NCBI GenBank assembly: GCA_031200235.1
Contig: CP133595.1
Span: 310,001-374,000 of the forward strand
Source of the DNA: Cuniculiplasma divulgatum
GTDB taxonomy: Archaea; Thermoplasmatota; Thermoplasmata; Thermoplasmatales; Thermoplasmataceae
Direction: 5' to 3'
DNA: 64,000 nt
In this document: one piece after another, positions 1 to 64,000 of the stretch
Layout: each line of letters starts with the position of its first letter
Position numbering within the stretch: position 1 is the stretch's first letter
The notes under the pieces: generated by a model
Database searches by the model: none
Told to the model about the DNA's origin: nothing
The model's input: the letters and a program-made list of their open reading frames with translations, nothing else
Translations under genes and position numbers: made by a program

Positions 1-20
1 TTGCAAATTTTTCAATCTCA

Positions 21-371
21 ATGATCAATGTTACGGCCTCGGCGCTTATTTCGTCTCCTGTCGGTACAATAATACTTACGGTGCTGCTGATCTACCTCGG
101 CTTCCTGGGAGCATATGTCTTCATGGGAATGGGACTCAAATATTCCGCCTCTTTAGCTGCATCCAGAAGCCGGGATAATGTCAACAGAGTCCCGAAAACC
201 AGGAACGTACCTGAGACACAGCTTTTCATAAGGTCCGCATGCCCTGATTGTGGTAATACCACATTTTATGTGAACCCTGACATGAGCCTCAAATGCACCA
301 GGTGTGGAAAGGAGATCCCCAGGGATGCCATGGAAGTGCCAAATGTCAGGGTGGAACTAAGAAGGTCTTGA
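21..371 (+). CDS. Membrane-anchored zinc-ribbon protein, function unknown
   Basis: The 116-residue product has one hydrophobic segment at about residues 13-38, a short basic linker, and a C-terminal zinc ribbon with two CxxC knuckles (Cys74/Cys77 and Cys92/Cys95). The expected topology is an N-terminal membrane anchor with a cytoplasmic ribbon. Nothing in the sequence names a partner, and zinc ribbons of this kind are too general to give a function. The nearest downstream gene is convergent, so no operon partner is visible. The gene is close to the window edge, so upstream context is missing. Confidence 0.75.
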   Translation: MINVTASALISSPVGTIILTVLLIYLGFLGAYVFMGMGLKYSASLAASRSRDNVNRVPKTRNVPETQLFIRSACPDCGNTTFYVNPDMSLKCTRCGKEIPRDAMEVPNVRVELRRS

Positions 372-562
372 GAAAGAGAACGGCAGTTCCGCAGAGGATG
401 ACCAGCGAATATTTCCACATAGTTTTATGCTTGTCTGAATGCAAAAAAAACGTGTCAACATATAGCCTTTTTAAACTCATATATGTCCATCACTTTCAAA
501 TTCTAACATTGGCATTGTTGGTGCCTGAATCCTAACTCGATCATGCCTCAGCAAATGATATG

Positions 563-1666
563 TCATGAGTCACCTGGAAGCCTTGAAATATTGGGGTATT
601 CCCTAAGAATCAAATATATACCGTATACAAGGGGCATTAAGAAAAGTGGAATTATTGTCCATATACCATAATACTGATAAAGAACATCCTCACCCAGAGA
701 ACCCACAATAAAGCCGAATCCGAACGTTGATTCGTAATAGAAGACCCCAGTCTTGGTGTCAGAGGTATTTGAAATATACGCCAAGATCTTTGACATGCTG
801 ATTGAAACCCCCAAGCCAGAAATGGCTGATACGGCAACTAGAATTGGGAGAGTGACCTTGAATGCAAGGAATAAAGCAGGAAACAGTAGCAGGGATGAAA
901 TTGCGCCATACTGCCATATCTTGAGATCGGGGACGAAGTTGAGCACAACAAACCCAACTGCAACCACCGCCCCGTATGTTGCAGTCACTCCGCCTATGAT
1001 GTAATATGGGAAACCGTTGGCCTTCAGCAGCGGTTCCACTACAAAATACAGGAAACCTGAAAATATGCCGGCATAGAACAGGGGAAATATGTAGCTTAAC
1101 CTTGGAGATTCCCTGGATGCGGTCTCTTCCTTATATTTCATCCGTGGAGTTGTGACCATTGATATGGCAAAGGCTGCTGCAGCAATGAGAAATACATACT
1201 TGAACCCGTAAAGGTCAATGATAACCCCCATAATGGCAGGTGATGTTGCATTGGGAATACCCCATGCAATGGAATACTTTTCCGCATTTCTGGATCCCTG
1301 AAGAGAGCCCAGTGCAATTTCGCTGGATATCCACCACGGAGCCTGAAAAAAGCTTGCGATTATGGCTATGGGAAGAAAGTACGATCTATATCCAAAGAGG
1401 AGGGCCACAGACATGGCCAGGAGTATGGCCAGAGGCACACTGACGCCGGCCCTCATCAGCCTTGATCCTGCCCTGCGATATATGTAAGCAACAACAGGAA
1501 ATGGCAGGGAGCTTGCCAGCCCTATGATGCCTATGAAACTATAGGAGAATCCCAGGCGTTCAGCTATGAGGGGAAAGGTGAAGCTGAGCCCAAGCCAGCC
1601 AGTTCCAAATGCAAAACTGCTTGCAATCAGCCTTGCTGAATCACCGGTGAGACCGTTCCGTGACAC
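563..1666 (-). CDS. MFS-type transporter
   Basis: The 367-residue protein is hydrophobic throughout, with about ten to twelve predicted membrane segments, short loops and one longer basic central loop near residues 170-190. This is the usual two-half layout of major facilitator transporters. The substrate cannot be read from the sequence. Translation probably starts at a GTG (reverse complement of 1664-1666), because no ATG lies in a better position. The gene follows an AbrB-like regulator gene on the same strand by 36 bp, so the two may be cotranscribed. Confidence 0.75.
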   Translation of the reverse strand: MSRNGLTGDSARLIASSFAFGTGWLGLSFTFPLIAERLGFSYSFIGIIGLASSLPFPVVAYIYRRAGSRLMRAGVSVPLAILLAMSVALLFGYRSYFLPIAIIASFFQAPWWISSEIALGSLQGSRNAEKYSIAWGIPNATSPAIMGVIIDLYGFKYVFLIAAAAFAISMVTTPRMKYKEETASRESPRLSYIFPLFYAGIFSGFLYFVVEPLLKANGFPYYIIGGVTATYGAVVAVGFVVLNFVPDLKIWQYGAISSLLLFPALFLAFKVTLPILVAVSAISGLGVSISMSKILAYISNTSDTKTGVFYYESTFGFGFIVGSLGEDVLYQYYGIWTIIPLFLMPLVYGIYLILREYPNISRLPGDS

Positions 1667-1702
1667 ACAGCGGTATGGCAGACCGGGCTATAATCCTGAT
1701 GC

Positions 1703-1864
1703 TCACTGAATTTTATCTATCTTAATTCCATCATCCTCATAGAATGCAATTATGTCATCAGCCTTCAAGCCGAGACGTTCCACAATCTTCCTTGGCAGAG
1801 TTATCCTGAAGGACGAGCCCCTTGAAGATATATGCGCAACCTCCAGAAGTTTCTTTTTATCCAT
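1703..1864 (-). CDS. AbrB/SpoVT-type (swapped-hairpin) DNA-binding protein
   Basis: This 53-residue frame reads MDKKKLLEVAHISSRG and then a stretch containing RITLPRKIVERLGLK, the classic swapped-hairpin AbrB pattern (strand, LPRKIVERLGL helix, DDIIAFYEDDG hairpin). Proteins of this family are small dimeric DNA-binding regulators or antitoxins. No toxin gene is adjacent. The only same-strand neighbour is the downstream MFS transporter gene, 36 bp away, which suggests local regulation of that transporter (inference). An AT-rich TATA-like stretch lies about 20-30 bp upstream of the ATG. Confidence 0.8.
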   Translation of the reverse strand: MDKKKLLEVAHISSRGSSFRITLPRKIVERLGLKADDIIAFYEDDGIKIDKIQ

Positions 1865-1985
1865 GAATTGGTATTGTGGCAAGAGATATAATTATTGTAT
1901 CGATACTAACAGCGGGCTGCGGCTGACCATTGCGATCATGAGGCGAGTTGGCAGGCACTAAAAACTGTGCACAGGAAACGCTGAG

Positions 1986-1994
1986 TTTTTATAT
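1986..1994 (+). promoter_or_regulatory. TATA-like box of the L10e gene
   Basis: TTTTTATAT lies with its centre about 32 bp before the ATG of the L10e gene. This spacing fits an archaeal TBP/TFB promoter giving a very short leader. Assigned by position and composition only. Confidence 0.5.
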
Positions 1995-2021
1995 CCTGAA
2001 AAGCTTCTGGTTAGAACTTCA

Positions 2022-2552
2022 ATGGTAACTAAACCTGCCAGAATGTATAGCAAAATTACAGGGCCAGCCTACACGAGGAGAGAGTTTATGGGCGGCGTTC
2101 CTTACCCGAAAATCACAAACTTTGTTCAGGGAAACCAGAAAAAGGACTTTGAAATAGAGTTCAGGCTCATAGCCAAGGAATCATGCCAGATCAGGCATAT
2201 AGCACTTGAGGCAGCAAGAGTATCTGTTAACAGAAAAATGCTTGAAGGATCAAGCCCAGACAGCTACTTCCTGCAGATAAGGCCATATCCCCACCAGGTA
2301 ATCAGGGAACATAAGATGGCAACAGGAGCAGGCGCAGACAGAATATCAAGTGGAATGAGAGCTGCCTTTGGCAGACCTGTGGGCACAGCTGCCCGTGTAC
2401 ATACGGATGATATCATAATGGTCGGTCGCACATCCCCGGACAAAGCCAGAAAAATGAGGGACGCGCTTCATAAGGCCTCCATGAAACTTCCTACACCCTG
2501 CCGCATAGAAATCTCAAAGGGCAAGGACCTGGCAGGAAAACTTGGTCTTTAG
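2022..2552 (+). CDS. rpl10e: 50S ribosomal protein L10e (uL16 family)
   Basis: The 176-residue product begins MVTKPARMYSKITGPAYTRR and shows the typical archaeal L10e pattern, including the YPHQVIREHKMATGAGADR segment. L10e is the archaeal/eukaryotic form of L16 and sits in the large subunit near the A-site tRNA and the central protuberance. Length is normal for the family. A TATA-like box lies about 30 bp upstream. A kinase-like gene starts six bases after the stop, so the two are probably cotranscribed. Confidence 0.95.
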   Translation: MVTKPARMYSKITGPAYTRREFMGGVPYPKITNFVQGNQKKDFEIEFRLIAKESCQIRHIALEAARVSVNRKMLEGSSPDSYFLQIRPYPHQVIREHKMATGAGADRISSGMRAAFGRPVGTAARVHTDDIIMVGRTSPDKARKMRDALHKASMKLPTPCRIEISKGKDLAGKLGL

Positions 2553-2558
2553 TTTCTG

Positions 2559-3464
2559 ATGGAAAGGGAAAAATCCCTAAAAATTTTTGAATCTCTCTTT
2601 ACTGAAATAGATTTATCAGGATCCCGCCTGGATACTCATGGGTGGGACAGCAGGGTTTTGTTCCTGCAGAATGGTACTGTAATTAAGATTCCACTTGCAA
2701 ACGGCTATGAGAAACTTGAAAGGGAATATTGTGTGCTGAAGTCAGTCAAGCCCCTTCTTGGTGATCTAGTTCCTGACAGGATCGCACTGGTTATGAAGAA
2801 ATTCAGAGGTGAAACATTGGAGTTCCTTTCCTACAACGCCATAGAGGGTATCACCCTTGATGATGCAGCTCCGCTATCAAGGGACATGGAAACTTCAATA
2901 TGGGTGCAGATGACGCGCATACTGCCAGCAATCCATCATCATATGCCGCCCGGTCTCAGCAAATGTGGAATTCCCCTATTGGACGGCCCTGGGTGGCGAG
3001 ACTTCTATGCGGGATTTCTTCGGGATCTGAGAATAACGGTTTTCCCGGCCCTGGATGGCCATCTTTCAAGTTATCTGGAGGACCAGATCAGAACCTTCGT
3101 TGAAAATGATTCAAATTTCGAATTCCGGCCTGCCCTCATTCATGGTGACATTGATCCCAGGAATCTCATATGGGACACACATTCACTCAGGATATCAGGG
3201 ATAATAGACTGGGGGGACAGCATGATTGGGGATCCGGCCTTTGATTATGCCTCCATGCTATTCAATGAAAGGGTTGGCCTGCAGCTCATCAGGAACCAGA
3301 GAGAACTTGCAGGTCCTGGTCCCATCAGGAGAATTGAATTCTATCACAGGATGGTGCCTGTATACTGGATCATGTATGGTCTCAGGAACAGGAGGGAGAA
3401 GCTTGTCCGTGACGGCATAAGAGAACTTGAAAATAGGATTGGATTCAAGATTGCAATCCTCTGA
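2559..3464 (+). CDS. Aminoglycoside-phosphotransferase-like small-molecule kinase
   Basis: The 301-residue protein carries the APH/choline-kinase-like catalytic motif HGDIDPRNL at about residue 195 and the metal-binding segment IDWGDSMIGDPAFDYA at about residue 215. This fold transfers the gamma phosphate of ATP to small molecules such as choline, homoserine or antibiotics. The substrate cannot be inferred, and the genomic setting directly after L10e does not point to resistance. A very short intergenic gap (6 bp) suggests cotranscription with L10e. Confidence 0.75.
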   Translation: MEREKSLKIFESLFTEIDLSGSRLDTHGWDSRVLFLQNGTVIKIPLANGYEKLEREYCVLKSVKPLLGDLVPDRIALVMKKFRGETLEFLSYNAIEGITLDDAAPLSRDMETSIWVQMTRILPAIHHHMPPGLSKCGIPLLDGPGWRDFYAGFLRDLRITVFPALDGHLSSYLEDQIRTFVENDSNFEFRPALIHGDIDPRNLIWDTHSLRISGIIDWGDSMIGDPAFDYASMLFNERVGLQLIRNQRELAGPGPIRRIEFYHRMVPVYWIMYGLRNRREKLVRDGIRELENRIGFKIAIL

Positions 3465-3483
3465 ATCCAGGTCCGTGCATGGA

Positions 3484-4395
3484 TCAGAATAGAGACTGCA
3501 TGCTTTCTCTGGAACCGATGAAGTCCTGAATAAGCTTGGCCGCAAGCATTGACGTGTTCCCATTATCATACACTGGCGTCATTTCTACCACGTCGAAACC
3601 TATGATCCTCTTGGCGAAGTGAGTGATGAGGGATCTCACCTCAACAGCACTTATGCCGTATGGTTCCGGTGTTCCCACGCCTGGCGCTTCAGATGGGTCT
3701 ATACCATCCATGTCTATGGAAAAGTATATTCTTGCAGGATTTCTTGATTCAATTTCCTGAATTACAGACATGATACCTTTCGTTCTGACTTCATTTGCCG
3801 TAAAAAACCTGACCTTTGACCATTCCTCCGATCTGTATTCCTCCATTGATACAGATCTAGTGCCTATTGAGAATATCTTTCCAGCCCCAAGGATTTCCAG
3901 GGCCCTTCTGGTGACGCAGGCATGGTTCAGCCTGTTTCCCATGTATTCATCCCTGAAATCTGAGTGGGCATCTATTATGATCATCACTGTATCCTTTGGA
4001 ATGTTCCTGACGGCACCAACAGTTACCGAGTGCTCACCTCCAAGCATTACCGGTACCTTGCCAGATCTCATCATTGTACCCGTGACACTTTCAACGGTGT
4101 CAACCACTTCCGATACGTCCTCGCCTACCTGCAAATTACCCATGTCGCAGATGCCTGCAGACAGGAAATCTACACCGTATGAAAACTCGAAGGATTCAAG
4201 ATTATCATAGGCAAGCCTTATTGTATCAGGAGCGAGCCTCGATCCCCGTCTGAAGCTGGATGTACCATCAAATGGCACCCCGAAGACCACATAACGGGCC
4301 TCTGTGTAAGGTGACACAGCATCGGCGATTTTCCTGTGTGAAAACAGATCTTTCAGTTCTGGAACATTATCTTCCTGACGCCCATTGTCTCCCAA
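3484..4395 (-). CDS. speB: Agmatinase / arginase-family ureohydrolase
   Basis: The 303-residue protein has the full manganese-ligand set of ureohydrolases: GGEHSVT, the DAHSDFRDE motif and the [14 protein letters not shown] motif. Agmatinase hydrolyses agmatine to putrescine and urea, a step of archaeal polyamine synthesis. Its first 43 bases overlap the 3' end of the aIF5A gene in another frame, so translation is probably coupled. aIF5A needs a polyamine-derived modification, so the pairing makes functional sense. A GTG about 30 codons in is a possible alternative start. Arginase or guanidinobutyrase activity is not excluded by sequence. Confidence 0.88.
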
Positions 4396-4742
4396 TAGGA
4401 TACCTCCGTTCCGGGTTTTACCCGTTCGATTTCCGTGGGATCAAGCTGAACAACAAATGTCTCAAAGGTCTCAGAGTCCATCAGTTGAGCCTCATTGTTC
4501 GCAATGGACAGAACCTGGGCGTTCTTCTTCTCAATTATTGGTACCTTGACCTTATGCTTGACGGGGTAAACTACGCTTCTCTTCTGTCCGTCAAACACTC
4601 CTATGGCCACAATCCTTCCCTTTGCTTCACCATGCTTCCCCGGTTTGGACATTGTGATGTCAACTATCTTGCACGGTACATCGTCTACAAGCATGTATCT
4701 TCCTACCTTAAGTTCTCTAACTTCGGCTTCCTGCCAGCTCAT
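4353..4742 (-). CDS. eif5a: Translation factor aIF5A
   Basis: The 129-residue product matches archaeal IF5A: an N-terminal SH3-like barrel with the modification loop [11 protein letters not shown], followed by an OB-fold. Lys36 in PGKHG is the expected site of hypusine or deoxyhypusine. The factor relieves ribosomes stalled at difficult peptide bonds. The stop lies 43 bases inside the agmatinase gene. That neighbour produces putrescine, a precursor of the spermidine used for the modification (established family knowledge; the link here is inference from gene order). Confidence 0.95.
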
Positions 4743-4813
4743 GTGATTCTTTTCGTAATGGTCTCTCTCTTTATATATTTTCTATTGCGAGATACGCATA
4801 ATAAATGGGAAAA

Positions 4814-6079
4814 TCAGTTGTAATCTTCAAAGGGCAAATCCTCATATTCAGGCCGCAGTAGTGACCCATCCCTTTTCAGGAATACCCCATTCACCATTAC
4901 ATCACTGACACATGATGTATCGGCAGAATACACAATATTTGAAACGGCATTGCTGATTGTGGTGGGAGCCATCCTTGGATTCCTTGTGTCCATCAGAACT
5001 ATGTCTGCCAGCATTCCTGGCGCTATGGCCCCTATATCCTTCCTCTTCAGTGAGGCAGCAGCGTTCACTGTGGCCATGTCCAGCAGCATCTGGGCATTTG
5101 TTAATGCAGGATTCCACCGATCATTCTTGACCCATATGGAGCCGAATTTCATTGAGGAGATCACATCCTGGGAATTGTTTGAAGCGGTGCTGTCCGACCC
5201 AATGGAGACAGTAACACCATTGTTCAGGTATTCAGGTATGGGCGCAATTCCTCCCACGCCAAGTTTTGCGTTGCTGACAGGATTCCATGAGACGCTGGCT
5301 GATGCCTTAGAAAGCAGTCTGACTTCATTGAGTGTTGCCCAGACTGAATGAGCAGCAATGAACCTGGGGCCAAGGAAGCCGATTTTTGAAAGATGCTCTA
5401 TTGGCCTTTCGCCTTTGGAAGCTTTTACAAAATTGTAAACCTCTTGGCGGGTCTCAGCAAGGTGTCCATGTATTATGGTATCCTCCCTGTCTGCCACATC
5501 CAGGGCAGAGAGATAGGTCTCGTCGCCTGCCACATATATTCCCTGAACACCTATGGCTGGAGTCACCAGATCACGTCCCCTGAATTCACTTATGAAATGC
5601 TGTGCATTCTTCACGGGATTCCCCCTCTGTGTGGTCTTATCCTCATCCAGGGTATTCCAGGCCAGGAACCCGCGGATACCTGCTTTTTCAACTGCTCTTA
5701 CAATCACGTCCTCAGAGTAATAGAGATCCAGGAATGACGTTACGCCAGAATGCACCATTTCCCTGATTCCAAGAAGTGCAGAGTTGTAAAGTCCTTTCTC
5801 AGTCCTTTCGCCATCAAGCTTGAATGTTCTTTCAAGGAAACTGGACAGGGGCACGTCATCAATCTGCCCCCTCAGGTGCGTCATTGCCACATGGCAGTGT
5901 GTGTTGATCATCCCCGGCATGGCTATTCTGCCTGTTCCATCAATGATTTCGTCTGCCCCCTTCTCTTCCGGTCCGGTGTAGGTGATCCTGTTTCCCTCAA
6001 TCAGTATATTTCCCATAAAGACTGACCTGTTGATGTCCTGTGAAACGATAATTGCGTTGCGAATCAGCATGCTCTTCAT
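4814..6079 (-). CDS. Amidohydrolase of the 5'-deoxyadenosine/SAH/MTA deaminase (ATZ/TRZ) family
   Basis: The 421-residue protein contains the TIM-barrel amidohydrolase metal motifs in order: NTHCHVAMTHLRG (HxH), HGHLAET, AHSVWA and SIGSDSTAS. This combination is typical of the ATZ/TRZ subgroup that includes archaeal MTA/SAH deaminases and 5'-deoxyadenosine deaminase (DadD). Such enzymes recycle by-products of SAM-dependent reactions in the cytoplasm. Exact substrate preference cannot be decided by eye. Length is normal. It appears to be a single-gene unit behind the aIF5A gene on the same strand. Confidence 0.82.
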   Translation of the reverse strand: MKSMLIRNAIIVSQDINRSVFMGNILIEGNRITYTGPEEKGADEIIDGTGRIAMPGMINTHCHVAMTHLRGQIDDVPLSSFLERTFKLDGERTEKGLYNSALLGIREMVHSGVTSFLDLYYSEDVIVRAVEKAGIRGFLAWNTLDEDKTTQRGNPVKNAQHFISEFRGRDLVTPAIGVQGIYVAGDETYLSALDVADREDTIIHGHLAETRQEVYNFVKASKGERPIEHLSKIGFLGPRFIAAHSVWATLNEVRLLSKASASVSWNPVSNAKLGVGGIAPIPEYLNNGVTVSIGSDSTASNNSQDVISSMKFGSIWVKNDRWNPALTNAQMLLDMATVNAAASLKRKDIGAIAPGMLADIVLMDTRNPRMAPTTISNAVSNIVYSADTSCVSDVMVNGVFLKRDGSLLRPEYEDLPFEDYN

Positions 6080-6380
6080 GTGGGTGATATTTCAATTGCA
6101 GTAATAAAATGACCTCAGGCCTTATTTGATCCGAAAACCCGTAGAGTCATCTGAAATATGGAAACCATGAAGAATGTATGGCGTTGAGCCCATGAGAAAT
6201 TCAGAAACTCGATGCCATGCCTTTGCCATTACTTACACAGGATAAGAATCATTTCGCCCTCTGGAACATTCACTGGCAGGAAACTAGGTAAATTTCTGTT
6301 AAGAATACATCCGTTTACACCGGTTCCAAATGCGGGAAGCCGCATGATGCGCACGTCTGCGTGCCATAAAACCGGGGATT
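6080..6380. other. Intergenic stretch, mostly without recognised content
   Basis: This 301-bp gap separates the amidohydrolase gene from the membrane gene at the end of the MoxR cluster. The first part should hold the amidohydrolase promoter (minus strand). The only coding candidate is a 38-residue minus-strand frame, listed separately. No RNA gene or repeat was recognised. Confidence 0.4.
6229..6345 (-). CDS. Possible 38-residue protein
   Basis: A short minus-strand frame starting MRLPAFGTGVNGC lies 36 bases after the stop of the last MoxR-cluster gene. Its composition (proline and glycine turns, hydrophobic strand MILILCK at the end) looks protein-like, but there is no recognisable family and no clear ribosome-binding site. 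It could equally be chance. No function is proposed. Confidence 0.2.
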   Translation of the reverse strand: MRLPAFGTGVNGCILNRNLPSFLPVNVPEGEMILILCK

Positions 6381-7298
6381 CTACCACTTGTCTGTCCTGG
6401 GAAGCTTGCCAAGCTTCTTCATCTTTCTTTCTGGCGAACTTCTTACAACATATATTGCTGTAATGAAGACTGCAATGGCCACAGCAAGTATCTGGAAACC
6501 CATGGATGATACCATCTGATCCACAGCAAAGACAATGAACGCAATGATTCCTCCCAGAACTGCTGCTGCACCAATTCCACCGAGAGCTTCCGATCTGAAC
6601 TGCTTCTCCTGCACAAAGACGAAGTACGATATTATGGCTACCAGCGATATGATCAGGGCGACCATCATAACGGGATTTACAGGAAAAGAATATTCCTGCA
6701 GAGGAGGAGGGAATCTCTGTCCATCTATGTTTGTGGACCCCGTAAAGATCAGCGCAATCCACGAAACAAACTGCATCTCATATGCCTGCGTGTAGGCTGC
6801 AGCGTATGAGTATGAATACCTGGCCATGAGGTATAACACAAAAACCTGATCCAGGAGCGGAAGCAGGGAAAGGACCAGATACGATATGGAACGCTGTATG
6901 GTGCCTGACTTTATGCCGCCAATTGTTGCAGTTACGCTGATTACCATGCTGAAGGTGATGAATGTGCGGAGAGTGAATGGTATTACAAGATGGGATAGCA
7001 GCCTACTTGATTGTATGTAGGAACTGAAACCAGAAAAGAGGTTAGGACTCCCACTATTTCCAACCTCCACGCCAAGGGAGATCAGGATCAACATCAGAAT
7101 GATGAGTATTACAACCGGATTCACATATGACCTGAACCTTGATGGTACGAATATTGACATTACCGGCACCAGGGAAAGTACTATGAAGGGCGCCAGGTAA
7201 ACGTCACCGAGGAGATGGGGAATCACATAGATGATCAGCACTATGGATGGGAGCATTATCATTCCGTTTATGACCGTCCTGACTGTCAAATCCTTCAT
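6381..7298 (-). CDS. Multi-spanning membrane protein, last gene of the MoxR cluster
   Basis: The 305-residue protein has about seven to eight hydrophobic segments and a basic C-terminus. Its start lies two bases after the stop of the DUF58 gene, so it belongs to the same transcription unit as the DUF58, MoxR and surface-protein genes. I do not recognise the family. In this context it could be a membrane partner of the DUF58 protein or a scaffold for the complex (inference). Confidence 0.7.
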   Translation of the reverse strand: MKDLTVRTVINGMIMLPSIVLIIYVIPHLLGDVYLAPFIVLSLVPVMSIFVPSRFRSYVNPVVILIILMLILISLGVEVGNSGSPNLFSGFSSYIQSSRLLSHLVIPFTLRTFITFSMVISVTATIGGIKSGTIQRSISYLVLSLLPLLDQVFVLYLMARYSYSYAAAYTQAYEMQFVSWIALIFTGSTNIDGQRFPPPLQEYSFPVNPVMMVALIISLVAIISYFVFVQEKQFRSEALGGIGAAAVLGGIIAFIVFAVDQMVSSMGFQILAVAIAVFITAIYVVRSSPERKMKKLGKLPRTDKW

Positions 7299-7300
7299 GT

Positions 7301-8614
7301 TTATCCTCCAAGATTCAGTGTGCGAGCATAACCATATTCAGCCATAAGCCTGAGCAGAAGGTCCCTTTCCCTGGCTGTTGCGGTCTTTATGCCTATTCCA
7401 TTGAAGAAGTGCGAGACGGCTTTGATATATCGCCTCTGCTTGTTGGCCGTACTGATCATTAGCTTGCGGAAAACCTCGTCCTCACGCTTATCCACAAAAT
7501 CATACCCGTCAACAAGGAACAGGTACGTTGGCCTCCCGGTCTGGTAATCCCTTGGCGAGTGTGGATGAAAGTTTTCAGGGAATGACATGGCGGATATGAT
7601 GAACACAACTGCATTCTTCTTGATTCGCTTCCTGATTTTCTCCACAGCAGCCTCAATGGAAAAGTCACCGGAAGGGCGTATCTCTGCCACAAGCTTTTCA
7701 AGCTTCTTGATGGGTTCCTCCGACTTCTGGGCAGGAATGAAGTGATCGAGGCTGGATGATATTACCTGGAAGCCCACACCATCACGATTCTTTATGATTG
7801 AATAAGATGCATTTAGGACGCTTGTCACAACTGTGTCGTACATTCTCCTTGTTGCAGTCCCCTGATTCATTCCGCTGCTGTAATCCATGACAAAGTAAAC
7901 ATCGATCTGCCGCTCTTCCTCCATCTGCTTGATGAAGAGATCTTCATAATCACCGCCATTGTACCTGTCCCACACTATATATCGGAAATCGTCAGATTCA
8001 ACATATTGCCTCACACCATAGAAATCGTATCCCTGCCCGGATTTCCTGGAATAGTGCATGCCTGCAGTGAAAAGGAAATTGCTGAGCCTCTCGCTGCGTT
8101 GCGTGTAGATATCTGAAAGGGCAGGGCCTATCTTCACCTCATCTATCTTCTCCAGAATGGATCGGGTGATGCATATCTTCATGGGGTCCTGCACGTAGGT
8201 TATGAGGGGACCGATTTTGTATTTCCCAATGGCTATGGATTCTATGGAGTATGCCTTTTCAACAGTCTGCCCAGGAGACAGGGCAATTTCACCCTCGAAA
8301 TCTCCTTCTGTCCTGAACACATCCGAAAGAGTGTCGTAATAGTGAAAGGTTATTGTCCTGGATGTGGGATTGGTGAACCTTACCCTTATTTCCTTGGGCT
8401 GGTGTTTCCTGCCATGATCGTCCTTCAGGAACCTTTCGATTCTTATCCTGAACAGATCTGTTGCCGTCCCCTTGTTGAAGAGTATAATGTCCGCAGCTAT
8501 GACGAAGAACAGTACAAGGGAGAATATTATGAAGTACCTGTATCCGAAGAACAGGGCCTCAAGTACCGCACTTGTGACCGCTGAGATCAGAGCATAGCCG
8601 GACTTCTTGATCAT
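7301..8614 (-). CDS. DUF58 / von Willebrand A-like protein, membrane-anchored
   Basis: The 437-residue protein has two N-terminal membrane segments (about residues 8-50), a beta-rich middle, and a DUF58 region with the signature YDFYGVRQYVESDDFRYIVW followed by a vWA-like domain. The metal site reads VMDYSSGMNQG, so the last serine of the usual DxSxS motif is replaced by glycine. DUF58 proteins are normally partners of MoxR AAA+ ATPases, and here the start codon overlaps the moxR stop by ATGA. A role in assembly or activation of an exported or membrane complex is likely but unproven. Confidence 0.85.
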   Translation of the reverse strand: MIKKSGYALISAVTSAVLEALFFGYRYFIIFSLVLFFVIAADIILFNKGTATDLFRIRIERFLKDDHGRKHQPKEIRVRFTNPTSRTITFHYYDTLSDVFRTEGDFEGEIALSPGQTVEKAYSIESIAIGKYKIGPLITYVQDPMKICITRSILEKIDEVKIGPALSDIYTQRSERLSNFLFTAGMHYSRKSGQGYDFYGVRQYVESDDFRYIVWDRYNGGDYEDLFIKQMEEERQIDVYFVMDYSSGMNQGTATRRMYDTVVTSVLNASYSIIKNRDGVGFQVISSSLDHFIPAQKSEEPIKKLEKLVAEIRPSGDFSIEAAVEKIRKRIKKNAVVFIISAMSFPENFHPHSPRDYQTGRPTYLFLVDGYDFVDKREDEVFRKLMISTANKQRRYIKAVSHFFNGIGIKTATARERDLLLRLMAEYGYARTLNLGG

Positions 8615-9579
8615 TTTGGCGTCGCTACCTGCGATATAACCCGGTCAATAACCCGGTTGACTGTGCTCATGGCATCTCCTCCATTTTCTAGCAGTGCTTC
8701 AGGCCGGAGCATTATCCTGTGGTTCAGAAGTTCGTGTGCCAGAAATCTGACGTCCTCGGGAATTACGTATTCCCGTCCGTTGAGCATTGCGTTTGCCTTT
8801 GCCGCCATAAGATACTTTGCAGTAGTCCTGGGGCTCGCGCCGACAAGTATAAGATCATTGGTTCTCGTTGTGCGGATAATGTCCACAATATATGTTATGA
8901 TCTCATCGCTTGCATATATCTTTGAAACCTCTTTCCTGAGGGACAGGATCCTGTTGGAATCAATATCGTTCTGCACTTCCTCTTCCGGCAGGGAGAGTGA
9001 TTTGAGTATGCCCATTTCCTCTTCCCTGGAGGGGTATGTCAGGATGTACCTGAAGAGAAACCTGTCCATCAGAGCTTCTGCCAGTGGGAATGTCCCCTCC
9101 TGCTCTATTGGATTCTGCGTGGCTATGACCAGGAACGGTTCCGGTAGATTGTAATCTTCACCCCCAACTGAGACCTTCTTTTCTTCCATTCCTTCCAGAA
9201 GGGCGGACTGCACCTTGGCCGGAGTCCTGTTAATTTCATCTGCAAGGAGCACGTTTGCAAATATGGGCCCCCTTCTGAACTCTATCTTCTTGGCTTCAAG
9301 GTTGAAGACCATGGTTCCAGTCACATCTGATGGAAGCATATCGGGCGTGAACTGGATCCTCTTGAAATCCATGCACAGGTTTCTGGAGAACTCGCTGGCA
9401 AGCATTGTCTTGGCCAGTCCTGGGACCCCCTCCAGAAGCACATGATTGTTGCTCAGGAGGGCAATGAACATGAACCGGACTATCTTCTCTGACCCTATTA
9501 CACGTTTACCAATGGCAGTTTCTATTCTCCTTACTGTGTTCCTCAACTCCCCAACATCTACAAATTCAGTTTCAGTCAT
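8611..9579 (-). CDS. MoxR-family AAA+ ATPase
   Basis: The 322-residue protein has a Walker A motif GVPGLAKT, Walker B LLADEINR, and the MoxR-type sensor region ATQNPIEQEGTFPLAEA followed by MDRFLFRY. MoxR ATPases act as chaperones for assembly or activation of protein complexes, usually together with vWA-domain proteins. It overlaps its upstream neighbour (173 aa) and downstream neighbour (DUF58) by four bases each, which implies translational coupling. It is a cytoplasmic protein; the substrate complex is probably encoded in the same cluster. Confidence 0.95.
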   Translation of the reverse strand: MTETEFVDVGELRNTVRRIETAIGKRVIGSEKIVRFMFIALLSNNHVLLEGVPGLAKTMLASEFSRNLCMDFKRIQFTPDMLPSDVTGTMVFNLEAKKIEFRRGPIFANVLLADEINRTPAKVQSALLEGMEEKKVSVGGEDYNLPEPFLVIATQNPIEQEGTFPLAEALMDRFLFRYILTYPSREEEMGILKSLSLPEEEVQNDIDSNRILSLRKEVSKIYASDEIITYIVDIIRTTRTNDLILVGASPRTTAKYLMAAKANAMLNGREYVIPEDVRFLAHELLNHRIMLRPEALLENGGDAMSTVNRVIDRVISQVATPK

Positions 9580-10097
9580 AATATACCTTCATCCTCCTGC
9601 TCAAATTCCACTATCTGATTCTTGGCTTTCCTGAGCCTGTTGTACAGGTTCAAAATCTCGTTGAATGTTTCCTTTCTCCCATCATTACCGCGCTGTTTCT
9701 TCTTTTTCCTGGTGGAATGCGACATGGCCTCGTACTTATTGAAGCGCTTCAACAGCACCCTGAAATATTCATCGTATTCCCTGAGGTGATGGAATTCCTT
9801 TTCCATGGGGTCTAAAAAATGGTGGAAATCGTCTGCAATGACCTTTTCAGATTCCACTGTAAAAAAGTCCCTCGGAATGATGAATTTTTCCTTTTTCTGT
9901 TCCAGGGTGGGCGGGCCGTCGATCCTTGTGCTTCTCCTCTTAACCTTTACCACTGCAGATGTGAGAAAAATGAGAACTACCGGTATTATGAAAGTCAGCA
10001 GAAAGAAAGGATTGTGCTCAACACTGTTGACGAAGCTCGTTAACAGCTGCGGTCCGATTGCGCTCAACCCTGAAGATGTCTGGCCTATCCCTGTCAT
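9576..10097 (-). CDS. Single-pass membrane protein of the MoxR cluster
   Basis: The 173-residue protein has one hydrophobic segment at about residues 30-50, followed by a basic stretch and a charged, probably helical cytoplasmic domain. MoxR-DUF58 operons in other prokaryotes often include a one-pass protein with a C-terminal soluble domain (DUF4129 type). This gene occupies the same kind of place, but I cannot show homology by eye. The stop overlaps the moxR start by ATGA. Confidence 0.7.
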   Translation of the reverse strand: MTGIGQTSSGLSAIGPQLLTSFVNSVEHNPFFLLTFIIPVVLIFLTSAVVKVKRRSTRIDGPPTLEQKKEKFIIPRDFFTVESEKVIADDFHHFLDPMEKEFHHLREYDEYFRVLLKRFNKYEAMSHSTRKKKKQRGNDGRKETFNEILNLYNRLRKAKNQIVEFEQEDEGIL

Positions 10098-10101
10098 AGA
10101 T

Positions 10102-10701
10102 TTATACCCTTACGTCACTGTCCGAAAAATAGAGCTTCATGATATCCATGTAATTGTAAATCTCTGAAAAGCGGTTCATGAGATCATCGCCATCAAAACT
10201 TACTTCCTGCGCAAAACGTGCCGGTTCGTAGAAATTGAGATAGAATGTCAGAAGCTTCCTGAGTGCCTGAGCTCGATTCTTTGAATCATCCTCAGTGGTC
10301 ACCACGTCATCAAATGCTTCCATAATGGTGAAGCTGTCCACATAGCCGTTCTCTGGAACCTTTATATTCATTGAGGAAAGTTCGTTTATGAAGAAATGCC
10401 TGCTGCCCTCTGAATCTGATAGCCTGGCGCCAAAATATCTTGAATAATCCTTCTTGGCAGCCTGGAAGGTGAGCTTTGCAGCACCTATGAGGTCGTTTTC
10501 TCCAATGAGCTTCCGTGCCTCCAGAGCAGGGGGGATGTCACCAACGGTCTTGACTTCCACCACAGTTTCCACGTTTTCCATTGTGGGACCCTTGAACCGT
10601 GATTTCTGTTTCTTTAATTTTTTCCCGCCATCCTTGACAACTTTTTTCGTTTCTACCGGGCCCTTTACCACCTTTCTTGGTTCCTTTGAAAATAAAGACA
10701 T
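10102..10701 (-). CDS. Soluble protein of the MoxR cluster, unknown family
   Basis: The 199-residue protein has a lysine-rich N-terminus of about 40 residues followed by an acidic, probably all-helical domain. No signal peptide or membrane segment is seen. The start lies four bases after the stop of the surface-protein gene, and an AAGGAG ribosome-binding site sits inside the end of that gene. It lies between the surface protein and the one-pass membrane protein, so it probably acts at the inner face of the membrane (inference). Confidence 0.7.
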   Translation of the reverse strand: MSLFSKEPRKVVKGPVETKKVVKDGGKKLKKQKSRFKGPTMENVETVVEVKTVGDIPPALEARKLIGENDLIGAAKLTFQAAKKDYSRYFGARLSDSEGSRHFFINELSSMNIKVPENGYVDSFTIMEAFDDVVTTEDDSKNRAQALRKLLTFYLNFYEPARFAQEVSFDGDDLMNRFSEIYNYMDIMKLYFSDSDVRV

Positions 10702-10705
10702 GTCA

Positions 10706-13540
10706 TCACGCTCCTTTCAGTTCTGTTGAATAGTATCCAACCCACACATTTGCGTATTGAGAAATGGTTTTGTCATCACTGAACGTGTAGTGAGAGAAAT
10801 CGATATATAATGTGCTGTTCCCTGTTTTTGAAATGGCGAAATAATTCGTAATGTTTATTGTACTGCCAGAAACCTGAAGGTTTGTGATGGGCGTCCCGTC
10901 TATGGATACGTTCACGGTTGAAGTTGTAGTTGCATTTTCCGTGATGTTTGTTACCAGTACTTTGGATGCCTGGTTCCAGGAATAATTTGCATAGAAGTTT
11001 TCACTTCCACTATTATATGTCCATTTTGTTGTGTTGAGTTCAATGGATCCTCCAGATACCTTGAAAGATTCTGTCCAGTTGTAAACAGTGCTGTTCAAGC
11101 TGAAAGAGGATTTATTCACATTCTGATTAGATATGTATGCCGCGAAACTGAAGTAAGCTGAATAAAGTGGGATGATTGTTTTCCCGGTTCCACCGGATAG
11201 TGATGAGGAATTAACCTGTGAGGTTGTGTTTGAAATCACATATTTCCAGCCAACTGGTGATTCCCATGTGATTTCCAGAACATATGGCTTCAGTATGGTG
11301 GTGTTTTCTATTGAGGACTGAAGGGTGATGTTCCAGTATTCTGGAACGTATGATCTGTCAATGTAAGACACATTATATTTTCCGGCGGGAAGATAGAATG
11401 TTGCAACGCTGTAATTCTGTCCCGTGGTGTTGGAGCTGTACGGAGACCTGGGGTATATGGGTAGAGCGTAGTTCCCGACTTTCATATATGCAAGTGGAAC
11501 ACCATCACCATTATAGTTCAGGGGGTTCGTGAGGTTAAACTTCATCTGGATCAGCGTCAGGTTTGTCATGTTGAATGTTGCAGACCCATTGGTCGTATTG
11601 ATCAGTCTGGACTGTCCCCTGAACTGTATCATTTCAGGCAGAAACACATACTTCCCTGAGAACAACAGATGGACAGTTATGTTTCCACTGGCATCTGTTG
11701 TTCCCTTTGTAAGGAAATACGCACCATTTGCCTGGGCAAATACCTCAACAGGTACATTTGAAAGCACGTTGCCGGTGCTGTTCACAATGTGAAGAGTGAA
11801 ATTTACCGGAGCATCAGAATAGCTTGCAGCTTGAGATGGCGAACTGGCATTGATTGCAGAAGTCACGTTTGCAGAACTGATTCCCGGCAGTCCAGTCCCA
11901 TCAGATGTTGACCAGTATCCGAATCCCGGACCAATGTCAGCAGGTGTGAGATTCACCTTGGGAATGGTGGTGTTACCTGTAAGGTTGATCTCCACTGTCC
12001 TGTTCAAATAACCTGGTTTGGAGAAGTGGACATAATAAGTTCCACCAAGAAGTTTGCCGGAGAAATTCCCCGTTGAATTGCTAGAGAGATTGATCACGGG
12101 GGAAGATCCGGAGGAAACCCCTATTCCTATGCTGACTCCGGATACTCCATTTCCTGATAGTGGGTTTCCAACTGAACCGTTGACACTGAATATTCCGGAT
12201 GAAGCGTTCACCTGGAATGTGCCTCCCTGATTCTGTGTTGAACTCATGTTGAAGGCGGGGAACCTGGAGGATTCTATCACAAGACGATAACTTCCGGTAT
12301 AGCTGAAGTTAACCGAGAAATATCCTTCAGCATTGGTACTGAATTCATAATACGAATAGGTACCGTTAACTGAAGTGTAAGCGGTGAAATTAACATCAGC
12401 CAGTTTCTGTCCTGTCTGGTTGGATTGCATGTAGCCGTCCATAATCTGTGCCGGCTGTGGGTATAGCAGATTATAGGTGTAATTAACCTTTGAAAGGTTA
12501 TCTCCCATCGAAACAGGCGAATAAGGTATGTTGGAGCTCTGTGAGGGCATTGTGGCATAAAACGGATTCTTGGATTCCATTGTCTGGTTATACATGGTAT
12601 TATTTGTTGCAGTTACACCTGCGCCAGTGGTCACGTACTGGTATCCGGAAAACTGCAGCTTGTTGTAGCCATATGTAGCAGGAATTGAATAATATCCATC
12701 CTGTCCTGTTTTCACGGATGCTGAAAGTGTGCTTGAATACACGGTTGCATTGACTATTCCATAACCTAGGTCATTGCGCACGTAGCCAGTTATTTTGTAT
12801 ATGGCAGTTGTAAGAGGATGCAGGAGTATTGACTCATTCTTTATTGATGCGCCGCTTACTGTTATGGAACCTGGAACTGTCACATTGGAAAAGCCTTTTT
12901 TAATGGCACTGAGACTGTATGTTCCGTTGACAATATACTGGTTGAAAAACCCTGACGAAGCCGTAGTGAAGGAATACTGGCCGTAATATCCCTTCATGTT
13001 GACCACTACTCCCCCAACAGTACCGTTTGTGGACGTGGTATTGCCGGATACCTCATATTTCTGTGACTGGGGCAGCGTAACGTTGACCCAGTATGACCCT
13101 GAGGAGGGTACGAATACATCAACATATGTTGCCCTGTACTGGAATGCCTTGAATGCGAATATCCCACTTCCAGACTTCATGACCTCTATGCTGTAAAATC
13201 CACTTGAATTTGTTTGAGCAGAAACTATGACCTCCATCACAGCCACATATATTTTCTGGTCAGCAAGAGGTGTTTTTCCCGTTGATGTGCTTCCATACGC
13301 ATAACCAACCATGTCAACAGTAGCATTTCCGGTTGGACTGAAGGTCGTAACATTCTGGCCAAGTTTGGGGGAATTGAAGGTCTGGCGGTTGAAGATAATT
13401 TCAGGAGGGGGTTTCACATTTTTAGGGGGATGAAGGATCAGTGTAGCAGGTTGAGATGGATAATCAACATTGAAGAATACGAATACGCTTGAGATTAGGA
13501 GTATCCCTACCAGCAACAGAGCAATTGATTTTGTCTGCAA
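10706..13540 (-). CDS. Large extracellular protein with repeated carboxypeptidase-regulatory-like domains
   Basis: The 944-residue protein starts with a hydrophobic segment (about residues 6-24) that may act as an uncleaved anchor or signal sequence. The rest is rich in Ser, Thr, Asn and Gly and contains at least four copies of a beta-sandwich pattern, a variant of G-x-V-x-x-x-x-G-x-x-x-x-x-V then DGYYSI or SGFYSI, typical of CarboxypepD_reg-like domains. Many N-x-S/T sequons suggest glycosylation. There is no C-terminal membrane segment. Translation starts at TTG (13538-13540). It is the first gene of the MoxR cluster and is the likely exported substrate or cell-surface component. Confidence 0.85.
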   Translation of the reverse strand: MQTKSIALLLVGILLISSVFVFFNVDYPSQPATLILHPPKNVKPPPEIIFNRQTFNSPKLGQNVTTFSPTGNATVDMVGYAYGSTSTGKTPLADQKIYVAVMEVIVSAQTNSSGFYSIEVMKSGSGIFAFKAFQYRATYVDVFVPSSGSYWVNVTLPQSQKYEVSGNTTSTNGTVGGVVVNMKGYYGQYSFTTASSGFFNQYIVNGTYSLSAIKKGFSNVTVPGSITVSGASIKNESILLHPLTTAIYKITGYVRNDLGYGIVNATVYSSTLSASVKTGQDGYYSIPATYGYNKLQFSGYQYVTTGAGVTATNNTMYNQTMESKNPFYATMPSQSSNIPYSPVSMGDNLSKVNYTYNLLYPQPAQIMDGYMQSNQTGQKLADVNFTAYTSVNGTYSYYEFSTNAEGYFSVNFSYTGSYRLVIESSRFPAFNMSSTQNQGGTFQVNASSGIFSVNGSVGNPLSGNGVSGVSIGIGVSSGSSPVINLSSNSTGNFSGKLLGGTYYVHFSKPGYLNRTVEINLTGNTTIPKVNLTPADIGPGFGYWSTSDGTGLPGISSANVTSAINASSPSQAASYSDAPVNFTLHIVNSTGNVLSNVPVEVFAQANGAYFLTKGTTDASGNITVHLLFSGKYVFLPEMIQFRGQSRLINTTNGSATFNMTNLTLIQMKFNLTNPLNYNGDGVPLAYMKVGNYALPIYPRSPYSSNTTGQNYSVATFYLPAGKYNVSYIDRSYVPEYWNITLQSSIENTTILKPYVLEITWESPVGWKYVISNTTSQVNSSSLSGGTGKTIIPLYSAYFSFAAYISNQNVNKSSFSLNSTVYNWTESFKVSGGSIELNTTKWTYNSGSENFYANYSWNQASKVLVTNITENATTTSTVNVSIDGTPITNLQVSGSTINITNYFAISKTGNSTLYIDFSHYTFSDDKTISQYANVWVGYYSTELKGA

Positions 13541-13558
13541 TAATGAACTAGCTATAGG

Positions 13559-13568
13559 ATATATTTTA
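13559..13568 (-). promoter_or_regulatory. TATA-like box of the surface-protein/MoxR cluster
   Basis: On the minus strand this reads TAAAATATAT, about 22 bp before the TTG start of the 944-residue protein. The spacing suggests a leaderless transcript that begins at or very near the TTG. It is the only good promoter candidate seen for the six-gene cluster. Confidence 0.45.
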
Positions 13569-13653
13569 ATGTTTGCTATAATGTATGTAACAATTTCACC
13601 ATTTTATACGGATACTGTGGAAAATAAGTATATACAAATAAATTAATTTGAGG

Positions 13654-15225
13654 TCAGTTCCTGACCTTCACTGCAACACCCTTCTTCAGTGAAACCATTC
13701 CAATCCCCGGCATCTTGGCAACGCCAACACCCATTACCTTTCCAGAGTGGGCAAGCACAACCTCGTCTTCCTGCCTTATGTCTTCAGTTGCCGATACGAC
13801 TCCCACCGCGTAAACACTTGCGGTGGGCTTGAAATCGTCAATTTCCACCACGAATTTATTGTGATCAAGGAAGATTGAACCGGAAGCCTTGTTTATGGTG
13901 AATTTCCCCAGGGCTGGGTTGTAAACAAGAAATGGTTTTCCATCCATTGTGAGCATTTCACTGTTATAATTTCTCACAATTTTGCACTTTTCCACATATT
14001 CCCTGATCCAGTCCCCGAACTGGTAGCTAGCGATCTGCACGTACGGCTCGATTTTACGTGGTTTTGGAGCAATAGAGCCCTGATCTCTCATGTACTGTGC
14101 AATCCCATCCCTCAGCCTCGTAATTGATGCGTCTCTATCATCATTCCATTGAATGCTTACGGTGTCATCAGGAAGAACTTCCCCAATGAATTCCAGATCC
14201 TGCCCTACAAATGTGAATATTTTACTGTAGCTGTTCCTTGAAAAATAGTCGGAAAGGATTTTCTTTATCATGACACGCTCATCCTCATACCAGTCCCCTA
14301 TTACCGGGATGTCATAGAACCTGGCGGGATATGTGGACTCAAGTTCCCTTGGAACCAGGCCCACCGGCGATGTAACAATCAATTCATGAAGTGCACTTCT
14401 GTAAGGTCCCAGTGCCTCAATGATCCTCTTATGTGACTTTGATTCCGAATATGGCTTTCTTGCAGAGCATGGAATGAGCAGAGCAATGTCCCTTCCCGGC
14501 GGCTTTGTATAGATATCAGAAATGTACTGCCTGTACCTGAAGATATCTGGCCTCCGAAGTGATTCCAGCGAGTTAGCCTTTATATATGGGGTTCTGCGTG
14601 GAAATGCTTCTTCACTTTCCTTCAGGTATGTGGAATCCATTATCCTGATCATCTCAGAAGCCTTGGATGAGAACTGGAATTTCTCCACGACCTCCCGTAG
14701 CGTCCCATTCCTGATTGATAGAGACAGAAGTGAGAGGATATTCTGTGTGAATTGCAGATTTTCCTGAAAAGGATTTTCATGGGATTGGGTGTAGCCAAGT
14801 TCTGTAAACTTCATTCCTGCCAGGCTTTCCATTCTCAACGTGGAATCATCAAAGAGTGATACCCCTGCGTATACCAATGCAGGGAGAAGGTAAGGATCTG
14901 ATAATCCCTGCACATAGATGAGCTTTGAAAGCCCATATTCCTTTCTTATGGCATATATGGCCTCAAGAAGCTTCCTTGGCCTCTGGGCAAGCTGCAGGCC
15001 CTCTGGAAGCATCACAATATTGTCACCTACCGGAAAGACATTCAGGTCATGTTTGTAGGGATATACCGTCTCAAGTGGAATTCTGTCCCCACTGGAGAAG
15101 GCAAGTCCGTCCCCGGTGCGTTTGACGGAACCGCCTGGCCCTGATGTGAAAATAAAGGGATAGCGGATGCCGCCATCCATGGTACCCGTCCTGGCTATCC
15201 CAAAGAAAGCTTCGTCTATGAACAT
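13654..15225 (-). CDS. arcS: Archaeosine synthase ArcS (TgtA2-like)
   Basis: The 523-residue protein has a TGT-like N-terminal region, a central core with the motif LLIPCSARKPYSESKSH, and a C-terminal PUA domain ending VGVAKMPGIGMVSLKKG. The PCSxxKPYxxSxSH motif is diagnostic of ArcS, which converts preQ0 at tRNA position 15 to archaeosine, first joining lysine to the base. The protein is slightly shorter than euryarchaeal relatives with a complete TGT-like domain. It diverges from the csl4 gene. Confidence 0.88.
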   Translation of the reverse strand: MFIDEAFFGIARTGTMDGGIRYPFIFTSGPGGSVKRTGDGLAFSSGDRIPLETVYPYKHDLNVFPVGDNIVMLPEGLQLAQRPRKLLEAIYAIRKEYGLSKLIYVQGLSDPYLLPALVYAGVSLFDDSTLRMESLAGMKFTELGYTQSHENPFQENLQFTQNILSLLSLSIRNGTLREVVEKFQFSSKASEMIRIMDSTYLKESEEAFPRRTPYIKANSLESLRRPDIFRYRQYISDIYTKPPGRDIALLIPCSARKPYSESKSHKRIIEALGPYRSALHELIVTSPVGLVPRELESTYPARFYDIPVIGDWYEDERVMIKKILSDYFSRNSYSKIFTFVGQDLEFIGEVLPDDTVSIQWNDDRDASITRLRDGIAQYMRDQGSIAPKPRKIEPYVQIASYQFGDWIREYVEKCKIVRNYNSEMLTMDGKPFLVYNPALGKFTINKASGSIFLDHNKFVVEIDDFKPTASVYAVGVVSATEDIRQEDEVVLAHSGKVMGVGVAKMPGIGMVSLKKGVAVKVRN

Positions 15226-15348
15226 TTATCCCTTATTTCAAAGCTCCTTTATTCAATTTCCCCTCATTCCACTGTGGAAAGGTTAATTAGTCTGCATTTA
15301 CTCTTGCCATTGAATTCATTGGCACAATCTCTACATAAGCAGGTAAAG

Positions 15349-15933
15349 ATGGAACAGAACAGTGTTTCAAATGTCCATATGGTTGTTCCGGGCGACGTCA
15401 TTGCGACTGCCGAGGAATATGTTCCTGGCAAGAATACGTCCGAAAGTGAGGGAAAAATAATCTCGCTTGCTTTTGGCAGTGTCAGGAAAGATGACAGGAA
15501 CCTGACAGTCTCAGTGCAGCCACTGAAGAAGCGATCATCCATCAAGACTGGTGAAACAGTGTATGGACAGGTATACCGGATGGATCAGAGAAAGGCGTCC
15601 GTAAGGATAGGTGCTGCTCTTGATCCTGAAACTGGCCTTATCCAGTTCAATGCGGATGGGTATGTCAACCTTCCACAGCAGTACGACAGGAATTCCATGC
15701 CGCCACTGAGGATTGGGGATATAATAAGAGCTAAGGTCATGAGAACAGGTGATCGAGGTTTTGAGCTTTCAATAAATGGCCGGAATCTTGGAGTCCTGAA
15801 GACACTCTGCCTGAGATGCAGGCTTCCAATGGTGAAGAAAGATGGTGTTCTTTACTGTGAAAACTGCGAGAAGAGTGAGGTTAGAAAAGTAGCGGAAGAT
15901 TACGGTGAAATAAATATAGTTGGGGATGCATGA
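15349..15933 (+). CDS. csl4: Exosome subunit Csl4
   Basis: From the ATG at 15349 the product is 194 residues: an N-terminal domain (VVPGDVIATAEEYVPGK), a central S1 RNA-binding domain and a C-terminal zinc ribbon (CLRCRLP and CENC). Csl4 forms part of the RNA-binding cap of the archaeal exosome. I prefer this ATG to one 75 bases upstream because AGGTAA lies just before it and homologs begin near VVPGDV. The stop overlaps the start of a 53-residue gene (ATGA). Confidence 0.93.
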   Translation: MEQNSVSNVHMVVPGDVIATAEEYVPGKNTSESEGKIISLAFGSVRKDDRNLTVSVQPLKKRSSIKTGETVYGQVYRMDQRKASVRIGAALDPETGLIQFNADGYVNLPQQYDRNSMPPLRIGDIIRAKVMRTGDRGFELSINGRNLGVLKTLCLRCRLPMVKKDGVLYCENCEKSEVRKVAEDYGEINIVGDA

Positions 15934-16094
15934 TGAAGAATAATATTGTTGGGAATGTCAAGGACGTGGAGAAGCTGTCAAATGAGGTAAATTCCATGAG
16001 GAAGGAGCTTGATGACGTCAAGGAAGTTCTCAAGGGACTCATACAGGTGATCATGAGTCGTGAAGAAGGCCTGGACGAGGACGAATATAACTGA
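15933..16094 (+). CDS. 53-residue predicted coiled-coil protein between csl4 and an Sm-like gene
   Basis: An ATG overlapping the csl4 stop (ATGA) opens a 53-codon frame ending at a TGA. The product starts MKNNIVGNVKDVEKL, is highly charged, and has heptad-like spacing of hydrophobic residues through about residue 42, so it is probably a short coiled coil. The tight coupling to csl4 and the nine-base gap to the Sm-like gene support real expression. Function is unknown; a link to RNA processing is only suggested by its neighbours. Confidence 0.75.
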   Translation: MKNNIVGNVKDVEKLSNEVNSMRKELDDVKEVLKGLIQVIMSREEGLDEDEYN

Positions 16095-16103
16095 GGGTTA
16101 ATT

Positions 16104-16319
16104 ATGATAATGCCTATGAAAATGCTTGAAGAGAATCTGAATAAACATGTTGCTCTGCTGCTGAAGGATAACAGGGTCCTGGAAGGAGTTCTTTCCGGAT
16201 ATGACGAATACATGAACATGGTGCTGGACGAGGTCCAGGAAAGCGACGAAGAAGTTACCCGTAAGCTGGGAACAGTCATTATACGGGGAAGCAATGTAGT
16301 GCGCATTGTTCCTAAGTGA
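16104..16319 (+). CDS. Sm-like (LSm) RNA-binding protein
   Basis: The 71-residue product matches archaeal Sm proteins, with the Sm1 region around VLEGVLSGYDEYMNMVLD and the Sm2 signature GTVIIRGSNVVRI. These proteins form heptameric or hexameric rings that bind U-rich RNA. Start choice among several close ATG codons is uncertain. It follows csl4 and a 53-residue gene in one apparent operon, which joins two RNA-handling factors. Confidence 0.93.
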   Translation: MIMPMKMLEENLNKHVALLLKDNRVLEGVLSGYDEYMNMVLDEVQESDEEVTRKLGTVIIRGSNVVRIVPK

Positions 16320-16450
16320 TCTTAAATACAGCGGAAAACCTGAGCCGGTATGAGATTTTTCCAACACCCAACATTGTCCCTGTAAATATCAAAGATTCGA
16401 AGGAAAATCTGGCTTTCAGGCTGAATTTACAATTTCAGATAGTTCATAAA

Positions 16451-16460
16451 CTATATATTT
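16451..16460 (+). promoter_or_regulatory. TATA-like box of the peroxiredoxin gene
   Basis: CTATATATTT lies about 31-40 bp before the peroxiredoxin ATG, and an AGGTGA ribosome-binding site lies between them. This fits a short-leader archaeal promoter. Confidence 0.55.
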
Positions 16461-16490
16461 TGAAAGATACTGATTATATCAGGTGACATT

Positions 16491-17192
16491 ATGCCTGAAG
16501 AAAACAGATTTCCATTGATAGGGGAGAAATTCCCCGAGATGAGTATTGAAACGACGCATGGGAACATGAAACTTCCTGACGTTTTTAAGGGAAAGTGGTT
16601 CATGCTTTTCAGCCATCCGGGCGATTTCACACCCGTATGCACAACAGAATTCTATTCATTCGCTAGAAGATATGATGATTTCCAGAAACTTGGCACTGAG
16701 CTTATTGGATTGTCTGTGGACAGCACCATCAGCCATATTGAATGGGTCAACTGGATCTCTGCTAACCTCAAGATAGAAGTACCGTTCCCCATAATCGGCG
16801 ATGCAATGGGAAGGGTTGCCAGCAGACTGGGAATGATTCAGGCTGAATCTTCTTCCTCAACTGTACGCGCAGTGTTCATCGTTGATCCAAACTCAACTGT
16901 GAGGCTTATTATGTATTACCCACTTGAAATAGGAAGGAACGTTGATGAGCTTCTCAGGGCCATAAAAGCTCTGCAGATGGCGGATAAATACAAGGCAGCC
17001 GTTCCGGCCAACTGGCCCTATAACGAACTCATTGGAGATAAGATACTCAACCCGCCGCCCAAAAACACCAGGGACGTACCGGCCCGCATGAAGGAATTCA
17101 AGGGATACGCCTGGTGGTTGACATACAAAGACGCACCGGAAAGCGACGTTCAGGAGATAAAGAAAATTGTGAAACCGAAGACCGAAAAGTAA
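16491..17192 (+). CDS. One-cysteine peroxiredoxin (Prx6 type)
   Basis: The 233-residue protein has the AhpC/TSA core with the peroxidatic site [13 protein letters not shown] (Cys50) and the long C-terminal domain of archaeal Prx6-type peroxidases. It reduces hydrogen peroxide and organic peroxides. Cys50 is the only cysteine in the protein; several archaeal relatives carry additional C-terminal cysteines. It must therefore use an external thiol for reduction. A TATA-like box and an AGGTGA site lie upstream. The gene ends 26 bases before the left end of the integrated element. Confidence 0.95.
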
Positions 17193-17218
17193 CCTTACTG
17201 CAGCAAAATGCTTCGGAA

Positions 17219-17232
17219 GGGCCGGGACCGGG
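17219..17232. repeat. Left attachment site (fragment of tRNA-His 3' end)
   Basis: GGGCCGGGACCGGG is identical to 23103-23116, which spans the discriminator, acceptor and part of the T-stem of tRNA-His (tRNA on the minus strand). It lies between the peroxiredoxin stop and the integrase gene. The bases just outside the repeat also match for a few positions (AAGG), with one G fewer than in the tRNA copy. Confidence 0.82.
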
Positions 17233-17255
17233 CACTAACTGAAAGGTTCAGTGCC
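17231..17255 (+). terminator. Inverted repeat just inside the left attachment site
   Basis: GGCACT and AGTGCC form a 6-bp stem around a 13-base interior, with a possible further TGAA/TTCA pairing. It lies between the peroxiredoxin gene and the integrase gene. It could be a terminator or an arm-type site for the integrase; no U-run follows, so the terminator reading is weak. Confidence 0.3.
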
Positions 17256-17289
17256 TTACATTTTAATATGCAATTTGGTTATCTTGGTC

Positions 17290-18975
17290 ATGCTACCTGC
17301 AAGTGAGTTGGCCAAGGAGCAAGAAAGATTACGAAAGTCCGGCATTCCAAAGGAATATCAGGAAAAGATTGGACAGTTTTTGAGTGACGGGAGACTTGCG
17401 GGCCTATCAAACGACCGCCTGTACTTTTATGCAATTAGGCTGAGGCAGATTGCTTCCTTAATGCCTGACTCATTCCTTTCGCCGTCGGTAGATGACGTAA
17501 AGGCTCTAATCTCTAGGCTCATGGACGGCAAGATTGGCAGAATGATTAAAGGCTGGAACAAATCCGGCACGTATTCTGACTGAGGCATAGAGAATTATAA
17601 AACTACGTTGAAGAAATTTTACAGATGGCTATACAAAACAGAGAAGTCGGAATGTATTGCATGGCTGAAACCTAACAATCACCCAAACAAGAACGTGAAA
17701 CCTGATAACATGATCACAGAGGATGAAGTGCAGAAGCTTGTAGGATCCCTGAAGAATTCCAGGGATCGCGCCCTCACATACACCTTATACGATTCAGGAT
17801 GCAGGATTGGCGAGCTTTTAACGCTGAGAAATAAGGATATTGCATTTGATGAATACGGGGGAATACTGTCGGTCACAGGAAAGACAGGATACAGAAAGGT
17901 CAGAATTGTTGGGAATTCCATATCGTACCTGAGGGAGTGGCAGAATTCGCATCCCAGCAGGGATGACCCCAATGCATGGTACTTCTGCGGTATTGAATCG
18001 GAAAACAGGGGAAAGAAACTTGAACACGCCAATGTGTATAAATTTATGAGAAAGGGATTGCGGGAAGCAAAGATAGAGAGGCGCATATATCCACACCTGT
18101 TCAGGCACACCAGGGCCACGATCCTCGCCTCACGTGTCACTGAGGCACCGCTGGAGGCACAGATGGGATGGGTTCATGGATCAAGGATGACGCAGACATA
18201 CGTGCATCTATCCGGAAGGGATCAGGACAATGCAATCCTGAAGGCATATGGCCTTGAGGTCAAGGAAGAAAGACCCATTGAATCTCAGAAACCGTCGCTA
18301 TGCCCAAGGTGCAGAGAACCCAATGATCCAAAAGCGAGGTTCTGCTGGAAATGTGGCATGATTCTTGACCAATCACTGACGGAGAAGAAACTCAAGGAGG
18401 AGGCGAAGGAGATCGAAACTGCAATAATGAAATCTGATGTAGTGGATACTCCCACAAAGATGATAGTGGAAACATTCCCTGATGATTTCAAGGATGTGAG
18501 GAAGTTGTCAAGCTCAGGGAAAATCCTGGTTATACCTTGGACATCGGATTCTGATGAAAAGGAAGCTGAATATTCTAGCATGTTTTATGACTATTTTTCA
18601 CAATGCGGCTTTGATGATGTATTGCTTCTGGCAAAATCCGATTCTGAAAATGAAATCCAACGGAAATTCTCTGAGGTAGACGTCATTTATCTTCCAGGTG
18701 GAGACACTGAGGTCATTTATCGCGAGTTAAAACAGAGGACTTTGCAGGACAGGTTACTTGAATTCTCGGGAGTAATAATAGGAAATTCTGCAGGGGCAAT
18801 TGTACTTACAAAAGGGGGGTGGGGCGATGGGAAATTCTACAAAGGTTTCGGCCTCGTTGATTTCTACATTTCCGTTCATTACAAGCTCGACGCAGGTCAC
18901 ATTGCAGAAACGAAAGCTGCTATAAATGTCAATATCCCTGAAAATATGTGGATCACGGTGACATGTGAAAAATAA
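17290..18975 (+). pseudogene. Tyrosine integrase with in-frame TGA, fused to a partial peptidase-E-like domain
   Basis: Codons 1-97 form the helical core-binding domain (MLPASELAKEQERLRKSG onward). Codon 98 is TGA; the same frame continues with ENYKTTLKKFYRWLY, so a single nonsense change (for example Trp TGG to TGA) splits the gene. The catalytic domain is otherwise complete: Arg in GCRIGELL, HLFRHTRAT, GWVHGS and Tyr in TQTYVH, then a zinc ribbon (CPRC and CWKC). From about 18519 the frame changes family without a break, to KILVIPWTSD, YLPGGDTEV and GNSAGAIVL, the core of peptidase E (S51). That domain lacks its first strand and ends early. The gene is probably inactive unless the stop is read through. 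Confidence 0.8.
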
Positions 18976-19051
18976 CCTATTATGGTAAGCTTTCCTGTAT
19001 TTGTATGTCAAAAAGCATGAACAAAGGTAAGTACATCGGGGTGTCTGTATA

Positions 19052-19321
19052 ATGAGAGATCTTTTTTCCAGCTACTGGAAGTGGAAAATAGCCCATTTGA
19101 ATAGCATTCTGGATCGTTACCCGAAATTCAGGACACTTCCCATGTTCCGGATAAGTACCTGCCTAAGAGTAGCTTGGGGATTTGTCCTTTCCTATGGTGT
19201 AATAGACAATGCACTTGTGGGAATTAGTTCTCTTACTTACATTCTTGAATGCATTAACGCCTATAGAGAACCCTATAATGATCCGAATCTTTACGAACGT
19301 CTCAGAAGGTGGTATCAATGA
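19052..19321 (+). CDS. 89-residue protein coupled to the MFS gene
   Basis: The frame encodes a basic, aromatic-rich protein with one moderately hydrophobic stretch near residues 40-62. I do not recognise a family. Its stop overlaps the start of the transporter gene as ATGA, which supports translation and a shared transcript. It lies inside the integrated element. Confidence 0.55.
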   Translation: MRDLFSSYWKWKIAHLNSILDRYPKFRTLPMFRISTCLRVAWGFVLSYGVIDNALVGISSLTYILECINAYREPYNDPNLYERLRRWYQ

Positions 19322-20528
19322 CCGAGTCAGTTGGTGGTAATTATACCAAGAAAAATTTCTCTTTGCTTATGGCGGAAACAGGCATATCGACTTTCGCAAC
19401 CTCCCTCTTCACCGTTCTCATTCTTTGGATTTCAATAACCGAGACAAAATCGGCTTTGATAACAGGAGTAACCAGTGCAATGCTTGTTGCACCTTTGATT
19501 CTGAGTATCGTGGTGGGTGCATTTATTGACAAGGCCCGTAATAAGAAAATTTTTGCTATTTTTGGCCCAGTTTTGAAAGCTTTGGCAACTGGCATTTTGT
19601 TGATTGTAATCCAGAACAATTCGTTAATTTCAGATTCCATTTTCCTATTTATATCTGCATTGGCGTTTGGATTTTCAATCGACCTGCTGGTTCCAGTAAG
19701 AGCCATCTGGAGCCAGAAGTTTCTCAGGAAACCCATATATTTGAAGGGTATGTCCGTAGCCAACCTAGTCTCACGAACATCAAGACTGACAGGATTTTTA
19801 GTTTCAGCTGTTTTATTTACAATGGATTTAAGGACAGGCATTATAATCATCTTGACCTTGTATTTCGTATCCCTTCTGCCAATTCTATTTATAGATACCT
19901 CCAAAGATACGACTATTGGAAGGGAAACGTTAAGGGAAGTGATGAAAGATGGCATTCGATATATGGGTAAGACAAAGTTAGTTGCAGAAGTTGTCTTTAT
20001 TTCATCTTTTTCTGCACTATTTTGGGGAATGTCAGATTCTGCATCTAGCGTTATGATAAACAGGGTATTTGATCTCTCCTCAGCCTATCTTGGCTATACC
20101 TTTTTTGCAATATCTCTTGGGGGATTATTGGTTCAACTTTAACATCTAAACTTAAATCCGTGAAGAATGTCGGTAAAAAACTTCCGCTACTTTATGGTCT
20201 TGGCGGTCTAAGCGTGCTACTCATAGCAATTTTTCCGACGATTTACGTCCTTCTCTCAGTTTTCTTTATAGTGGGTTTTTTATCAGGAATCACTTCTCCT
20301 CTTATTTCAGCCGTCCTTTTTGGTAATGCTCCTCGGGAGAAAATGGGGCGCATTCAGGGAGCAATGGATACCTTTGGAACATCATTCAATTCAGTATCTG
20401 GCATTTTAGCAGGAGTTATAATGACCGTAATGTTTCCTGGAAATGTATTTTACATCATGGCAGTTGGTTTAGTTGTACTTTCCGTGATAGTTTCAAGGTT
20501 CAAGACGCTATCGAAGATAAATGTGTAA
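19318..20528 (+). pseudogene. MFS transporter split by a one-base frameshift
   Basis: The first frame (to the TAA at 20140-20142) gives about 274 residues with the N-terminal half and part of the second half of a major facilitator transporter. The second frame, which includes GTG at 20160, continues the same fold (KKLPLLYGLGGLSVLLIA) to 20528. The two join smoothly at the G run 20119-20123: six G instead of five would read SLGGIIGSTLTSKLK without a break, giving a protein of about 403 residues. So it is a recent frameshift, a slippage site or a sequencing undercall. Substrate unknown; related carriers often export drugs. Confidence 0.75.
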
Positions 20529-20954
20529 AGCACTTTTAATCTATTCTTTCTGGAAAAAGTATTGTCGCAACTACCTGCCCGTATTATCGCTATGTGAAAA
20601 ATTTAGGGAAGATCCCCACTCCCCGCCGAGCGAAGCCTGAACGTAGTGAAGGCCCAAAGTACCCAGAATGGACTCTGCATCTAATTCTTTATTAAGTGAT
20701 TTAGTTCACTTCCCTTTAGAGGATTCCTTCACAGGATAGCGTAAGCCATCGACATTCAGGAAAAAATGGTGGAATCACCTCCAGTGTGGTGTATCCGAGG
20801 CAATCTTATCTTAAATCAGCGGTTAATCAACCGAATTACCAAAGAATGGACGGTTTTGGGAAAAGCTCTTCAATGTCTCTGCACTCATTGAAACATTTCA
20901 ATAACTTACCCCTTTTCTTTACCCTTATTTACCGTTTCAATATGATAATGAAAT
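20529..20954. other. Intergenic region in the element, upstream of the recombinase
   Basis: This 426-bp stretch has no convincing gene. Its right end holds palindromic TTTCAAT/ATTGAAA motifs next to the recombinase start (listed separately). The rest may be remnant DNA or may contain a recombination site; nothing further was recognised. Confidence 0.4.
20887..20954 (+). promoter_or_regulatory. Palindromic motifs before the serine recombinase, candidate operator or crossover site
   Basis: ATTGAAA-CA-TTTCAAT at 20887-20902 is a perfect 7-bp inverted repeat. A second TTTCAAT at 20935-20941 and ATGAAAT at 20948-20954 end directly at the ATG of the recombinase. Spaced inverted motifs beside a resolvase-type gene are the usual arrangement of recombinase binding sites, which also serve in autoregulation. 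Confidence 0.45.
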
Positions 20955-21599
20955 ATGAGCAATGAGTTATCAAGACATGTCGTAGGGTATGCCAGGGTTT
21001 CAACAAGGGACCAGGACCTGACCTCCCAGGTTGAAAGGATCCAGAGATACATTTCAGATTGTGGCCTTATTCCCGCCGTGGAAGGGGCAATATTCCAGGA
21101 GAAGATGTCCGGGGCATCCAACCAGAGGCCGGAAAGATCTAGGATTCTCAAGCTTGCAGAACAGGGTAAGATTGACCTGGTGATATGCACCAAACTGGAC
21201 AGATGGGGAAGATCCCTCAAGGAACTCATAGAGACCATGACCTTTCTTGAGGCTCATAATGTCAGCATGGTATTTCTGGACCAGAATATCGACCTGAGCT
21301 CACCAATGGGAAAGATGCTTTTCCAGATACTTGGAGCTGTGGCAGAATTTGAACGCAATCTTATAGTGGAAAGGACCCAGGAGGGCAGGATGAGGGCAAT
21401 GCTTCATGGAACCGGGTCAGGGAAACCCATGCATGGTCCTCTGAAAGATCTTCCAGAGAAGGCCATAATTCAGAGATACAGGGATGGTGCATCTATAAAG
21501 GCACTTGCAGCAGAATACTTGGTATCTCCCAACACTATAAGAAAAAGGTTGACAATGGCCAATTTGAGAGTAAGGAGCTGGAAACTGGATAATAGATAG
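20955..21599 (+). CDS. Serine site-specific recombinase (resolvase/invertase type)
   Basis: The 214-residue protein has the small serine recombinase catalytic domain with GYARVSTRDQD (catalytic Ser in VST), ICTKLDRWGRS and the AEFERNLIVERTQEG helix, followed by a C-terminal helix-turn-helix (SIKALAAEYLVSPNTIRKRL). The domain order, catalytic first and HTH last, is that of resolvases and invertases, not of IS607-type transposases. It appears complete. It could resolve multimers or invert DNA within the element; no inverted target segment was identified. Confidence 0.9.
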   Translation: MSNELSRHVVGYARVSTRDQDLTSQVERIQRYISDCGLIPAVEGAIFQEKMSGASNQRPERSRILKLAEQGKIDLVICTKLDRWGRSLKELIETMTFLEAHNVSMVFLDQNIDLSSPMGKMLFQILGAVAEFERNLIVERTQEGRMRAMLHGTGSGKPMHGPLKDLPEKAIIQRYRDGASIKALAAEYLVSPNTIRKRLTMANLRVRSWKLDNR

Positions 21600-21606
21600 A
21601 ACAGGA

Positions 21607-21825
21607 TTAGAGGAGTTTCTGAAATTCCTCTATGCTCAAGCCCGCCTGTTTGATTATTGCCCTTAAAAGTCCAGGACCCAGCTCTCTGTGATTTGGGACC
21701 GTAATCTTCTTTCCGGATGGGTTTACGAGCGTAATGTGGCTTCCTGTTTGATGGTCGAAATCATAACCTATCCTAGAAAGAGCCTTTATTACATCATTCC
21801 CGGACAGCACCGGAAGCTTAGGCAT
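21607..21825 (-). CDS. hicA: HicA-type toxin (mRNA interferase)
   Basis: The 72-residue protein matches HicA/YcfA: a dsRBD-like fold with the motif GYDFDHQTGSHITLVNPSGK, in which the histidine of GSH is the expected catalytic residue. HicA cleaves mRNA and is neutralised by HicB. The gene overlaps the upstream hicB by eight bases. Gene order hicB-hicA is one of the two common layouts. It lies in the integrated element and could stabilise it. Confidence 0.88.
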   Translation of the reverse strand: MPKLPVLSGNDVIKALSRIGYDFDHQTGSHITLVNPSGKKITVPNHRELGPGLLRAIIKQAGLSIEEFQKLL

Positions 21826-22027
21826 TCAGTATTACTTCCTCTCCAACATCTTCAGGAATGGGCTCATTGTGCTTTTTAAGGGAGCCTATATATGATTCTA
21901 TGGCCTCCTTGGCATTCTCAAGAGCTTCACTTTTCGTTTTACCCTGGGTGAAACATCCTGGTAGTGCAGGGACACTGACAACATAGAATCCAGCCTCATC
22001 CCTTTCAAATATAACAGTATACTTCAT
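21818..22027 (-). CDS. hicB: HicB-type antitoxin
   Basis: From the ATG at 22025-22027 the product has 69 residues, MKYTVIFERDEAGFYVVSVP onward, with the HicB motif PALPGCFTQGKTKSEALENA. This partial RNase H-like fold binds and inhibits HicA. I prefer this start to one 22 codons upstream because it matches where family members begin. No separate DNA-binding domain is visible, so autoregulation would need the complex. Confidence 0.88.
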   Translation of the reverse strand: MKYTVIFERDEAGFYVVSVPALPGCFTQGKTKSEALENAKEAIESYIGSLKKHNEPIPEDVGEEVILNA

Positions 22028-22233
22028 CATAGAACAATGCATAGCGAATGTATAAGGTTTTTTCCTACAGGTTTCTCTTAAGGTTATAGTCATGAAACTT
22101 AGGCCATTTTTTGAAAGAGATTGAAACCAGAGGTAGTTGAAGAAAGATCTTCACTTGCGTTTTAAATTTATGTAACATGTCAGGAGCTATAGGAATCTGA
22201 ATTTTTCCCTGAAAATACTAGCTTTCTTTCTGT

Positions 22234-22816
22234 TTATCCTTCTGGTTGCTTTCTGTCCCGGAATGACTTGAGGTTCTTAATCGAGTTTGGGTTCATATTC
22301 CTTTTAGGTTTGGCCTTCTCTTTCTGGATATCCGACATTGAATGCAGCACTCTCTGAACCTCTTTCTGCTTCTTTCTTATTTCGCCATACCTTTTCTGCT
22401 CATATGAGTCTATCAACCACTTTGGCAGGAGGTTGAATTTCACAGCTTTAACTGTTATTGTTTTTGCACGGAGTCCCCTGTTGGGAACCTGAACCCTGGG
22501 ATAGACAAGGAAATCCTCTCCCCCTGAATGGATTGGGTTCCGGCAGCTTGACCTTGAACACTCCCTGTTCTCTTGTGGCCTCAAAGAAGATGTTTATGAG
22601 GCCTCTTGTCTGTGCATCTATGTAGTTCCATTTGGGCACTGTTATGAATGTTATGAGGTTCCTGTACCGGAAGGCCTGCTTAGGGACATTGAAGAAATCA
22701 TAGGGAAGAATAAATCTTATAGTTCTGCTTAAGGAGTTCATAAACAGTGCTGTCCGAAATGCGATTGAAAGATGGAGAAGGAACTGCGCAGTAGGATAAC
22801 AATGCACCACAGTCAA
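22234..22816 (-). pseudogene. Frameshifted gene of unknown function in the element
   Basis: Two overlapping minus-strand frames read as one protein. The upstream frame ends its plausible part at KVKLPEPNPF, and the downstream frame continues EDFLVYPRVQVPNRGL and a lysine-rich helical tail (KKQKEVQRVLHSMSD). The switch occurs at a run of five C on the plus strand near 22520-22524 (five G on the minus strand). One more G would give PNPFRGEDFLVYPRV without a break. The joined product would be about 194 residues. I do not recognise the family. Confidence 0.5.
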
Positions 22817-23102
22817 GTGTCACAATTCTTTCTGATCAACCTTCAGTCAAGGGCAAGCTGGAAGAATTTATGGTAAGCCACAAGGAGTGCTCAGCTGATT
22901 CTAAATTTAATCGAAGTAGAATCATAATCAACAGGCATTTTTAAAACTCTTGAATAGTAACCTCGTGGCAGGCCTCAGAAGGTCATCCACCTTTATTCAG
23001 TGTTCAAACGAACGCATTAAGAATACCTTTAGTGACAGAAAGATGCATAAGAATGATAAGATAATAATTGCAGAAGCCGTATGGCAGTGAACTTTTAAGA
23101 AG
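22817..23102. other. Right end of the element, no gene recognised
   Basis: About 290 bp between the frameshifted gene and the tRNA-His 3' end. It is AT-rich, has no convincing frame and no clear repeats. It may contain remnants of lost cargo. Confidence 0.4.
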
Positions 23103-23116
23103 GGGCCGGGACCGGG
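23103..23116. repeat. Right attachment site, within tRNA-His
   Basis: GGGCCGGGACCGGG is identical to 17219-17232. In the tRNA (minus strand) it covers the end of the acceptor arm and the 3' side of the T-stem. Confidence 0.82.
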
Positions 23117-23176
23117 AATTGAACCCGGGTCCGGGGATCCACAGTCCCCAAGGATGCCCACTACCCCACCCCGGCC
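23104..23176 (-). tRNA. tRNA-His (anticodon GTG)
   Basis: The minus strand folds as a full cloverleaf: acceptor stem GCCGGGG/TCCCGGC, anticodon arm GGGGA-CTGTGGA-TCCCC and T-arm CCGGG-TTCAATT-CCCGG. The anticodon GTG reads histidine codons. The extra 5' G paired with C73, typical of tRNA-His, is encoded (23176 and 23104). CCA is not encoded. It is the integration target of the element to its left. Confidence 0.95.
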
Positions 23177-23241
23177 ATGGCACTTCTCCTGATTTTAAGC
23201 ATCTTAATTATTGTTTTCATTTCAGGCTCAGCAGAAGCTCA

Positions 23242-23847
23242 TTACGATACGTCTGTTGAGAAGAAGACAGCAGGGATTCTCATGTAGTCTCTAGTATGAT
23301 GAGAATACATCCTGGGAACAAGGAGGCTAACTGCTTCCTCGCGCTTTATTTTACCATGTGCTGAAAGAAATTCCCTGACAAAATCTGAGGATTTCTTATT
23401 GTGGATGGAATAAACATGACTGGAGAATTCTACTGCCCTGGAGAGGAATATCTGATCTGAGTGAGGATTGACAGACCCGAACGGAGGGTTCATCAATGTT
23501 GTATCAACTCTTTCCTTCATTTCATAAACATCAGAGTTTATGACAGATACTGGATATTCGCGGCAATTCTGAACAGCCATTGAAGCCTGCAAGGGGTCTA
23601 TCTCAATGGCGACCACATGGCTTGCCCCGAGCATTGCTGCTGCGCAGGCAAGAACGCCAAAACCGCAGCCCAGGTCAGCAATACTCTTCCCGGATATATT
23701 GCCATCCAGATAGGCCGTCACGGCTACGTGAGCAGCAAGTGCCGGATCAGTTGGATACTGTTCCAGTGAGTTATTAAAACTATCAGGCTTATGAAGCCCC
23801 TGAAGTTTAATCTCAAGGTCTTTCTGCGATCTTATACGGAAGCTCAT
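23242..23847 (-). CDS. METTL5-like N6-adenine rRNA methyltransferase
   Basis: The 201-residue protein has a class I SAM-binding motif (ADLGCGFGVLACAAAMLG), an acidic ribose-binding loop (VVAIEIDP) and the catalytic NPPFG motif of N6-adenine methyltransferases. Size and motif spacing match METTL5, which in eukaryotes modifies one small-subunit rRNA adenosine with TRMT112. An equivalent rRNA target is likely here. Its start follows directly on the stop of the 107-residue gene, so the two are probably translationally coupled. Confidence 0.85.
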   Translation of the reverse strand: MSFRIRSQKDLEIKLQGLHKPDSFNNSLEQYPTDPALAAHVAVTAYLDGNISGKSIADLGCGFGVLACAAAMLGASHVVAIEIDPLQASMAVQNCREYPVSVINSDVYEMKERVDTTLMNPPFGSVNPHSDQIFLSRAVEFSSHVYSIHNKKSSDFVREFLSAHGKIKREEAVSLLVPRMYSHHTRDYMRIPAVFFSTDVS

Positions 23848-24171
23848 CTAATGTTCTGGTGAACCAACTGCCAGGTCAACAACTTCCCTGGCCTTCCTGG
23901 CCGACGCTTCCTGGGTTTCCCCTCTGCTCAAAAATATCTTCTCTATCTTCCTTATGGCACGCTGCCTCCGCCATGTACCTCTTTCGTGGGCAGCAAGCAC
24001 AATATATTCGGCAATTTCCCTGTCAACATTGATCCCGAATCTTTCCCTGATCTTTATCTGCCAGACGGGAATAAGAACGTGAGGGATTTCCCTTAGATTA
24101 GCAGATTCCCTGCGCTCCTCTATTATCTTGTTCAGGTTGTTCTCCTTATTCGGTTTTAGAGGAAGAGCCAT
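23848..24171 (-). CDS. 107-residue protein coupled to the METTL5-like gene
   Basis: The product is highly charged and mostly helical, with a basic stretch near the middle (ERGTWRRQRAIRKIEK) and no membrane segment. I do not recognise the family. Its TAG is immediately followed by the ATG of the methyltransferase gene. An RNA-binding or methyltransferase-partner role would fit the context, but TRMT112-like zinc motifs are absent. Confidence 0.65.
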   Translation of the reverse strand: MALPLKPNKENNLNKIIEERRESANLREIPHVLIPVWQIKIRERFGINVDREIAEYIVLAAHERGTWRRQRAIRKIEKIFLSRGETQEASARKAREVVDLAVGSPEH

Positions 24172-24241
24172 TGTTGTTAGATGATCAGGTTAGAGATAAG
24201 GTTTGTGTAGGTAAATCAATATGAAATTTTTATTGAAAAAA

Positions 24242-25153
24242 TTAGGAAAGAAGGGTATGCAGAATGCCCTTTGCAGTGTGGAGTCTGTTCTCCGCTTCCT
24301 GGAATACCACGCTGTGCAGGCTCTCTATGACATCGTCCGTGACCTCGAGACCGCGGTGCGCAGGAAGGCAGTGCATGAAAATGTAATCCCTGCTTGCCTT
24401 TTCAACCAGTGCCGAGTTCACCTGATAACTGCCAAAGACTTTCTCTTTCTGCTCCTTCAGCTTCTCTTCACCCATTGATATCCAGACATCTGTGTATACA
24501 ATGTCAGCATCCTGAACGGCTGCTTCGGGGCTATTTACGATTTCAATCCTGGATCCAGTGCCCCTGGCGATGTCCCTGGCCTTTTCCGTTATGTCCTTCC
24601 TTGGCTCGTACCCCTTGGGGCAGCCAATTGTGACATCAGTTCCCAGAAGTGCGCCCCCAAGCATCAGTGAATTTGCCATGTTGTTTCCATCGCCAACGTA
24701 TGCCATCTTCAGGTTGGAATACCTGTGCTTCTTCTCATAGATGGTCATGAAATCTGCCACTATCTGCACGGGATGTTCCACATCATCAAGCGCGTTTATC
24801 ACAGGGACGGTGGCGTTTCTTGCCAGTTCAAGGACGTTCTCATGCTTGAAAGCCCTGTACGATATTACATCAACAAAGCCGGATAGCACCCTTGCCGTAT
24901 CAGCAACAGTTTCTCCCCTGCCCAGCTGCATATCATTGGGGTTCAGGTATATGGCATGTCCTCCAAGCTGCACCATTGCAGTTTCCAGTGAAATTCTAGT
25001 TCTTGTGCTGGGCTTTTCGAATATCATGCCCAGAACCCTGTTATATGTTCCCTCGTAGTCCTGATATCTCTGCCTCTTGAATTTTATGGACAGATCTATT
25101 ATGTCTGCAAGATCGTCCTCCATGTCAAGTACTGAGATTATGTCTCTTTTCAT
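24242..25153 (-). CDS. argF: Ornithine carbamoyltransferase
   Basis: The product of about 303 residues shows the carbamoyl-phosphate site EKPSTRTR and the ornithine-side motif HCLPAHRG, which separates it from aspartate carbamoyltransferase. It makes citrulline from ornithine and carbamoyl phosphate in arginine synthesis or, in reverse, in arginine breakdown. The start at 25151-25153 is preferred because GAGGTGAT lies just upstream; a start ten codons earlier would overlap sucD. It is the third gene behind sucC and sucD. Confidence 0.93.
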   Translation of the reverse strand: MKRDIISVLDMEDDLADIIDLSIKFKRQRYQDYEGTYNRVLGMIFEKPSTRTRISLETAMVQLGGHAIYLNPNDMQLGRGETVADTARVLSGFVDVISYRAFKHENVLELARNATVPVINALDDVEHPVQIVADFMTIYEKKHRYSNLKMAYVGDGNNMANSLMLGGALLGTDVTIGCPKGYEPRKDITEKARDIARGTGSRIEIVNSPEAAVQDADIVYTDVWISMGEEKLKEQKEKVFGSYQVNSALVEKASRDYIFMHCLPAHRGLEVTDDVIESLHSVVFQEAENRLHTAKGILHTLLS

Positions 25154-25163
25154 GTTGATCACC

Positions 25164-26018
25164 TCAGAGGAGTTTTGGAACATCCATGGGGTATTCTGCC
25201 ACCTGGACTCCAGCCTCGTTGAAGGCTTTTATCTTGGAATCCGCAGTTCCCACTCCTTTTTCGATAATGGCCCCTGCATGGCCCATCCTCTTTCCAGGTG
25301 GTGCACTCCTGCCGGTTATATATGCTACAACCTTCTTCTTTATGTGCTCCTTGATGTACTTTGCTGCAAGTTCCTCGTTATTTCCGCCGATTTCACCAAC
25401 CAGGACTATCTTCTTGGTCCTCTCGTCTGCCTCAAACATCTTAAGGACATCGATGAATGTCAGGCCCACCACAGGGTCTCCACCAAGGCCAATTACCGCG
25501 CTTTCCCCTCTTCCGCTCCTTGTTATTGCATCCACGATTTCATAGGTGAGGGTACCGCTCCTTGATGCAACGGCCACGTCGCCCTGCTTGAAGATCTGGT
25601 TTGGCATTATGCCTATCTTGCAGTCAAATGGAACCGTGATCCCTGGGCCGTTGGGGCCTATTACGGTTATTCCCCTGAGTTTTGCTTCATGGACAACTTC
25701 CATTGTGTCGTGGAATGGAACGTGTTCCGTCAGGATGTACACGAGCTTTATGCCCTGATCTATGGCCTCGAAGGCCGCATCCCTGACAAATGGTGCAGCA
25801 ACAGATATCATTGTGGCGTTTGGCTGGAAGCCCATGGCATCAGCCACACTGTCCACAACCGGCACCTTGTCCTGGAACTTTGTTCCACCCTTGCCTGGTG
25901 AGGTTCCTGCTACGATGTTTGTCCCGAATTTCAGCATCTCCCCCGCATGGAATGAACCCTGATGACCCGTTATTCCCTGAACTATAACCCTTGTATTCTT
26001 ATCTACCAGTACTGACAT
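25164..26018 (-). CDS. sucD: Succinyl-CoA synthetase alpha subunit
   Basis: The 284-residue protein has the N-terminal CoA-binding Rossmann region (VQGITGHQGSFHAGEML) and the phosphohistidine region KRMGHAGAI. The alpha subunit carries the active-site histidine. With SucC it interconverts succinyl-CoA and succinate with formation of a nucleoside triphosphate. It begins immediately after the sucC stop. Confidence 0.95.
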   Translation of the reverse strand: MSVLVDKNTRVIVQGITGHQGSFHAGEMLKFGTNIVAGTSPGKGGTKFQDKVPVVDSVADAMGFQPNATMISVAAPFVRDAAFEAIDQGIKLVYILTEHVPFHDTMEVVHEAKLRGITVIGPNGPGITVPFDCKIGIMPNQIFKQGDVAVASRSGTLTYEIVDAITRSGRGESAVIGLGGDPVVGLTFIDVLKMFEADERTKKIVLVGEIGGNNEELAAKYIKEHIKKKVVAYITGRSAPPGKRMGHAGAIIEKGVGTADSKIKAFNEAGVQVAEYPMDVPKLL

Positions 26019-27125
26019 TTAAGCGCCTCCTGCAACTTTAACAACTCTCTCAATTGCTTCCATCATTGTGGGGAAAGATTCAATACCGTTCTCTTTGAGA
26101 ATTTTCCTTCCCTCATCCTCATGAACTCCACTGAGCCTGACAACGATAGGCTTTGTTATCTTGAACCGCTTCTTTGCAGCAGCAATTCCGTTTGCAACTG
26201 TATCGGCCTTTGTCACTCCACCGAATATGTTCACAAGGATTGCCCTGGGATCCGCCTTCAACACCAGATCAAAGGCATTCACCACAATCTCCACGTCGTC
26301 CGTTCCCCCGAGATCCAGGAAGTTTCGAGGCTTGCCCTTGTGCAATGTTAGCGCATCCAGCGTGGCCATTGTCAGGCCGGCGCCGTTTGCTATCACACCG
26401 ATCTGCCCATCTAGCTCAATGAAGGAATACCCCTTGGACTGAGCCTCGAGCTCAAGTGGGGTCTTCTCCGGATCCGTTATTTTTATGTCCTTGTGCCTGA
26501 ACATGGAATCATTGTCCATAATGACCTTGGCATCAGCTGCTATGAGATTTCCCTCGGCTGTTTCAACCAGCGGGTTTATCTCAACCAGTTCACAATCCTC
26601 CTCCTGGAATACCCTGTACAGTTTTTCAAGAATATCCCTGAACTGTGCAGAGAGGTTTTTGTCAAACTTCATGAATTTTGCAGCTTCCCTACCGATATAG
26701 TCGGAATATCCCAGCAGTGGATCTATCCGCCTGGTGAATATCTGGTTCTGGGGAACCGATTCGATTTCCACACCGCCGGATGGGCTTGCTATGAGCACAG
26801 GTGCGCGATCTGATCTGTTGAGCGTGATGCTCACATAATACTCGTGTTTGATGTTGATCATATCCTCAATGAGAACCTTTGTGACTGTGAGTCCCCTTAT
26901 CTTTGCACCAAGCAGTTCATTAACAGATGACTTGACCTCGTCGGCACTTCTTGCGAATTTAATGCCGCCGGATTTTCCTCTTCCACCAAGAAGAATCTGG
27001 GATTTTACAACTACCGGCTTTCTGTATTCCTTAATTTCTGAAGCCTGATCAACCACGTAACTGTCAGGAACGGGTACACCATATTTTCTGAAGATTTCTT
27101 TACCCATGTATTCATAGAGATTCAA
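26019..27125 (-). CDS. sucC: Succinyl-CoA synthetase beta subunit
   Basis: The 368-residue protein has the ATP-grasp domain typical of SucC (MNLYEYMGKEIFRKYG at the start, KSQILLGGRGKSGGIKFA, and the C-terminal NIFGGVTKADTVANG). Translation starts at TTG (27123-27125), because this gives the conserved N-terminus. It forms the nucleotide-binding subunit of the TCA-cycle enzyme with SucD, the next gene. Confidence 0.94.
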   Translation of the reverse strand: MNLYEYMGKEIFRKYGVPVPDSYVVDQASEIKEYRKPVVVKSQILLGGRGKSGGIKFARSADEVKSSVNELLGAKIRGLTVTKVLIEDMINIKHEYYVSITLNRSDRAPVLIASPSGGVEIESVPQNQIFTRRIDPLLGYSDYIGREAAKFMKFDKNLSAQFRDILEKLYRVFQEEDCELVEINPLVETAEGNLIAADAKVIMDNDSMFRHKDIKITDPEKTPLELEAQSKGYSFIELDGQIGVIANGAGLTMATLDALTLHKGKPRNFLDLGGTDDVEIVVNAFDLVLKADPRAILVNIFGGVTKADTVANGIAAAKKRFKITKPIVVRLSGVHEDEGRKILKENGIESFPTMMEAIERVVKVAGGA

Positions 27126-27175
27126 TGAACCACCACTTCAGGATAGTTCCAAATTAGATAAAAACTTGTTTTGGT

Positions 27176-28141
27176 TTACCTCTTTCCTGCCCTTACCATA
27201 TCTCCATACATGGCAAGGGATGCACGGCAGCCGTCTCCGACGGCAGTTGCTATCTGGGCTTCAGTATCCTTGACCACATCACCTGCGGCATATATGCCAG
27301 CAACGCTGGTCCGTCCCTTTCTGTCGGTAACGATATACCCGCGGTCGGAAAGCTCCACTCCGGATGATTTCAGGAAATCTGTCTGTGGTACCAGGCCGAC
27401 GTATATGAATACCCCGTCGGTTTCCACCACTGATTCATTCTTGGAATTCCTGTCCCTGTACCGAACACCTGTGACTTTCTTCCTGTCCCCCACTATCTCC
27501 ATTACCTGGGCATTTGTTATGTATTTGATTTTCCTTGATTTTATGCTGTCCTCATAGGCTTTTTCGCACATGTAATGGTCCATGTATTCCAGGACGGTCA
27601 CGGAAGATGTATACTCACTCATGCTTATGGCTGCTATGGCACCGGAATTGCCGCCGCCGATTACAATCACCCTCTTGCCTTTGAACAGGTAGCCATCGCA
27701 TGTTGAGCAGTAGGAAAGCCCCCTTGAATAGTACTCATTCTCACCGGGTACGCCTAAATGCTTGTGGGATGTGCCTGTGGCGACAATTACTGATCTGCAG
27801 GTGAACTCTCCCCTTGACGTTTCCACCGAGAAGCCTTTTTCTGCCTGTTTTACTGATGTAACCTGAGTGCTGTCTATTATCTGAGCATATTCCTGTGCAT
27901 GCTTTGCAAAGTTTGATGCAAGATCTGTTCCTTTAATGGCTTTGAATCCAAGGTAATTCTCAACCAGTGGAGCTTCTGCTGTCAGACCACCCGCCACACT
28001 CTGGTCCAGTATTACAACCTTCAGTCCGGACCTTGCTGCGTAAACAGCAGCAGACATCCCGGCTGCACCTGACCCTATAATTACTGCATCAAAGTCGCGG
28101 TTTTCTATTTTCTGGCTGGACATGGATAGGTTGAATTCCAT
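27176..28141 (-). CDS. trxB: Thioredoxin-reductase-like flavoprotein
   Basis: The product of about 321 residues has the FAD-binding motif GSGAAGMSAAVYAAR, the redox-active site YCSTCDGYLF, the NAD(P)-binding motif VIGGGNSGAIAA, and the second FAD motif GIYAAGDVV. These are the features of thioredoxin reductase. Homologs in Thermoplasma prefer NADH in some cases, so cofactor preference is open. Start codons at 28141 or 28123 are both possible. Confidence 0.92.
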   Translation of the reverse strand: MEFNLSMSSQKIENRDFDAVIIGSGAAGMSAAVYAARSGLKVVILDQSVAGGLTAEAPLVENYLGFKAIKGTDLASNFAKHAQEYAQIIDSTQVTSVKQAEKGFSVETSRGEFTCRSVIVATGTSHKHLGVPGENEYYSRGLSYCSTCDGYLFKGKRVIVIGGGNSGAIAAISMSEYTSSVTVLEYMDHYMCEKAYEDSIKSRKIKYITNAQVMEIVGDRKKVTGVRYRDRNSKNESVVETDGVFIYVGLVPQTDFLKSSGVELSDRGYIVTDRKGRTSVAGIYAAGDVVKDTEAQIATAVGDGCRASLAMYGDMVRAGKR

Positions 28142-28291
28142 GACACTGAATTGCCACATTGCCTAAATATTTACTTCGATACGGCCAGAAAAAACGAGTC
28201 GTGAAATCTAGCATTGACAGCAATTATACATTGTACTGCATACAAATGTATTTATTCGAATAGTTGCTTAAGAGACCGTCTCGGTGAATTA

Positions 28292-28858
28292 TTGAGGAAG
28301 AGAGTGCTGAAGATCGGCCTGATTATGCTTGTTGTTGGTATAGTTGTTTCAGCTGTTGGTCTATTCGCTGGAGACAGCCTTATTCATACATATACAGATT
28401 TCACCCTTGATTCCGCAAGCGGACTTTATGTGTCACAGCCATTGAACCTCAGCAGCTCTGCCGCCGTAACGGTAATCGGTATATCTTCAAGCCCGAAATT
28501 TTATTTCATGAACCAGACCAGCTATGATAATTATGCCAACGTGACCTCGCCATCCTCCTCAAATATATCATCCCACAGCCTGAGTCCTTCAGTGGATGAA
28601 AGCATTGCCGGTACGGATGAGCAGATCTTTGATGCGCACGTCCCCGGAACATACTATCTGATCTCCTTCAGTGCGCCCAATATATCATACAGCATTGATT
28701 CAAATCTGCTGCAGGCAGCCATTTATGGATTTCTTCTTGTTATTGGCATACTGATGGCCATTGCAGGGTTTGTCCTGACAATAGTGGGTCTGGCAATGAG
28801 GCCAAAAATGCAGAATCCCGATGATCTTATGGCACAGTATGAGAAGAAAAACCAATGA
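28292..28858 (+). CDS. Two-pass membrane protein, unknown
   Basis: From TTG at 28292 (ribosome-binding GGTGA just before it) the product has 188 residues: a membrane segment near residues 8-28, an extracellular Ser/Thr/Asn-rich domain of about 110 residues with several N-x-S/T sequons, a second membrane segment near residues 145-168, and a short charged tail. The family is not recognised. It is divergent from trxB and convergent with the thermosome gene. Confidence 0.65.
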   Translation: MRKRVLKIGLIMLVVGIVVSAVGLFAGDSLIHTYTDFTLDSASGLYVSQPLNLSSSAAVTVIGISSSPKFYFMNQTSYDNYANVTSPSSSNISSHSLSPSVDESIAGTDEQIFDAHVPGTYYLISFSAPNISYSIDSNLLQAAIYGFLLVIGILMAIAGFVLTIVGLAMRPKMQNPDDLMAQYEKKNQ

Positions 28859-28949
28859 TCTGAAAAGACATAATCTTCAAAGCAAACAAGTTTTTGCCAG
28901 GTATTGAAAAGATTTGAATTGATAAAAAAAAGATATTTTTGGATGGTTC

Positions 28950-30611
28950 TCAATATGGTGGCATTCCGCCCATACCGCCCATTCCACCCATGCCGCCACC
29001 CATTCCGGGCTGACCGCCAGCACCGCCTTCTCCGCCGCCGGACTTCTTGCTGGCTATGACATCATCTATTCTCAGTATCATTGTTGATACTTCCACAGCG
29101 CTCTCCAGTGCGTGCTTTTTTACCCTGAGTGGGTCAAAGACACCGACCTTGTTCATGTCGCCTACGCCGTTCTTTTCAATGTCAATGCCATAGGAGAAAT
29201 GTCCTTTCTCGTGCTCTGATTTCAGCTGTATCAGTGTGTTTATTGGGTCCATTCCAGCGTTCTCTGCAAGTGTCCTAGGAATTATCTCAAGGGCCTTTGC
29301 GAATGCTTCGATTGCCAGCTGTTCCCTTCCTCCCACTGAATTTGCAAAGGCTCTGATCTTCATGGCCAGTTCAGCCTCGATTGCACCTCCGCCGGGAAGG
29401 TACATGCCGTCTTCCTTGGTGATGGCAACTACCCTTATGGCGTCATTGAGTGATCTCTCGATCTCCGATACAACATGGTCTGTTCCGCCCCTTATGAGTA
29501 TGCTCACTGCCTTGGGGTTTGCGCAACCGGTTATGAAGGTCATCCTGTCATCGCTGATCTTCTTCTCCTCAACTTTCTCAGCTTTGCCTAGCGCGTCTGG
29601 TGTAAGATCGTCAAGGTTTGTCACCATTTTTGCACCGGTGGCCTTGGCCAGTTTTTCCATGTCACTCTTCTTGACCCTTCTCACTGCGTATATCCCTTCC
29701 TTTGCGAGGTAGTGCTGTGCAAGGTCATCAATGCCTTTCTGGCAGAGAAGGACATTAGCCCCGCTCTTCTTGATCTTCTCAACCATTGTCTTGAATGTGT
29801 CAGATTCCTGGTTGAGGAAATCCTGTATCTTGGACGGGTCTGTTATCTGCACCTTTGCCTCTATCTCGGTCTTCTTGATCTCAAGAGCGGAATCAATGAG
29901 GGCAATCTTTGCATTCTTCACAACGGAAGGCATCTTTGAATGTACCTTTTCCTTGTCGATCACAAGACCGTTGATGAACTGGGTGTCACTGACTCCACCA
30001 CCGTTCTTCTTGTCTACCTTTATGTTGGCTGTGTCAACAACAATCTTTCCATCCCTGTTTTCCGCAACTGCGTTCACGGCCTTTACAACAAGATCGCTCA
30101 GGAAATCGCTTGAAAGGCTTGTGTTCTTGCCGGATAGGGCTGTGATGGATATTTTCTTCAAAGTTGCGTCGTCCGTGGCCTTCAGGGCAACCTGTTCCAT
30201 GTTCTTCTTGGCCTCGTTCACCGCAAGACGGTAACCGTTGGTTATGACCGTGGAATGGACACCCTGCTCAAGCAGCGTCTCTGCCTGCTTGAGAAGCTCG
30301 CCTGACAGTATGACGGCCGATGTAGTTCCATCTCCAACTGCGCTGTCCTGGGATTTTGCGACCTCCACAATCATCTTTGCAGTCGGGTGGTCAACATCCA
30401 TTTCCTTCAGAATTGTGGCCCCATCGTTTGAAATAATTATATCCCCGATGGAATCAACCAGCATCTTGTCCATTCCCTTTGGCCCAAGAGTGGTCCTGAT
30501 AGCATCTGCGATGGTCTTGGCTGCCTCAATATTGTTTTTCTGGGCATTCTTTCCCTGTTCTCTTTGCGTTCCTTCTTTAAGTACGAGTATTGGCATCTGT
30601 CCTGATAACAT
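28950..30611 (-). CDS. Thermosome subunit (group II chaperonin)
   Basis: The 553-residue protein has the group II chaperonin ATP-binding motifs ([39 protein letters not shown]) and a C-terminal glycine-methionine repeat ([15 protein letters not shown]). It forms double-ring folding complexes. Thermoplasma-type archaea have two paralogs, alpha and beta; which one this is cannot be settled by eye. GAGGTGA lies just before the ATG and a TATA-like box lies about 40 bp upstream. Confidence 0.97.
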
Positions 30612-30647
30612 CTGACTTTCACCTCAAGTAGGCAGATAAATATGTTC

Positions 30648-30658
30648 TTCAATATAAA
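30648..30658 (-). promoter_or_regulatory. TATA-like box of the thermosome gene
   Basis: The minus strand reads TTTATATTGAA about 40 bp before the thermosome ATG. With TSS about 25 bp downstream this leaves a short leader that contains the GAGGTGA ribosome-binding site. Confidence 0.45.
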
Positions 30659-30702
30659 CTTTTTTAATCGACCTTATTCTGTAGAACAGGTTTGTATTAT
30701 AT

Positions 30703-32271
30703 CTATTCAACATTTTCCTTAATATCTCTCAATTTACGCTCCTTCATATGCTCCGACTTCAGCCGTCCAAGTGCATAATCAGATGTGTCCACAAATTTGA
30801 GCATGGAAGATAGCTCAGGATGGACTGCCTTCACGGCATCATACATGTCAGATGCTATTCGTCTCAGATCATAGTGAGCCTGGGGAGTGGACCTGAGCTC
30901 ACAGAAAAATGCCAGTTCCTTCAGGTTCAGGTAAGCCGAGACCGGATACCTGTAGGCGTATGGAACCGAGTACTGGGCAACCATGGGCCCATCCTTCTTC
31001 ACGATTGCTTTCCACAGTTCCTTGCCTTTCTGCATCAGCTCATGGAATTCTGCTGAATCCTGGAACAGATCGGGGGTGTCATAACCATATAGCGCGGTGA
31101 GAGGTTTTCTTACAATGCTGATGAACCTGTGCCTCTGAAGGTCCCTGAATGCACCATAGTTTGTATTGATCTGGAAGAGATACCATACGGTCTCAAAGGC
31201 CCTGTGCAGCTTATGCCTCCGGTTTTCCCTCATATCGGCAAGGCGCCTTATTTTTTCACCCAGCATATGGTCCTGCATTTCTCCATTGGAAAGCATCAGG
31301 GTCTGAAGATCGCCGTATCCGCACGAGAATTCATAAATGGAGACGGCCCGGATCAGTGCCTTTCTCCGATCATCAGATTCCAGGAGAGTTACAGTTTTTG
31401 GCTGCGCTGGGGCTTCAAGATCCGGATTAGCAGTGAAATTGGCCAACCCTGACATGTAACGCGTGAGCTCCTTCCCATGATCTGAGACTGCAGATTTGAG
31501 CAGTTCCGGTAGTTCTGTGCTGAGTTCGAAATATAGCTCAGAGGCAAGTTTTACCGCTTCCGGAAGTCCTGTGCTCTGAAGCTTCTGGATCAGGTGTATG
31601 AAAGATCGACCATTGCCTGAAATGCCTATGTTTGTCAGTGTGGAGCCTGGAAGGAGAAACCTGAGGTCGTCAAGGGCCCTGGCTCTGACTGCCGAATTGT
31701 AGGATTTTTCCATGGTTTTCCTCTCCATCTCACCGGCATCTGAGATCTTCATTGCAGAATGCCCATCTGAAAATAGTATGCTATCCAGCGGGTATTTCCT
31801 CTTGAAAAAATTCTGTGCCACCTCATAATTCCGTGAATAGAAATCGAAAAGATCGTTGCAGTACTGCTCATAATCTGCCGCATTCTGTCCGGTTATTCCC
31901 ACGGTTTCAGCTTCCATGAACGGGTATCTGCCCGATGATTTCCTGTCATATCTGACATACCGGGATGATTTCTCAAGGAAAGACAGCCCAACCCGCAGTT
32001 CCTCCATAATCTTGCTTGCTATATTGCTCACGTTCTGGACTGCAACCTGTGCGGTCACCAGTTCAGCGATGGATTCGTCCCCGTATTCAACAAAAACTCG
32101 CCTGTAGAAATCTTCTCCTTTTTTCTCATTTCCGGAAAATTCCTTCCGGTAAACATCCCTGATGTCCAGTTCGGATGCCCGGCTGTACCGGGAAAGAAGT
32201 GCGCCCCTGTCTATCATCCGGTCGAGCTTAACCAGGAAAACGTTTCTGTCGTAGTTGGAAAAATCAGTCAC
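30703..32271 (-). CDS. Tandem ThyX-like protein (two FAD-dependent thymidylate synthase domains)
   Basis: The protein (about 522 residues from GTG 32271; an ATG 22 codons upstream would overlap the DUF35 gene) consists of two ThyX-like halves. ThyX enzymes methylate dUMP with FAD and need the motif RHRxxSxNExSxRY. The first half keeps only the end of the motif (ELRVGLSFLEKSSRYV) and lacks RHR. The second half keeps RHR (LQRHRFISIVRKPL) but lacks the rest. So each half is incomplete, and the protein may combine the two or have another role. Confidence 0.8.
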   Translation of the reverse strand: MTDFSNYDRNVFLVKLDRMIDRGALLSRYSRASELDIRDVYRKEFSGNEKKGEDFYRRVFVEYGDESIAELVTAQVAVQNVSNIASKIMEELRVGLSFLEKSSRYVRYDRKSSGRYPFMEAETVGITGQNAADYEQYCNDLFDFYSRNYEVAQNFFKRKYPLDSILFSDGHSAMKISDAGEMERKTMEKSYNSAVRARALDDLRFLLPGSTLTNIGISGNGRSFIHLIQKLQSTGLPEAVKLASELYFELSTELPELLKSAVSDHGKELTRYMSGLANFTANPDLEAPAQPKTVTLLESDDRRKALIRAVSIYEFSCGYGDLQTLMLSNGEMQDHMLGEKIRRLADMRENRRHKLHRAFETVWYLFQINTNYGAFRDLQRHRFISIVRKPLTALYGYDTPDLFQDSAEFHELMQKGKELWKAIVKKDGPMVAQYSVPYAYRYPVSAYLNLKELAFFCELRSTPQAHYDLRRIASDMYDAVKAVHPELSSMLKFVDTSDYALGRLKSEHMKERKLRDIKENVE

Positions 32272-32308
32272 AAAAAAAGAATATGGGAAAGTTGTAAAGA
32301 ATTTTTGC

Positions 32309-32800
32309 TTATTCCTTGGCAGGAACAAAATATACATCTGTGGGGCTTATCTGCAGATTCCTCCGGAACCTTGCCTTCACCTTCATGCCTATCTTGATAT
32401 CCTCCTGGTCTGCACCAATGAGTCTTGCCATGAAGAGTGAATCCACTCCCTCAAATTCAACCATTATGAGGTTGAAGGGAGTTTCTGGCAGGAATTTCTC
32501 ACTCCCGAAATAGCAGGTGGTGTAAGTGTGCACCCTGCCCTCATTTGGAAGCTCATACCAGTCTGTTTCGGAGCCGCACATCATGCAGTGTCCTCTGGGA
32601 GTGGCATATGTGTATCCGCACTTACGGCATTTGCTTCCCATCAGCTTCTTCTTCCCAAGTGCCCTGAAAAATTCCGAATCCTGTGCATAACTGTGGATGT
32701 AGTCTATGTCATAGTGCGACTTCACTATGAGCGGATCCACGTTGTATACTTCTGTTCCTTCCTGGGTCTCCGGCATCTTTGCGTCATAATCTATTGTCAT
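32309..32800 (-). CDS. DUF35 OB-fold protein with rubredoxin-like zinc ribbon
   Basis: The 163-residue protein has an N-terminal helix, a zinc ribbon with CRKCGYTYATPRGHC and MCGSE, and a C-terminal OB-fold. DUF35 proteins bind acyl-CoA and partner with thiolase-family enzymes in archaea and in bacterial sterol degradation. Its start overlaps the stop of the thiolase-like gene by four bases, which strongly suggests a complex. Confidence 0.88.
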   Translation of the reverse strand: MTIDYDAKMPETQEGTEVYNVDPLIVKSHYDIDYIHSYAQDSEFFRALGKKKLMGSKCRKCGYTYATPRGHCMMCGSETDWYELPNEGRVHTYTTCYFGSEKFLPETPFNLIMVEFEGVDSLFMARLIGADQEDIKIGMKVKARFRRNLQISPTDVYFVPAKE

Positions 32801-34059
32801 TTTACCGCCTCCATTATTGAAACCGTAACGTAAGTCCCTGTTCCCGCATGGCTGTGTATGAGCCCGCGCTTTGCATTCTTGACCTGCAGTGCGTCGTCCT
32901 TGAAGTGTTTCTTAATAGAGTGCTGGAGCTGCCAGAACATGAACACTGACTGCATGATTCCTGTGGCACCCACCGGGTGTCCTGAGGCCAGCAGTCCGCC
33001 GGACGGATTTACAGGAACCTTTCCATTAAGTGCGGACTTGCCCTCCTCAACGAATGATCCGCCTTCGCCATACTTGCACAGTCCGAGATCCTCATACGTC
33101 TGCACTTCCGATGATGTGTAAGCATCGTGCAGCTCAACAAGGTCAATCTCATTGAGTGGGTCAGTGATGCCAGCAGCATCATATGCCTCCTTCGCGGCGG
33201 TCCTGCCTGCCCTGAATGAGTGCACACCAGGGTATTTGAGATTGCGGTAATCGGATTCCTTTTCGTTTGCCAGAAGGGGTACTTTCTGGAATGGCCTGTC
33301 TGAAAGACGCATGGTATCTGTACCTGTTCCTATGCTCTTGACCAGGACGGGGTTGTCGCACAGTTCAAACGCCTTATCCTCTGAAGCAAGGATGGCAACT
33401 GCTGCGCCATCAGACATTGTGCAGACATCAAGCCTCGTGAGGGGATATGATACCATTGGGGAATTCCTGACATCCTCCACGGTGAGTTTCATGGGGCTCT
33501 GGGCATAGGGGTTATGAATCGCATTCCCGTGATTCTTTATTGATACCTTTGCAAGCTGTTCAACAGTGGTTCCGAACTCATGCATATGCCTCACTGCCAT
33601 CATTGCATAGTAACCTGTATAGAAACCCCCCACAGGGTAGTCGAAATTGGTATCGCTTGCAAGAGCTATGAACTCATTGCCCTTCCATGTGTTCACATGC
33701 GACATTGTTTCAAAGCCATAAACTGCACAGACATCCATCCGTCCCGATGCAACCTCCTCGTAGCCTGCCTGGAATGCCAGGCCCCCAGTGGCTCCTCCAC
33801 CCTCAACCCTCTTGCTTGGTTTCGGTGTCAGGCCGAGATAATCCTGAACCATGATGCCTGCCATCAACTGGCGCTGGAAATGATCTGAGAAATAGGAGGC
33901 CACAGATCCATCAATATCCTTCGGGTCAAGATGGATATCGTTGGTAGCATAATCGAAAGCCTTCTTAACCCTTAACCTGAAGTCCATTTCCGGCGTTGCC
34001 TTTGCAAATTTTGTTACACCGCCGGACACCATGTATACATTCTGTCCCTTGTGTTTCAT
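32797..34059 (-). CDS. Thiolase-like (SCP2-type) protein lacking the usual nucleophilic cysteine
   Basis: The 420-residue protein has the thiolase fold and the conserved GHPVGATG loop near the C-terminus. At the site where thiolases carry the acyl-accepting cysteine (usually CASGG), this protein reads GGGATGG, so the nucleophile is a glycine. The NEAF-type loop reads ELHDAYTSSE. The usual thiolase reaction is therefore doubtful. It may act as a retro-aldolase, as Ltp2-type proteins that also pair with DUF35 partners do, or be a non-catalytic member. It is cotranscribed with DUF35. Confidence 0.82.
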   Translation of the reverse strand: MKHKGQNVYMVSGGVTKFAKATPEMDFRLRVKKAFDYATNDIHLDPKDIDGSVASYFSDHFQRQLMAGIMVQDYLGLTPKPSKRVEGGGATGGLAFQAGYEEVASGRMDVCAVYGFETMSHVNTWKGNEFIALASDTNFDYPVGGFYTGYYAMMAVRHMHEFGTTVEQLAKVSIKNHGNAIHNPYAQSPMKLTVEDVRNSPMVSYPLTRLDVCTMSDGAAVAILASEDKAFELCDNPVLVKSIGTGTDTMRLSDRPFQKVPLLANEKESDYRNLKYPGVHSFRAGRTAAKEAYDAAGITDPLNEIDLVELHDAYTSSEVQTYEDLGLCKYGEGGSFVEEGKSALNGKVPVNPSGGLLASGHPVGATGIMQSVFMFWQLQHSIKKHFKDDALQVKNAKRGLIHSHAGTGTYVTVSIMEAVK

Positions 34060-34169
34060 AATTAACCTATTTCGCCATAGGTCTATTTCTAATTAAATTT
34101 ACTATCATGATATATCGGCCGTGATTGCAAACATATTTGAGTATTCTTGATCTGTGGTAGCGCATTAAG

Positions 34170-35012
34170 ATGAAGCTCATAGTAATTGGCGGTTCGGGAT
34201 ATATTGGCAGCAACATTGCTTTAAACATGCATGCAGATGCAGTCGCATACTATTCCAGAACGAGAAATAAGGAACTGGACTCAAAGGGTGTTCAGTGGAT
34301 AGAGGGAAGCATCCTGGATGCTGAGAAGGTGGCAGAAGCAGTGAAAGACTACGATACTGTGGTGGATGCGGCTGGTGTTGACAGCGAGAAAAACCAGAAA
34401 TTTTTCGGTGTCCACGTGACCGGGATGAAGAACATCGTTGAGCCACTGCTGAAATATGACAGCGGACAGCGGCTTATCCATATTTCCTCAATCAACGTTT
34501 ATTATGGACAGACAGACTACCTCAGGTCCAAGGGCATTGCAGAAGACAATGCCGCCAGGGTCAAGAACCACCTCAATGTGAGACCGTCAGTTGTATTTGG
34601 AAACAACGATCGTTTTGTGCCCAGGCTTTTCAAGCTTGCGGCTGATTCCCCGTCAAAACTTCCTGGCGACGGGAACATCTCACCTGTTCACATCCTGGAC
34701 CTCATCAAGGTAATCGAATCAGCAAAGGATCTGAAGGGCGCGGTGGATGTCAGCTCAAGAGAGAAGATATCATTTGCGGAAGCCGTGAACCTGGCAAGGG
34801 AAAAGACCGGCAGGACTCCTGTAAGAATTGTTGAAAAGGGAATGGGATACGGCAGTGCTGTGGAGAAACTCAAGGAAACAAGGATATTTGAGGAATATGA
34901 GATAGACAGGTATCTCATGAACCTGTACAGGGAGAACACTTACATTGACAGATTCGTGAAAGAGCCTGTTCTTTTCACGAACCACATAAAGCAGTATGAC
35001 ATCAAAGCATAA
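34170..35012 (+). CDS. NAD(P)-dependent epimerase/dehydratase-like protein (extended SDR)
   Basis: The 280-residue protein starts with a Rossmann motif (IGGSGYIGSNIAL) and keeps a tyrosine-lysine pair of the SDR family in the segment VYYGQTDYLRSKG. A conserved serine-rich strand (LIHISSINVYY) precedes it. Substrate is unknown; relatives act on nucleotide sugars or bind NAD as sensors. The 3' end overlaps the convergent 162-residue gene by eleven bases. Confidence 0.78.
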   Translation: MKLIVIGGSGYIGSNIALNMHADAVAYYSRTRNKELDSKGVQWIEGSILDAEKVAEAVKDYDTVVDAAGVDSEKNQKFFGVHVTGMKNIVEPLLKYDSGQRLIHISSINVYYGQTDYLRSKGIAEDNAARVKNHLNVRPSVVFGNNDRFVPRLFKLAADSPSKLPGDGNISPVHILDLIKVIESAKDLKGAVDVSSREKISFAEAVNLAREKTGRTPVRIVEKGMGYGSAVEKLKETRIFEEYEIDRYLMNLYRENTYIDRFVKEPVLFTNHIKQYDIKA

Positions 35013-35490
35013 CGTGCCCTATTGCTTCCCTGTATACAAATGTCGCAAGCTTTCCCAGATATTTTATAATGTACTCCGGAACCTCCAGTGAGAAATCTGG
35101 GTCCTCAGTGCATCTTATGAGGTTCGCCAGCGCGTTGTTCATATGTGCGGAGCTGTTGAGCAGATGGGCAGCCCGCCTGTCCCCCTGGCTCATTTTTTCC
35201 TTCATGTCAAGCCACACCTCGTCGGCATGGTTAAGCATCTTCCGTTGCTGGTCAGGCAGCTTCGAATCCGGATCCGTCAGCATCTGGCTGAGCGTATCAA
35301 GCATATCCAGAAGTTCCCTGGTTGCTTGCAGCCTCACACCCTCAGCTATGGCAAGGCCGAGTTCGGCCTGTGCCATCCGCATCTCCATCTGATAGTTGAA
35401 AACGGGATGCTGCCTTGGCAATATCTGTCCATTGTATTCGCATATGGCAGTTCTTGGATCCTCCTCTTCATTCTCCGGCATCAGGCACAC
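35002..35490 (-). CDS. 162-residue helical protein, unknown
   Basis: The product is almost entirely helical, methionine- and leucine-rich, with acidic residues near the N-terminus. There is no membrane segment. The family is not recognised. It lies immediately downstream of tRNA-Gln on the same strand and may share its transcript. Confidence 0.6.
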   Translation of the reverse strand: MCLMPENEEEDPRTAICEYNGQILPRQHPVFNYQMEMRMAQAELGLAIAEGVRLQATRELLDMLDTLSQMLTDPDSKLPDQQRKMLNHADEVWLDMKEKMSQGDRRAAHLLNSSAHMNNALANLIRCTEDPDFSLEVPEYIIKYLGKLATFVYREAIGHVML

Positions 35491-35501
35491 ATCCAGAATA
35501 A

Positions 35502-35574
35502 TAGCCCCGAGCAGATTCGAACTGCTGTCAACGGGTCCAGAGCCCGCTATGCTTGGCCTCTACACCACGGGGCT
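35502..35574 (-). tRNA. tRNA-Gln (anticodon CTG)
   Basis: The minus strand gives acceptor stem AGCCCCG/CGGGGCT, anticodon arm GCGGG-CTCTGGA-CCCGT and T-arm AGCAG-TTCGAAT-CTGCT. The loop places CTG at the anticodon, reading CAG. No intron is seen and CCA is not encoded. Confidence 0.93.
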
Positions 35575-35600
35575 TCGGTCAAGCGATGTAATAGGCATTT

Positions 35601-36041
35601 TTAACTCTTTGCCTTTGACATTGAAGATCTCAGCATTGTCTGGCTGAATCCTATGAAACCGAAGGCAAGAAGCCAAAGCATTGCCATACTGAATGTGTAT
35701 AATGCGGATTTGGTGGAAAGATATAGCAATCCTGAAATCCCCGCCGTAAGGATGCATATTGAATTCAGCCCCAGAAGGATCAGCAGGTTATGCCTCAACT
35801 TTGCAGTTATTCCAAGAATAAAGGCATAAAAGCTTACAATAAACGTGAAAGCGCCAAGAAGGATATGAAAGGCCAGAACCGGATAATGTGCAGATTGAGC
35901 AAGCACAGTTAAAATTGACCCACTTTCTGAGCCATAGAATGAGTTGGCATACATGCCTGCAACAAACTGGATTCCCAGAAGAGCCGTCATCAGTGTAAGG
36001 AGTACTGCGATCTTTGAGCTGCCTGATCCATCGTGGTTCAA
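35601..36041 (-). CDS. Four-pass membrane protein, unknown
   Basis: The 146-residue protein has four hydrophobic segments (about residues 10-30, 52-72, 80-105 and 112-135). A histidine in segment 2 (LAFHILLGAF) could coordinate haem, but this is not enough to call a cytochrome. The gene lies upstream of tRNA-Gln on the same strand. Confidence 0.65.
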   Translation of the reverse strand: MNHDGSGSSKIAVLLTLMTALLGIQFVAGMYANSFYGSESGSILTVLAQSAHYPVLAFHILLGAFTFIVSFYAFILGITAKLRHNLLILLGLNSICILTAGISGLLYLSTKSALYTFSMAMLWLLAFGFIGFSQTMLRSSMSKAKS

Positions 36042-36091
36042 CAGTCCCTTAAGATGCGCAATATTAAATATCTTGGTAAAGATGAAGAAAG

Positions 36092-36478
36092 GTGAAGAAC
36101 TGGAGCGGACACATCTATTTCACTGATGAATTTCACTGGAAGGATCTGGAGAAAGCCTTTCCTGAAATATGGGATATAATAGCTGGAGAGACCAAGCAGA
36201 ACCAGGAGGAAGCTCAGTACGACCAGATAACACTGGAGCTGAATCTTGCAGAGATACGGAAAGATAAAAAACCCATTGGCTACATTAAGGATGGTGCAAA
36301 ATACAGGATGGTTTTTCCTGAAGACAGGAAAGAGATGATCATCTACAGGGGAGGACCCTCCGAGGAGATCAGGGACATAGTGGAATCTGTCACCAAGGTC
36401 CTGAAAAACAAGAAAATCAAGTTCCAGGTTGATTATGATAAAATGTTACTTTACGAAATAAGAAAGAGAAGAAAATAG
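36092..36478 (+). CDS. 128-residue protein, unknown
   Basis: The product is soluble and highly charged, starting at GTG with MKNWSGHIYFTDEFHWKDLEK. It reads like a small alpha/beta protein with a lysine/arginine-rich end. I do not recognise the family. It is followed 56 bp later by an HTH regulator on the same strand. Confidence 0.6.
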   Translation: MKNWSGHIYFTDEFHWKDLEKAFPEIWDIIAGETKQNQEEAQYDQITLELNLAEIRKDKKPIGYIKDGAKYRMVFPEDRKEMIIYRGGPSEEIRDIVESVTKVLKNKKIKFQVDYDKMLLYEIRKRRK

Positions 36479-36533
36479 ACAGAAATTATCTTTTTCAGGT
36501 AATAATTATATCTTATCCAGCGATTAGGTATGG

Positions 36534-37037
36534 ATGGTCAGCCGAATCAAAGTAGTTAATGACGTAGGGGAACTTGTTTCAATTTTTCATGCCGCTGACA
36601 GTGATACAAAAAGGCGGTTGCTTCTTGATCTTTCAACCGGATGGATAACGATGCCAGTTATAGAGCAGAAGTATGGCACTGAGGGCAAGAAAGCATTGCT
36701 CTACCTGGATAAAATAAAACTGATTGAAAGCCAGTGGATGACGGGAGAAAATGGGCCGGAAAAGGCATTCCATACCTACTACACAAATGTGCAGATCAAC
36801 CTCCTTGGAAGCATGAGCGATCTGGCCGATATAATCTATGCAACGACCCTTACAGATCAGCAGCTCATGGAATACGAGGACAGGATAATGGAAATGATTA
36901 CAGATCCCGAAGGAGTCTTCATTGGAGACGTTTCTGAAAAACTAAACATTTCTCAGGCTCTTCTGCGCGGAATTGTGAAAAGGTCAAGCATGCTTCAGAT
37001 CAAGGGATACAAGATTGCAAAGGTCAGCGCCCCCTAG
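36534..37037 (+). CDS. ArsR-like winged-helix transcription regulator
   Basis: The 167-residue protein has an N-terminal winged-helix pattern (LSTGWITMPVIEQKYG, KALLYLDKIKLIE) and a C-terminal helical region with a second helix-turn-helix-like stretch (GDVSEKLNISQALLRGIV). Such two-part regulators are common in Thermoplasmatales. The target is not apparent; the downstream aTrm56-HD gene lies 18 bp away and may be in the same transcript. Confidence 0.72.
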   Translation: MVSRIKVVNDVGELVSIFHAADSDTKRRLLLDLSTGWITMPVIEQKYGTEGKKALLYLDKIKLIESQWMTGENGPEKAFHTYYTNVQINLLGSMSDLADIIYATTLTDQQLMEYEDRIMEMITDPEGVFIGDVSEKLNISQALLRGIVKRSSMLQIKGYKIAKVSAP

Positions 37038-37055
37038 CTTAGCTGCAGATTGTAA

Positions 37056-38084
<1,029 letters not shown>

Positions 38085-38128
38085 ATACGAAAAGATTAAG
38101 AGAACTGAAAAGCTTTCCGTATACCTTT

Positions 38129-38201
38129 GCCGTTGTAGCTTAGCTGGTAGAGCACTCGGCTGTTAACCGAGCGGTCGTCGGTTCGAATCCGACCAGCGGC
38201 G
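38129..38201 (+). tRNA. tRNA-Asn (anticodon GTT)
   Basis: The cloverleaf has acceptor stem GCCGTTG/CAGCGGC, anticodon arm CTCGG-CTGTTAA-CCGAG, and T-arm GTCGG-TTCGAAT-CCGAC. The discriminator is G, no intron and no encoded CCA. Confidence 0.95.
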
Positions 38202-38333
38202 TATTCCCCTATCTCATCTGGCCGCGAGAGCCGGTTTGTTCTTGACGGTACGGGTAACAGTTTTTCAGGATTCACAGCTCATTGATTCTTGAATGAGGAA
38301 TAATTAGTGAACGGTGATATTCCAGTCTTGAGA

Positions 38334-38654
38334 TTAAACATGTATGTAGTACCAGCCTTCCTGCTGCCTCCTGATGATTTCTATGAAGCCGCCCTGGGGA
38401 GTTGGGGATACACCCTTCACGAGATCTGTCTCATTCACATGGTTAAGTTCCATCGAGGTTTTGCAAGCCATAACTATGACTTTTTTTTCATCAAGAAGTG
38501 GCTTTATCATTTTTTCATTAGTTGTTGCGACTATGGCGCCCTCGAGAAAAACAACCTCAATGGTTTCCACGTCTTTTAGCACTGCAATGTGTGTCCCAAC
38601 AATATTTCCCATGGGAATCTTTTCTTTCTCTGATACCTGTATTACTACTTTCAT
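38334..38654 (-). CDS. DsrE-family small protein
   Basis: The 106-residue protein has the alpha/beta fold pattern of DsrE/F proteins, with a cysteine at the position used in sulfur transfer (MACKTSMELN) and the C-terminal GGFIEIIRRQQEGW region. Family members carry persulfides or serve as subunits of sulfur-handling complexes. A 63-residue gene lies 25 bp upstream on the same strand. Confidence 0.75.
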   Translation of the reverse strand: MKVVIQVSEKEKIPMGNIVGTHIAVLKDVETIEVVFLEGAIVATTNEKMIKPLLDEKKVIVMACKTSMELNHVNETDLVKGVSPTPQGGFIEIIRRQQEGWYYIHV

Positions 38655-38679
38655 GTAAATTAGAGTACAATTATGGATA

Positions 38680-38871
38680 TTAAGTCACCAGCTCTTTCCA
38701 CTTTTGCTTATGTTTGAATAACGGATCTCTTGAATAAGGTCCCAGTCTTACGTATTCTGTTATGTTCTCAACGTTGTACCATGGAATGCCCATACTGGGA
38801 ATCAGAAGAGATTCCACATCTGCTTCTATAGGAGTCTGAATTCCGTTTTTGATCACAGTAATGGGAAGCAC
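38680..38871 (-). CDS. 63-residue protein upstream of the DsrE gene, unknown
   Basis: The frame starts at GTG, encodes a mixed-charge soluble protein with two aromatic-rich segments (GIPWYNVENI and RLGPYSRDPLF), and ends 25 bp before the DsrE-like gene. I do not recognise the family; cotranscription is the only clue. Confidence 0.45.
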   Translation of the reverse strand: MLPITVIKNGIQTPIEADVESLLIPSMGIPWYNVENITEYVRLGPYSRDPLFKHKQKWKELVT

Positions 38872-39071
38872 AGCAATTCTTGACAGCGTTCATGTCCTGA
38901 TTACAAGTTTAGATGCTGTCTTCTGGTACTTCCCCTGCCTTCTGTATTTCATCTTGCTACTACCCCTGCGACATCCATCATGAAGCCCCAGTAGGAGACC
39001 GAGATAAATGGTGAAACCAGCGCAGCTTCAAAATTTGAATGCCCATATCATAGTTTGAATCAAATAGAAAG

Positions 39072-39145
39072 TGGGGCTGACCGGGTTCGAACCGATGACC
39101 ACCTGGTTATGAGCCAGGCGCTCTACCTAGCTAAGCTACAGCCCC
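39072..39145 (-). tRNA. tRNA with anticodon CAT (elongator Met or Ile2)
   Basis: The minus strand gives acceptor stem GGGGCTG/CAGCCCC, anticodon arm CCTGG-CTCATAA-CCAGG and T-arm TCGG-TTCGAAC-CCGG. It lacks the three G-C pairs at the anticodon stem base that mark the initiator. It is either elongator tRNA-Met or the tRNA-Ile that is modified at C34; sequence alone does not decide here. Confidence 0.9.
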
Positions 39146-39311
39146 TTTCATCTGGTAGGGAAAAAGTGATTAACAGAAAGTTGATAAGGATTTCCATAAG
39201 ATCGTGCCGAATATATATTGAATCTTCATCAGTCCCCGCTAAGAATGATGATCTGATTAATTAAGGAGAAGTTTCATTCAAATATCATAATTCATGCAAG
39301 AATATAAGGCC

Positions 39312-40109
39312 CTATTCTCCAAGGTAATTCAGGTCTTCTCTGCTCATGTTTATCCCCGCTGTGTCAACCAGTTCATCAATATGTTCAGGCGATGACGCCT
39401 TTGGAATGGGGAGGGCATCCTCCATGACCAGCCTGAGTCCCATCTGAAGCTCTGATTTCCCGTATTTCTTAGCCATTTCTTCTACCCTCTGCGATCTTGC
39501 GTAGGCACCCCTTGACAAAGGTGTGTAAGCTATTACTGTTATTCCGTGCTTTTTACAGAATTCCAGGAGACCTCTGACCTCCTTCCTGTTTCCGTAATTA
39601 TATTCAATCTCATTGGCAGAGATCTGCCCTTGCCCCGCAAAGGCAATTGCATCTTCCAGGAGGTTTTCATCGAAATTGCTCACCCCAAGCTGTCTTATTT
39701 TACCCTCATCCTTCAGTTCCAGAAGAGTACCGATGGATTCGTCCAGTGGAACTTCTGTGCTGGGCCAGTGGATCAGGTACAGATCCAGGTAATCAACATT
39801 GAGCCTCTTCAGGCTACCTTCAAGGGATTTACGTAAATCATACCGTCCAAGGTGTGTTGGCCATACCTTTGATATTATGAAAACGTCCTTCCTGTCAACA
39901 GATGAAACAGCTTTTCCCACGATTTCCTCTGTGTGACCTGATGCATACATTTCAGCAGTGTCAATGACATTGATGCCTTTGGACAGGGCGTATTTGATCG
40001 CAGAAACATACTTTTCATCAGCACCAGAGGCTTTTGACTGATAGCCACCCATCCCATATGTTCCCAGACCTACAGGAAAAACCCGTCTGTCACCTATCTT
40101 ATCAATCAT
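39312..40109 (-). CDS. Aldo-keto reductase
   Basis: The 265-residue protein has the AKR catalytic tetrad: Asp and Tyr in DTAEMYASG, Lys in FIISKVWPTH and His in LYLIHWPS. The C-terminal NADP-binding loop is present (IPKASSPEHIDE). It reduces carbonyl groups of unknown substrates. It appears as a single gene. Confidence 0.9.
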   Translation of the reverse strand: MIDKIGDRRVFPVGLGTYGMGGYQSKASGADEKYVSAIKYALSKGINVIDTAEMYASGHTEEIVGKAVSSVDRKDVFIISKVWPTHLGRYDLRKSLEGSLKRLNVDYLDLYLIHWPSTEVPLDESIGTLLELKDEGKIRQLGVSNFDENLLEDAIAFAGQGQISANEIEYNYGNRKEVRGLLEFCKKHGITVIAYTPLSRGAYARSQRVEEMAKKYGKSELQMGLRLVMEDALPIPKASSPEHIDELVDTAGINMSREDLNYLGE

Positions 40110-40234
40110 GAGTGTGAATTGGTACTTACTACTTAATCCTGGCCGATGAAACCTATGCCTGCTGAATTCAACTTGTCTATTATATAGATGCCATGCGGTG
40201 CCATCTAATGTACATTTGCTGTCCTGGATTTTGC

Positions 40235-41023
40235 CTAAAAGCTGAACTCAATTGTCGTTAGTGACGCAGCACCAAATTCCATCTCGCTTGCTATCACGTT
40301 GCCTCTTGCGTTATTACCCATCGCCCCTGCAAGTATCCTGAAAGGTAATTCGCCTCCTTCAGGCGAAGCTGATCTTGCAAGGTCCCGTGGCATGTGCCAG
40401 ATCTGGTCCCATCTTCCGTTAATCATGTGGCCGGTTGTCTCCTTAAGGTACTTCAAAGCATTTTCAGGAACATGATCGCTGCCCCTAGCCCACAGGTCGA
40501 GCCTGTGAATTATGGAACCGGTGACAAGCAGCATTGTTTCATGCCCCTCAGAGGCATTCCTTATGGCCCTTCCCAGGATTTCATGTTTCTCAGGTCCAAG
40601 GGAAGGCGATATTGAAACGGGAACAACCGGAATATCCGCATCAGGGAAGAGTCTGTATAAAGGAGACCATGCCCCATGATCCAGCCCCCAGTCTGGAACG
40701 CTACCCATGGATAAGCCAAGAGATTTTCCGGCCGCTATGAGTGATTTGCCGAGCTCCGGATCGCCATGGGGTACGTATTTTTTCTGATAGAACTCTCGCG
40801 GGAAGCCTGAAAAATCGAAGATCTGCTTGAGGGGATCTTCCAGCACAACTCCTATGGCACCGGAAGTTACAAAATGAGGTGAGACAACGATCATGGTCTT
40901 TACTGTGCTCCGGTATTTCCTTCCCATTTCCTCAAGCGCCTTCTCTGTAATGGTGTGGCTCACTCCCAGATCACCTATGAGAGAAGGTGTGTTTGGTGCA
41001 TATAATACTGCGTTCAATCCCAT
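40235..41023 (-). CDS. LigB/DODA-type extradiol dioxygenase-like protein
   Basis: The 262-residue protein has an N-terminal strand leading to VVSPHF (a candidate metal histidine) and the conserved segment DWGLDHGAWSPL of class III extradiol dioxygenases. These use Fe(II) to open catechol rings. Whether this archaeal member acts on an aromatic compound is unknown. Confidence 0.85.
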   Translation of the reverse strand: MGLNAVLYAPNTPSLIGDLGVSHTITEKALEEMGRKYRSTVKTMIVVSPHFVTSGAIGVVLEDPLKQIFDFSGFPREFYQKKYVPHGDPELGKSLIAAGKSLGLSMGSVPDWGLDHGAWSPLYRLFPDADIPVVPVSISPSLGPEKHEILGRAIRNASEGHETMLLVTGSIIHRLDLWARGSDHVPENALKYLKETTGHMINGRWDQIWHMPRDLARSASPEGGELPFRILAGAMGNNARGNVIASEMEFGAASLTTIEFSF

Positions 41024-41099
41024 TGTATTTACTCCTGAGAACCCATGATCATCGATCTTCAGCTTATGAATTTTTATGGTTCTGAATAATTATACAGAA

Positions 41100-42047
41100 T
41101 CATGGCTTCCGATAAAGATAGAGCCCGTTTTCCTCTTTCCTGTCCAGCATTCCATCCGCTTCCATGTGCATCAGATGTGATATTGCCTCACCAATTGCAA
41201 AATTCATCTCCATGAGGTTCATGCTCACGAGATTACGTTCTTTGCTCCACTTCATTGATTCAGCCACCTCGTATGCAGTCATCCACTTGCTGGCAATTCC
41301 CGCAATCTCCTTCATCCTTTCATTGTGATGTGCGATTAGCTGATCTATCCTGTTGTTTGCGTTCTCAAATGGAGACCGGTGCCCTGGATACACCATTTTT
41401 GCGCCCAGAGTCCTTGTGTGCTTGAGGCTCTCAAGGTAGAGCCCCAGCATATCGGTGCTGTCGTCGTAAAAACTGATGTTTGGTGTTATGCCGGGAAGGA
41501 TGTGATCTCCGGAAAAAAGGCAGCTGCATTCAGCTATATACAGGGAAAATGATCCGGGAGAATGCCCCGGATTGAAAAGAGCCCTGACTCCTGGAATTAT
41601 CTCCTCGTTGCCCCTCAGGTGGATGTCGAATTCGATCCGGAGGTACGTATCCAGATGATCCAGCACGAAGTGCCGCTGAATCATCTGATCGGTGATTGCA
41701 CTTGGAGTGCCGTTCATCCTCATTATTTCCAGCAGAGAATCCCTGAAATCCTCCGGGCTCTCCTTTATGGCATTTACGCGCTTGATGTCCTCTTCCCCCA
41801 TAGCAACGGGTATGCCGAACTCCTGCTGCATCCTGTGGGCAGATCCGATATGGTCTATGTGCATGTGCGTCAGGAAGATGTAGTCAACGTTCTCCATTGA
41901 CAGCCCCTGGGCCATGAGTTCATTGTAGGATTCATCAGACATTCCGGTGTCAACAATGATTCTCTTCCTCCCTGTAATCTCATAAACATTGGCTGTCTTC
42001 AGTGCCCTGATGGCAATTGGGACTTCATGCCGATCTATTTTGAACAT
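41100..42047 (-). CDS. Metallo-beta-lactamase-fold hydrolase with C-terminal winged helix
   Basis: From ATG 42047 the product has 315 residues. The HxHxDH motif is present (FLTHMHIDHIGS), followed by NPGHSPGS, FSGDH and YPGHRSP, the zinc ligands of the fold. A C-terminal winged helix follows (TAYEVAESMKWSKERN). The arrangement resembles the LACTB2/ArcB-like hydrolases. The alternative ATG at 42071 would overlap the homoserine dehydrogenase stop. Confidence 0.88.
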   Translation of the reverse strand: MFKIDRHEVPIAIRALKTANVYEITGRKRIIVDTGMSDESYNELMAQGLSMENVDYIFLTHMHIDHIGSAHRMQQEFGIPVAMGEEDIKRVNAIKESPEDFRDSLLEIMRMNGTPSAITDQMIQRHFVLDHLDTYLRIEFDIHLRGNEEIIPGVRALFNPGHSPGSFSLYIAECSCLFSGDHILPGITPNISFYDDSTDMLGLYLESLKHTRTLGAKMVYPGHRSPFENANNRIDQLIAHHNERMKEIAGIASKWMTAYEVAESMKWSKERNLVSMNLMEMNFAIGEAISHLMHMEADGMLDRKEENGLYLYRKP

Positions 42048-42064
42048 TAAATCCACGAGGTATC

Positions 42065-43078
42065 TCAGCATTTTCCTTGAAATTTTTCCTTGGCCAGAAG
42101 CATCACGTCATTCATTACAGCCGCAGCTGTTTCCCCGGGACCATCACTGACGCTGTGAATCCTGAGCCTGCCGTTCCTTGAAGTGTTTACCTCGTATCCA
42201 AGAGACATCTCACCCAGTGAAAGTAGATAATCGCCATCATCCAGGTTACGAAGGCCGCTGAATGCGTGAACTTCATTTCCGGATCTGGTGATTTCTGCGA
42301 TGAGCCTGTATCTATCCATCCCTTTCGCGTCTGTGCTCTCTGAAACGCCGGATGTTTTGATATCCTTCAGCGTCATGTTTTTCCCGAACAAGGCATTGGC
42401 CAGGATGACTGTTTTCCTTGCTCCGTCCAGGCCGTCGGTGTCATCCCTGAAATTCGTTTCAGCAATGCCCCTTTTCTGAGCCTCGGCAACAGAATCCATG
42501 AAAGTTTTTCCTTCCTGCATCTGTTTCAGTACGAAATTTGCAGTAAGGCTGACAATCCCCCTGAATTCATTCACGGTGGAAGGCCCGCATGAGCCACCCA
42601 GGAGGCTGAACAACGGCACTCCACCTGCCACAGTGGCTTCGTAGAGTACCGTTCTCCCGCCTGCTGAAGCATTATCCATGATCTGTTTCCAGTGGTTTGC
42701 CAGAGGAGACTTGTTTGCCGTCACTATGTCCATGCCATTTTTCATGGCAGACAGGTACATCTGCAGCTCCCTTGATCCATCCCTGGATGCCGAGGACATG
42801 TCCACAAGAATTCCGCCTTCATTCTCAGTCATTTCCTTGGACGTTACTTCCTTTCCAAGAGACAGTATATTGCCGGAAAGTTTGGCCTTCAGAAGATCAG
42901 CAGGAGCCACAGGCTTGCTGAAGATAACTGATCCGGTCCTGTCGGATGCACCGCCAAGGACCATGTCCATCCCTGTTCTTTCGGAAATCAGCTTGCCTTC
43001 ATCTGCCAGTATGGAAAGGAAATTCCTGCCCACACTACCTATACCCTGGACATATATGGAAATACTATTTCTCTGCAT
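42065..43078 (-). CDS. hom: Homoserine dehydrogenase
   Basis: The 337-residue protein has an NAD(P)-binding N-terminus ([13 protein letters not shown]), the segment [11 protein letters not shown] and the catalytic region ([18 protein letters not shown]). It reduces aspartate semialdehyde to homoserine, the branch point to threonine and methionine. There is no ACT or kinase domain. It overlaps gyrA by 14 bases at its start, so it is probably in the gyrase transcript. Confidence 0.93.
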
Positions 43079-45479
43079 CTTCCTCAGCTTCCTCGCCCGG
43101 TTCTATCCTTGATACCTCAATGACCGCATCATTGTCAGACGTGTCTATGAGCTTCACTCCGGAAGTTACCCTTGCCTGGCTTTTTATTCCGCTCACCTTC
43201 AGCCGGATTGTTTTCTCATTCCTTGTGATTATCATTATCTCGTCGTCCGGCTTAACAGGAATTGCCTTTACCAGGTTTCCAGTCCTTTCTGATTTCTTGA
43301 ACACAAGAATTCCTGAAGATCCCCTGTGATGAACAGAAAACTCGGTTATTGGAGTGCGCTTCCCTATGCCATTCTCTGAAACAGTTAGAACTTCCTCGTC
43401 GTCCTGTGCAATGAATCCCGTAATGATGTATTCGCCTTTCTTCAGCCTCATGGCCCTGACTCCCCTGGATGTGCGGCCGGTGGGCCTGACCTCTGATGTT
43501 GTGAACACCGATGCCTTACCGGAATTTGATATTGCCACTATGTTGCCTTCCCTGGAAATTGCCTCAACGGAAACAACCTCGTCATCGTCCTCCAGCGCTA
43601 TGATCCTGATGCCGGAGGAACGCATGTCAAGTATGGCTTCTGCAGGAGTCCTCTTTATGAAACCGTTCCTGGTCAGGATCACAAGATGGGATTCCCTTGA
43701 TTCCGGTGCCTTCATGATCTGCTCCACCACTTCTCCTTCCTGAAGAGGAACATATGAAGCGGCTGTAACTCCCACAGATTTCCTGGATTTCTTCTCAATT
43801 TCATATGCCAGAGTCCTCAGAACCCTTCCGGTGTTGGTGAACATGAATATGCTGTCGTGTGAGCTGCAGGAGAGGATGGTCTTTACGGAATCCTCCTTCC
43901 TTGTTGAGGTTATTATTCCCTTTCCACCTCTTCTCTGTGCCCTGTACTCCTCAAGCGACACCCTCTTCAGGAGGCTGCCCTCACTGAGTATGACAACATC
44001 GTCCTCCTCCGGGACCAGATCGGCTATGGTCCTGGCCTTTATCTCCCTGAATGATATCTTGGTCCTTCTCTTGTCCCCGTATTTCTTGGAAAGCTCCTTG
44101 AGTTCATCCTTTATTATGCTGCGCCTCAGGTCTTCGCTTGCCAGAATTTTCTCCAGGGACAGGATTTTTTCCCTGACATCCTTCAGTTCCTCCTCAACCT
44201 TGCTGATTTCCAGCGCCGTAAGCCTCTGCAGCCTGAGTTCAAGGATAGAGTTGGCCTGCACGTCGTCGATTTCAAGTTTCGACATCAGGTCAGCCCTTGC
44301 CGTAGGAACATCCCTGGCACCACGTATGATTGATATGACGTCATCTATATTTTCAAGGGCCTTTGTGAGCGCCAGCAGGATATGCTCCCTCTCCCTCATC
44401 TTGTTCAGGTCAAAGCTGGACCTCTTGACAATGACCTCAAGCCTGTGCATTATGTAATTGTCCACCAGTCCCTTGAGATTAAGTGTTCTTGGCTGGTTGT
44501 TCACAAGGACCAGGTTGATGATCCCTATGGAAGATTCAAGTTCAGTGTGCTCATAAAGCTGGTTAAGAATCAGGTTTCTCATATCGTCGTCCCTGACCTT
44601 TATGACCACACGCATGCCAGTTCTGTCACTTTCGTCCCTTATATCCGTAATCCCCTTCAGAATCTCATTCTTCACCTGTTCTGCAACATTCTGTATGAAG
44701 ATTGCCTTGTTGACCCCGTACGGAAGGCTCTTGATGACAATGTGCTTGGGCTCAGACAGGTCCACCTCACCCTGGCTGACCACCTTTCCACGTCCGGTCA
44801 GGTAGGCATCCATGAGTTCCTGGGAATAGAATGATATCCCCCCACCCGGGAAATCAGGCCCCTTTATGTATTTCAAAAGCTCCTTTACCTCATAGTCCCG
44901 GTGGTCAAGAGCATATGTGATTGCATTGCATACTTCGGTGAGGTTGTGCGGCACCATGTTGGTCGCCATCCCCACGGCTATGCCCGACGATCCGTTGATG
45001 AGAAGGTTCGGAACCTTTGTGGGAAAATATTCCGGCTCTTCCAGGGACCCGTCGAAGTTCAGCCTGAATGGAACCGTGTTCTTCTCAATATCCCGGACCA
45101 TCTCCTCCGATAGCTCTGTAAGCCTTGCCTCTGTGTACCTCATTGCAGCAGGGGCATCACCATCTATGGAACCGAAATTTCCCTGCCCATCAACAAGAAG
45201 GTACCGCATTGAGAAATCCTGGGCCATTCTGGCCAGGGCCTCATATATGGCCATATCTCCATGCGGGTGGTACTTACCCATGGTCTCGCCAACTATTCTG
45301 GCGCACTTCTTGTATGGTTTGTCATGGTTAACGTTCAGTTCGCTCATTGAGTAAAGAATCCTCCTCTGAACGGGTTTAAGGCCATCCCTCACCTCAGGAA
45401 TTGCCCTGCTGACTATGACGCTCATGGCGTATTCAAGGTATGATGTTTTAATCTCATTCTCAATTGGTCTTTTTTCCAA
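43065..45479 (-). CDS. gyrA: DNA gyrase subunit A
   Basis: The 804-residue protein has the breakage-reunion domain with the active-site tyrosine in AAMRYTEAR (Tyr115) and a C-terminal beta-pinwheel. The GyrA box is present (QRRGGKG), which separates gyrase from topoisomerase IV and supports true negative supercoiling. It starts at TTG behind a GAGGG site nine bases after the gyrB gene. Bacterial-type gyrase in archaea is an established case of old horizontal transfer. Confidence 0.97.
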
Positions 45480-45488
45480 GTTTATCCC

Positions 45489-47456
<1,968 letters not shown>

Positions 47457-47516
47457 TCAAATTATCCCTATTCCATTGTATATAAGAATTTATTGACTGA
47501 AATCATGCACAGATGG

Positions 47517-47762
47517 TCAATTTTCCTTACGTACAACGACCCTGATGTCCTGATCTTCCTCCACTATGCTTACAATCCTCAGCTTTGTTGTCCTGGCAAG
47601 CCCGTCATATGTGTTTCGGTCGTATCCGAATTTGTCCCGGGAAAGCATAATCTCAGCATCCTGGCCCGGATCGAGCTGGATGGAGAGCCCCTTCATGACG
47701 CTCTTCAGGTAGTTGAAAGGATCGCCCCCGCAGGTTATGTTTCTGTGGTCTTCCTTCAGCAT
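47517..47762 (-). CDS. 81-residue protein, unknown
   Basis: The product is a small soluble protein with mixed charge and a beta-strand-rich C-terminus. No family is recognised. It lies upstream of gyrB on the same strand with a 78-bp gap. Confidence 0.5.
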   Translation of the reverse strand: MLKEDHRNITCGGDPFNYLKSVMKGLSIQLDPGQDAEIMLSRDKFGYDRNTYDGLARTTKLRIVSIVEEDQDIRVVVRKEN

Positions 47763-47821
47763 GATTATGGTATATTGAAATCCAGCTAATAAATGGTATC
47801 AGGAACGTTGGAAGGTCTGTC

Positions 47822-48175
47822 CTAATCTCTCCTTATGATCAGGTAGTCGTCCAGTATCCTGTTGATCTGGCTCATCTCGCTTCCGGGTATCATTATGCCC
47901 TTTATCCTTGCTTCCCCAAGAATACCGCTGATGGCTATTGCATTTGTATGGGCTGCCATGTAAAGCTCGTAATTGCTGTAGTTCAGGCTGGCAATTTTTG
48001 TTTCAAGTTCGGTTTTTTCCACAAGGAGCTTTCTATGGATTTGCAGGGCCGCCCTTATTTTCGCCAGGATCCCAAGGTATTTTCCAGGATTATTCAGCAC
48101 CCGCTCAGTCTCTGAATCCGTCAGGTTGATTTCCCTGCATAGCCTGCGTATGTCCTGTTCATCACTCAGAAACAA
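47822..48175 (-). CDS. 117-residue helical protein, unknown
   Basis: The product has a helical, charged N-terminal half with a possible coiled coil (KLLVEKTELETKIASL) and a C-terminal half with a short hydrophobic segment. Its start overlaps the end of the 70-residue gene by 14 bases. The pair probably acts together. Confidence 0.55.
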   Translation of the reverse strand: MFLSDEQDIRRLCREINLTDSETERVLNNPGKYLGILAKIRAALQIHRKLLVEKTELETKIASLNYSNYELYMAAHTNAIAISGILGEARIKGIMIPGSEMSQINRILDDYLIIRRD

Positions 48176-48374
48176 GCTGGCGCAGCCTCCGTTCTAGACC
48201 ATCTTCAATGGCAATGTCCTCCCGAATCTCCGTGACACGACCCTGAAGCGATAAGAGATCTGCACGCAGCATCTCGATATCCTCAACGAGATTCTCATTC
48301 CTCAGGGTAAGATACCTCAATTCCGAGCTGAGTTTTCTTTCAATATCCGATTCCGGATGATCGTCTCCATTCAT
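48162..48374 (-). CDS. 70-residue coiled-coil protein, unknown
   Basis: The product is highly charged with a continuous heptad-like pattern over most of its length (LRYLTLRNENLVEDIEMLRA region). It overlaps the downstream 117-residue gene by 14 bases. No family is recognised. Confidence 0.55.
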   Translation of the reverse strand: MNGDDHPESDIERKLSSELRYLTLRNENLVEDIEMLRADLLSLQGRVTEIREDIAIEDGLERRLRQLVSE

Positions 48375-48423
48375 GCTTTAGAAGCCTCAGTAAATATTTA
48401 AGGTTGTTGAGAATAAGGCGAAA

Positions 48424-48609
48424 ATGACACGATATATATTCAGATGCGCCGATGCGGGTTATCAGTGCAGTTATGAAGTGGAGGGCAATTCCCATGAAGA
48501 AATCATTCCTAAGATCAGAATCCATGCCAGATACGCGCACAACCTCTTTGAAATAAATGATGACCAGATGAAGAAGTTCCAGGATGCTATTACGGAGAAA
48601 AAATCCTGA
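48424..48609 (+). CDS. DUF1059 small protein
   Basis: The 61-residue protein has the DUF1059 pattern: CADAGYQCSYEVEGNSHEEI and a C-terminal region with HARYAHNLFEIND. The family is widespread in archaea and bacteria, with cysteine and histidine residues suitable for metal binding. Function is unknown. It precedes the NOG1-like GTPase gene. Confidence 0.8.
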   Translation: MTRYIFRCADAGYQCSYEVEGNSHEEIIPKIRIHARYAHNLFEINDDQMKKFQDAITEKKS

Positions 48610-48619
48610 AGATTTTCAT

Positions 48620-49570
48620 ATGTTTACAAGAATACCGACGGTCCTGAGAAGCCAGGAAATAATAGATAAGTCTTTCCTGCGGGCCTCCAGAATAACAGAG
48701 CCATACCATCCCAAAATAGAGGACAAGATACGTAAGGAGATAATGGACCGTGTGTCCACCATAGAAAGCACCACATGCTCACACCTGACAAAGCTGGTGA
48801 AGAAATTCCCAACAATTGAGCTGATTCATCCTTTCTACCGGGACATGATTGACCTGATGTTTGACATAGATCACTACAAGGTGAGCCTCAGCAAGGTACA
48901 GTGGGCATCCGAGAGGATCACGGACCTCAGCACAGATGTTATCAGGAGGCTGCGTTCCGGAAAGAAGGTTGAGGATCTTAACCGCATGATGAGGGAATAT
49001 TACGGAAGGTTCTCATCCATAATGCTGAGCATAGACAAGGACCTGTCTTTCCTGGGAAGCTGCAGGGACTGGATAAGGCAGATTCCTGATATAAACCCCG
49101 ATCTGCCGACATTCCTGGTTGCGGGGATGCCAAACGTTGGAAAGAGCTCCTTACTTTCCGCGCTGACAGGAACAAGTCCAAAGGTTGCACCGTATCCCTT
49201 TACCACACAGAGCATATTCATAGGTTATACCACCATCGGCGGAAAGAAAGTCCAGATCATTGATACACCAGGAATTCTGGACCGCCCTATGGCCAAGAGG
49301 AATGAGATGGAACTGAAATCCATCCTCTCCCTGAAGGACATCCGCGGCACGGTGCTTTTCCTCATTGATCCTACCGGACATTCCAGCTATTCCCTTGAAC
49401 AGCAGGAGAAGCTTTATCAGGAAATCCGTAAATCGCTGCTTTCGCCAATAATACGAGTCCAAGCGAAGTGTGATCTCACTGATGTCAGGGTGGAAGAAAT
49501 AGCCATATCTGCATCAACCGGAACTGGAATGGGCAGGTTGAGAGAAGAGATGGAAAAATACGTAAAATAG
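48620..49570 (+). CDS. NOG1-family GTPase
   Basis: From ATG 48620 the product has 316 residues: the N-terminal NOG1 helical domain, then a GTPase domain with G1 GMPNVGKSS, G2 around PYPFTTQS, G3 DTPGILDR, and G5 ISASTG. The G4 motif reads AKCD where NKxD is usual. NOG1 proteins assist large-subunit ribosome assembly. The start is preferred over an ATG 36 bases upstream because homologs begin near MFTRIPTVL. Confidence 0.9.
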   Translation: MFTRIPTVLRSQEIIDKSFLRASRITEPYHPKIEDKIRKEIMDRVSTIESTTCSHLTKLVKKFPTIELIHPFYRDMIDLMFDIDHYKVSLSKVQWASERITDLSTDVIRRLRSGKKVEDLNRMMREYYGRFSSIMLSIDKDLSFLGSCRDWIRQIPDINPDLPTFLVAGMPNVGKSSLLSALTGTSPKVAPYPFTTQSIFIGYTTIGGKKVQIIDTPGILDRPMAKRNEMELKSILSLKDIRGTVLFLIDPTGHSSYSLEQQEKLYQEIRKSLLSPIIRVQAKCDLTDVRVEEIAISASTGTGMGRLREEMEKYVK

Positions 49571-51235
49571 GTGATTCTCCTGAATCTGGAAGAGGAAATC
49601 AGAAAACAGGCAATAAGGAATGCCTTTCAGCATGACGGGAAGGCAAACGCCGGTTCAGTAATAAGCAAGATCCTGGGTGAATTCCCGGAATACAGGAAAA
49701 ACGCTGGAGAACTGGCAAGGCTGGTCAATGCAGAGCTGGAGAAAATCAACGGCATGTCTCCAGATGAGATAACTGCAATAGTGCACAGGGAATTCCCGGA
49801 GTTTGAGGTAAGGGAAAAGAAGGTACAGGTTCACAGCCTCCCGGAACTGAGGAATGTGAATGGGCCTGTTGTCATGAGAATGGCTCCCTCCCCGTCAGGA
49901 CCACTGCATATCGGCCACTCAAGGATGGCAATTCTCAATGACGAGTACGTCAAGAGATATGGTGGTAAACTCATACTGAGAATTGAGGATACAAACCCTG
50001 CCAACATAGACCCCATAGCATATGAACAGATTCCCAGGGACCTTGAATGGCTGGGAGTCACAGTTCACCAGATCGCAATCCAGTCAGACAGGATGGAATT
50101 GTATTACGAACAGGCAAGATCACTTATTGCTGCGGGCCATGCCTATGTTTGCTCATGCGTACCGGAGGATTTCAAGCGCAAGCTTTCTGCTTCCATTGCA
50201 TGCCCCCACAGGGAAACAACTCCGGATGAGAACCTGGAAGGATTCCAGAAGATGGTTGACGGAACGTTCTCTCAGGGAGAAGCGGTCCTTATTATAAAGA
50301 CGGATCTGAGTCACCCCAATCCATCCGTCAGGGACTGGATTGCCTTCAGGATCAGCGATGCTGTTCATCCCAGGCACGGAAGGGAATACCACGCCTACCC
50401 CATGATGAACTTCAGCGTGGCAGTGGATGATCATCTGCTTGGGTTGACCCACGTTATCCGAGGCAAGGATCATATCAATAATACAGAGAAACAGAAATAC
50501 ATATTCAGCTATAACAACTGGAAACTCCCTGAATACTACCATTACGGCCTTGTGGACTTTCCAGGGGTGATTCTCAAGACCTCCATTATAAAAAAGGGAC
50601 TTGCAGAGGGCAAATATTCGGGTTGGGATGACATAAGGCTGGGAACCCTGCTGGCCTTCAGGAAGAGGGGTTTTTCGCCTGAAACGTTCAGGAAATACTG
50701 GGTCCAGTCCGGAATGAGGGAGATTGATTCAGAATTTTCCGTGGGAATATTCGATTCCATAAACAAGGATATAATTGATTCGAAGACGCCGCGCTTTTTC
50801 TATGTCCCGAACCCCGTCCGGATTAAAATTGATGGTGGCAAGCAGCTTTCCAGCAAGGCACCGTACCATCCATCTTACCCGGATATGGGATACCGCGTAT
50901 ACTCCCTGGGGGATGATCCATCACTATTCGTGCCTGCCGCTGATTGGAATTCGCTGCCGGATGGTGCGGAACTGCGCCTGAAAGACCTGTGCAACGTGAA
51001 GAAGTCCGGGTCTCTCGCAGAATTTGCAGGAACTGCCATGAAAGACAGAAAGGCAAGGATAATCCAGTGGGTTCCAGATAATGCCAGAGTCTTCACCGTA
51101 AATAAGCCTGATGGGACTCAGGACAAGGGACTCATAGAACCACTTGCCGAAAAATACAAGGGAGTGGCTCAGCTGGAAAGGTATGGATACGTGAATATCG
51201 CATCCGAGCAAACGGGATTCTTCACCCATCCGTAA
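49571..51235 (+). CDS. gltX: Glutamyl-tRNA synthetase (archaeal GlxRS type)
   Basis: The 554-residue protein has the class I motifs HIGHSR and KTSIIKKG and the LRIEDTNP segment, with the C-terminal beta-barrel anticodon domain of archaeal-type GluRS. In archaea this enzyme usually also charges tRNA-Gln with Glu for later amidation. It begins at GTG directly after the stop of the NOG1-like gene. Confidence 0.94.
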   Translation: MILLNLEEEIRKQAIRNAFQHDGKANAGSVISKILGEFPEYRKNAGELARLVNAELEKINGMSPDEITAIVHREFPEFEVREKKVQVHSLPELRNVNGPVVMRMAPSPSGPLHIGHSRMAILNDEYVKRYGGKLILRIEDTNPANIDPIAYEQIPRDLEWLGVTVHQIAIQSDRMELYYEQARSLIAAGHAYVCSCVPEDFKRKLSASIACPHRETTPDENLEGFQKMVDGTFSQGEAVLIIKTDLSHPNPSVRDWIAFRISDAVHPRHGREYHAYPMMNFSVAVDDHLLGLTHVIRGKDHINNTEKQKYIFSYNNWKLPEYYHYGLVDFPGVILKTSIIKKGLAEGKYSGWDDIRLGTLLAFRKRGFSPETFRKYWVQSGMREIDSEFSVGIFDSINKDIIDSKTPRFFYVPNPVRIKIDGGKQLSSKAPYHPSYPDMGYRVYSLGDDPSLFVPAADWNSLPDGAELRLKDLCNVKKSGSLAEFAGTAMKDRKARIIQWVPDNARVFTVNKPDGTQDKGLIEPLAEKYKGVAQLERYGYVNIASEQTGFFTHP

Positions 51236-51244
51236 TACTGATAA

Positions 51245-51496
51245 TCATTCCTGAGGTATTTTCAGGAATGCAGGGAATTTTCTGAGCAGGACGATCTGGC
51301 CTATGGCCTTGATCCACCTGAATGGTATGCTTATGGCGGAACTCATTTCCACAAGTTCAGAATTTGGATGATCAATGTACAGACCGTAGATTTCCTGGGT
51401 TTCAATGTCCAAAATTATATCCGTGACCGTACCGACCAGAACACCTCTATCGGTATAGACTGGCATGTCACGAAGTTCTGTAACCTCTGTTAGCAT
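51245..51496 (-). CDS. PRC-barrel domain protein
   Basis: The 83-residue protein matches the PRC-barrel fold, VYTDRGVLVGTVTDIILD followed by YGLYIDHPN and a hydrophobic C-terminus. Archaeal stand-alone PRC barrels occur with RNA-processing and cell-division factors (CdvA/SepF-type contexts). Its role here is unknown. Confidence 0.83.
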   Translation of the reverse strand: MLTEVTELRDMPVYTDRGVLVGTVTDIILDIETQEIYGLYIDHPNSELVEMSSAISIPFRWIKAIGQIVLLRKFPAFLKIPQE

Positions 51497-51538
51497 TCAA
51501 CTGACTAAAGGTAAAATGGATATAAATTTTCGCCGGAT

Positions 51539-52105
51539 TCACTTTTTGCAGGACTCAGCAAAATTTTTCATGAGTTCCTTTCCAAACTGTGTGTTGTCAA
51601 CTTCAGGATGGAATTGAACACCATATATGGGCCTGTTCCTGTGCTCGAATGCCTGAATGCTGCAGGTCTTTGACGATGCCAGGACCTCGAAATCCCCGGT
51701 CAGGCTCTTGACCTCATCGTTATGATTTTCCCAGGCAGTTATCCGTTCCGGGATTCCAGTAAAAATTCGGTCAACCTTGCTGAATACAACCTCAGTCCTT
51801 CCGAATTCAGGATGCACCCCCGGCCCAACCTCACCTCCGAAATGCAGGGCAATAAACTGGGCTCCAACACAGATGCCAAGGATCGGGTAAGAATGATCAT
51901 CGATAAATTTTCCCACGTTTCCAAGCTTGTCCAGCTCAGAGACTATGCTGGGGGCCCCGCCGGAAAGCACCAGCCCATCAATTCCATCAAGTTCGTGTGA
52001 ATCCACAGTGTTTGGAACGATCCTGCTCTCAACACCCAGATCTCTGAGAACGCGGTATTCGCGGTGGGTCCACTGCCCACCGTTGTCCACAACGAATATC
52101 TTCAT
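51539..52105 (-). CDS. guaAA: GMP synthase, glutamine amidotransferase subunit
   Basis: The 188-residue protein is a class I glutamine amidotransferase with nucleophile Cys79 in LGICVGAQF, and the His-Glu pair in QFHPEVD. In archaea the glutaminase and synthetase are separate proteins; this is the glutaminase, which supplies ammonia for GMP synthesis. It lies behind the TFB gene on the same strand. Confidence 0.93.
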   Translation of the reverse strand: MKIFVVDNGGQWTHREYRVLRDLGVESRIVPNTVDSHELDGIDGLVLSGGAPSIVSELDKLGNVGKFIDDHSYPILGICVGAQFIALHFGGEVGPGVHPEFGRTEVVFSKVDRIFTGIPERITAWENHNDEVKSLTGDFEVLASSKTCSIQAFEHRNRPIYGVQFHPEVDNTQFGKELMKNFAESCKK

Positions 52106-52111
52106 CCGAGA

Positions 52112-53044
52112 TTATTCCATTCCAGGTATTCCCAGGGATTTACTGATCTCCTTGTACCTGTTTCTGATTGTTACCTCAGTAACACCGGAAACACGTGCAA
52201 TTTCTTTCTGGGTTCTTGGTTTGCCTACCATGACAGATGCGATGTATATGGAGGCTGCTGCCACACCGGTTGGTCCTTTCCCGGAGGAAATTCCAAGTTC
52301 AATCGATCTCCTTACTATGTCCTCGCTCACGATGATTGCCTGCTTGTCCAGATCAAGTTTGCTGCAGAACTGGGCAACGTATGAGTAAGGCGTTGTGGGC
52401 TTAAGATTCAGGCTAAGCTCCTTGGCCAGATGCCGGTAAGCCTTTCCTATCTTCTTCTTGTTCACCTCAGATGCCTTGGAAATTTCATCCAGTGTCCTGG
52501 GAAGATTGACCATTCTGCATGCTGCATAAATGGATGCGCAGACTATGCTCTCTATGCTTCTTCCCCTGATAAGGTTCTTCTCCACAGCCCTTCTGTATAT
52601 GAGCGCAGCAGTTTCCTTGATATCCTTTGGAATTCCCAGCTTTGCACCGTTGTCATTGAGCATCTGAAGTGCCAGTGACAGGTTCCTTTCGGCAGCGTTG
52701 CTTACTCTTATCCTCTGGTGCCACTTTCTGACCCGATATATCTGTGCGCGATTTTTGTGCGGAATCCGCTTACCATAATAGTCCTTATTGGACCATGATA
52801 TCTCAGTTGCCAACCCTTTGTCGTGGCTCAAAAAAGTCATGGGCGATCCAGTTCTTGCCCTTCTGTCATCCTGTTCGGAATCAAATGCGCGCCATTCAGG
52901 CCCCTGATCAATAAAAGAGTCCTCAATGACCATTCCACAATCGCTGCAAATAAGCTCTCCCCGCTCGTAGTCCCTAATAAGATGCTCGGAACCGCATTCC
53001 TGGCATTTCTTGGTTACTTCCTGATCTATGTTTGAACCCATCAT
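52112..53044 (-). CDS. tfb: Transcription initiation factor B (TFB), first copy
   Basis: The 310-residue protein has an N-terminal zinc ribbon (CQECGS and CSDCGM), the conserved B-finger region ([10 protein letters not shown]) and two cyclin-like repeats ending in a helix-turn-helix ([20 protein letters not shown]). TFB bridges TBP-bound DNA and RNA polymerase. A second TFB gene diverges from the same intergenic region. A TATA-like TATTTAATA lies about 20 bp upstream. Confidence 0.96.
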
Positions 53045-53060
53045 AACACCCGCAGATAAT

Positions 53061-53070
53061 TATTAAATAC
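53061..53070 (-). promoter_or_regulatory. TATA-like box of the first TFB gene
   Basis: The minus strand reads GTATTTAATA, about 20 bp upstream of the ATG at 53044. It points to a leaderless transcript. Confidence 0.45.
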
Positions 53071-53282
53071 GACATAGGAGCGGATATTAAATCTTTTCTA
53101 TTTGTACTATATTAATATTTCACTGACAAATTTTGATCAGACTTTAAATAGTATGTTATGCATCATACGACAAATTTGCAAATAACATCAAGATATATAT
53201 TATCCTCAGGAGCCAGATTGCCACGGATAGAATATCAATGCTTTAATATGATCAAAACTCTTTTTAATAACTTTACGTTACA

Positions 53283-53290
53283 TTTATATA
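53283..53290 (+). promoter_or_regulatory. TATA box of gar1-tfb
   Basis: TTTATATA lies 25-32 bp before the gar1 ATG. This is the textbook distance for an archaeal TATA box with a leaderless transcript. Confidence 0.6.
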
Positions 53291-53314
53291 CTTTGTTATC
53301 ATTATCATGTTTAC

Positions 53315-53527
53315 ATGGAAGTCGGAGTGGAAATTGTTCACAGGCTGAACAAGCAGATGGTGGTACGGATCTCTGATTGCCTTAAGATTAGGGCAAAGGT
53401 AGTGAATGAGAACGGAAAGGTGGTGGGACGTGTTACGAGAGTATTCGGGCCTGTGAAGGCGCCCTACGCACTGCTCAGTATGAATGAAACCTATCCTGAA
53501 CAGGAAAAGTTCAGGGTTGTATGTTAA
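53315..53527 (+). CDS. gar1: H/ACA ribonucleoprotein subunit Gar1
   Basis: The 70-residue protein has the small beta-barrel of archaeal Gar1 ([20 protein letters not shown] and [13 protein letters not shown]). Gar1 is part of the H/ACA RNP that makes pseudouridine in rRNA and binds Cbf5. Its gene often precedes tfb in euryarchaea, as here. A TATA box fits its start. Confidence 0.9.
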
Positions 53528-53541
53528 AAGGAGGAATTAAG

Positions 53542-54483
53542 ATGGAAAATGCACCTGAAAAAAAGAAAAGAATAGAGGAGATAGAAAAGTGCCCTGAATG
53601 CGGGTCAACCCAGTTAGTAAGAGATTATGAAAGGGGTGAACTCATTTGCAATAACTGTGGCCTTGTCATAGATGAAAGCTTCATAGACCAGGGACCCGAG
53701 TGGAGGGCGTTCGATTCCGAGCAGAACGATTCCAGAGCGAGAACCGGGTCTCCCATGACCTTCACAATTCACGACAAGGGTCTCTCCACAGATATTTCAT
53801 GGAAGAACAAGGATTCCTATGGAAAGTCCATACCAACAAGAAACAGAGCCCAGCTGTACAGGCTGAGAAAGTGGCAGAAGAGAATCAAGGTTTCAAACGC
53901 CGCAGAGAGAAATCTTTCACAGGCACTGCAGGAACTGGAGAGAATGGCATCAAACCTGAGCATACCAAATGATGTCAGAGAAACAGCAGCTGTAATCTAC
54001 AGGAAAGCTGTCAAGCAGAACATGATAAGGGGCCGGAGCATTGAAGGTGTTGTGGCAGGTTCTATCTACGCTGCTTGCAGGATCACAAATGTGCCCAGGA
54101 CTCTTGATGAAATCGCCTCTGTTACCAGAGTGAAGAAGAAAGAGATAGGGAGAACGTACCGTATCATGAGCAGGTACCTGAAACTGAACATAATGCCATC
54201 AAAGCCAGATGATTATGTGAACAGGTTCTGCAGCAAGCTCAAGCTTTCAATGGAAGCCAGGAAGAAAGCCACGGAAATACTAAAAATGGCCGAGGATAAC
54301 GACCTGACATCCGGAAAGGGTCCAACAGGAGTTGCGGCTGCAGCAATCTACATTGCATCTCTTCTTACACAGGAAAGACGCACCCAGAGAGCTGTTGCAG
54401 AGGTCGCGGGAGTCACTGAAGTTACCATAAGGAACAGGTACAAAGAGCTGACAGAAAAGCTTGCTCTTGATGTTGAGCAGTAA
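53542..54483 (+). CDS. tfb: Transcription initiation factor B (TFB), second copy
   Basis: From ATG 53542 the product has 313 residues, with zinc ribbon (CPECGS and CNNCGL), B-finger ([10 protein letters not shown]) and two cyclin repeats with a C-terminal helix-turn-helix ([19 protein letters not shown]). The start follows an AAAGGAGG site, and a start at 53521 would overlap gar1. The two paralogs are very similar in the B-finger but differ across the cyclin repeats, so they may serve different promoters. Confidence 0.96.
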
Positions 54484-54490
54484 GCTTTCC

Positions 54491-54700
54491 TCACCCTTTT
54501 ATTTTTTCATAGACCTCAAATGATCTGAGCAGATCGTCCACTATACTGTACATTGAGGTCTCCTTTACATTATTAATTTCAATGTTTGCGCAATCATCAG
54601 TGCAGTCTATGCATATTCTGCTGTCATTATCTGGCTCCAGCACCATTTTCAGGGATTTACAGTCAAGCGATTGGGAGCAAATGGTCAGATCTATCTTCAT
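54491..54700 (-). CDS. 69-residue protein, possibly KEOPS Pcc1-like
   Basis: The product has a strand-helix pattern with a hydrophobic core (SLKMVLEPDND, ANIEINNVKETSMYSIVDDL, LLRSFEVYEKI). The layout resembles the Pcc1 subunit of KEOPS, which forms dimers in tRNA t6A synthesis, but the similarity is weak. It converges on the TFB gene with a 7-bp gap. Confidence 0.4.
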   Translation of the reverse strand: MKIDLTICSQSLDCKSLKMVLEPDNDSRICIDCTDDCANIEINNVKETSMYSIVDDLLRSFEVYEKIKG

Positions 54701-54760
54701 TCTTCACGCAATATGAACACGCGAAATAATCTTATTGCCTTTGTCTTTACCCATGGCATT

Positions 54761-54845
54761 GCGGAGGTTGCCGAGTCAGGTCAAAGGCGACAGACTCAAG
54801 ATCTGTTTTCGTAGGGATTCGCCGGTTCGAATCCGGCCCTCCGCA
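54761..54845 (+). tRNA. tRNA-Leu (anticodon CAA)
   Basis: The sequence folds as a class II tRNA with acceptor stem GCGGAGG/CCTCCGC, anticodon arm ACAGA-CTCAAGA-TCTGT, a long variable arm, and T-arm GCCGG-TTCGAAT-CCGGC. The anticodon CAA reads leucine UUG. The discriminator is A. Confidence 0.94.
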
Positions 54846-55270
54846 TTAACGCATCTTGCGCAGATAAATCCATAGCCTGCGGCTTATTGTATTGGGTTTT
54901 TTCCAATATGAACTGTCTGTCCTGGGATTGAATTACACACTTCCTTTTCATCAGAGTTTCCATAGCGTAATCAATGTCTCCCGATTCTGGAGATGGCAAC
55001 CCATATAAGAGGCCATCTTTGCTAACATTGTTAGCTTGGATCACATATTTGTATTCCCATGTCAATTTTCTCTATCTTTCAGCGAAGAAGTACGGGTGAA
55101 GTGGTCCATAATATGAAAACCAAAACCTATACAGTATGGTTGCATGGAATATGAGTTTCGCGGCTTTAGAGCCGCAGATTTAGGATACTTAATCAAAAAA
55201 GTTCAACAATTGACGAATGCATGAATCGTAAATTTTTTAAACTACATTTTTTAACACTCATTAGAGCAAA
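54846..55270. other. Intergenic region after tRNA-Leu
   Basis: This stretch of 425 bp holds no convincing gene. A minus-strand frame of 89 codons runs into the tRNA and is probably not real. At 55160-55175 there is a perfect 6-bp hairpin with a 4-base loop (GCGGCT-TTAG-AGCCGC). An AT-rich promoter-like stretch precedes the small zinc-protein gene. Confidence 0.4.
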
Positions 55271-55285
55271 ATGGAGGTAAGAAAG

Positions 55286-55375
55286 TTGAGTGAAGAAAGA
55301 TATGAATGCAGGATGTGCGGAACTGAGCATAGGTCTGAAATAGAAGCCATACAGTGCGGCTGCGGCTTCGATTAA
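55286..55375 (+). CDS. 29-residue zinc-ribbon-like micro-protein
   Basis: From TTG 55286 the product is SEERYECRMCGTEHRSEIEA-like and ends CGCGFD (with initiator Met, 29 residues). It has a CxxC pair and a second pair CxC, enough to bind one zinc. GGAGGT sits 7 bases before the TTG, which favours it over the in-frame ATG at 55271 (34 residues). Upstream DNA is AT-rich. Function is unknown; such tiny zinc proteins are widespread in archaea. Confidence 0.65.
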   Translation: MSEERYECRMCGTEHRSEIEAIQCGCGFD

Positions 55376-55415
55376 TAATTTTATAAAGATTAAAAATTTA
55401 GGTTTTTAAAACTGT

Positions 55416-56570
55416 TTATCTCTGATCTATTGGAACGTATTTTATATCCAGCTGACCAACATAGTGATCCAGAGGCCTGAAGAGGCGGTTGTTCTGCCAG
55501 TATTCGAAGAGATGCGCAGTCCATCCGACCACCCTGGAGCACGCGAAAACCGGGGTGAAGAGTTCCGATGGAATACCCATGGCTGTATACAGTGGGCCTG
55601 AGAAGAAGTCAATGTTTGGCCATATTCCCTTGGTCTTGCTGAGTTTTTCCTCCATGAGTTTCTCTGCCCTGATTGCTATTTCAAGAAGCTTCTCTATTTT
55701 TGGATCTGTCGTTTTCTGCATGAATGATTTCAGGTAATTGTATACAATTTTCGCCCTAGGGTCGTATGCCTTGTAAACACGGTGGCCGAATCCCATTATT
55801 CTCTGCTTTCCTGCAAGTGCATCTTCAATGTATGTCTCCGTGTTGTCTGGTTCACCTATGGCTCTCATCATATTGAGGGCTGCCTCGTCTGCTCCACCAT
55901 GGAGTGGGCCTCTCAGGGTAGATATGCCTGCAACAACTGCTGCATAGACATCCGCAAGTGTCGAACCGGTGACAAGGGTCGAGAATGTGGATGCGTTGCT
56001 TCCGTGTTCGGCATGTAGTATGAACATCAGGTCAATGAGCTTTGCAGATTCCTTATCCGGTTCAACTCCAGTGAGCATGTACAGGAAATTTGACGAATGC
56101 GAAAGCGTTCTGGAAGGTTTGATGAATGGTTTTCCCTGCCTGTATCTTCCAATCATGGCAACTATGGTTGGCATCTTGGCAGTGAGCTTGATAGCCCTTT
56201 CTATATTTGCATCTGAACCTCGGTCTGCCATATCTGAATCATATGCTGAAATGGCAGAAACACAGGTCCTCAGAACGTCGTTTGGATGTGTCCTGCCTGT
56301 GAAACTTTTAATGATCTCCTCAATGGATTCTGGAACTTCCCGCTCAGAAATCAACCTCTGATTGAAAACATGAAGTTCATCCTTCTTGGGCAAATGCCCG
56401 TAAAGCAGGAGAAAAGCTACCTCTTCATAACTGGACTTGTCTGCCAGTACTTCTATGGGATATCCCCTGTACCAGAGTTTGCCGTTAGCTCCGTCAATTT
56501 TGCAAAGTGTTGTGTCTGCTATGTATATTCCTTCCAAGCCTTTGCTTATTGTGATGTTTTCGTCGGCCAT
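55416..56570 (-). CDS. gltA: Citrate synthase
   Basis: The 384-residue protein has the citrate synthase motifs LHAEHGSNASTFS, the GPLHGGADEAAL loop and GFGHRVYKAYDPRAK, with the catalytic His and Asp residues of the family. It condenses acetyl-CoA and oxaloacetate. Length matches archaeal type I enzymes such as that of Thermoplasma. Methylcitrate synthase activity cannot be excluded. Confidence 0.95.
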   Translation of the reverse strand: MADENITISKGLEGIYIADTTLCKIDGANGKLWYRGYPIEVLADKSSYEEVAFLLLYGHLPKKDELHVFNQRLISEREVPESIEEIIKSFTGRTHPNDVLRTCVSAISAYDSDMADRGSDANIERAIKLTAKMPTIVAMIGRYRQGKPFIKPSRTLSHSSNFLYMLTGVEPDKESAKLIDLMFILHAEHGSNASTFSTLVTGSTLADVYAAVVAGISTLRGPLHGGADEAALNMMRAIGEPDNTETYIEDALAGKQRIMGFGHRVYKAYDPRAKIVYNYLKSFMQKTTDPKIEKLLEIAIRAEKLMEEKLSKTKGIWPNIDFFSGPLYTAMGIPSELFTPVFACSRVVGWTAHLFEYWQNNRLFRPLDHYVGQLDIKYVPIDQR

Positions 56571-56691
56571 GCAAGGTGTATCACTTGAGTATACTTATCT
56601 GTTTAGTTTGATATTATGTAAGGGAAACCTATCTATCCTATGTGCCGAGAAAATAATAAAATATTATTGATCTGGATAATCACAGATTTCT

Positions 56692-57273
56692 TCAGGACGA
56701 CCAGATATTCACGATATCGGAAGAGGACTTTACCATCAGAAGGTTCTTCATATTTGCCAGGGATCTTTCATGTGCTTCCCTGTCAGCAGATGAACTCAGA
56801 TCGTCAACAACAATGGTGTAAAATCCCCTGTTCTGTGAATCCCTTGCACTTGATTCCACTCCTATTTCAGTGGCTATGCCTGCAAAAATAATTGTCTGTA
56901 TGCCGGCGTTCCTCACCATGAGTTCAAAATTTGTCCCGATGAATATGCTTGCTGTGTTCTTGTTAATAACTATATCATCCTTGCCGGGCTTAACTGCAAG
57001 ATCAAGCATTTCCGGAGAAAGCCCACCTGGGAACCTCCTCTGTGAGAGCCTGACACCAGATTCAAACGCTTCCGGCAGCGGAGTGATCTTTGTGAAAAAT
57101 ACAGGAACTCGCGCTGAGTGAGCTGCCCCTATGAATCTTGTTATACCAGGAAGGTACTGTTCCCTGTTGAAGATTCTGCCAACAAGCATGTTCTGGACAT
57201 CCCATATTACAAGGGCAGTGTGAGAAGGATCGATAATCTCGCGGAATTCAGTGAAAACTTTTCTTTCTGTCAT
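56692..57273 (-). CDS. Isochorismatase-like hydrolase without the catalytic cysteine
   Basis: From ATG 57273 the product has 193 residues. The family's catalytic Asp is present (LVIWDVQNM) and Lys is present (FFTKITPL), but at the position of the cysteine nucleophile the sequence reads GIATEIGVESSA, with glycine. Members with cysteine are amidases such as nicotinamidase. Those with glycine, such as EntB and PhzD, cleave vinyl ethers. The substrate here is unknown. Confidence 0.82.
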   Translation of the reverse strand: MTERKVFTEFREIIDPSHTALVIWDVQNMLVGRIFNREQYLPGITRFIGAAHSARVPVFFTKITPLPEAFESGVRLSQRRFPGGLSPEMLDLAVKPGKDDIVINKNTASIFIGTNFELMVRNAGIQTIIFAGIATEIGVESSARDSQNRGFYTIVVDDLSSSADREAHERSLANMKNLLMVKSSSDIVNIWSS

Positions 57274-57523
57274 GACTAAGAATGCGTTCATTATTTATAG
57301 GAATGTTGGAAGCCTGATACATCCGCAAGTTTTAATCCCTTGAAGCAGGTGATCCCGAATCTTATTTTGAAATAAATTGGATACCCATATTTCATGGCAA
57401 AACTTAGAGTTATGTCAATATGACAAGGCAGGCATTCACCGGTGTCGGGAAGTCAGCGTGAGACTTGCTTGCTGGATGGCTGCAGCACTAACAGGCGTAT
57501 GATTCAACATTTCCATACAGCCG

Positions 57524-59224
57524 TTATAACTGTAGGGCACCTATTACCGCGTTGTAATCAGCCGAATTTATTATTCTGCTTTTCTCGACCCATCCCCTGC
57601 GGGCTATGGCCGTGGCGAATTTGATATGCTTGATCTCCCCAGGAGAAGTGGCCCTGCTGCCAAGAACAAAATTTACCCCTGATGATGATGCCGCCCTGGC
57701 GGCAGTATAGTGGATGCCATAATCGCCAGGACTGCCACTTAACTCAATGAGAATCTTATTTTCCGCACAGGCCTTGAATATGAGATCATTATCAATACCG
57801 ATTCTGTTGTCTGGTTCAGGCTCCGTATATGAATATGACAGGGTTCTGAATGACCCTGATCTTACTGCTCTTATGATGAAGTCGGTGGGATCTGATTCAC
57901 CGGAAATGTCTTTAGGAGAAAGTGTACCCACCACATATGCTGAATTCCGCATATCCGATGGAATTGATACCTGTCCGGTTTCCTGCTTCACTGGTATCTT
58001 TATCCCCGGTATGATCTTGAAATCTGACCCGGAATTTAATTTTTCAACGTATTTCTGCATGACCCCATATCCTTCATAATCAACGCCCTTGTCCCTGTCT
58101 GCATTTATGCCATCATATAATAAGGCCACATACTTCATGCCTTCATTCCTTGATGCTGCTATAATGTCATGAACTATTTTCGGGCTGAAATTACGGATTG
58201 AGACATGCATGTCTGAAACAATATCCACATATTCCGGTATTTTCGGCAGTTTTCGGTCTCTTGCAGCCTCTATTTCACCGCTATTCTCCCTCATTTCTGG
58301 AGGAATGTACTGGAGACCAAGTGCAGAATATACGCCCTCTTCGTCTTCGCCAGCTACTGGAATGTCTTTCCTGAAGAGCCCGTATTCATTAAGTTTCAGG
58401 CCATTCTGTATGGCCAGGTCCCTCATTTTAATATTATGCTCCTTACTTCCTGTGAAATACTGCATTGCTGAACCGAAGGATTCGGCACTGAAGACCCGGA
58501 AGTCACCGTTCAGGCCAATTGAAAGATTGACTGAGGTTTTTGATGGACCACTCACGACTATGCCTGTGACATACTTCTGCGAAAGGAAGCTTTGAAGTGC
58601 CTTTTCGGGTTCGTCCGAAACCGCCAGGATGTCCACATCCCCTACAGTCTCCTTCATCCGCCTTATTGAACCCACAACTTCAACCCTCCTGACAGTTCCG
58701 GATGCCATCAGGCTGTCAGCCATGGACATGACCTCGTAGTAAACCTTTGCAAGTGGCAACCTATCGGCCGAACGTGTCGCAATAAGACTGAGGGAGTGCC
58801 TGATGTTGTCTTCTGACCTTTTTCCAAAACCGGGGAGGTTTTCAATCTTATGGCTTTCCACTGCCATTTTCAGATCATCGATGTTCCTGATGCCAAGCGC
58901 CGTATAAAGAGTGAATATTTTCTTGGGCCCAAGCCCCTGCACACGACTCAGGCCTGTGAAGTCTATGGGATATCTGGATTTCATTTCGGAATATTTCGAA
59001 ATTTCTCCGGTTTCGAGAAACTGGATGATCTTCTTCTCAATTGCACTGCCAACCCCGTCTATGGTTCTCAGTTCTCCCCTGGAATATAGGGTCTCAAGGG
59101 GAAGCCCAAGTGCCCTGATTGATGCAGCGGCTTTTCTGTAAGCCAGGGATTCCCAGCGATTCCCCTCTATTTCCTCCATATCGGCCAGTTCATCGAAAAT
59201 ACGTGCAACATCAGAATTGGACAT
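57524..59224 (-). CDS. polX: DNA polymerase X with degenerate PHP domain
   Basis: The 566-residue protein starts with helix-hairpin-helix motifs, followed by the Pol X nucleotidyltransferase domain with GSIRRMKETVGDVDIL (catalytic Asp pair) and YFTGSKEHNIKMRDLA. The C-terminal PHP domain has lost several metal ligands: the usual DLHxH reads DMHVS, and the TDH motif reads LYDGI. Pol X enzymes fill short gaps in base-excision repair, and PHP domains give 3'-5' exonuclease activity; here that exonuclease is probably absent. Confidence 0.88.
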   Translation of the reverse strand: MSNSDVARIFDELADMEEIEGNRWESLAYRKAAASIRALGLPLETLYSRGELRTIDGVGSAIEKKIIQFLETGEISKYSEMKSRYPIDFTGLSRVQGLGPKKIFTLYTALGIRNIDDLKMAVESHKIENLPGFGKRSEDNIRHSLSLIATRSADRLPLAKVYYEVMSMADSLMASGTVRRVEVVGSIRRMKETVGDVDILAVSDEPEKALQSFLSQKYVTGIVVSGPSKTSVNLSIGLNGDFRVFSAESFGSAMQYFTGSKEHNIKMRDLAIQNGLKLNEYGLFRKDIPVAGEDEEGVYSALGLQYIPPEMRENSGEIEAARDRKLPKIPEYVDIVSDMHVSIRNFSPKIVHDIIAASRNEGMKYVALLYDGINADRDKGVDYEGYGVMQKYVEKLNSGSDFKIIPGIKIPVKQETGQVSIPSDMRNSAYVVGTLSPKDISGESDPTDFIIRAVRSGSFRTLSYSYTEPEPDNRIGIDNDLIFKACAENKILIELSGSPGDYGIHYTAARAASSSGVNFVLGSRATSPGEIKHIKFATAIARRGWVEKSRIINSADYNAVIGALQL

Positions 59225-59307
59225 GCATAAACATAAGTTTCAGGTTAATAAATTCAGCATGAACGGAATAAATGATTGTGGGTGCAGTTAAAAAGAGGAA
59301 ATCTGGA

Positions 59308-60513
59308 TCATGCCAGGAGTTCCTGCATAAAAGCCTCCATCGGGATTCTGTCAGAAACTTCCTGAATGGATGCCGTATCCTTAAGTATGTTTCCGGTGAG
59401 CACCGCCACTGCACTGTCGTTCCTGTCTATCTCCCCCTGGTCCACAAGTTGCTTCAGTCCGGCCACTGAAGCGGCAGAAGCGGGTTCGCACCCTATTCCT
59501 GATCGATCCACGACTCTTTTGGACTCCATGATCTCCCTGTCGGTCACTCTGACAACCATTCCCCCTGTGTATCTTATCTCACGTATTGCCTTCTCCCAGT
59601 TTACAGGATTTCCAATCCTTATTGCGCTGGCTATGGTGGAAGCCCTGACCGGTTCAAGTTTTTCCCCGCCTCCTGTCCAGAGATTGTAGAAAGGACTGGC
59701 GCCTTCTGCCTGCACTGATATTATTTTCGGGATATCATCAATAAGGCCAAGCTCTTTAAACTCACGTATCGCCTTTCCGGCAGCCGATGTGTTTCCCAGG
59801 TTCCCTGCGGGAAGTGCTATGAAACGGCAATCCCTTACCCTTTCCATTATTTCGAAGAAGATTGTCTTCTGCCCTTCTATCCGCCAGGGATTGATGGAGT
59901 TTAAAACATAATAATCCTGCCTGTTTTCTGCAATCCTGATCACGTTGGACATGGCCATGTCAAAGTCTCCCGGGATGTCTATTATTCTGGCACCGTAGGC
60001 AATGGCCTGGGAAAGTTTTGAGGATGATATATTGCCGGAAGGGATGAGAACATTGCTCCTGATTCCCGCGAGGGCACTGTATGAAGCAGCAGAAGCCGAG
60101 GTGTTCCCGGTTGAGGCACAGATGGTCTCGGTTGCCCCAAGCCTGAGGGCTTCTGTCACGGCCACAGTCATACCACGATCCTTGAAGCTTCCTGTGGGAT
60201 TTTCTCCCTCATGCTTCATTCCCAGGCTTGAGAGACCCGTGAATCTGGATACTGATTCGTGGGAATACATGGCTGTGGCTCCCTCGCCGCGTGAAATTAT
60301 GCGTGCTTTACCCAGTGCAGGGTGGATGAGGGGACCATAGTGCCAGACGCCAGAAAAGCCCTCTAAAGTGAAATGGTCCGGGAAGCTGTGCTTAACCTCA
60401 AGAAGTCCATGGCATCTGTCGCATATGTATTTCCTGCGTGAAATGTCATACTTCCGCCCGCACCTTATGCAGCTGAGCCACGATTCGCCGTCTGTGTCCA
60501 TATTTATGGCCAT
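59308..60513 (-). CDS. thrC: Threonine synthase
   Basis: From ATG 60513 the product has 401 residues: an N-terminal zinc ribbon (CIRCGRKYDIS and CDRCHG) and the PLP-dependent fold type II core with the lysine in NPTGSFKDRGM. It converts O-phosphohomoserine to threonine. The start is placed at 60513 because an A/T-rich promoter (AAAATATGTTG complement) lies directly upstream; an in-frame ATG 23 codons earlier would overlap it. Confidence 0.92.
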   Translation of the reverse strand: MAINMDTDGESWLSCIRCGRKYDISRRKYICDRCHGLLEVKHSFPDHFTLEGFSGVWHYGPLIHPALGKARIISRGEGATAMYSHESVSRFTGLSSLGMKHEGENPTGSFKDRGMTVAVTEALRLGATETICASTGNTSASAASYSALAGIRSNVLIPSGNISSSKLSQAIAYGARIIDIPGDFDMAMSNVIRIAENRQDYYVLNSINPWRIEGQKTIFFEIMERVRDCRFIALPAGNLGNTSAAGKAIREFKELGLIDDIPKIISVQAEGASPFYNLWTGGGEKLEPVRASTIASAIRIGNPVNWEKAIREIRYTGGMVVRVTDREIMESKRVVDRSGIGCEPASAASVAGLKQLVDQGEIDRNDSAVAVLTGNILKDTASIQEVSDRIPMEAFMQELLA

Positions 60514-60666
60514 GCTATTCAGTAAATAAAAATATGTTGAGGCCTGTTCCGACCTCTGTTCGTCATATGCCTCTATTTGCATGGCATATGTGGATATGCT
60601 TGTTCGGATCAGTACCCTGCAAAGGCCGAATAAATAAGGGTTCTTTCGCCGTCCTGCACCATCATT

Positions 60667-61320
60667 TCATTGAACATCCAGCGCGATTACCCGTGCCATG
60701 GATCCGCTGGCGCCCTGTATTTTCAGTGGAAGTGCCACCACCAGATATTTCTTACCCACCTGCAGTTCATCAAGGTTGGCAAGATCTTCTATGAAGATCA
60801 TTCCCGTTTTCAACAGTGCCTTGTGAACGGTAAAATCTTCATGATCATAGGGCTCTATTCCAAGCGTGTCTATGCCAATTACTGACGGTCGGTGATCCAG
60901 AAGAAAGTCGATTGCATTTACTGCAAGTCCAGGAAAATCGTACTGAAACTCATGCGTGAATGCGCGCTTTTTATCCCATCCGGTGTTGATGAGCACAATG
61001 TTGCCGTCATATTCATCCTTCCATACCTTCCTGAGACTCCCTTCAGTAATCTCCCGTCCTTCCAGTTCCGGCCTGATTACGTAACCATCACCTGCCAGCT
61101 GATGGATTGGAATTTCGTCAACTGTGGCTCCACCATCCACCATATGGAACGGAGCATCTATGTGGGTGCCGGTGTGTGTTACTGACCAGTAACTCTCAAC
61201 ATTGTACCCATCCTTTTCCAGCGTGCCTTCCCTCTGCACCCTGACAGGTGGGTTGGTGGGCCATATGGGCATCCCGCCCTGTAAGAGAACTGAGAGATCG
61301 AAATAACCCCTGATTTTCAT
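60667..61320 (-). CDS. Cyclase-family (kynurenine-formamidase-like) metal hydrolase
   Basis: From ATG 61320 the product has 217 residues. It contains the family's metal motif HTGTHIDAPFHM, which binds zinc or manganese in kynurenine formamidase and related enzymes. Whether tryptophan breakdown or another amide is the substrate is unknown. Its start region contains overlapping ATG codons at 61341 and 61416, so the start is uncertain. Confidence 0.82.
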   Translation of the reverse strand: MKIRGYFDLSVLLQGGMPIWPTNPPVRVQREGTLEKDGYNVESYWSVTHTGTHIDAPFHMVDGGATVDEIPIHQLAGDGYVIRPELEGREITEGSLRKVWKDEYDGNIVLINTGWDKKRAFTHEFQYDFPGLAVNAIDFLLDHRPSVIGIDTLGIEPYDHEDFTVHKALLKTGMIFIEDLANLDELQVGKKYLVVALPLKIQGASGSMARVIALDVQ

Positions 61321-61465
61321 GGTTATATATGGCACCACCATTAATAATTCTGGTCTTAAAGGGTGAGGACAAGCCCTGGCCCTTCTGGTGGCGTCATGAA
61401 CACATATTCCCTGCAATAATACTGTATTAGTGAAAAATATTATCCAATGTCATATTTTCGCTGTA

Positions 61466-62407
61466 ATGGATCAGGTCACCGCAATCTCATATTCGTCCTC
61501 TGCAAACATGGGACCCGGCTATGACCTTCTTGCCGTGGCCCATGACGCCTTCCATGATGCCGTGACTGCCACCATAAATCCTTCTCAGGGCAACACCCTG
61601 CTGACAATCGGTGGAATGGATGAGAATCATGATCCCATGACCAACACTGCAGGACTTTCTGTATTAAATCTTCTGCGTGATCATGGTATAAATGAGCCGG
61701 TGTCGCTTCAAATCAGGAAAGGGATTCCTCCAGGTCTTGGCCTCGGCAGCAGTGGGGCATCCGCTGCGGCTGCTGTTTCAGCAGTAAGTGAACTCTTTGG
61801 CCTGAAGCTGTCAATGGATGAAAAGGTGAAATATTCCATGCTTGGAGAGGCGGCTTCATCCGGAACACCTCATGCAGACAATGTTGCCGCCAGCATACAC
61901 GGAGGATTCGTTGTTGTTGAATCTGTTTCCCCAGTCAGGGTGAAACGCCTGACGATCCACAGATCATTCTCATTCCTCACCATAATACCGTCCATTTACA
62001 TTAAGGACAAAACCAAATTGTGCCGTACCCTGGTTCCAAAGGATGTCCCCATCTCCAGCTACATACAGAACGCCAGATTTGTGACTGAACTGATTGCAGG
62101 CCTTATGGGAGGAGACCGGGAACTTGTTAAGAATGGAATGAATGATGTCATAGTTGAGGCCGCCAGGAAACCTCTCTATCCATTTTATGAAAAACTCAAG
62201 ATCATGATGCTTGAAGCAGGTGCCGCAGGTGTCTGTATCAGCGGTGCCGGCCCCAGCGTAATTGCTGTTGTTGACAGCCTCACCGAAATAGAAAAGATAA
62301 GATCAGGAACTGAGCAAATCCTTTCCCGGATGAAGATCGGTTACAGCATTGTTGAATCTAAAATTGCAGGAGGTACAAGAATTGAAAGAAATCCGGCAGG
62401 GAGTTAA
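61466..62407 (+). CDS. thrB: Homoserine kinase
   Basis: From ATG 61466 the product has 313 residues with the GHMP kinase motifs: N-terminal SSSANMGPGYDLLA, the phosphate loop PGLGLGSSGASAAA, and the C-terminal GVCISGAGPS. It phosphorylates homoserine for threonine synthase (ThrC, nearby). Its 3' end overlaps the start of the next gene by 26 bases. Confidence 0.93.
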   Translation: MDQVTAISYSSSANMGPGYDLLAVAHDAFHDAVTATINPSQGNTLLTIGGMDENHDPMTNTAGLSVLNLLRDHGINEPVSLQIRKGIPPGLGLGSSGASAAAAVSAVSELFGLKLSMDEKVKYSMLGEAASSGTPHADNVAASIHGGFVVVESVSPVRVKRLTIHRSFSFLTIIPSIYIKDKTKLCRTLVPKDVPISSYIQNARFVTELIAGLMGGDRELVKNGMNDVIVEAARKPLYPFYEKLKIMMLEAGAAGVCISGAGPSVIAVVDSLTEIEKIRSGTEQILSRMKIGYSIVESKIAGGTRIERNPAGS

Positions 62408-63503
62408 GGAGAGCATCGATCCGGTCACAGGTTCACTGACATATCCCATTTACCAGACAAGCGCATACAGGATGCCAGATGGCGAGAAGTACCGCTACTC
62501 AAGGGAATCCAACCCAACAGTGGAAGAGCTGGGAAGGATTATATCCGTGCTTGAAAACACCAGTTCAAGCACCGCGTTTTCATCGGGAATGGGGGCAATC
62601 ACCACCACGCTTCTGAAGCTGCTCAGGCCGGGAATGAGGCTCCTTGTTACCAGGGACTGTTTTGCAAGGACCTTCAGGTTTGCCACTGAGTTCCTCAGGC
62701 AGTACGGCATAACTGTAAATGTATCTGAACCGGGAAATGAAAATGTCATGGATCTGGCACCGGATGCGGATATAGTTTTTCTTGAGAGCATATCGAACCC
62801 CGTGTTGCGGGTATATGATATTCCTGCAATTTCCCGAATTGTATCTGAGCATGGAGGAAAACTGGTGGTGGATTCGACCCTTGCCACACCTGTCAACCAG
62901 AAGCCGCACGGTCAGGGCGCGGCAGTTGTTATTCACAGCCTTTCAAAATTCATGTCGGGGCACAATGACATAATTGGTGGTTCAGCCTCCGGAGATCCTG
63001 ATTCAATCAGCTCCATAGATTCATTCCGGAGAACTCTTGGCACATCAATGGATCCGAATACGGCGTATCTGACCATAAGGGGCCTGAAAACTCTTGGGGT
63101 CCGCATGAAGAGAATCAATGATACCGCAATGGAGCTTGCAGAGGAATTTCAGGATAATCCTTCCTTCGGGACCATCAGGTACCCCGGACTGGAATCACAT
63201 CCTGACAGCAGCGTGGCCAGGAAACTGCTCAATGGCTTCGGGGGCATAATAAGCTTTGACATTCATAAAGGCATGAGCAGCCCCAAAGAATTCATGTCAA
63301 GACTCCGGATCATAGAGCCTGCCAATACACTTGGCGGTGTCAACACCACCATTTCTCATCCAGCCACAATGTCCCACAGATCCCTTTCACCAGATGAGAG
63401 GAAGAAGGTTGGCTTCTCTGAATCCACGTTCCGGCTCTCCGTTGGACTTGAGGATCCGGCTGTGATTCTTGATGACATCACCAGTGCCCTGGGTATACCC
63501 TGA
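62382..63503 (+). CDS. metB: Cystathionine gamma-synthase-family PLP enzyme
   Basis: From TTG 62382 the product has 373 residues of the Cys/Met metabolism PLP family: YRYSRESNPTVEELG, SSGMGAITTTLL and the PLP lysine in HSLSKFMSGHND. GGAGGT lies 7 bases before the TTG. It overlaps thrB by 26 bases. The family includes cystathionine gamma-synthase, O-acylhomoserine sulfhydrylase and gamma-lyase; the coupling to thrB suggests O-phosphohomoserine as substrate (inference). Confidence 0.85.
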   Translation: MKEIRQGVKESIDPVTGSLTYPIYQTSAYRMPDGEKYRYSRESNPTVEELGRIISVLENTSSSTAFSSGMGAITTTLLKLLRPGMRLLVTRDCFARTFRFATEFLRQYGITVNVSEPGNENVMDLAPDADIVFLESISNPVLRVYDIPAISRIVSEHGGKLVVDSTLATPVNQKPHGQGAAVVIHSLSKFMSGHNDIIGGSASGDPDSISSIDSFRRTLGTSMDPNTAYLTIRGLKTLGVRMKRINDTAMELAEEFQDNPSFGTIRYPGLESHPDSSVARKLLNGFGGIISFDIHKGMSSPKEFMSRLRIIEPANTLGGVNTTISHPATMSHRSLSPDERKKVGFSESTFRLSVGLEDPAVILDDITSALGIP

Positions 63504-63507
63504 ACAT

Positions 63508-64000
63508 TCACATCTTCTCCTCCAGCACAATCTCTTCCTTTCTCATGTGAAATATTGAAAGCATTGAGGGAAAGCACAGGGCCCTGATTATGAAGGTGTC
63601 AATGAGCAGTGAGATTATGAAGGAAATACCAAGCTGCTCCAGGAACCCATCCGGTATGAATGCCAGGGATCCAAGGGATGCCGCAAGTATCAGTCCAAGA
63701 GATGTAACCACCTTTCCGGAGCTTGCCATACCCCGTGGCATACCATCCCTGAAACCCATCTTACCGCTGTATTCACGAACACTTGAGACTATGAATACCG
63801 TGTAGTCATTTCCAAGGGACATCAGGATTATGAACAGTATGATGGGGATCAGGTATATGAGCGCCTGATGCAGTATGTAAGTGGAAATGAAGTACAGGAT
63901 GGCTGTTGTCCATGATATGCTGATAAACACTCCGGAAATTGATATTATGGGATACCTCAGGGACCTGAAAGAGACCGTCAGCACGGCAAATATCACTGCA
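63508..64000 (-). CDS. MMPL/RND-family transporter, C-terminal part (truncated by window edge)
   Basis: The visible 162 residues hold about five membrane segments and match the C-terminal half of MMPL transporters, including MSLGNDYTVFIVSSVREY (the intramembrane Asp region) and DTFIIRALCFPSML. The gene continues beyond the window, so the true start is unknown. It is convergent with the metB-like gene. Confidence 0.85.
   Translation of the reverse strand, partial: AVIFAVLTVSFRSLRYPIISISGVFISISWTTAILYFISTYILHQALIYLIPIILFIILMSLGNDYTVFIVSSVREYSGKMGFRDGMPRGMASSGKVVTSLGLILAASLGSLAFIPDGFLEQLGISFIISLLIDTFIIRALCFPSMLSIFHMRKEEIVLEEKM

Follow-up and report, generated by a model that had tools for sequence, protein, structure and literature searches.

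An integrase–peptidase reading frame in a decayed element at tRNA-His in Thermoplasmata, very probably a relic of deletion or rearrangement

Classical tyrosine integrases of archaea are encoded beside an attachment site, target the 3′ end of tRNA genes, have direct repeats at both ends of the element and share a set of catalytic motifs (PMC8371274). The integrase gene described here (int) agrees with them in each of these respects; unlike them, its relatives carry a C-terminal zinc ribbon and an α-helical tail, and the copy described here is interrupted by a nonsense codon and no longer has that tail. The second gene involved, pepE, belongs with peptidase family S51 (peptidase E, cyanophycinase, 3l4e), with which it shares the GNSAGA nucleophile motif and a downstream VHY, but the copy studied here is without strand 1 and the GGED..R motif; solved members of the family are ~15–23% identical to an intact pepE relative. 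Two further systems bear on the surroundings of these genes. In G003, G019, and G286, genes of archaeal SSV-type (suicidal) integrases (PF16795) begin exactly at a tRNA-Ala-derived site, which is also found behind int and at the borders of pepE; the fused int is a PF00589 enzyme. Integrons, with IntI and attC, are also known from archaea (PMC9668308), and their arrays of tandem small cassettes with short same-strand repeats and many toxin-antitoxin genes resemble in layout the arrays reported below; unlike those of integrons, the repeats here derive from tRNA-Ala.

The window analysed is a stretch of 64,000 nucleotides, positions 310001–374000 of a single-contig 2.0-Mb genome (G000) whose relatives are uncultured Thermoplasmata. 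Its features are given in Table 1.

Table 1. Coordinates of the int::pepE frame and of the element that contains it
Feature	Position	Strand	Basis
1-Cys peroxiredoxin gene, chromosomal left flank of element	16491..17192	+	AhpC-TSA Pfam match; adjoins tRNA-His in the G004 empty site
attL, displaced 14-bp copy of tRNA-His 3′ end (GGGCCGGGACCGGG)	17219..17232		Direct repeat of 23103–23116; left empty-site homology ends at 17232
int codons 1–97, N-terminal (core-binding) part, cut off by TGA	17290..17580	+	Collinear with G003 ortholog and intact relatives of 428–431 aa
Nonsense codon TGA, codon 98 (TGG in relatives)	17581..17583	+	Comparison with relatives
int catalytic domain and zinc ribbon, without last ~28 codons	17584..18495	+	PF00589; motifs; missing tail present in G003
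TTCAAGGA, common to both parents at the join, Phe-Lys-Asp in each	18487..18494		Base 18495 follows int, 18496 follows pepE
pepE (S51 peptidase) remnant without first ~22 codons	18496..18975	+	PF03575; alignment A1; predicted fold of intact relative
89-aa ORF, also behind pepE in G019	19052..19321	+	Comparison with G019
MFS transporter, 5′ part, frameshifted (intact 406 aa in G034)	19309..20142	+	Comparison with G034
MFS transporter, 3′ part, different frame	20160..20528	+	Comparison with G034
Serine recombinase (resolvase) inside element	20955..21599	+	PF00239, E = 1.2e-41
HicA toxin, inside element	21607..21825	-	PF07927, E = 3.5e-20
HicB-like antitoxin, inside element	21818..22093	-	PF15919, E = 3.8e-12
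Right end of original element	22665..23102		87% identical to element right end in G003:C4 beside its tRNA-His
tRNA-His (GTG), integration target; attR 23103–23116	23102..23175	-	14-bp direct repeat; empty site

The reading frame and the join between int and pepE

From the ATG at 17290 to the TAA at 18973–18975 the frame is open, with the TGA at 17581–17583 (codon 98) as its sole interruption, confirming a sequence-only reading of this DNA that had described it as open on both sides of that codon. The same reading held that one substitution splits the integrase domains, and this was borne out, as codon 98 is TGG (Trp98) in close relatives; with the TGA between them, the N-terminal and catalytic domains are not in one frame. 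Beyond the TGA, a Phage_integrase match (PF00589, E = 4.9e-21) covers residues 43–210, with the tyrosine recombinase catalytic residues R, K, HxxR, H/W, and Y all present (CRIGEL, GKTGYRK, HLFRH, GWVHG, and TYVHL). A Peptidase_S51 match (PF03575, E = 8.3e-16) follows and begins inside the profile, at position ~21; between the two matches lies a zinc ribbon whose score is below the Pfam cut-off. The pepE remnant keeps its serine motif, as had been noted earlier, together with VHY, and GNSAGA and VH are invariant in 26 aligned sequences that include the one in the window.

Genome comparisons showed that homology to int reaches 18494–18499 and that homology to pepE begins at 18487, placing the join at 18487–18495. 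The zinc ribbon does run into the interior of the S51 domain, as had been read from the letters, but the junction is not at ~18519, where it had been put. Relatives of int continue past the join with a tail of their own of ~28 codons (..FPEDFKDLIFETVLKQIAENPELREKFQRELTEQGK). Relatives of pepE begin ~22 codons earlier (M..QIIILQGGEDVKRRTNETLFKDVRK..), and this extra stretch holds strand 1 and the GGE..R motif, which is near-invariant, in agreement with the earlier remark that the first strand is missing. The bases at the join are TTCAAGGAT GTGAGG in the window, TTCAAGGAT CTGATC in the closest int relative, and TTCAAGGAC GTGAGG in the pepE relatives. Since base 18495 follows int and base 18496 follows pepE, the crossover lies inside the shared TTCAAGGA or at its end; these bases encode Phe-Lys-Asp in the same frame in int and in pepE. 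Eight identical bases span a random join at a frequency of 1.8e-4 in this sequence; chance is irrelevant here, because the two sides are homologous to two different families at 85–94% protein identity. We regard the fused ORF as very probably an in-frame deletion or rearrangement relic within a decayed element at tRNA-His, and on the sequence evidence it is a pseudogene, in which an integrase without its C-terminal tail adjoins a peptidase without its first strand.

The two halves were searched separately, as the sequence-only reading had proposed. pepE is present in 32 of 400 genomes of the class, in 31 of them in frames of no more than 258 aa, the 463-residue frame occurring only in G000; int is present in 48 of 300 genomes, and its matching frames are integrase-sized. 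Among these 400 genomes for the pepE half and 300 for the int half, we found no second int::pepE fusion: it was absent from all 31 other pepE-bearing genomes and from all other int-bearing genomes found. The congener G003 has both parents unfused on separate contigs, its int being 94% and its pepE 85% identical at the protein level. No intact pepE and no reciprocal pepE N-terminus was found elsewhere in G000, and viral contigs held neither a relative of the query nor a copy of the join. One match that seemed to cross the join (1–327, in L054) was a loose alignment to an integrase that is intact and unfused. A family of fused proteins was rejected because the genomes searched gave this single instance, and annotating the ORF as a new family would be a mistake. 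The reading had left two interpretations side by side. The first, a frame-keeping deletion junction, is supported by the unfused parents in close relatives and by the 8 bp common to both at the join; its alternative, an unusual chimeric protein or real fused family, is not supported, as these genomes hold no second fusion and the fused peptidase lacks the near-invariant motif. What it had named as the mark of a one-off product, unfused homologs in close relatives and no second example, is what was found. The element at tRNA-His and the route by which the genes may have become neighbours had gone unnoticed.

G10, G11, E12, and R17, near-invariant at the start of pepE in the 26 aligned sequences, are all missing from the window copy. 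The predicted fold of an intact pepE relative (pLDDT 91) has its first strand at residues 3–9 and, in a fold search, resembles cyanophycinase and peptidase E structures with E-values down to 5e-9; a sequence search of solved structures gave a weak match only, to 3l4e (E = 0.0016). When the fused version was submitted to the same prediction program, the int tail that replaces the start of pepE was modeled as a low-confidence helix and strand 1 was absent. The fused protein is not expected to have a function.

The element at the tRNA-His gene

The element is ~5.9 kb long and is flanked by 14-bp GGGCCGGGACCGGG direct repeats at 17219 and 23103, the int::pepE gene forming its left end. An empty site was found in the congener G004 (G004:C153), in which peroxiredoxin, tRNA-His, and methyltransferase genes lie in a row; homology between G004 and the window ends at 17232 and resumes at 23103. 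In G003, both ends of a related element occur at the same two flanks, with 91% identity on the int side (C6) and 87% on the right side (C4). These genome comparisons show that a decayed element has tRNA-His as its site, occupying the 3′ end of that gene, with the peroxiredoxin gene on one side and the methyltransferase gene on the other. The int gene of this element is not intact for excision, given the TGA at codon 98 and the loss of the C-terminal tail. Integration of the element into pepE, with the att site of int inside pepE, was also considered, as all int matches end at the place where all pepE matches start; it was rejected because the att site of int is the tRNA-His copy on the left and intact int continues ~28 codons past the join. 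Anchored as it is by close relatives, the locus is a clean case of the decay of an integrated element splicing two unrelated genes in frame.

Along window positions 16401–17450, identity to G003:C6 rises from ~65–70% to 93–98% over the peroxiredoxin gene and the start of int and is then ~88%. The stretch of 93–98% has the look of a tract recently recombined between the G000 and G003 species. Two more int remnants occur in G000, at 181 kb and 1014 kb. The one at 181 kb (G000:C1:181149-183371, L042) lies, by inspection, near an intron-bearing tRNA-Met and also has a TGA at a Trp codon.

Other readings of the fused frame

The nonsense codon in int could in principle be read through, as Trp or otherwise, to give a full protein of 561 residues. 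There is a single stop with open frame on both sides, and the ortholog in G003, which occupies the corresponding chromosomal position on a contig with 132x coverage, likewise has exactly one stop at a Trp codon (Trp113), 15 codons away. The stops of the two orthologs differ, however, G003 having TAG, and that each ortholog has acquired its own nonsense codon points to ordinary decay; stops also occur in several further integrase copies of the class. TGA is, moreover, the commonest stop codon in the window, ending 27 of its 62 long ORFs, and the long frames there contain 117 TGG codons. Recoding of TGA was rejected on this stop usage; read-through is scarcely credible, and the TGA at codon 98 should not be read as recoding. 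Between the int genes of G000 and G003, omega is 0.08, indicating strong purifying selection since divergence. This value and the lack of any further stop in the 463 codons of the fused frame imply that the decay is recent or that some constraint remains; polarised counts agree with a decay that is recent relative to the split of the two. An assembly chimera at the join is very improbable, since the G000 genome is one contig and, on either side, the outer flank and the element end match the same site in G004 and G003.

A real chimeric protein, produced from an internal start after the TGA and possessing a working catalytic domain or a peptidase of near-native length, would account for a frame that stays open over 463 codons and retains all catalytic integrase motifs and both the Ser and His motifs of the peptidase. 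The pepE part has an omega of 0.23–0.36, like that between unfused copies. Against such a protein stand its occurrence in one genome only, the loss of the near-invariant GGE..R and strand 1 with no replacement, the frameshift in the downstream transporter, and five private changes where pepE is otherwise invariant, the highest number in the eight lineages compared; neither omega nor private changes can date the fusion. We consider a functional chimera very unlikely and return to the fused frame as a relic of deletion or rearrangement.

The tRNA-Ala-derived site and its repeat arrays

How int and pepE came to be neighbours may be indicated by a sequence that both parents border. GGACCGGTCGGGATTT, which is the 3′ end of tRNA-Ala, or a close copy of it, lies within ~3 bp of the int stop in G003 and in the two other G000 remnants. 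A ~38-bp repeat that starts with tRNA-Ala-derived sequence is located 146–147 bp upstream of the pepE TTCAAGGA in six of seven close homologues. These upstream repeats have 2, 7, 10, 10, 12, and 12 mismatches per 38 bp and are strong only in G185 and G264 (2 and 7), in which the repeat is found on both sides of pepE; in the others it is upstream only or degenerate, and none is left in the window. In G003, 101 bp separate the int TTCAAGGA from the tRNA-Ala-like site. We propose that pepE would have arrived as a cassette bounded by the ~38-bp repeat and inserted at the copy of the site ~3 bp behind the int stop. The direct repeats of TTCAAGGA would then have stood ~101 + 147 = 248 bp apart, and a deletion of ~248 bp between them would have removed the int tail, the site, and the start of pepE. 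A modelled deletion between the TTCAAGGA copies gives exactly the observed frame. No genome was found to contain an int-site-pepE intermediate, which leaves the ~248-bp deletion as a model, and we lean slightly toward insertion behind int followed by this deletion as the route taken.

Direct illegitimate recombination of distant loci, or recombination between copies of the element, without a cassette ever lying behind int, is a variant of the same explanation that differs only in the route. Eight bp of identity would suffice for it, and in G003 int and pepE each precede a near-identical PF16795 integrase gene, so that element copies could recombine. It offers no explanation for the fact that, in relatives, the same tRNA-Ala-derived site adjoins both parents, and we consider it possible but rather doubtful. 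Under the cassette route, the pepE half might even be a cassette of an integron-like Thermoplasmata system moved by PF16795 integrases and the fusion an insertion scar behind the integrase of another element, a suggestion that we make tentatively.

The repeat (consensus ATGGACCGGTCGGGATTTGATTAAAGTTTTAAGcGAATAC), whose first ~18 bp are the 3′ end of tRNA-Ala, also occurs in same-strand arrays. In G000, 11 copies are spread over 27 kb (C1:896069-923104; L231, L232), leading to a tRNA-Ala gene at ~925.2 kb, while G381 has eight copies in 12 kb and further arrays occur in G015, G012, and G311 (array loci of relatives: L191–L199, L157, L158). Over 166 kb we counted 41 copies vs. none in shuffled sequence, and as several of these loci had been picked for holding the repeat, the shuffle shows only that the matches are not due to chance. 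In G019, G003, and G286, PF16795 integrase genes (L213, L214, L215, and L223) begin precisely at the tRNA-Ala form of the site, which itself supplies their first codons (MDRSGFEPEASCL or the same bases); a search of G000 yielded no PF16795 integrase. The arrays may be moved by PF16795 enzymes or may be plain accretions of elements at tRNA-Ala.

In its main text, the paper on archaeal integrons (PMC9668308) makes no mention of Thermoplasma*, and the word "cassette" is absent from the accessible text of two recent papers on genomic islands or mobile elements of acidophilic archaea (PMC12302457, PMC12350378). The cassette-array architecture is widespread across the family, G000 included, and apparently undescribed. 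Arrays of repeats derived from a tRNA gene would make cassette capture by enzymes other than IntI testable in archaea, and this side finding merits a separate study. The cassettes in the arrays are small and often hold toxin-antitoxin genes of the VapBC and ParE types.

Follow-up and report, generated by a model that had tools for sequence, protein, structure and literature searches.

The window, a stretch of 64,000 nucleotides (positions 310001-374000 of the single-contig 2.0-Mb genome of Cuniculiplasma divulgatum), encodes a thiolase-fold protein that lacks the nucleophilic Cys and is coupled to a DUF35 protein. The family to which this pair belongs is real and unusually conserved, and is named in NCBIfam without a function. 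Its best reading is that of a C-C lyase catalyzing a retro-aldol or aldol reaction. According to our analysis, there is about an even chance that the pair is a Cys-free retro-aldolase of branched acyl-CoA metabolism that acts on non-steroid substrates.

Gene pair and active site

The following features were assigned. The basis of each assignment is given in brackets.

32797..34059, minus strand: thiolase-fold protein without nucleophilic Cys (NF004982 / PRK06365.1), 420 residues (ORF, Pfam, NCBIfam, structure model, VIA)
33781..33798, minus strand: GGATGG, codons 88-93; G89 is at the place of the thiolase nucleophilic Cys (alignments)
33118..33129, minus strand: HDAY, codons 311-314; H311 is at the aldolase base place (TcLtp2 Tyr294, CtSal Tyr302), A313 at that of CtSal Cys304 (alignment)
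32959..32982, minus strand: GHPVGATG, codons 360-367; H361 is at the place of TcLtp2 Tyr344 / CtSal Gln352 (alignments)
32848..32853, minus strand: Ser-His in HSHAGTG, codons 403-404, invariant in a 44-row alignment (alignment)
32309..32800, minus strand: DUF35 partner (rubredoxin-like zinc ribbon and OB fold), 163 residues (ORF, Pfam, DUF35 homologue beside 38/38 orthologs)
32576..32629, minus strand: zinc-ribbon cysteines C58, C61, C72 and C75 of the DUF35 protein (27-row alignment)

Pfam detected the thiolase domains Thiolase_C_1 (109 bits) and Thiolase_N (37 bits) in the thiolase-like ORF, and OB_ChsH2_C (56 bits) and zf-ChsH2 (32 bits) in the DUF35 ORF. With 803.9 bits, the thiolase-like protein lies above the curated cut-off of NF004982 (695 bits). 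The curated name of this model, 'thiolase domain-containing protein', carries no function and is silent on the lost Cys; the thiolase-domain label very probably names a reaction that the window protein cannot perform. The cut-offs for BbsAB (benzoylsuccinyl-CoA thiolase) were missed (NF053628, 170.8 versus 750 bits; NF053627, 16.8 versus 250 bits).

The motif around the place of the nucleophile reads VEG-G88-G89-A-T-G-G. In the alignment to solved thiolases, G89 matches the Cys of 6esq and that of 6hsj, which confirms both the replacement of CASGG by GATGG claimed in the original prediction and its coordinates. The HDCF motif of the solved thiolases is changed to HDAY (H311-Y314). The His of the GHP motif is retained as H361, and the loop GHPVGATG is thus kept as had been stated. 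S403-H404 belong to what we take to be the CxG-motif region of classical thiolases.

The predicted overlap of the two genes exists and comprises the 4 nt ATGA, shared by the end of the thiolase-like ORF and the start of the DUF35 ORF. The DUF35 ORF itself apparently overlaps the next gene, whose ORF was drawn from 32337; a GTG start is found at 32271, behind the DUF35 stop, and the overlap is probably due only to the too-early start of the drawn ORF. This next gene (30703-32337) codes for a ThyX-like protein, as judged by eye, which is presumably about twice as long as a usual ThyX; some genomes of family f1 have it downstream of the pair. Linkage of the pair to the genes that follow it in the window (ThyX-like, thermosome) is conserved within part of family f1 only, and this connection was dropped. 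In the DUF35 protein, C58, C72 and C75 are invariant in 27 aligned rows, and C61 is absent from a few. In some lineages, the DUF35 partners (L050:5520-6056, L051:5460-5987 and L070:5416-5946) lack the second zinc-ribbon Cys and contain a His a few residues further on, which recalls the C3H1 zinc site that CtShy is reported to have.

Conservation and distribution

Two sets of sequences were compared, with some genomes common to both. The class set comprises 40 rows (38 orthologs including the window protein, and 2 paralogs). The genome-scan set of 81 rows contains the window protein and the best 80 of at least 560 relatives, which were found among at least 589 candidate stretches when GTDB genomes were scanned once with alignment A1. 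Gly at position 89 and His at position 361 occur in 40/40 rows of the class set. Likewise, Gly at the place of the nucleophile, the motif GG[AS]TGG and the His of GHP are found in 81/81 rows of the scan set with its best 80 of at least 560 relatives. The search for a real Cys at the nucleophile position, proposed along with the original prediction, thus returned none in either set. The invariance of Gly in all family rows read rules out a sequencing error, a pseudogene or a local loss, and an ordinary thiolase with a displaced Cys is ruled out because the nucleophile place contains none. Position 311 is occupied by His in 36 of the 40 class rows and by Tyr in four (L036, L038, L045, L049); for the window and the best 80 of at least 560 relatives, His was found in 79/81 rows.

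The mean column identity is 54% over 31 class rows and 73% over 44 mostly bacterial rows (the window and 43 of the 47 loci L122-L168). GGATGG (G88-G93) and H361 are invariant in both alignments, and W125-N128 and S403-H404 in the 44-row alignment. This level of conservation and the invariance of the motif and of H361 speak for a strict catalytic role.

A DUF35 gene adjoins the thiolase-like gene in 38/38 ortholog loci of the class. Among the best 80 of at least 560 relatives, a DUF35 homologue was found on the same fragment in 75/80 cases, with some fragments stopping near the gene. The NF004982 profile matches at all in 292/300 genomes of the class, a number that includes other thiolases, and 43/300 pass the cut-off. 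Matches below it (approximately 540-690 bits) derive largely from other families within the class; the ones that were fetched are orthologs according to alignment and gene pairing.

The best 80 of at least 560 relatives consist of 36 from Thermoplasmata and 44 with other labels, nearly all of the latter being bacteria. They include Nitrospirae, Deltaproteobacteria, Geobacteraceae, Desulfosporosinus, Chloroflexi, anammox planctomycetes and Methylomirabilota. These 44 relatives are 68-77% identical to the window protein, which overstates the typical identity, since they were drawn from the best of at least 560. The nearest named relatives among the best 80 are Thermoplasmata MAGs with 99% and 97% identity. 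One contig labelled Candidatus Undinarchaeales (L122) contains a bacterial-looking cluster of enoyl-CoA hydratase, thiolase, Gly-thiolase, DUF35, acyl-CoA dehydrogenase (ACAD) and ETF; the label is probably a binning or labelling error.

Relation to Cys thiolases and steroid aldolases

The structure of the thiolase-like protein was modelled by means of AlphaFold2 on the 44-row alignment (pLDDT 85.2, pTM 0.90; residues 126-141 poorly placed). VIA of the model yielded 7yvy (Z 54.5; 1.7 Å over 365 residues), 6esq (54.3) and SCP2 thiolase (51.5), compared to 46.0 for 6ok1, 45.6 for 9myr and 45.3 for 4u4e from the Ltp2/Sal/4u4e group. A phmmer search gave 195 bits for 6esq, 119 for 4u4e, 88 for Ltp2 and 73 for CtSal. 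Among solved proteins, Cys thiolases are closer to it than aldolases, both by sequence and by fold. For example, 6esq is the top sequence match and a near-top fold match and has a DUF35 of the same kind, but it contains its own Cys and HDCF where the window protein has Gly89 and HDAY.

This proximity, together with the retention of both His residues of the SCP2-type thiolase site (HDxF, GHP), would suit a non-covalent thiolase/Claisen enzyme or a decarboxylase. Such an enzyme would process 3-ketoacyl- or malonyl-type CoA esters, either by direct attack of CoA or water or by loss of CO2, with the help of H311 and H361. We know of no thiolase that works without a Cys nucleophile. Furthermore, a check of the genome for normal thiolases, as suggested at the outset, revealed three with Cys (at 268209, 995385 and 651717). 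That at 268209 forms an operon with genes for an enoyl-CoA hydratase (PF00378) and a 3-hydroxyacyl-CoA dehydrogenase (by eye), and further thiolase activity is therefore needless for linear beta-oxidation. A point in favour of decarboxylation is TbSLP, which is also Cys-poor and, according to PMC12329534, weakly decarboxylates malonyl-CoA. On balance, we regard a reaction of this kind as rather unlikely.

The aldolase reading draws on the steroid-degrading enzymes. The JBC 2025 paper on CtSal (PMC12329534) describes a Gly at the thiolase Cys position of CtSal, contact of the Gly89 backbone with the beta-hydroxyl, and the catalytic residues Tyr302/Cys304 in CtSal and Tyr294/Tyr344 in TcLtp2. 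For comparison, the numbering of CtSal was anchored at Tyr302 and matched six other published residues; that of TcLtp2 was anchored at Tyr294 and matched Tyr344. In the alignment, G88-G89 of CtSal correspond to G88-G89 of the window protein, and the Gly-Gly pair of TcLtp2 comprises its residues 82-83. Tyr302/Tyr294 of CtSal/TcLtp2 match His311, Cys304/His296 match Ala313, and Gln352/Tyr344 match His361. In a set of 47 reference and family rows, Gly-Gly at the positions (Cys-1, Cys) was found in 26, namely all 19 family members or paralogs, the six members of the Ltp2/Sal/4u4e group and L241, and in 0/21 rows with Cys, Ser or Thr. L241:1342-2523, a thiolase-like protein from a Rhodococcus plasmid, is a further Cys-free variant; it contains Gly-Gly but F-A-P-Y and Ala, without HD or the GHP His, adjoins an OB-fold protein and lies near an adenylate-forming enzyme.

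The complex of TcLtp2 with ChsH2(DUF35) (6ok1) shares with the window pair the thiolase fold, the DUF35 partner, Gly-Gly at the nucleophile place and acyl-CoA pathway neighbours. It differs by YDHF and Tyr344 instead of HDAY and His361, and scores only 88 bits; moreover, the window DUF35 has no fused MaoC, and no steroid context was seen beside the window pair. Similarly, the bile-acid aldolase CtSal-CtShy(DUF35) (9myr) has Gly at the thiolase Cys place and a DUF35 partner, but Tyr302, Cys304 and Gln352 where the window protein has His311, Ala313 and His361, and the window DUF35 stands alone. With A313, the window protein deviates from the Sal signature YDC[YF] and its catalytic Cys. The likeness to Ltp2-type aldolases that had been pointed out thus stands for Gly-Gly and DUF35, but not for the defining residues (HDAY is neither YDHF nor YDCY, and His361 replaces Tyr/Gln), and nothing steroid-specific is adjacent.

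The 'thiolase' 4u4e from Sphaerobacter thermophilus and its plasmid relatives L237 and L240 resemble the window protein in Gly-Gly and the His at the GHP place, and their YD[SA]F is similar to YD[SA]Y of the window-family members L036 and L038. They differ by a Tyr instead of His at the first motif place, and they group with Ltp2/Sal at 100/100 in the 47-row tree. The site residues can be arranged as H-A-Y/H361 (window), Y-[AS]-Y/His (L036, L038), Y-[AS]-F/His (4u4e, L237, L240), Y-C-Y/Gln (Sal) and Y-H-F/Tyr (Ltp2). At the level of sequence, this natural series joins the window family to the 4u4e, Sal and Ltp2 families. That His and Tyr replace each other naturally at exactly the place of the aldolase base is the strongest hint from sequence at shared chemistry.

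The phylogeny with Ltp2 that had been proposed gave a mixed result. In a first tree of 38 rows, all Gly-Gly proteins formed one clade (96/95). In the 47-row tree, for which the motif columns were removed and more references were used, AU p was 0.434 for the family joining the aldolases and 0.126 for its joining the acetoacetyl-CoA thiolases. Neither placement is rejected, and no single origin of the Gly-Gly proteins is therefore claimed. The aldolase reading is weakened by the base residue, which is His and not Tyr in 36/40 class rows and in 79/81 rows with the best 80 of at least 560 relatives, and by the replacement of the acid Cys304 of CtSal by Ala or Ser. It is further weakened by the nearness to Cys thiolases (195 versus 119/88/73 bits; Z 54 versus 45-46).

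Gene neighbourhood and B12 mutase

In six of the 38 class loci (L036, L038, L045, L050, L056, L057), the next upstream gene on the same strand codes for an ACAD; in L036 and L045 it overlaps by 4 nt. Pfam was run on four of these loci (L036, L045, L050, L056) and confirmed 4/4. In many bacterial loci, the pair is linked to a B12 mutase or an ACAD. In the 44 non-Thermoplasmata loci among the best 80 of at least 560 relatives, the small (B12-binding) mutase subunit occurs in 27, and in 23 of the 44 it is encoded no more than 220 nt upstream, on the same strand; a large subunit is present in 22 and an ACAD in 26. Also recurring in these 44 loci are enoyl-CoA hydratase (9), MeaB-like GTPase (7), AMP-ligase (7), 3-hydroxyacyl-CoA dehydrogenase (6), Cys thiolase (6), CoA-transferase-like genes (4; by eye, no NCBIfam match) and ETF genes (2; by eye). 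No hydratase lies beside the window gene. For the 36 Thermoplasmata loci of the best 80 of at least 560, a mutase was found in 0 and an ACAD in 3; these numbers, the lack of a hydratase beside the window gene and the fact that the mutase link is not exclusive weaken the reading as a lyase of branched acyl-CoA metabolism.

The large subunit, analysed for one representative, is nearest to 2-hydroxyisobutyryl-CoA mutase (4r3u, 604 bits), followed by methylmalonyl-CoA mutase (507 bits). At the two specificity places, which we located with 5req, presumably a Tyr89Phe mutant, Phe was found in 18/18 and Gln in 19/19 readable cases of 20; methylmalonyl-CoA mutase has Tyr and Arg. We take Phe/Gln (F/Q) to be the isobutyryl-CoA-mutase signature. 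Among 17 genomes with a mutase-free locus, drawn from the best 80 of at least 560, 11 encode an F/Q mutase elsewhere, two a fused IcmF-like mutase (open frames of 1089 and 1095 residues, Gln at the second specificity place), one a Tyr/Arg mutase only, one an unreadable mutase fragment and two none. At 622958, unlinked to the pair, the window genome contains an F/Q mutase that is accompanied by a small subunit and a MeaB-like gene (by eye).

Counted by hand, 130 of the 131 ortholog-containing class genomes have a mutase match (best E <=1e-120; all but G137), compared to 63 of the 169 others. This co-occurrence is weak support, as the relatedness of the genomes and the presence of Tyr/Arg (methylmalonyl-type) mutases confound it, and class genomes without an NF004982-family gene can also contain F/Q mutases. 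Because of the latter, the tie to the mutase is strong but one-way. The description of a known isobutyryl-CoA mutase cluster in passages of PMC5017805 mentions no thiolase-like gene of this kind. Papers on isobutyryl-CoA mutase, Ltp2, Sal and the structures of DUF35 proteins were found in the open-licence PMC literature; among the titles and abstract openings listed, none names the NF004982 family or the mutase link.

The neighbours also bear on the direction of the reaction. Aldol condensation of an acyl-CoA enolate with an aldehyde or ketone would be identical chemistry in reverse and could serve biosynthesis or assimilation by a route that uses the mutase. It would fit the anammox planctomycetes, Nitrospirae and Methylomirabilota found among the best 80 of at least 560 relatives, lineages with chemolithoautotrophs, for which little need of branched-acid catabolism is expected. 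However, some clusters contain acyl-CoA ligases, CoA-transferase-like genes (by eye), ACADs and, in 2/44 loci of the best 80 of at least 560, ETF, which is the usual degradative set, and Thermoplasmatales are scavenging heterotrophs. Bond making as the physiological direction is thus given little credence.

Two diverged Gly-Gly paralogs were noticed. One is part of the operon L071:3907-9150 (AMP-ligase, MaoC hydratase, Gly-thiolase, DUF35, AMP-ligase), which is like the hydratase-aldolase pairing described for Shy-Sal; the other (L040:11671-15000) is accompanied by DUF35 and an AMP-ligase.

Proposed reaction

For the pair as a retro-aldolase, we propose a heteromeric CoA-thioester C-C lyase in which the thiolase-fold protein would be the catalytic subunit and DUF35 would complete the CoA/substrate pocket, covalent acyl-Cys chemistry having been given up. 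If the mechanism resembles that of TcLtp2 and CtSal, the backbone of Gly88-Gly89 would hold the beta-hydroxyl of a beta-hydroxyacyl-CoA, and His311 (Tyr in a few members) would accept its proton. The Calpha-Cbeta bond would then be cleaved and His361 would protonate the acyl-CoA enolate, to give a shortened acyl-CoA together with an aldehyde or ketone. The neighbouring genes suggest a pathway of branched short-chain acyl-CoA metabolism with an isobutyryl-CoA-mutase-type B12 mutase, a MeaB-like GTPase and ACADs. Plausible substrates are tertiary or alpha-branched beta-hydroxyacyl-CoAs, derived from branched amino acids or isoprenoid chains, that beta-oxidation cannot finish. The C-C lyase proposed originally gains support from Gly-Gly as in Ltp2/Sal, from the strong conservation of the remaining acid/base residues and, in part of the loci, from the ACAD/mutase neighbours.

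More tentatively, and with somewhat less than even probability, the family may represent a non-steroid branch of the thiolase-fold acyl-CoA aldolases that depend on DUF35, and the first such branch to be recognised. It would then comprise Cys-free His/His (or Tyr/His) enzymes of Thermoplasmata and many bacterial phyla that stand beside an isobutyryl-CoA-mutase-type B12 mutase and serve an undescribed branched acyl-CoA pathway (branched amino acid or isoprenoid), cleaving beta-hydroxyacyl-CoAs beyond the reach of beta-oxidation. If the family members are aldolases, the DUF35-dependent aldolases of steroid degraders make up only a small part of an enzyme group that is far broader and may be older. 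It would then also be possible to test for a missing C-C cleavage step in the turnover of branched acyl-CoAs, perhaps from archaeal lipids.

Comparison with the thiolase of the HMG-CoA-synthase operon

The three Thiolase_C_1 proteins of the window genome all lack the Cys and contain Gly (window), Thr (L072) and Ser (L073) instead. L072:5837-7009 (1067836-1069005 of the window genome) is the 'acetoacetyl-CoA thiolase' of an HMG-CoA-synthase-like operon; the HMGCS-like gene (by eye; ACP_syn_III_C) lies at this separate locus with its own thiolase and DUF35, and no HMG-CoA synthase was found among the neighbour genes read beside the window pair. In 30 genomes of the same archaeal family that were read, of 45 searched (L072, L204-L233; 31 rows, as the window genome is listed twice), the nucleophile place of this thiolase is Thr in 24 and Ser in 6, and the GHP His place is Asn in 23, Asp in 6 and Tyr in 1. 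Judged from these residues, the HMGCS-operon thiolase looks like a dead scaffold, and acetoacetyl-CoA for mevalonate would probably come from another thiolase.

This comparison bears on a scaffold role of the window pair, which had been considered conceivable: a dead thiolase and DUF35 that would hold partners (mutase, ACAD) or bind CoA esters. Such a role would agree with the missing nucleophile and with neighbours that recur among loci. However, the dead-looking thiolase of the same genome has drifted (T/S; N/D/Y), whereas the window family keeps Gly-Gly and H361 invariant, as well as W125-N128 and S403-H404 over 44 rows; furthermore, the partners differ among lineages while the pair itself is constant. 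A non-catalytic function consequently appears improbable. The window family and the decayed HMGCS-operon thiolase of the same genomes allow a clean comparison by which thiolases that were repurposed can be distinguished from dead ones.

Replacement of an HMG-CoA lyase by the window pair was also considered and dropped. PF00682 matches two HMGL-like genes in the window genome; by eye, one is similar to an isopropylmalate/homocitrate-type synthase and the other lies beside a CaiB-type CoA-transferase. The third Cys-free protein, L073:6703-7848, contains Ser at the nucleophile place (NTSGSGG) and is a relative of Sulfolobus tokodaii ST0096 (4yzo). Its gene is followed by one for a 95-residue protein, in which only the DUF35 zinc ribbon was recognised.
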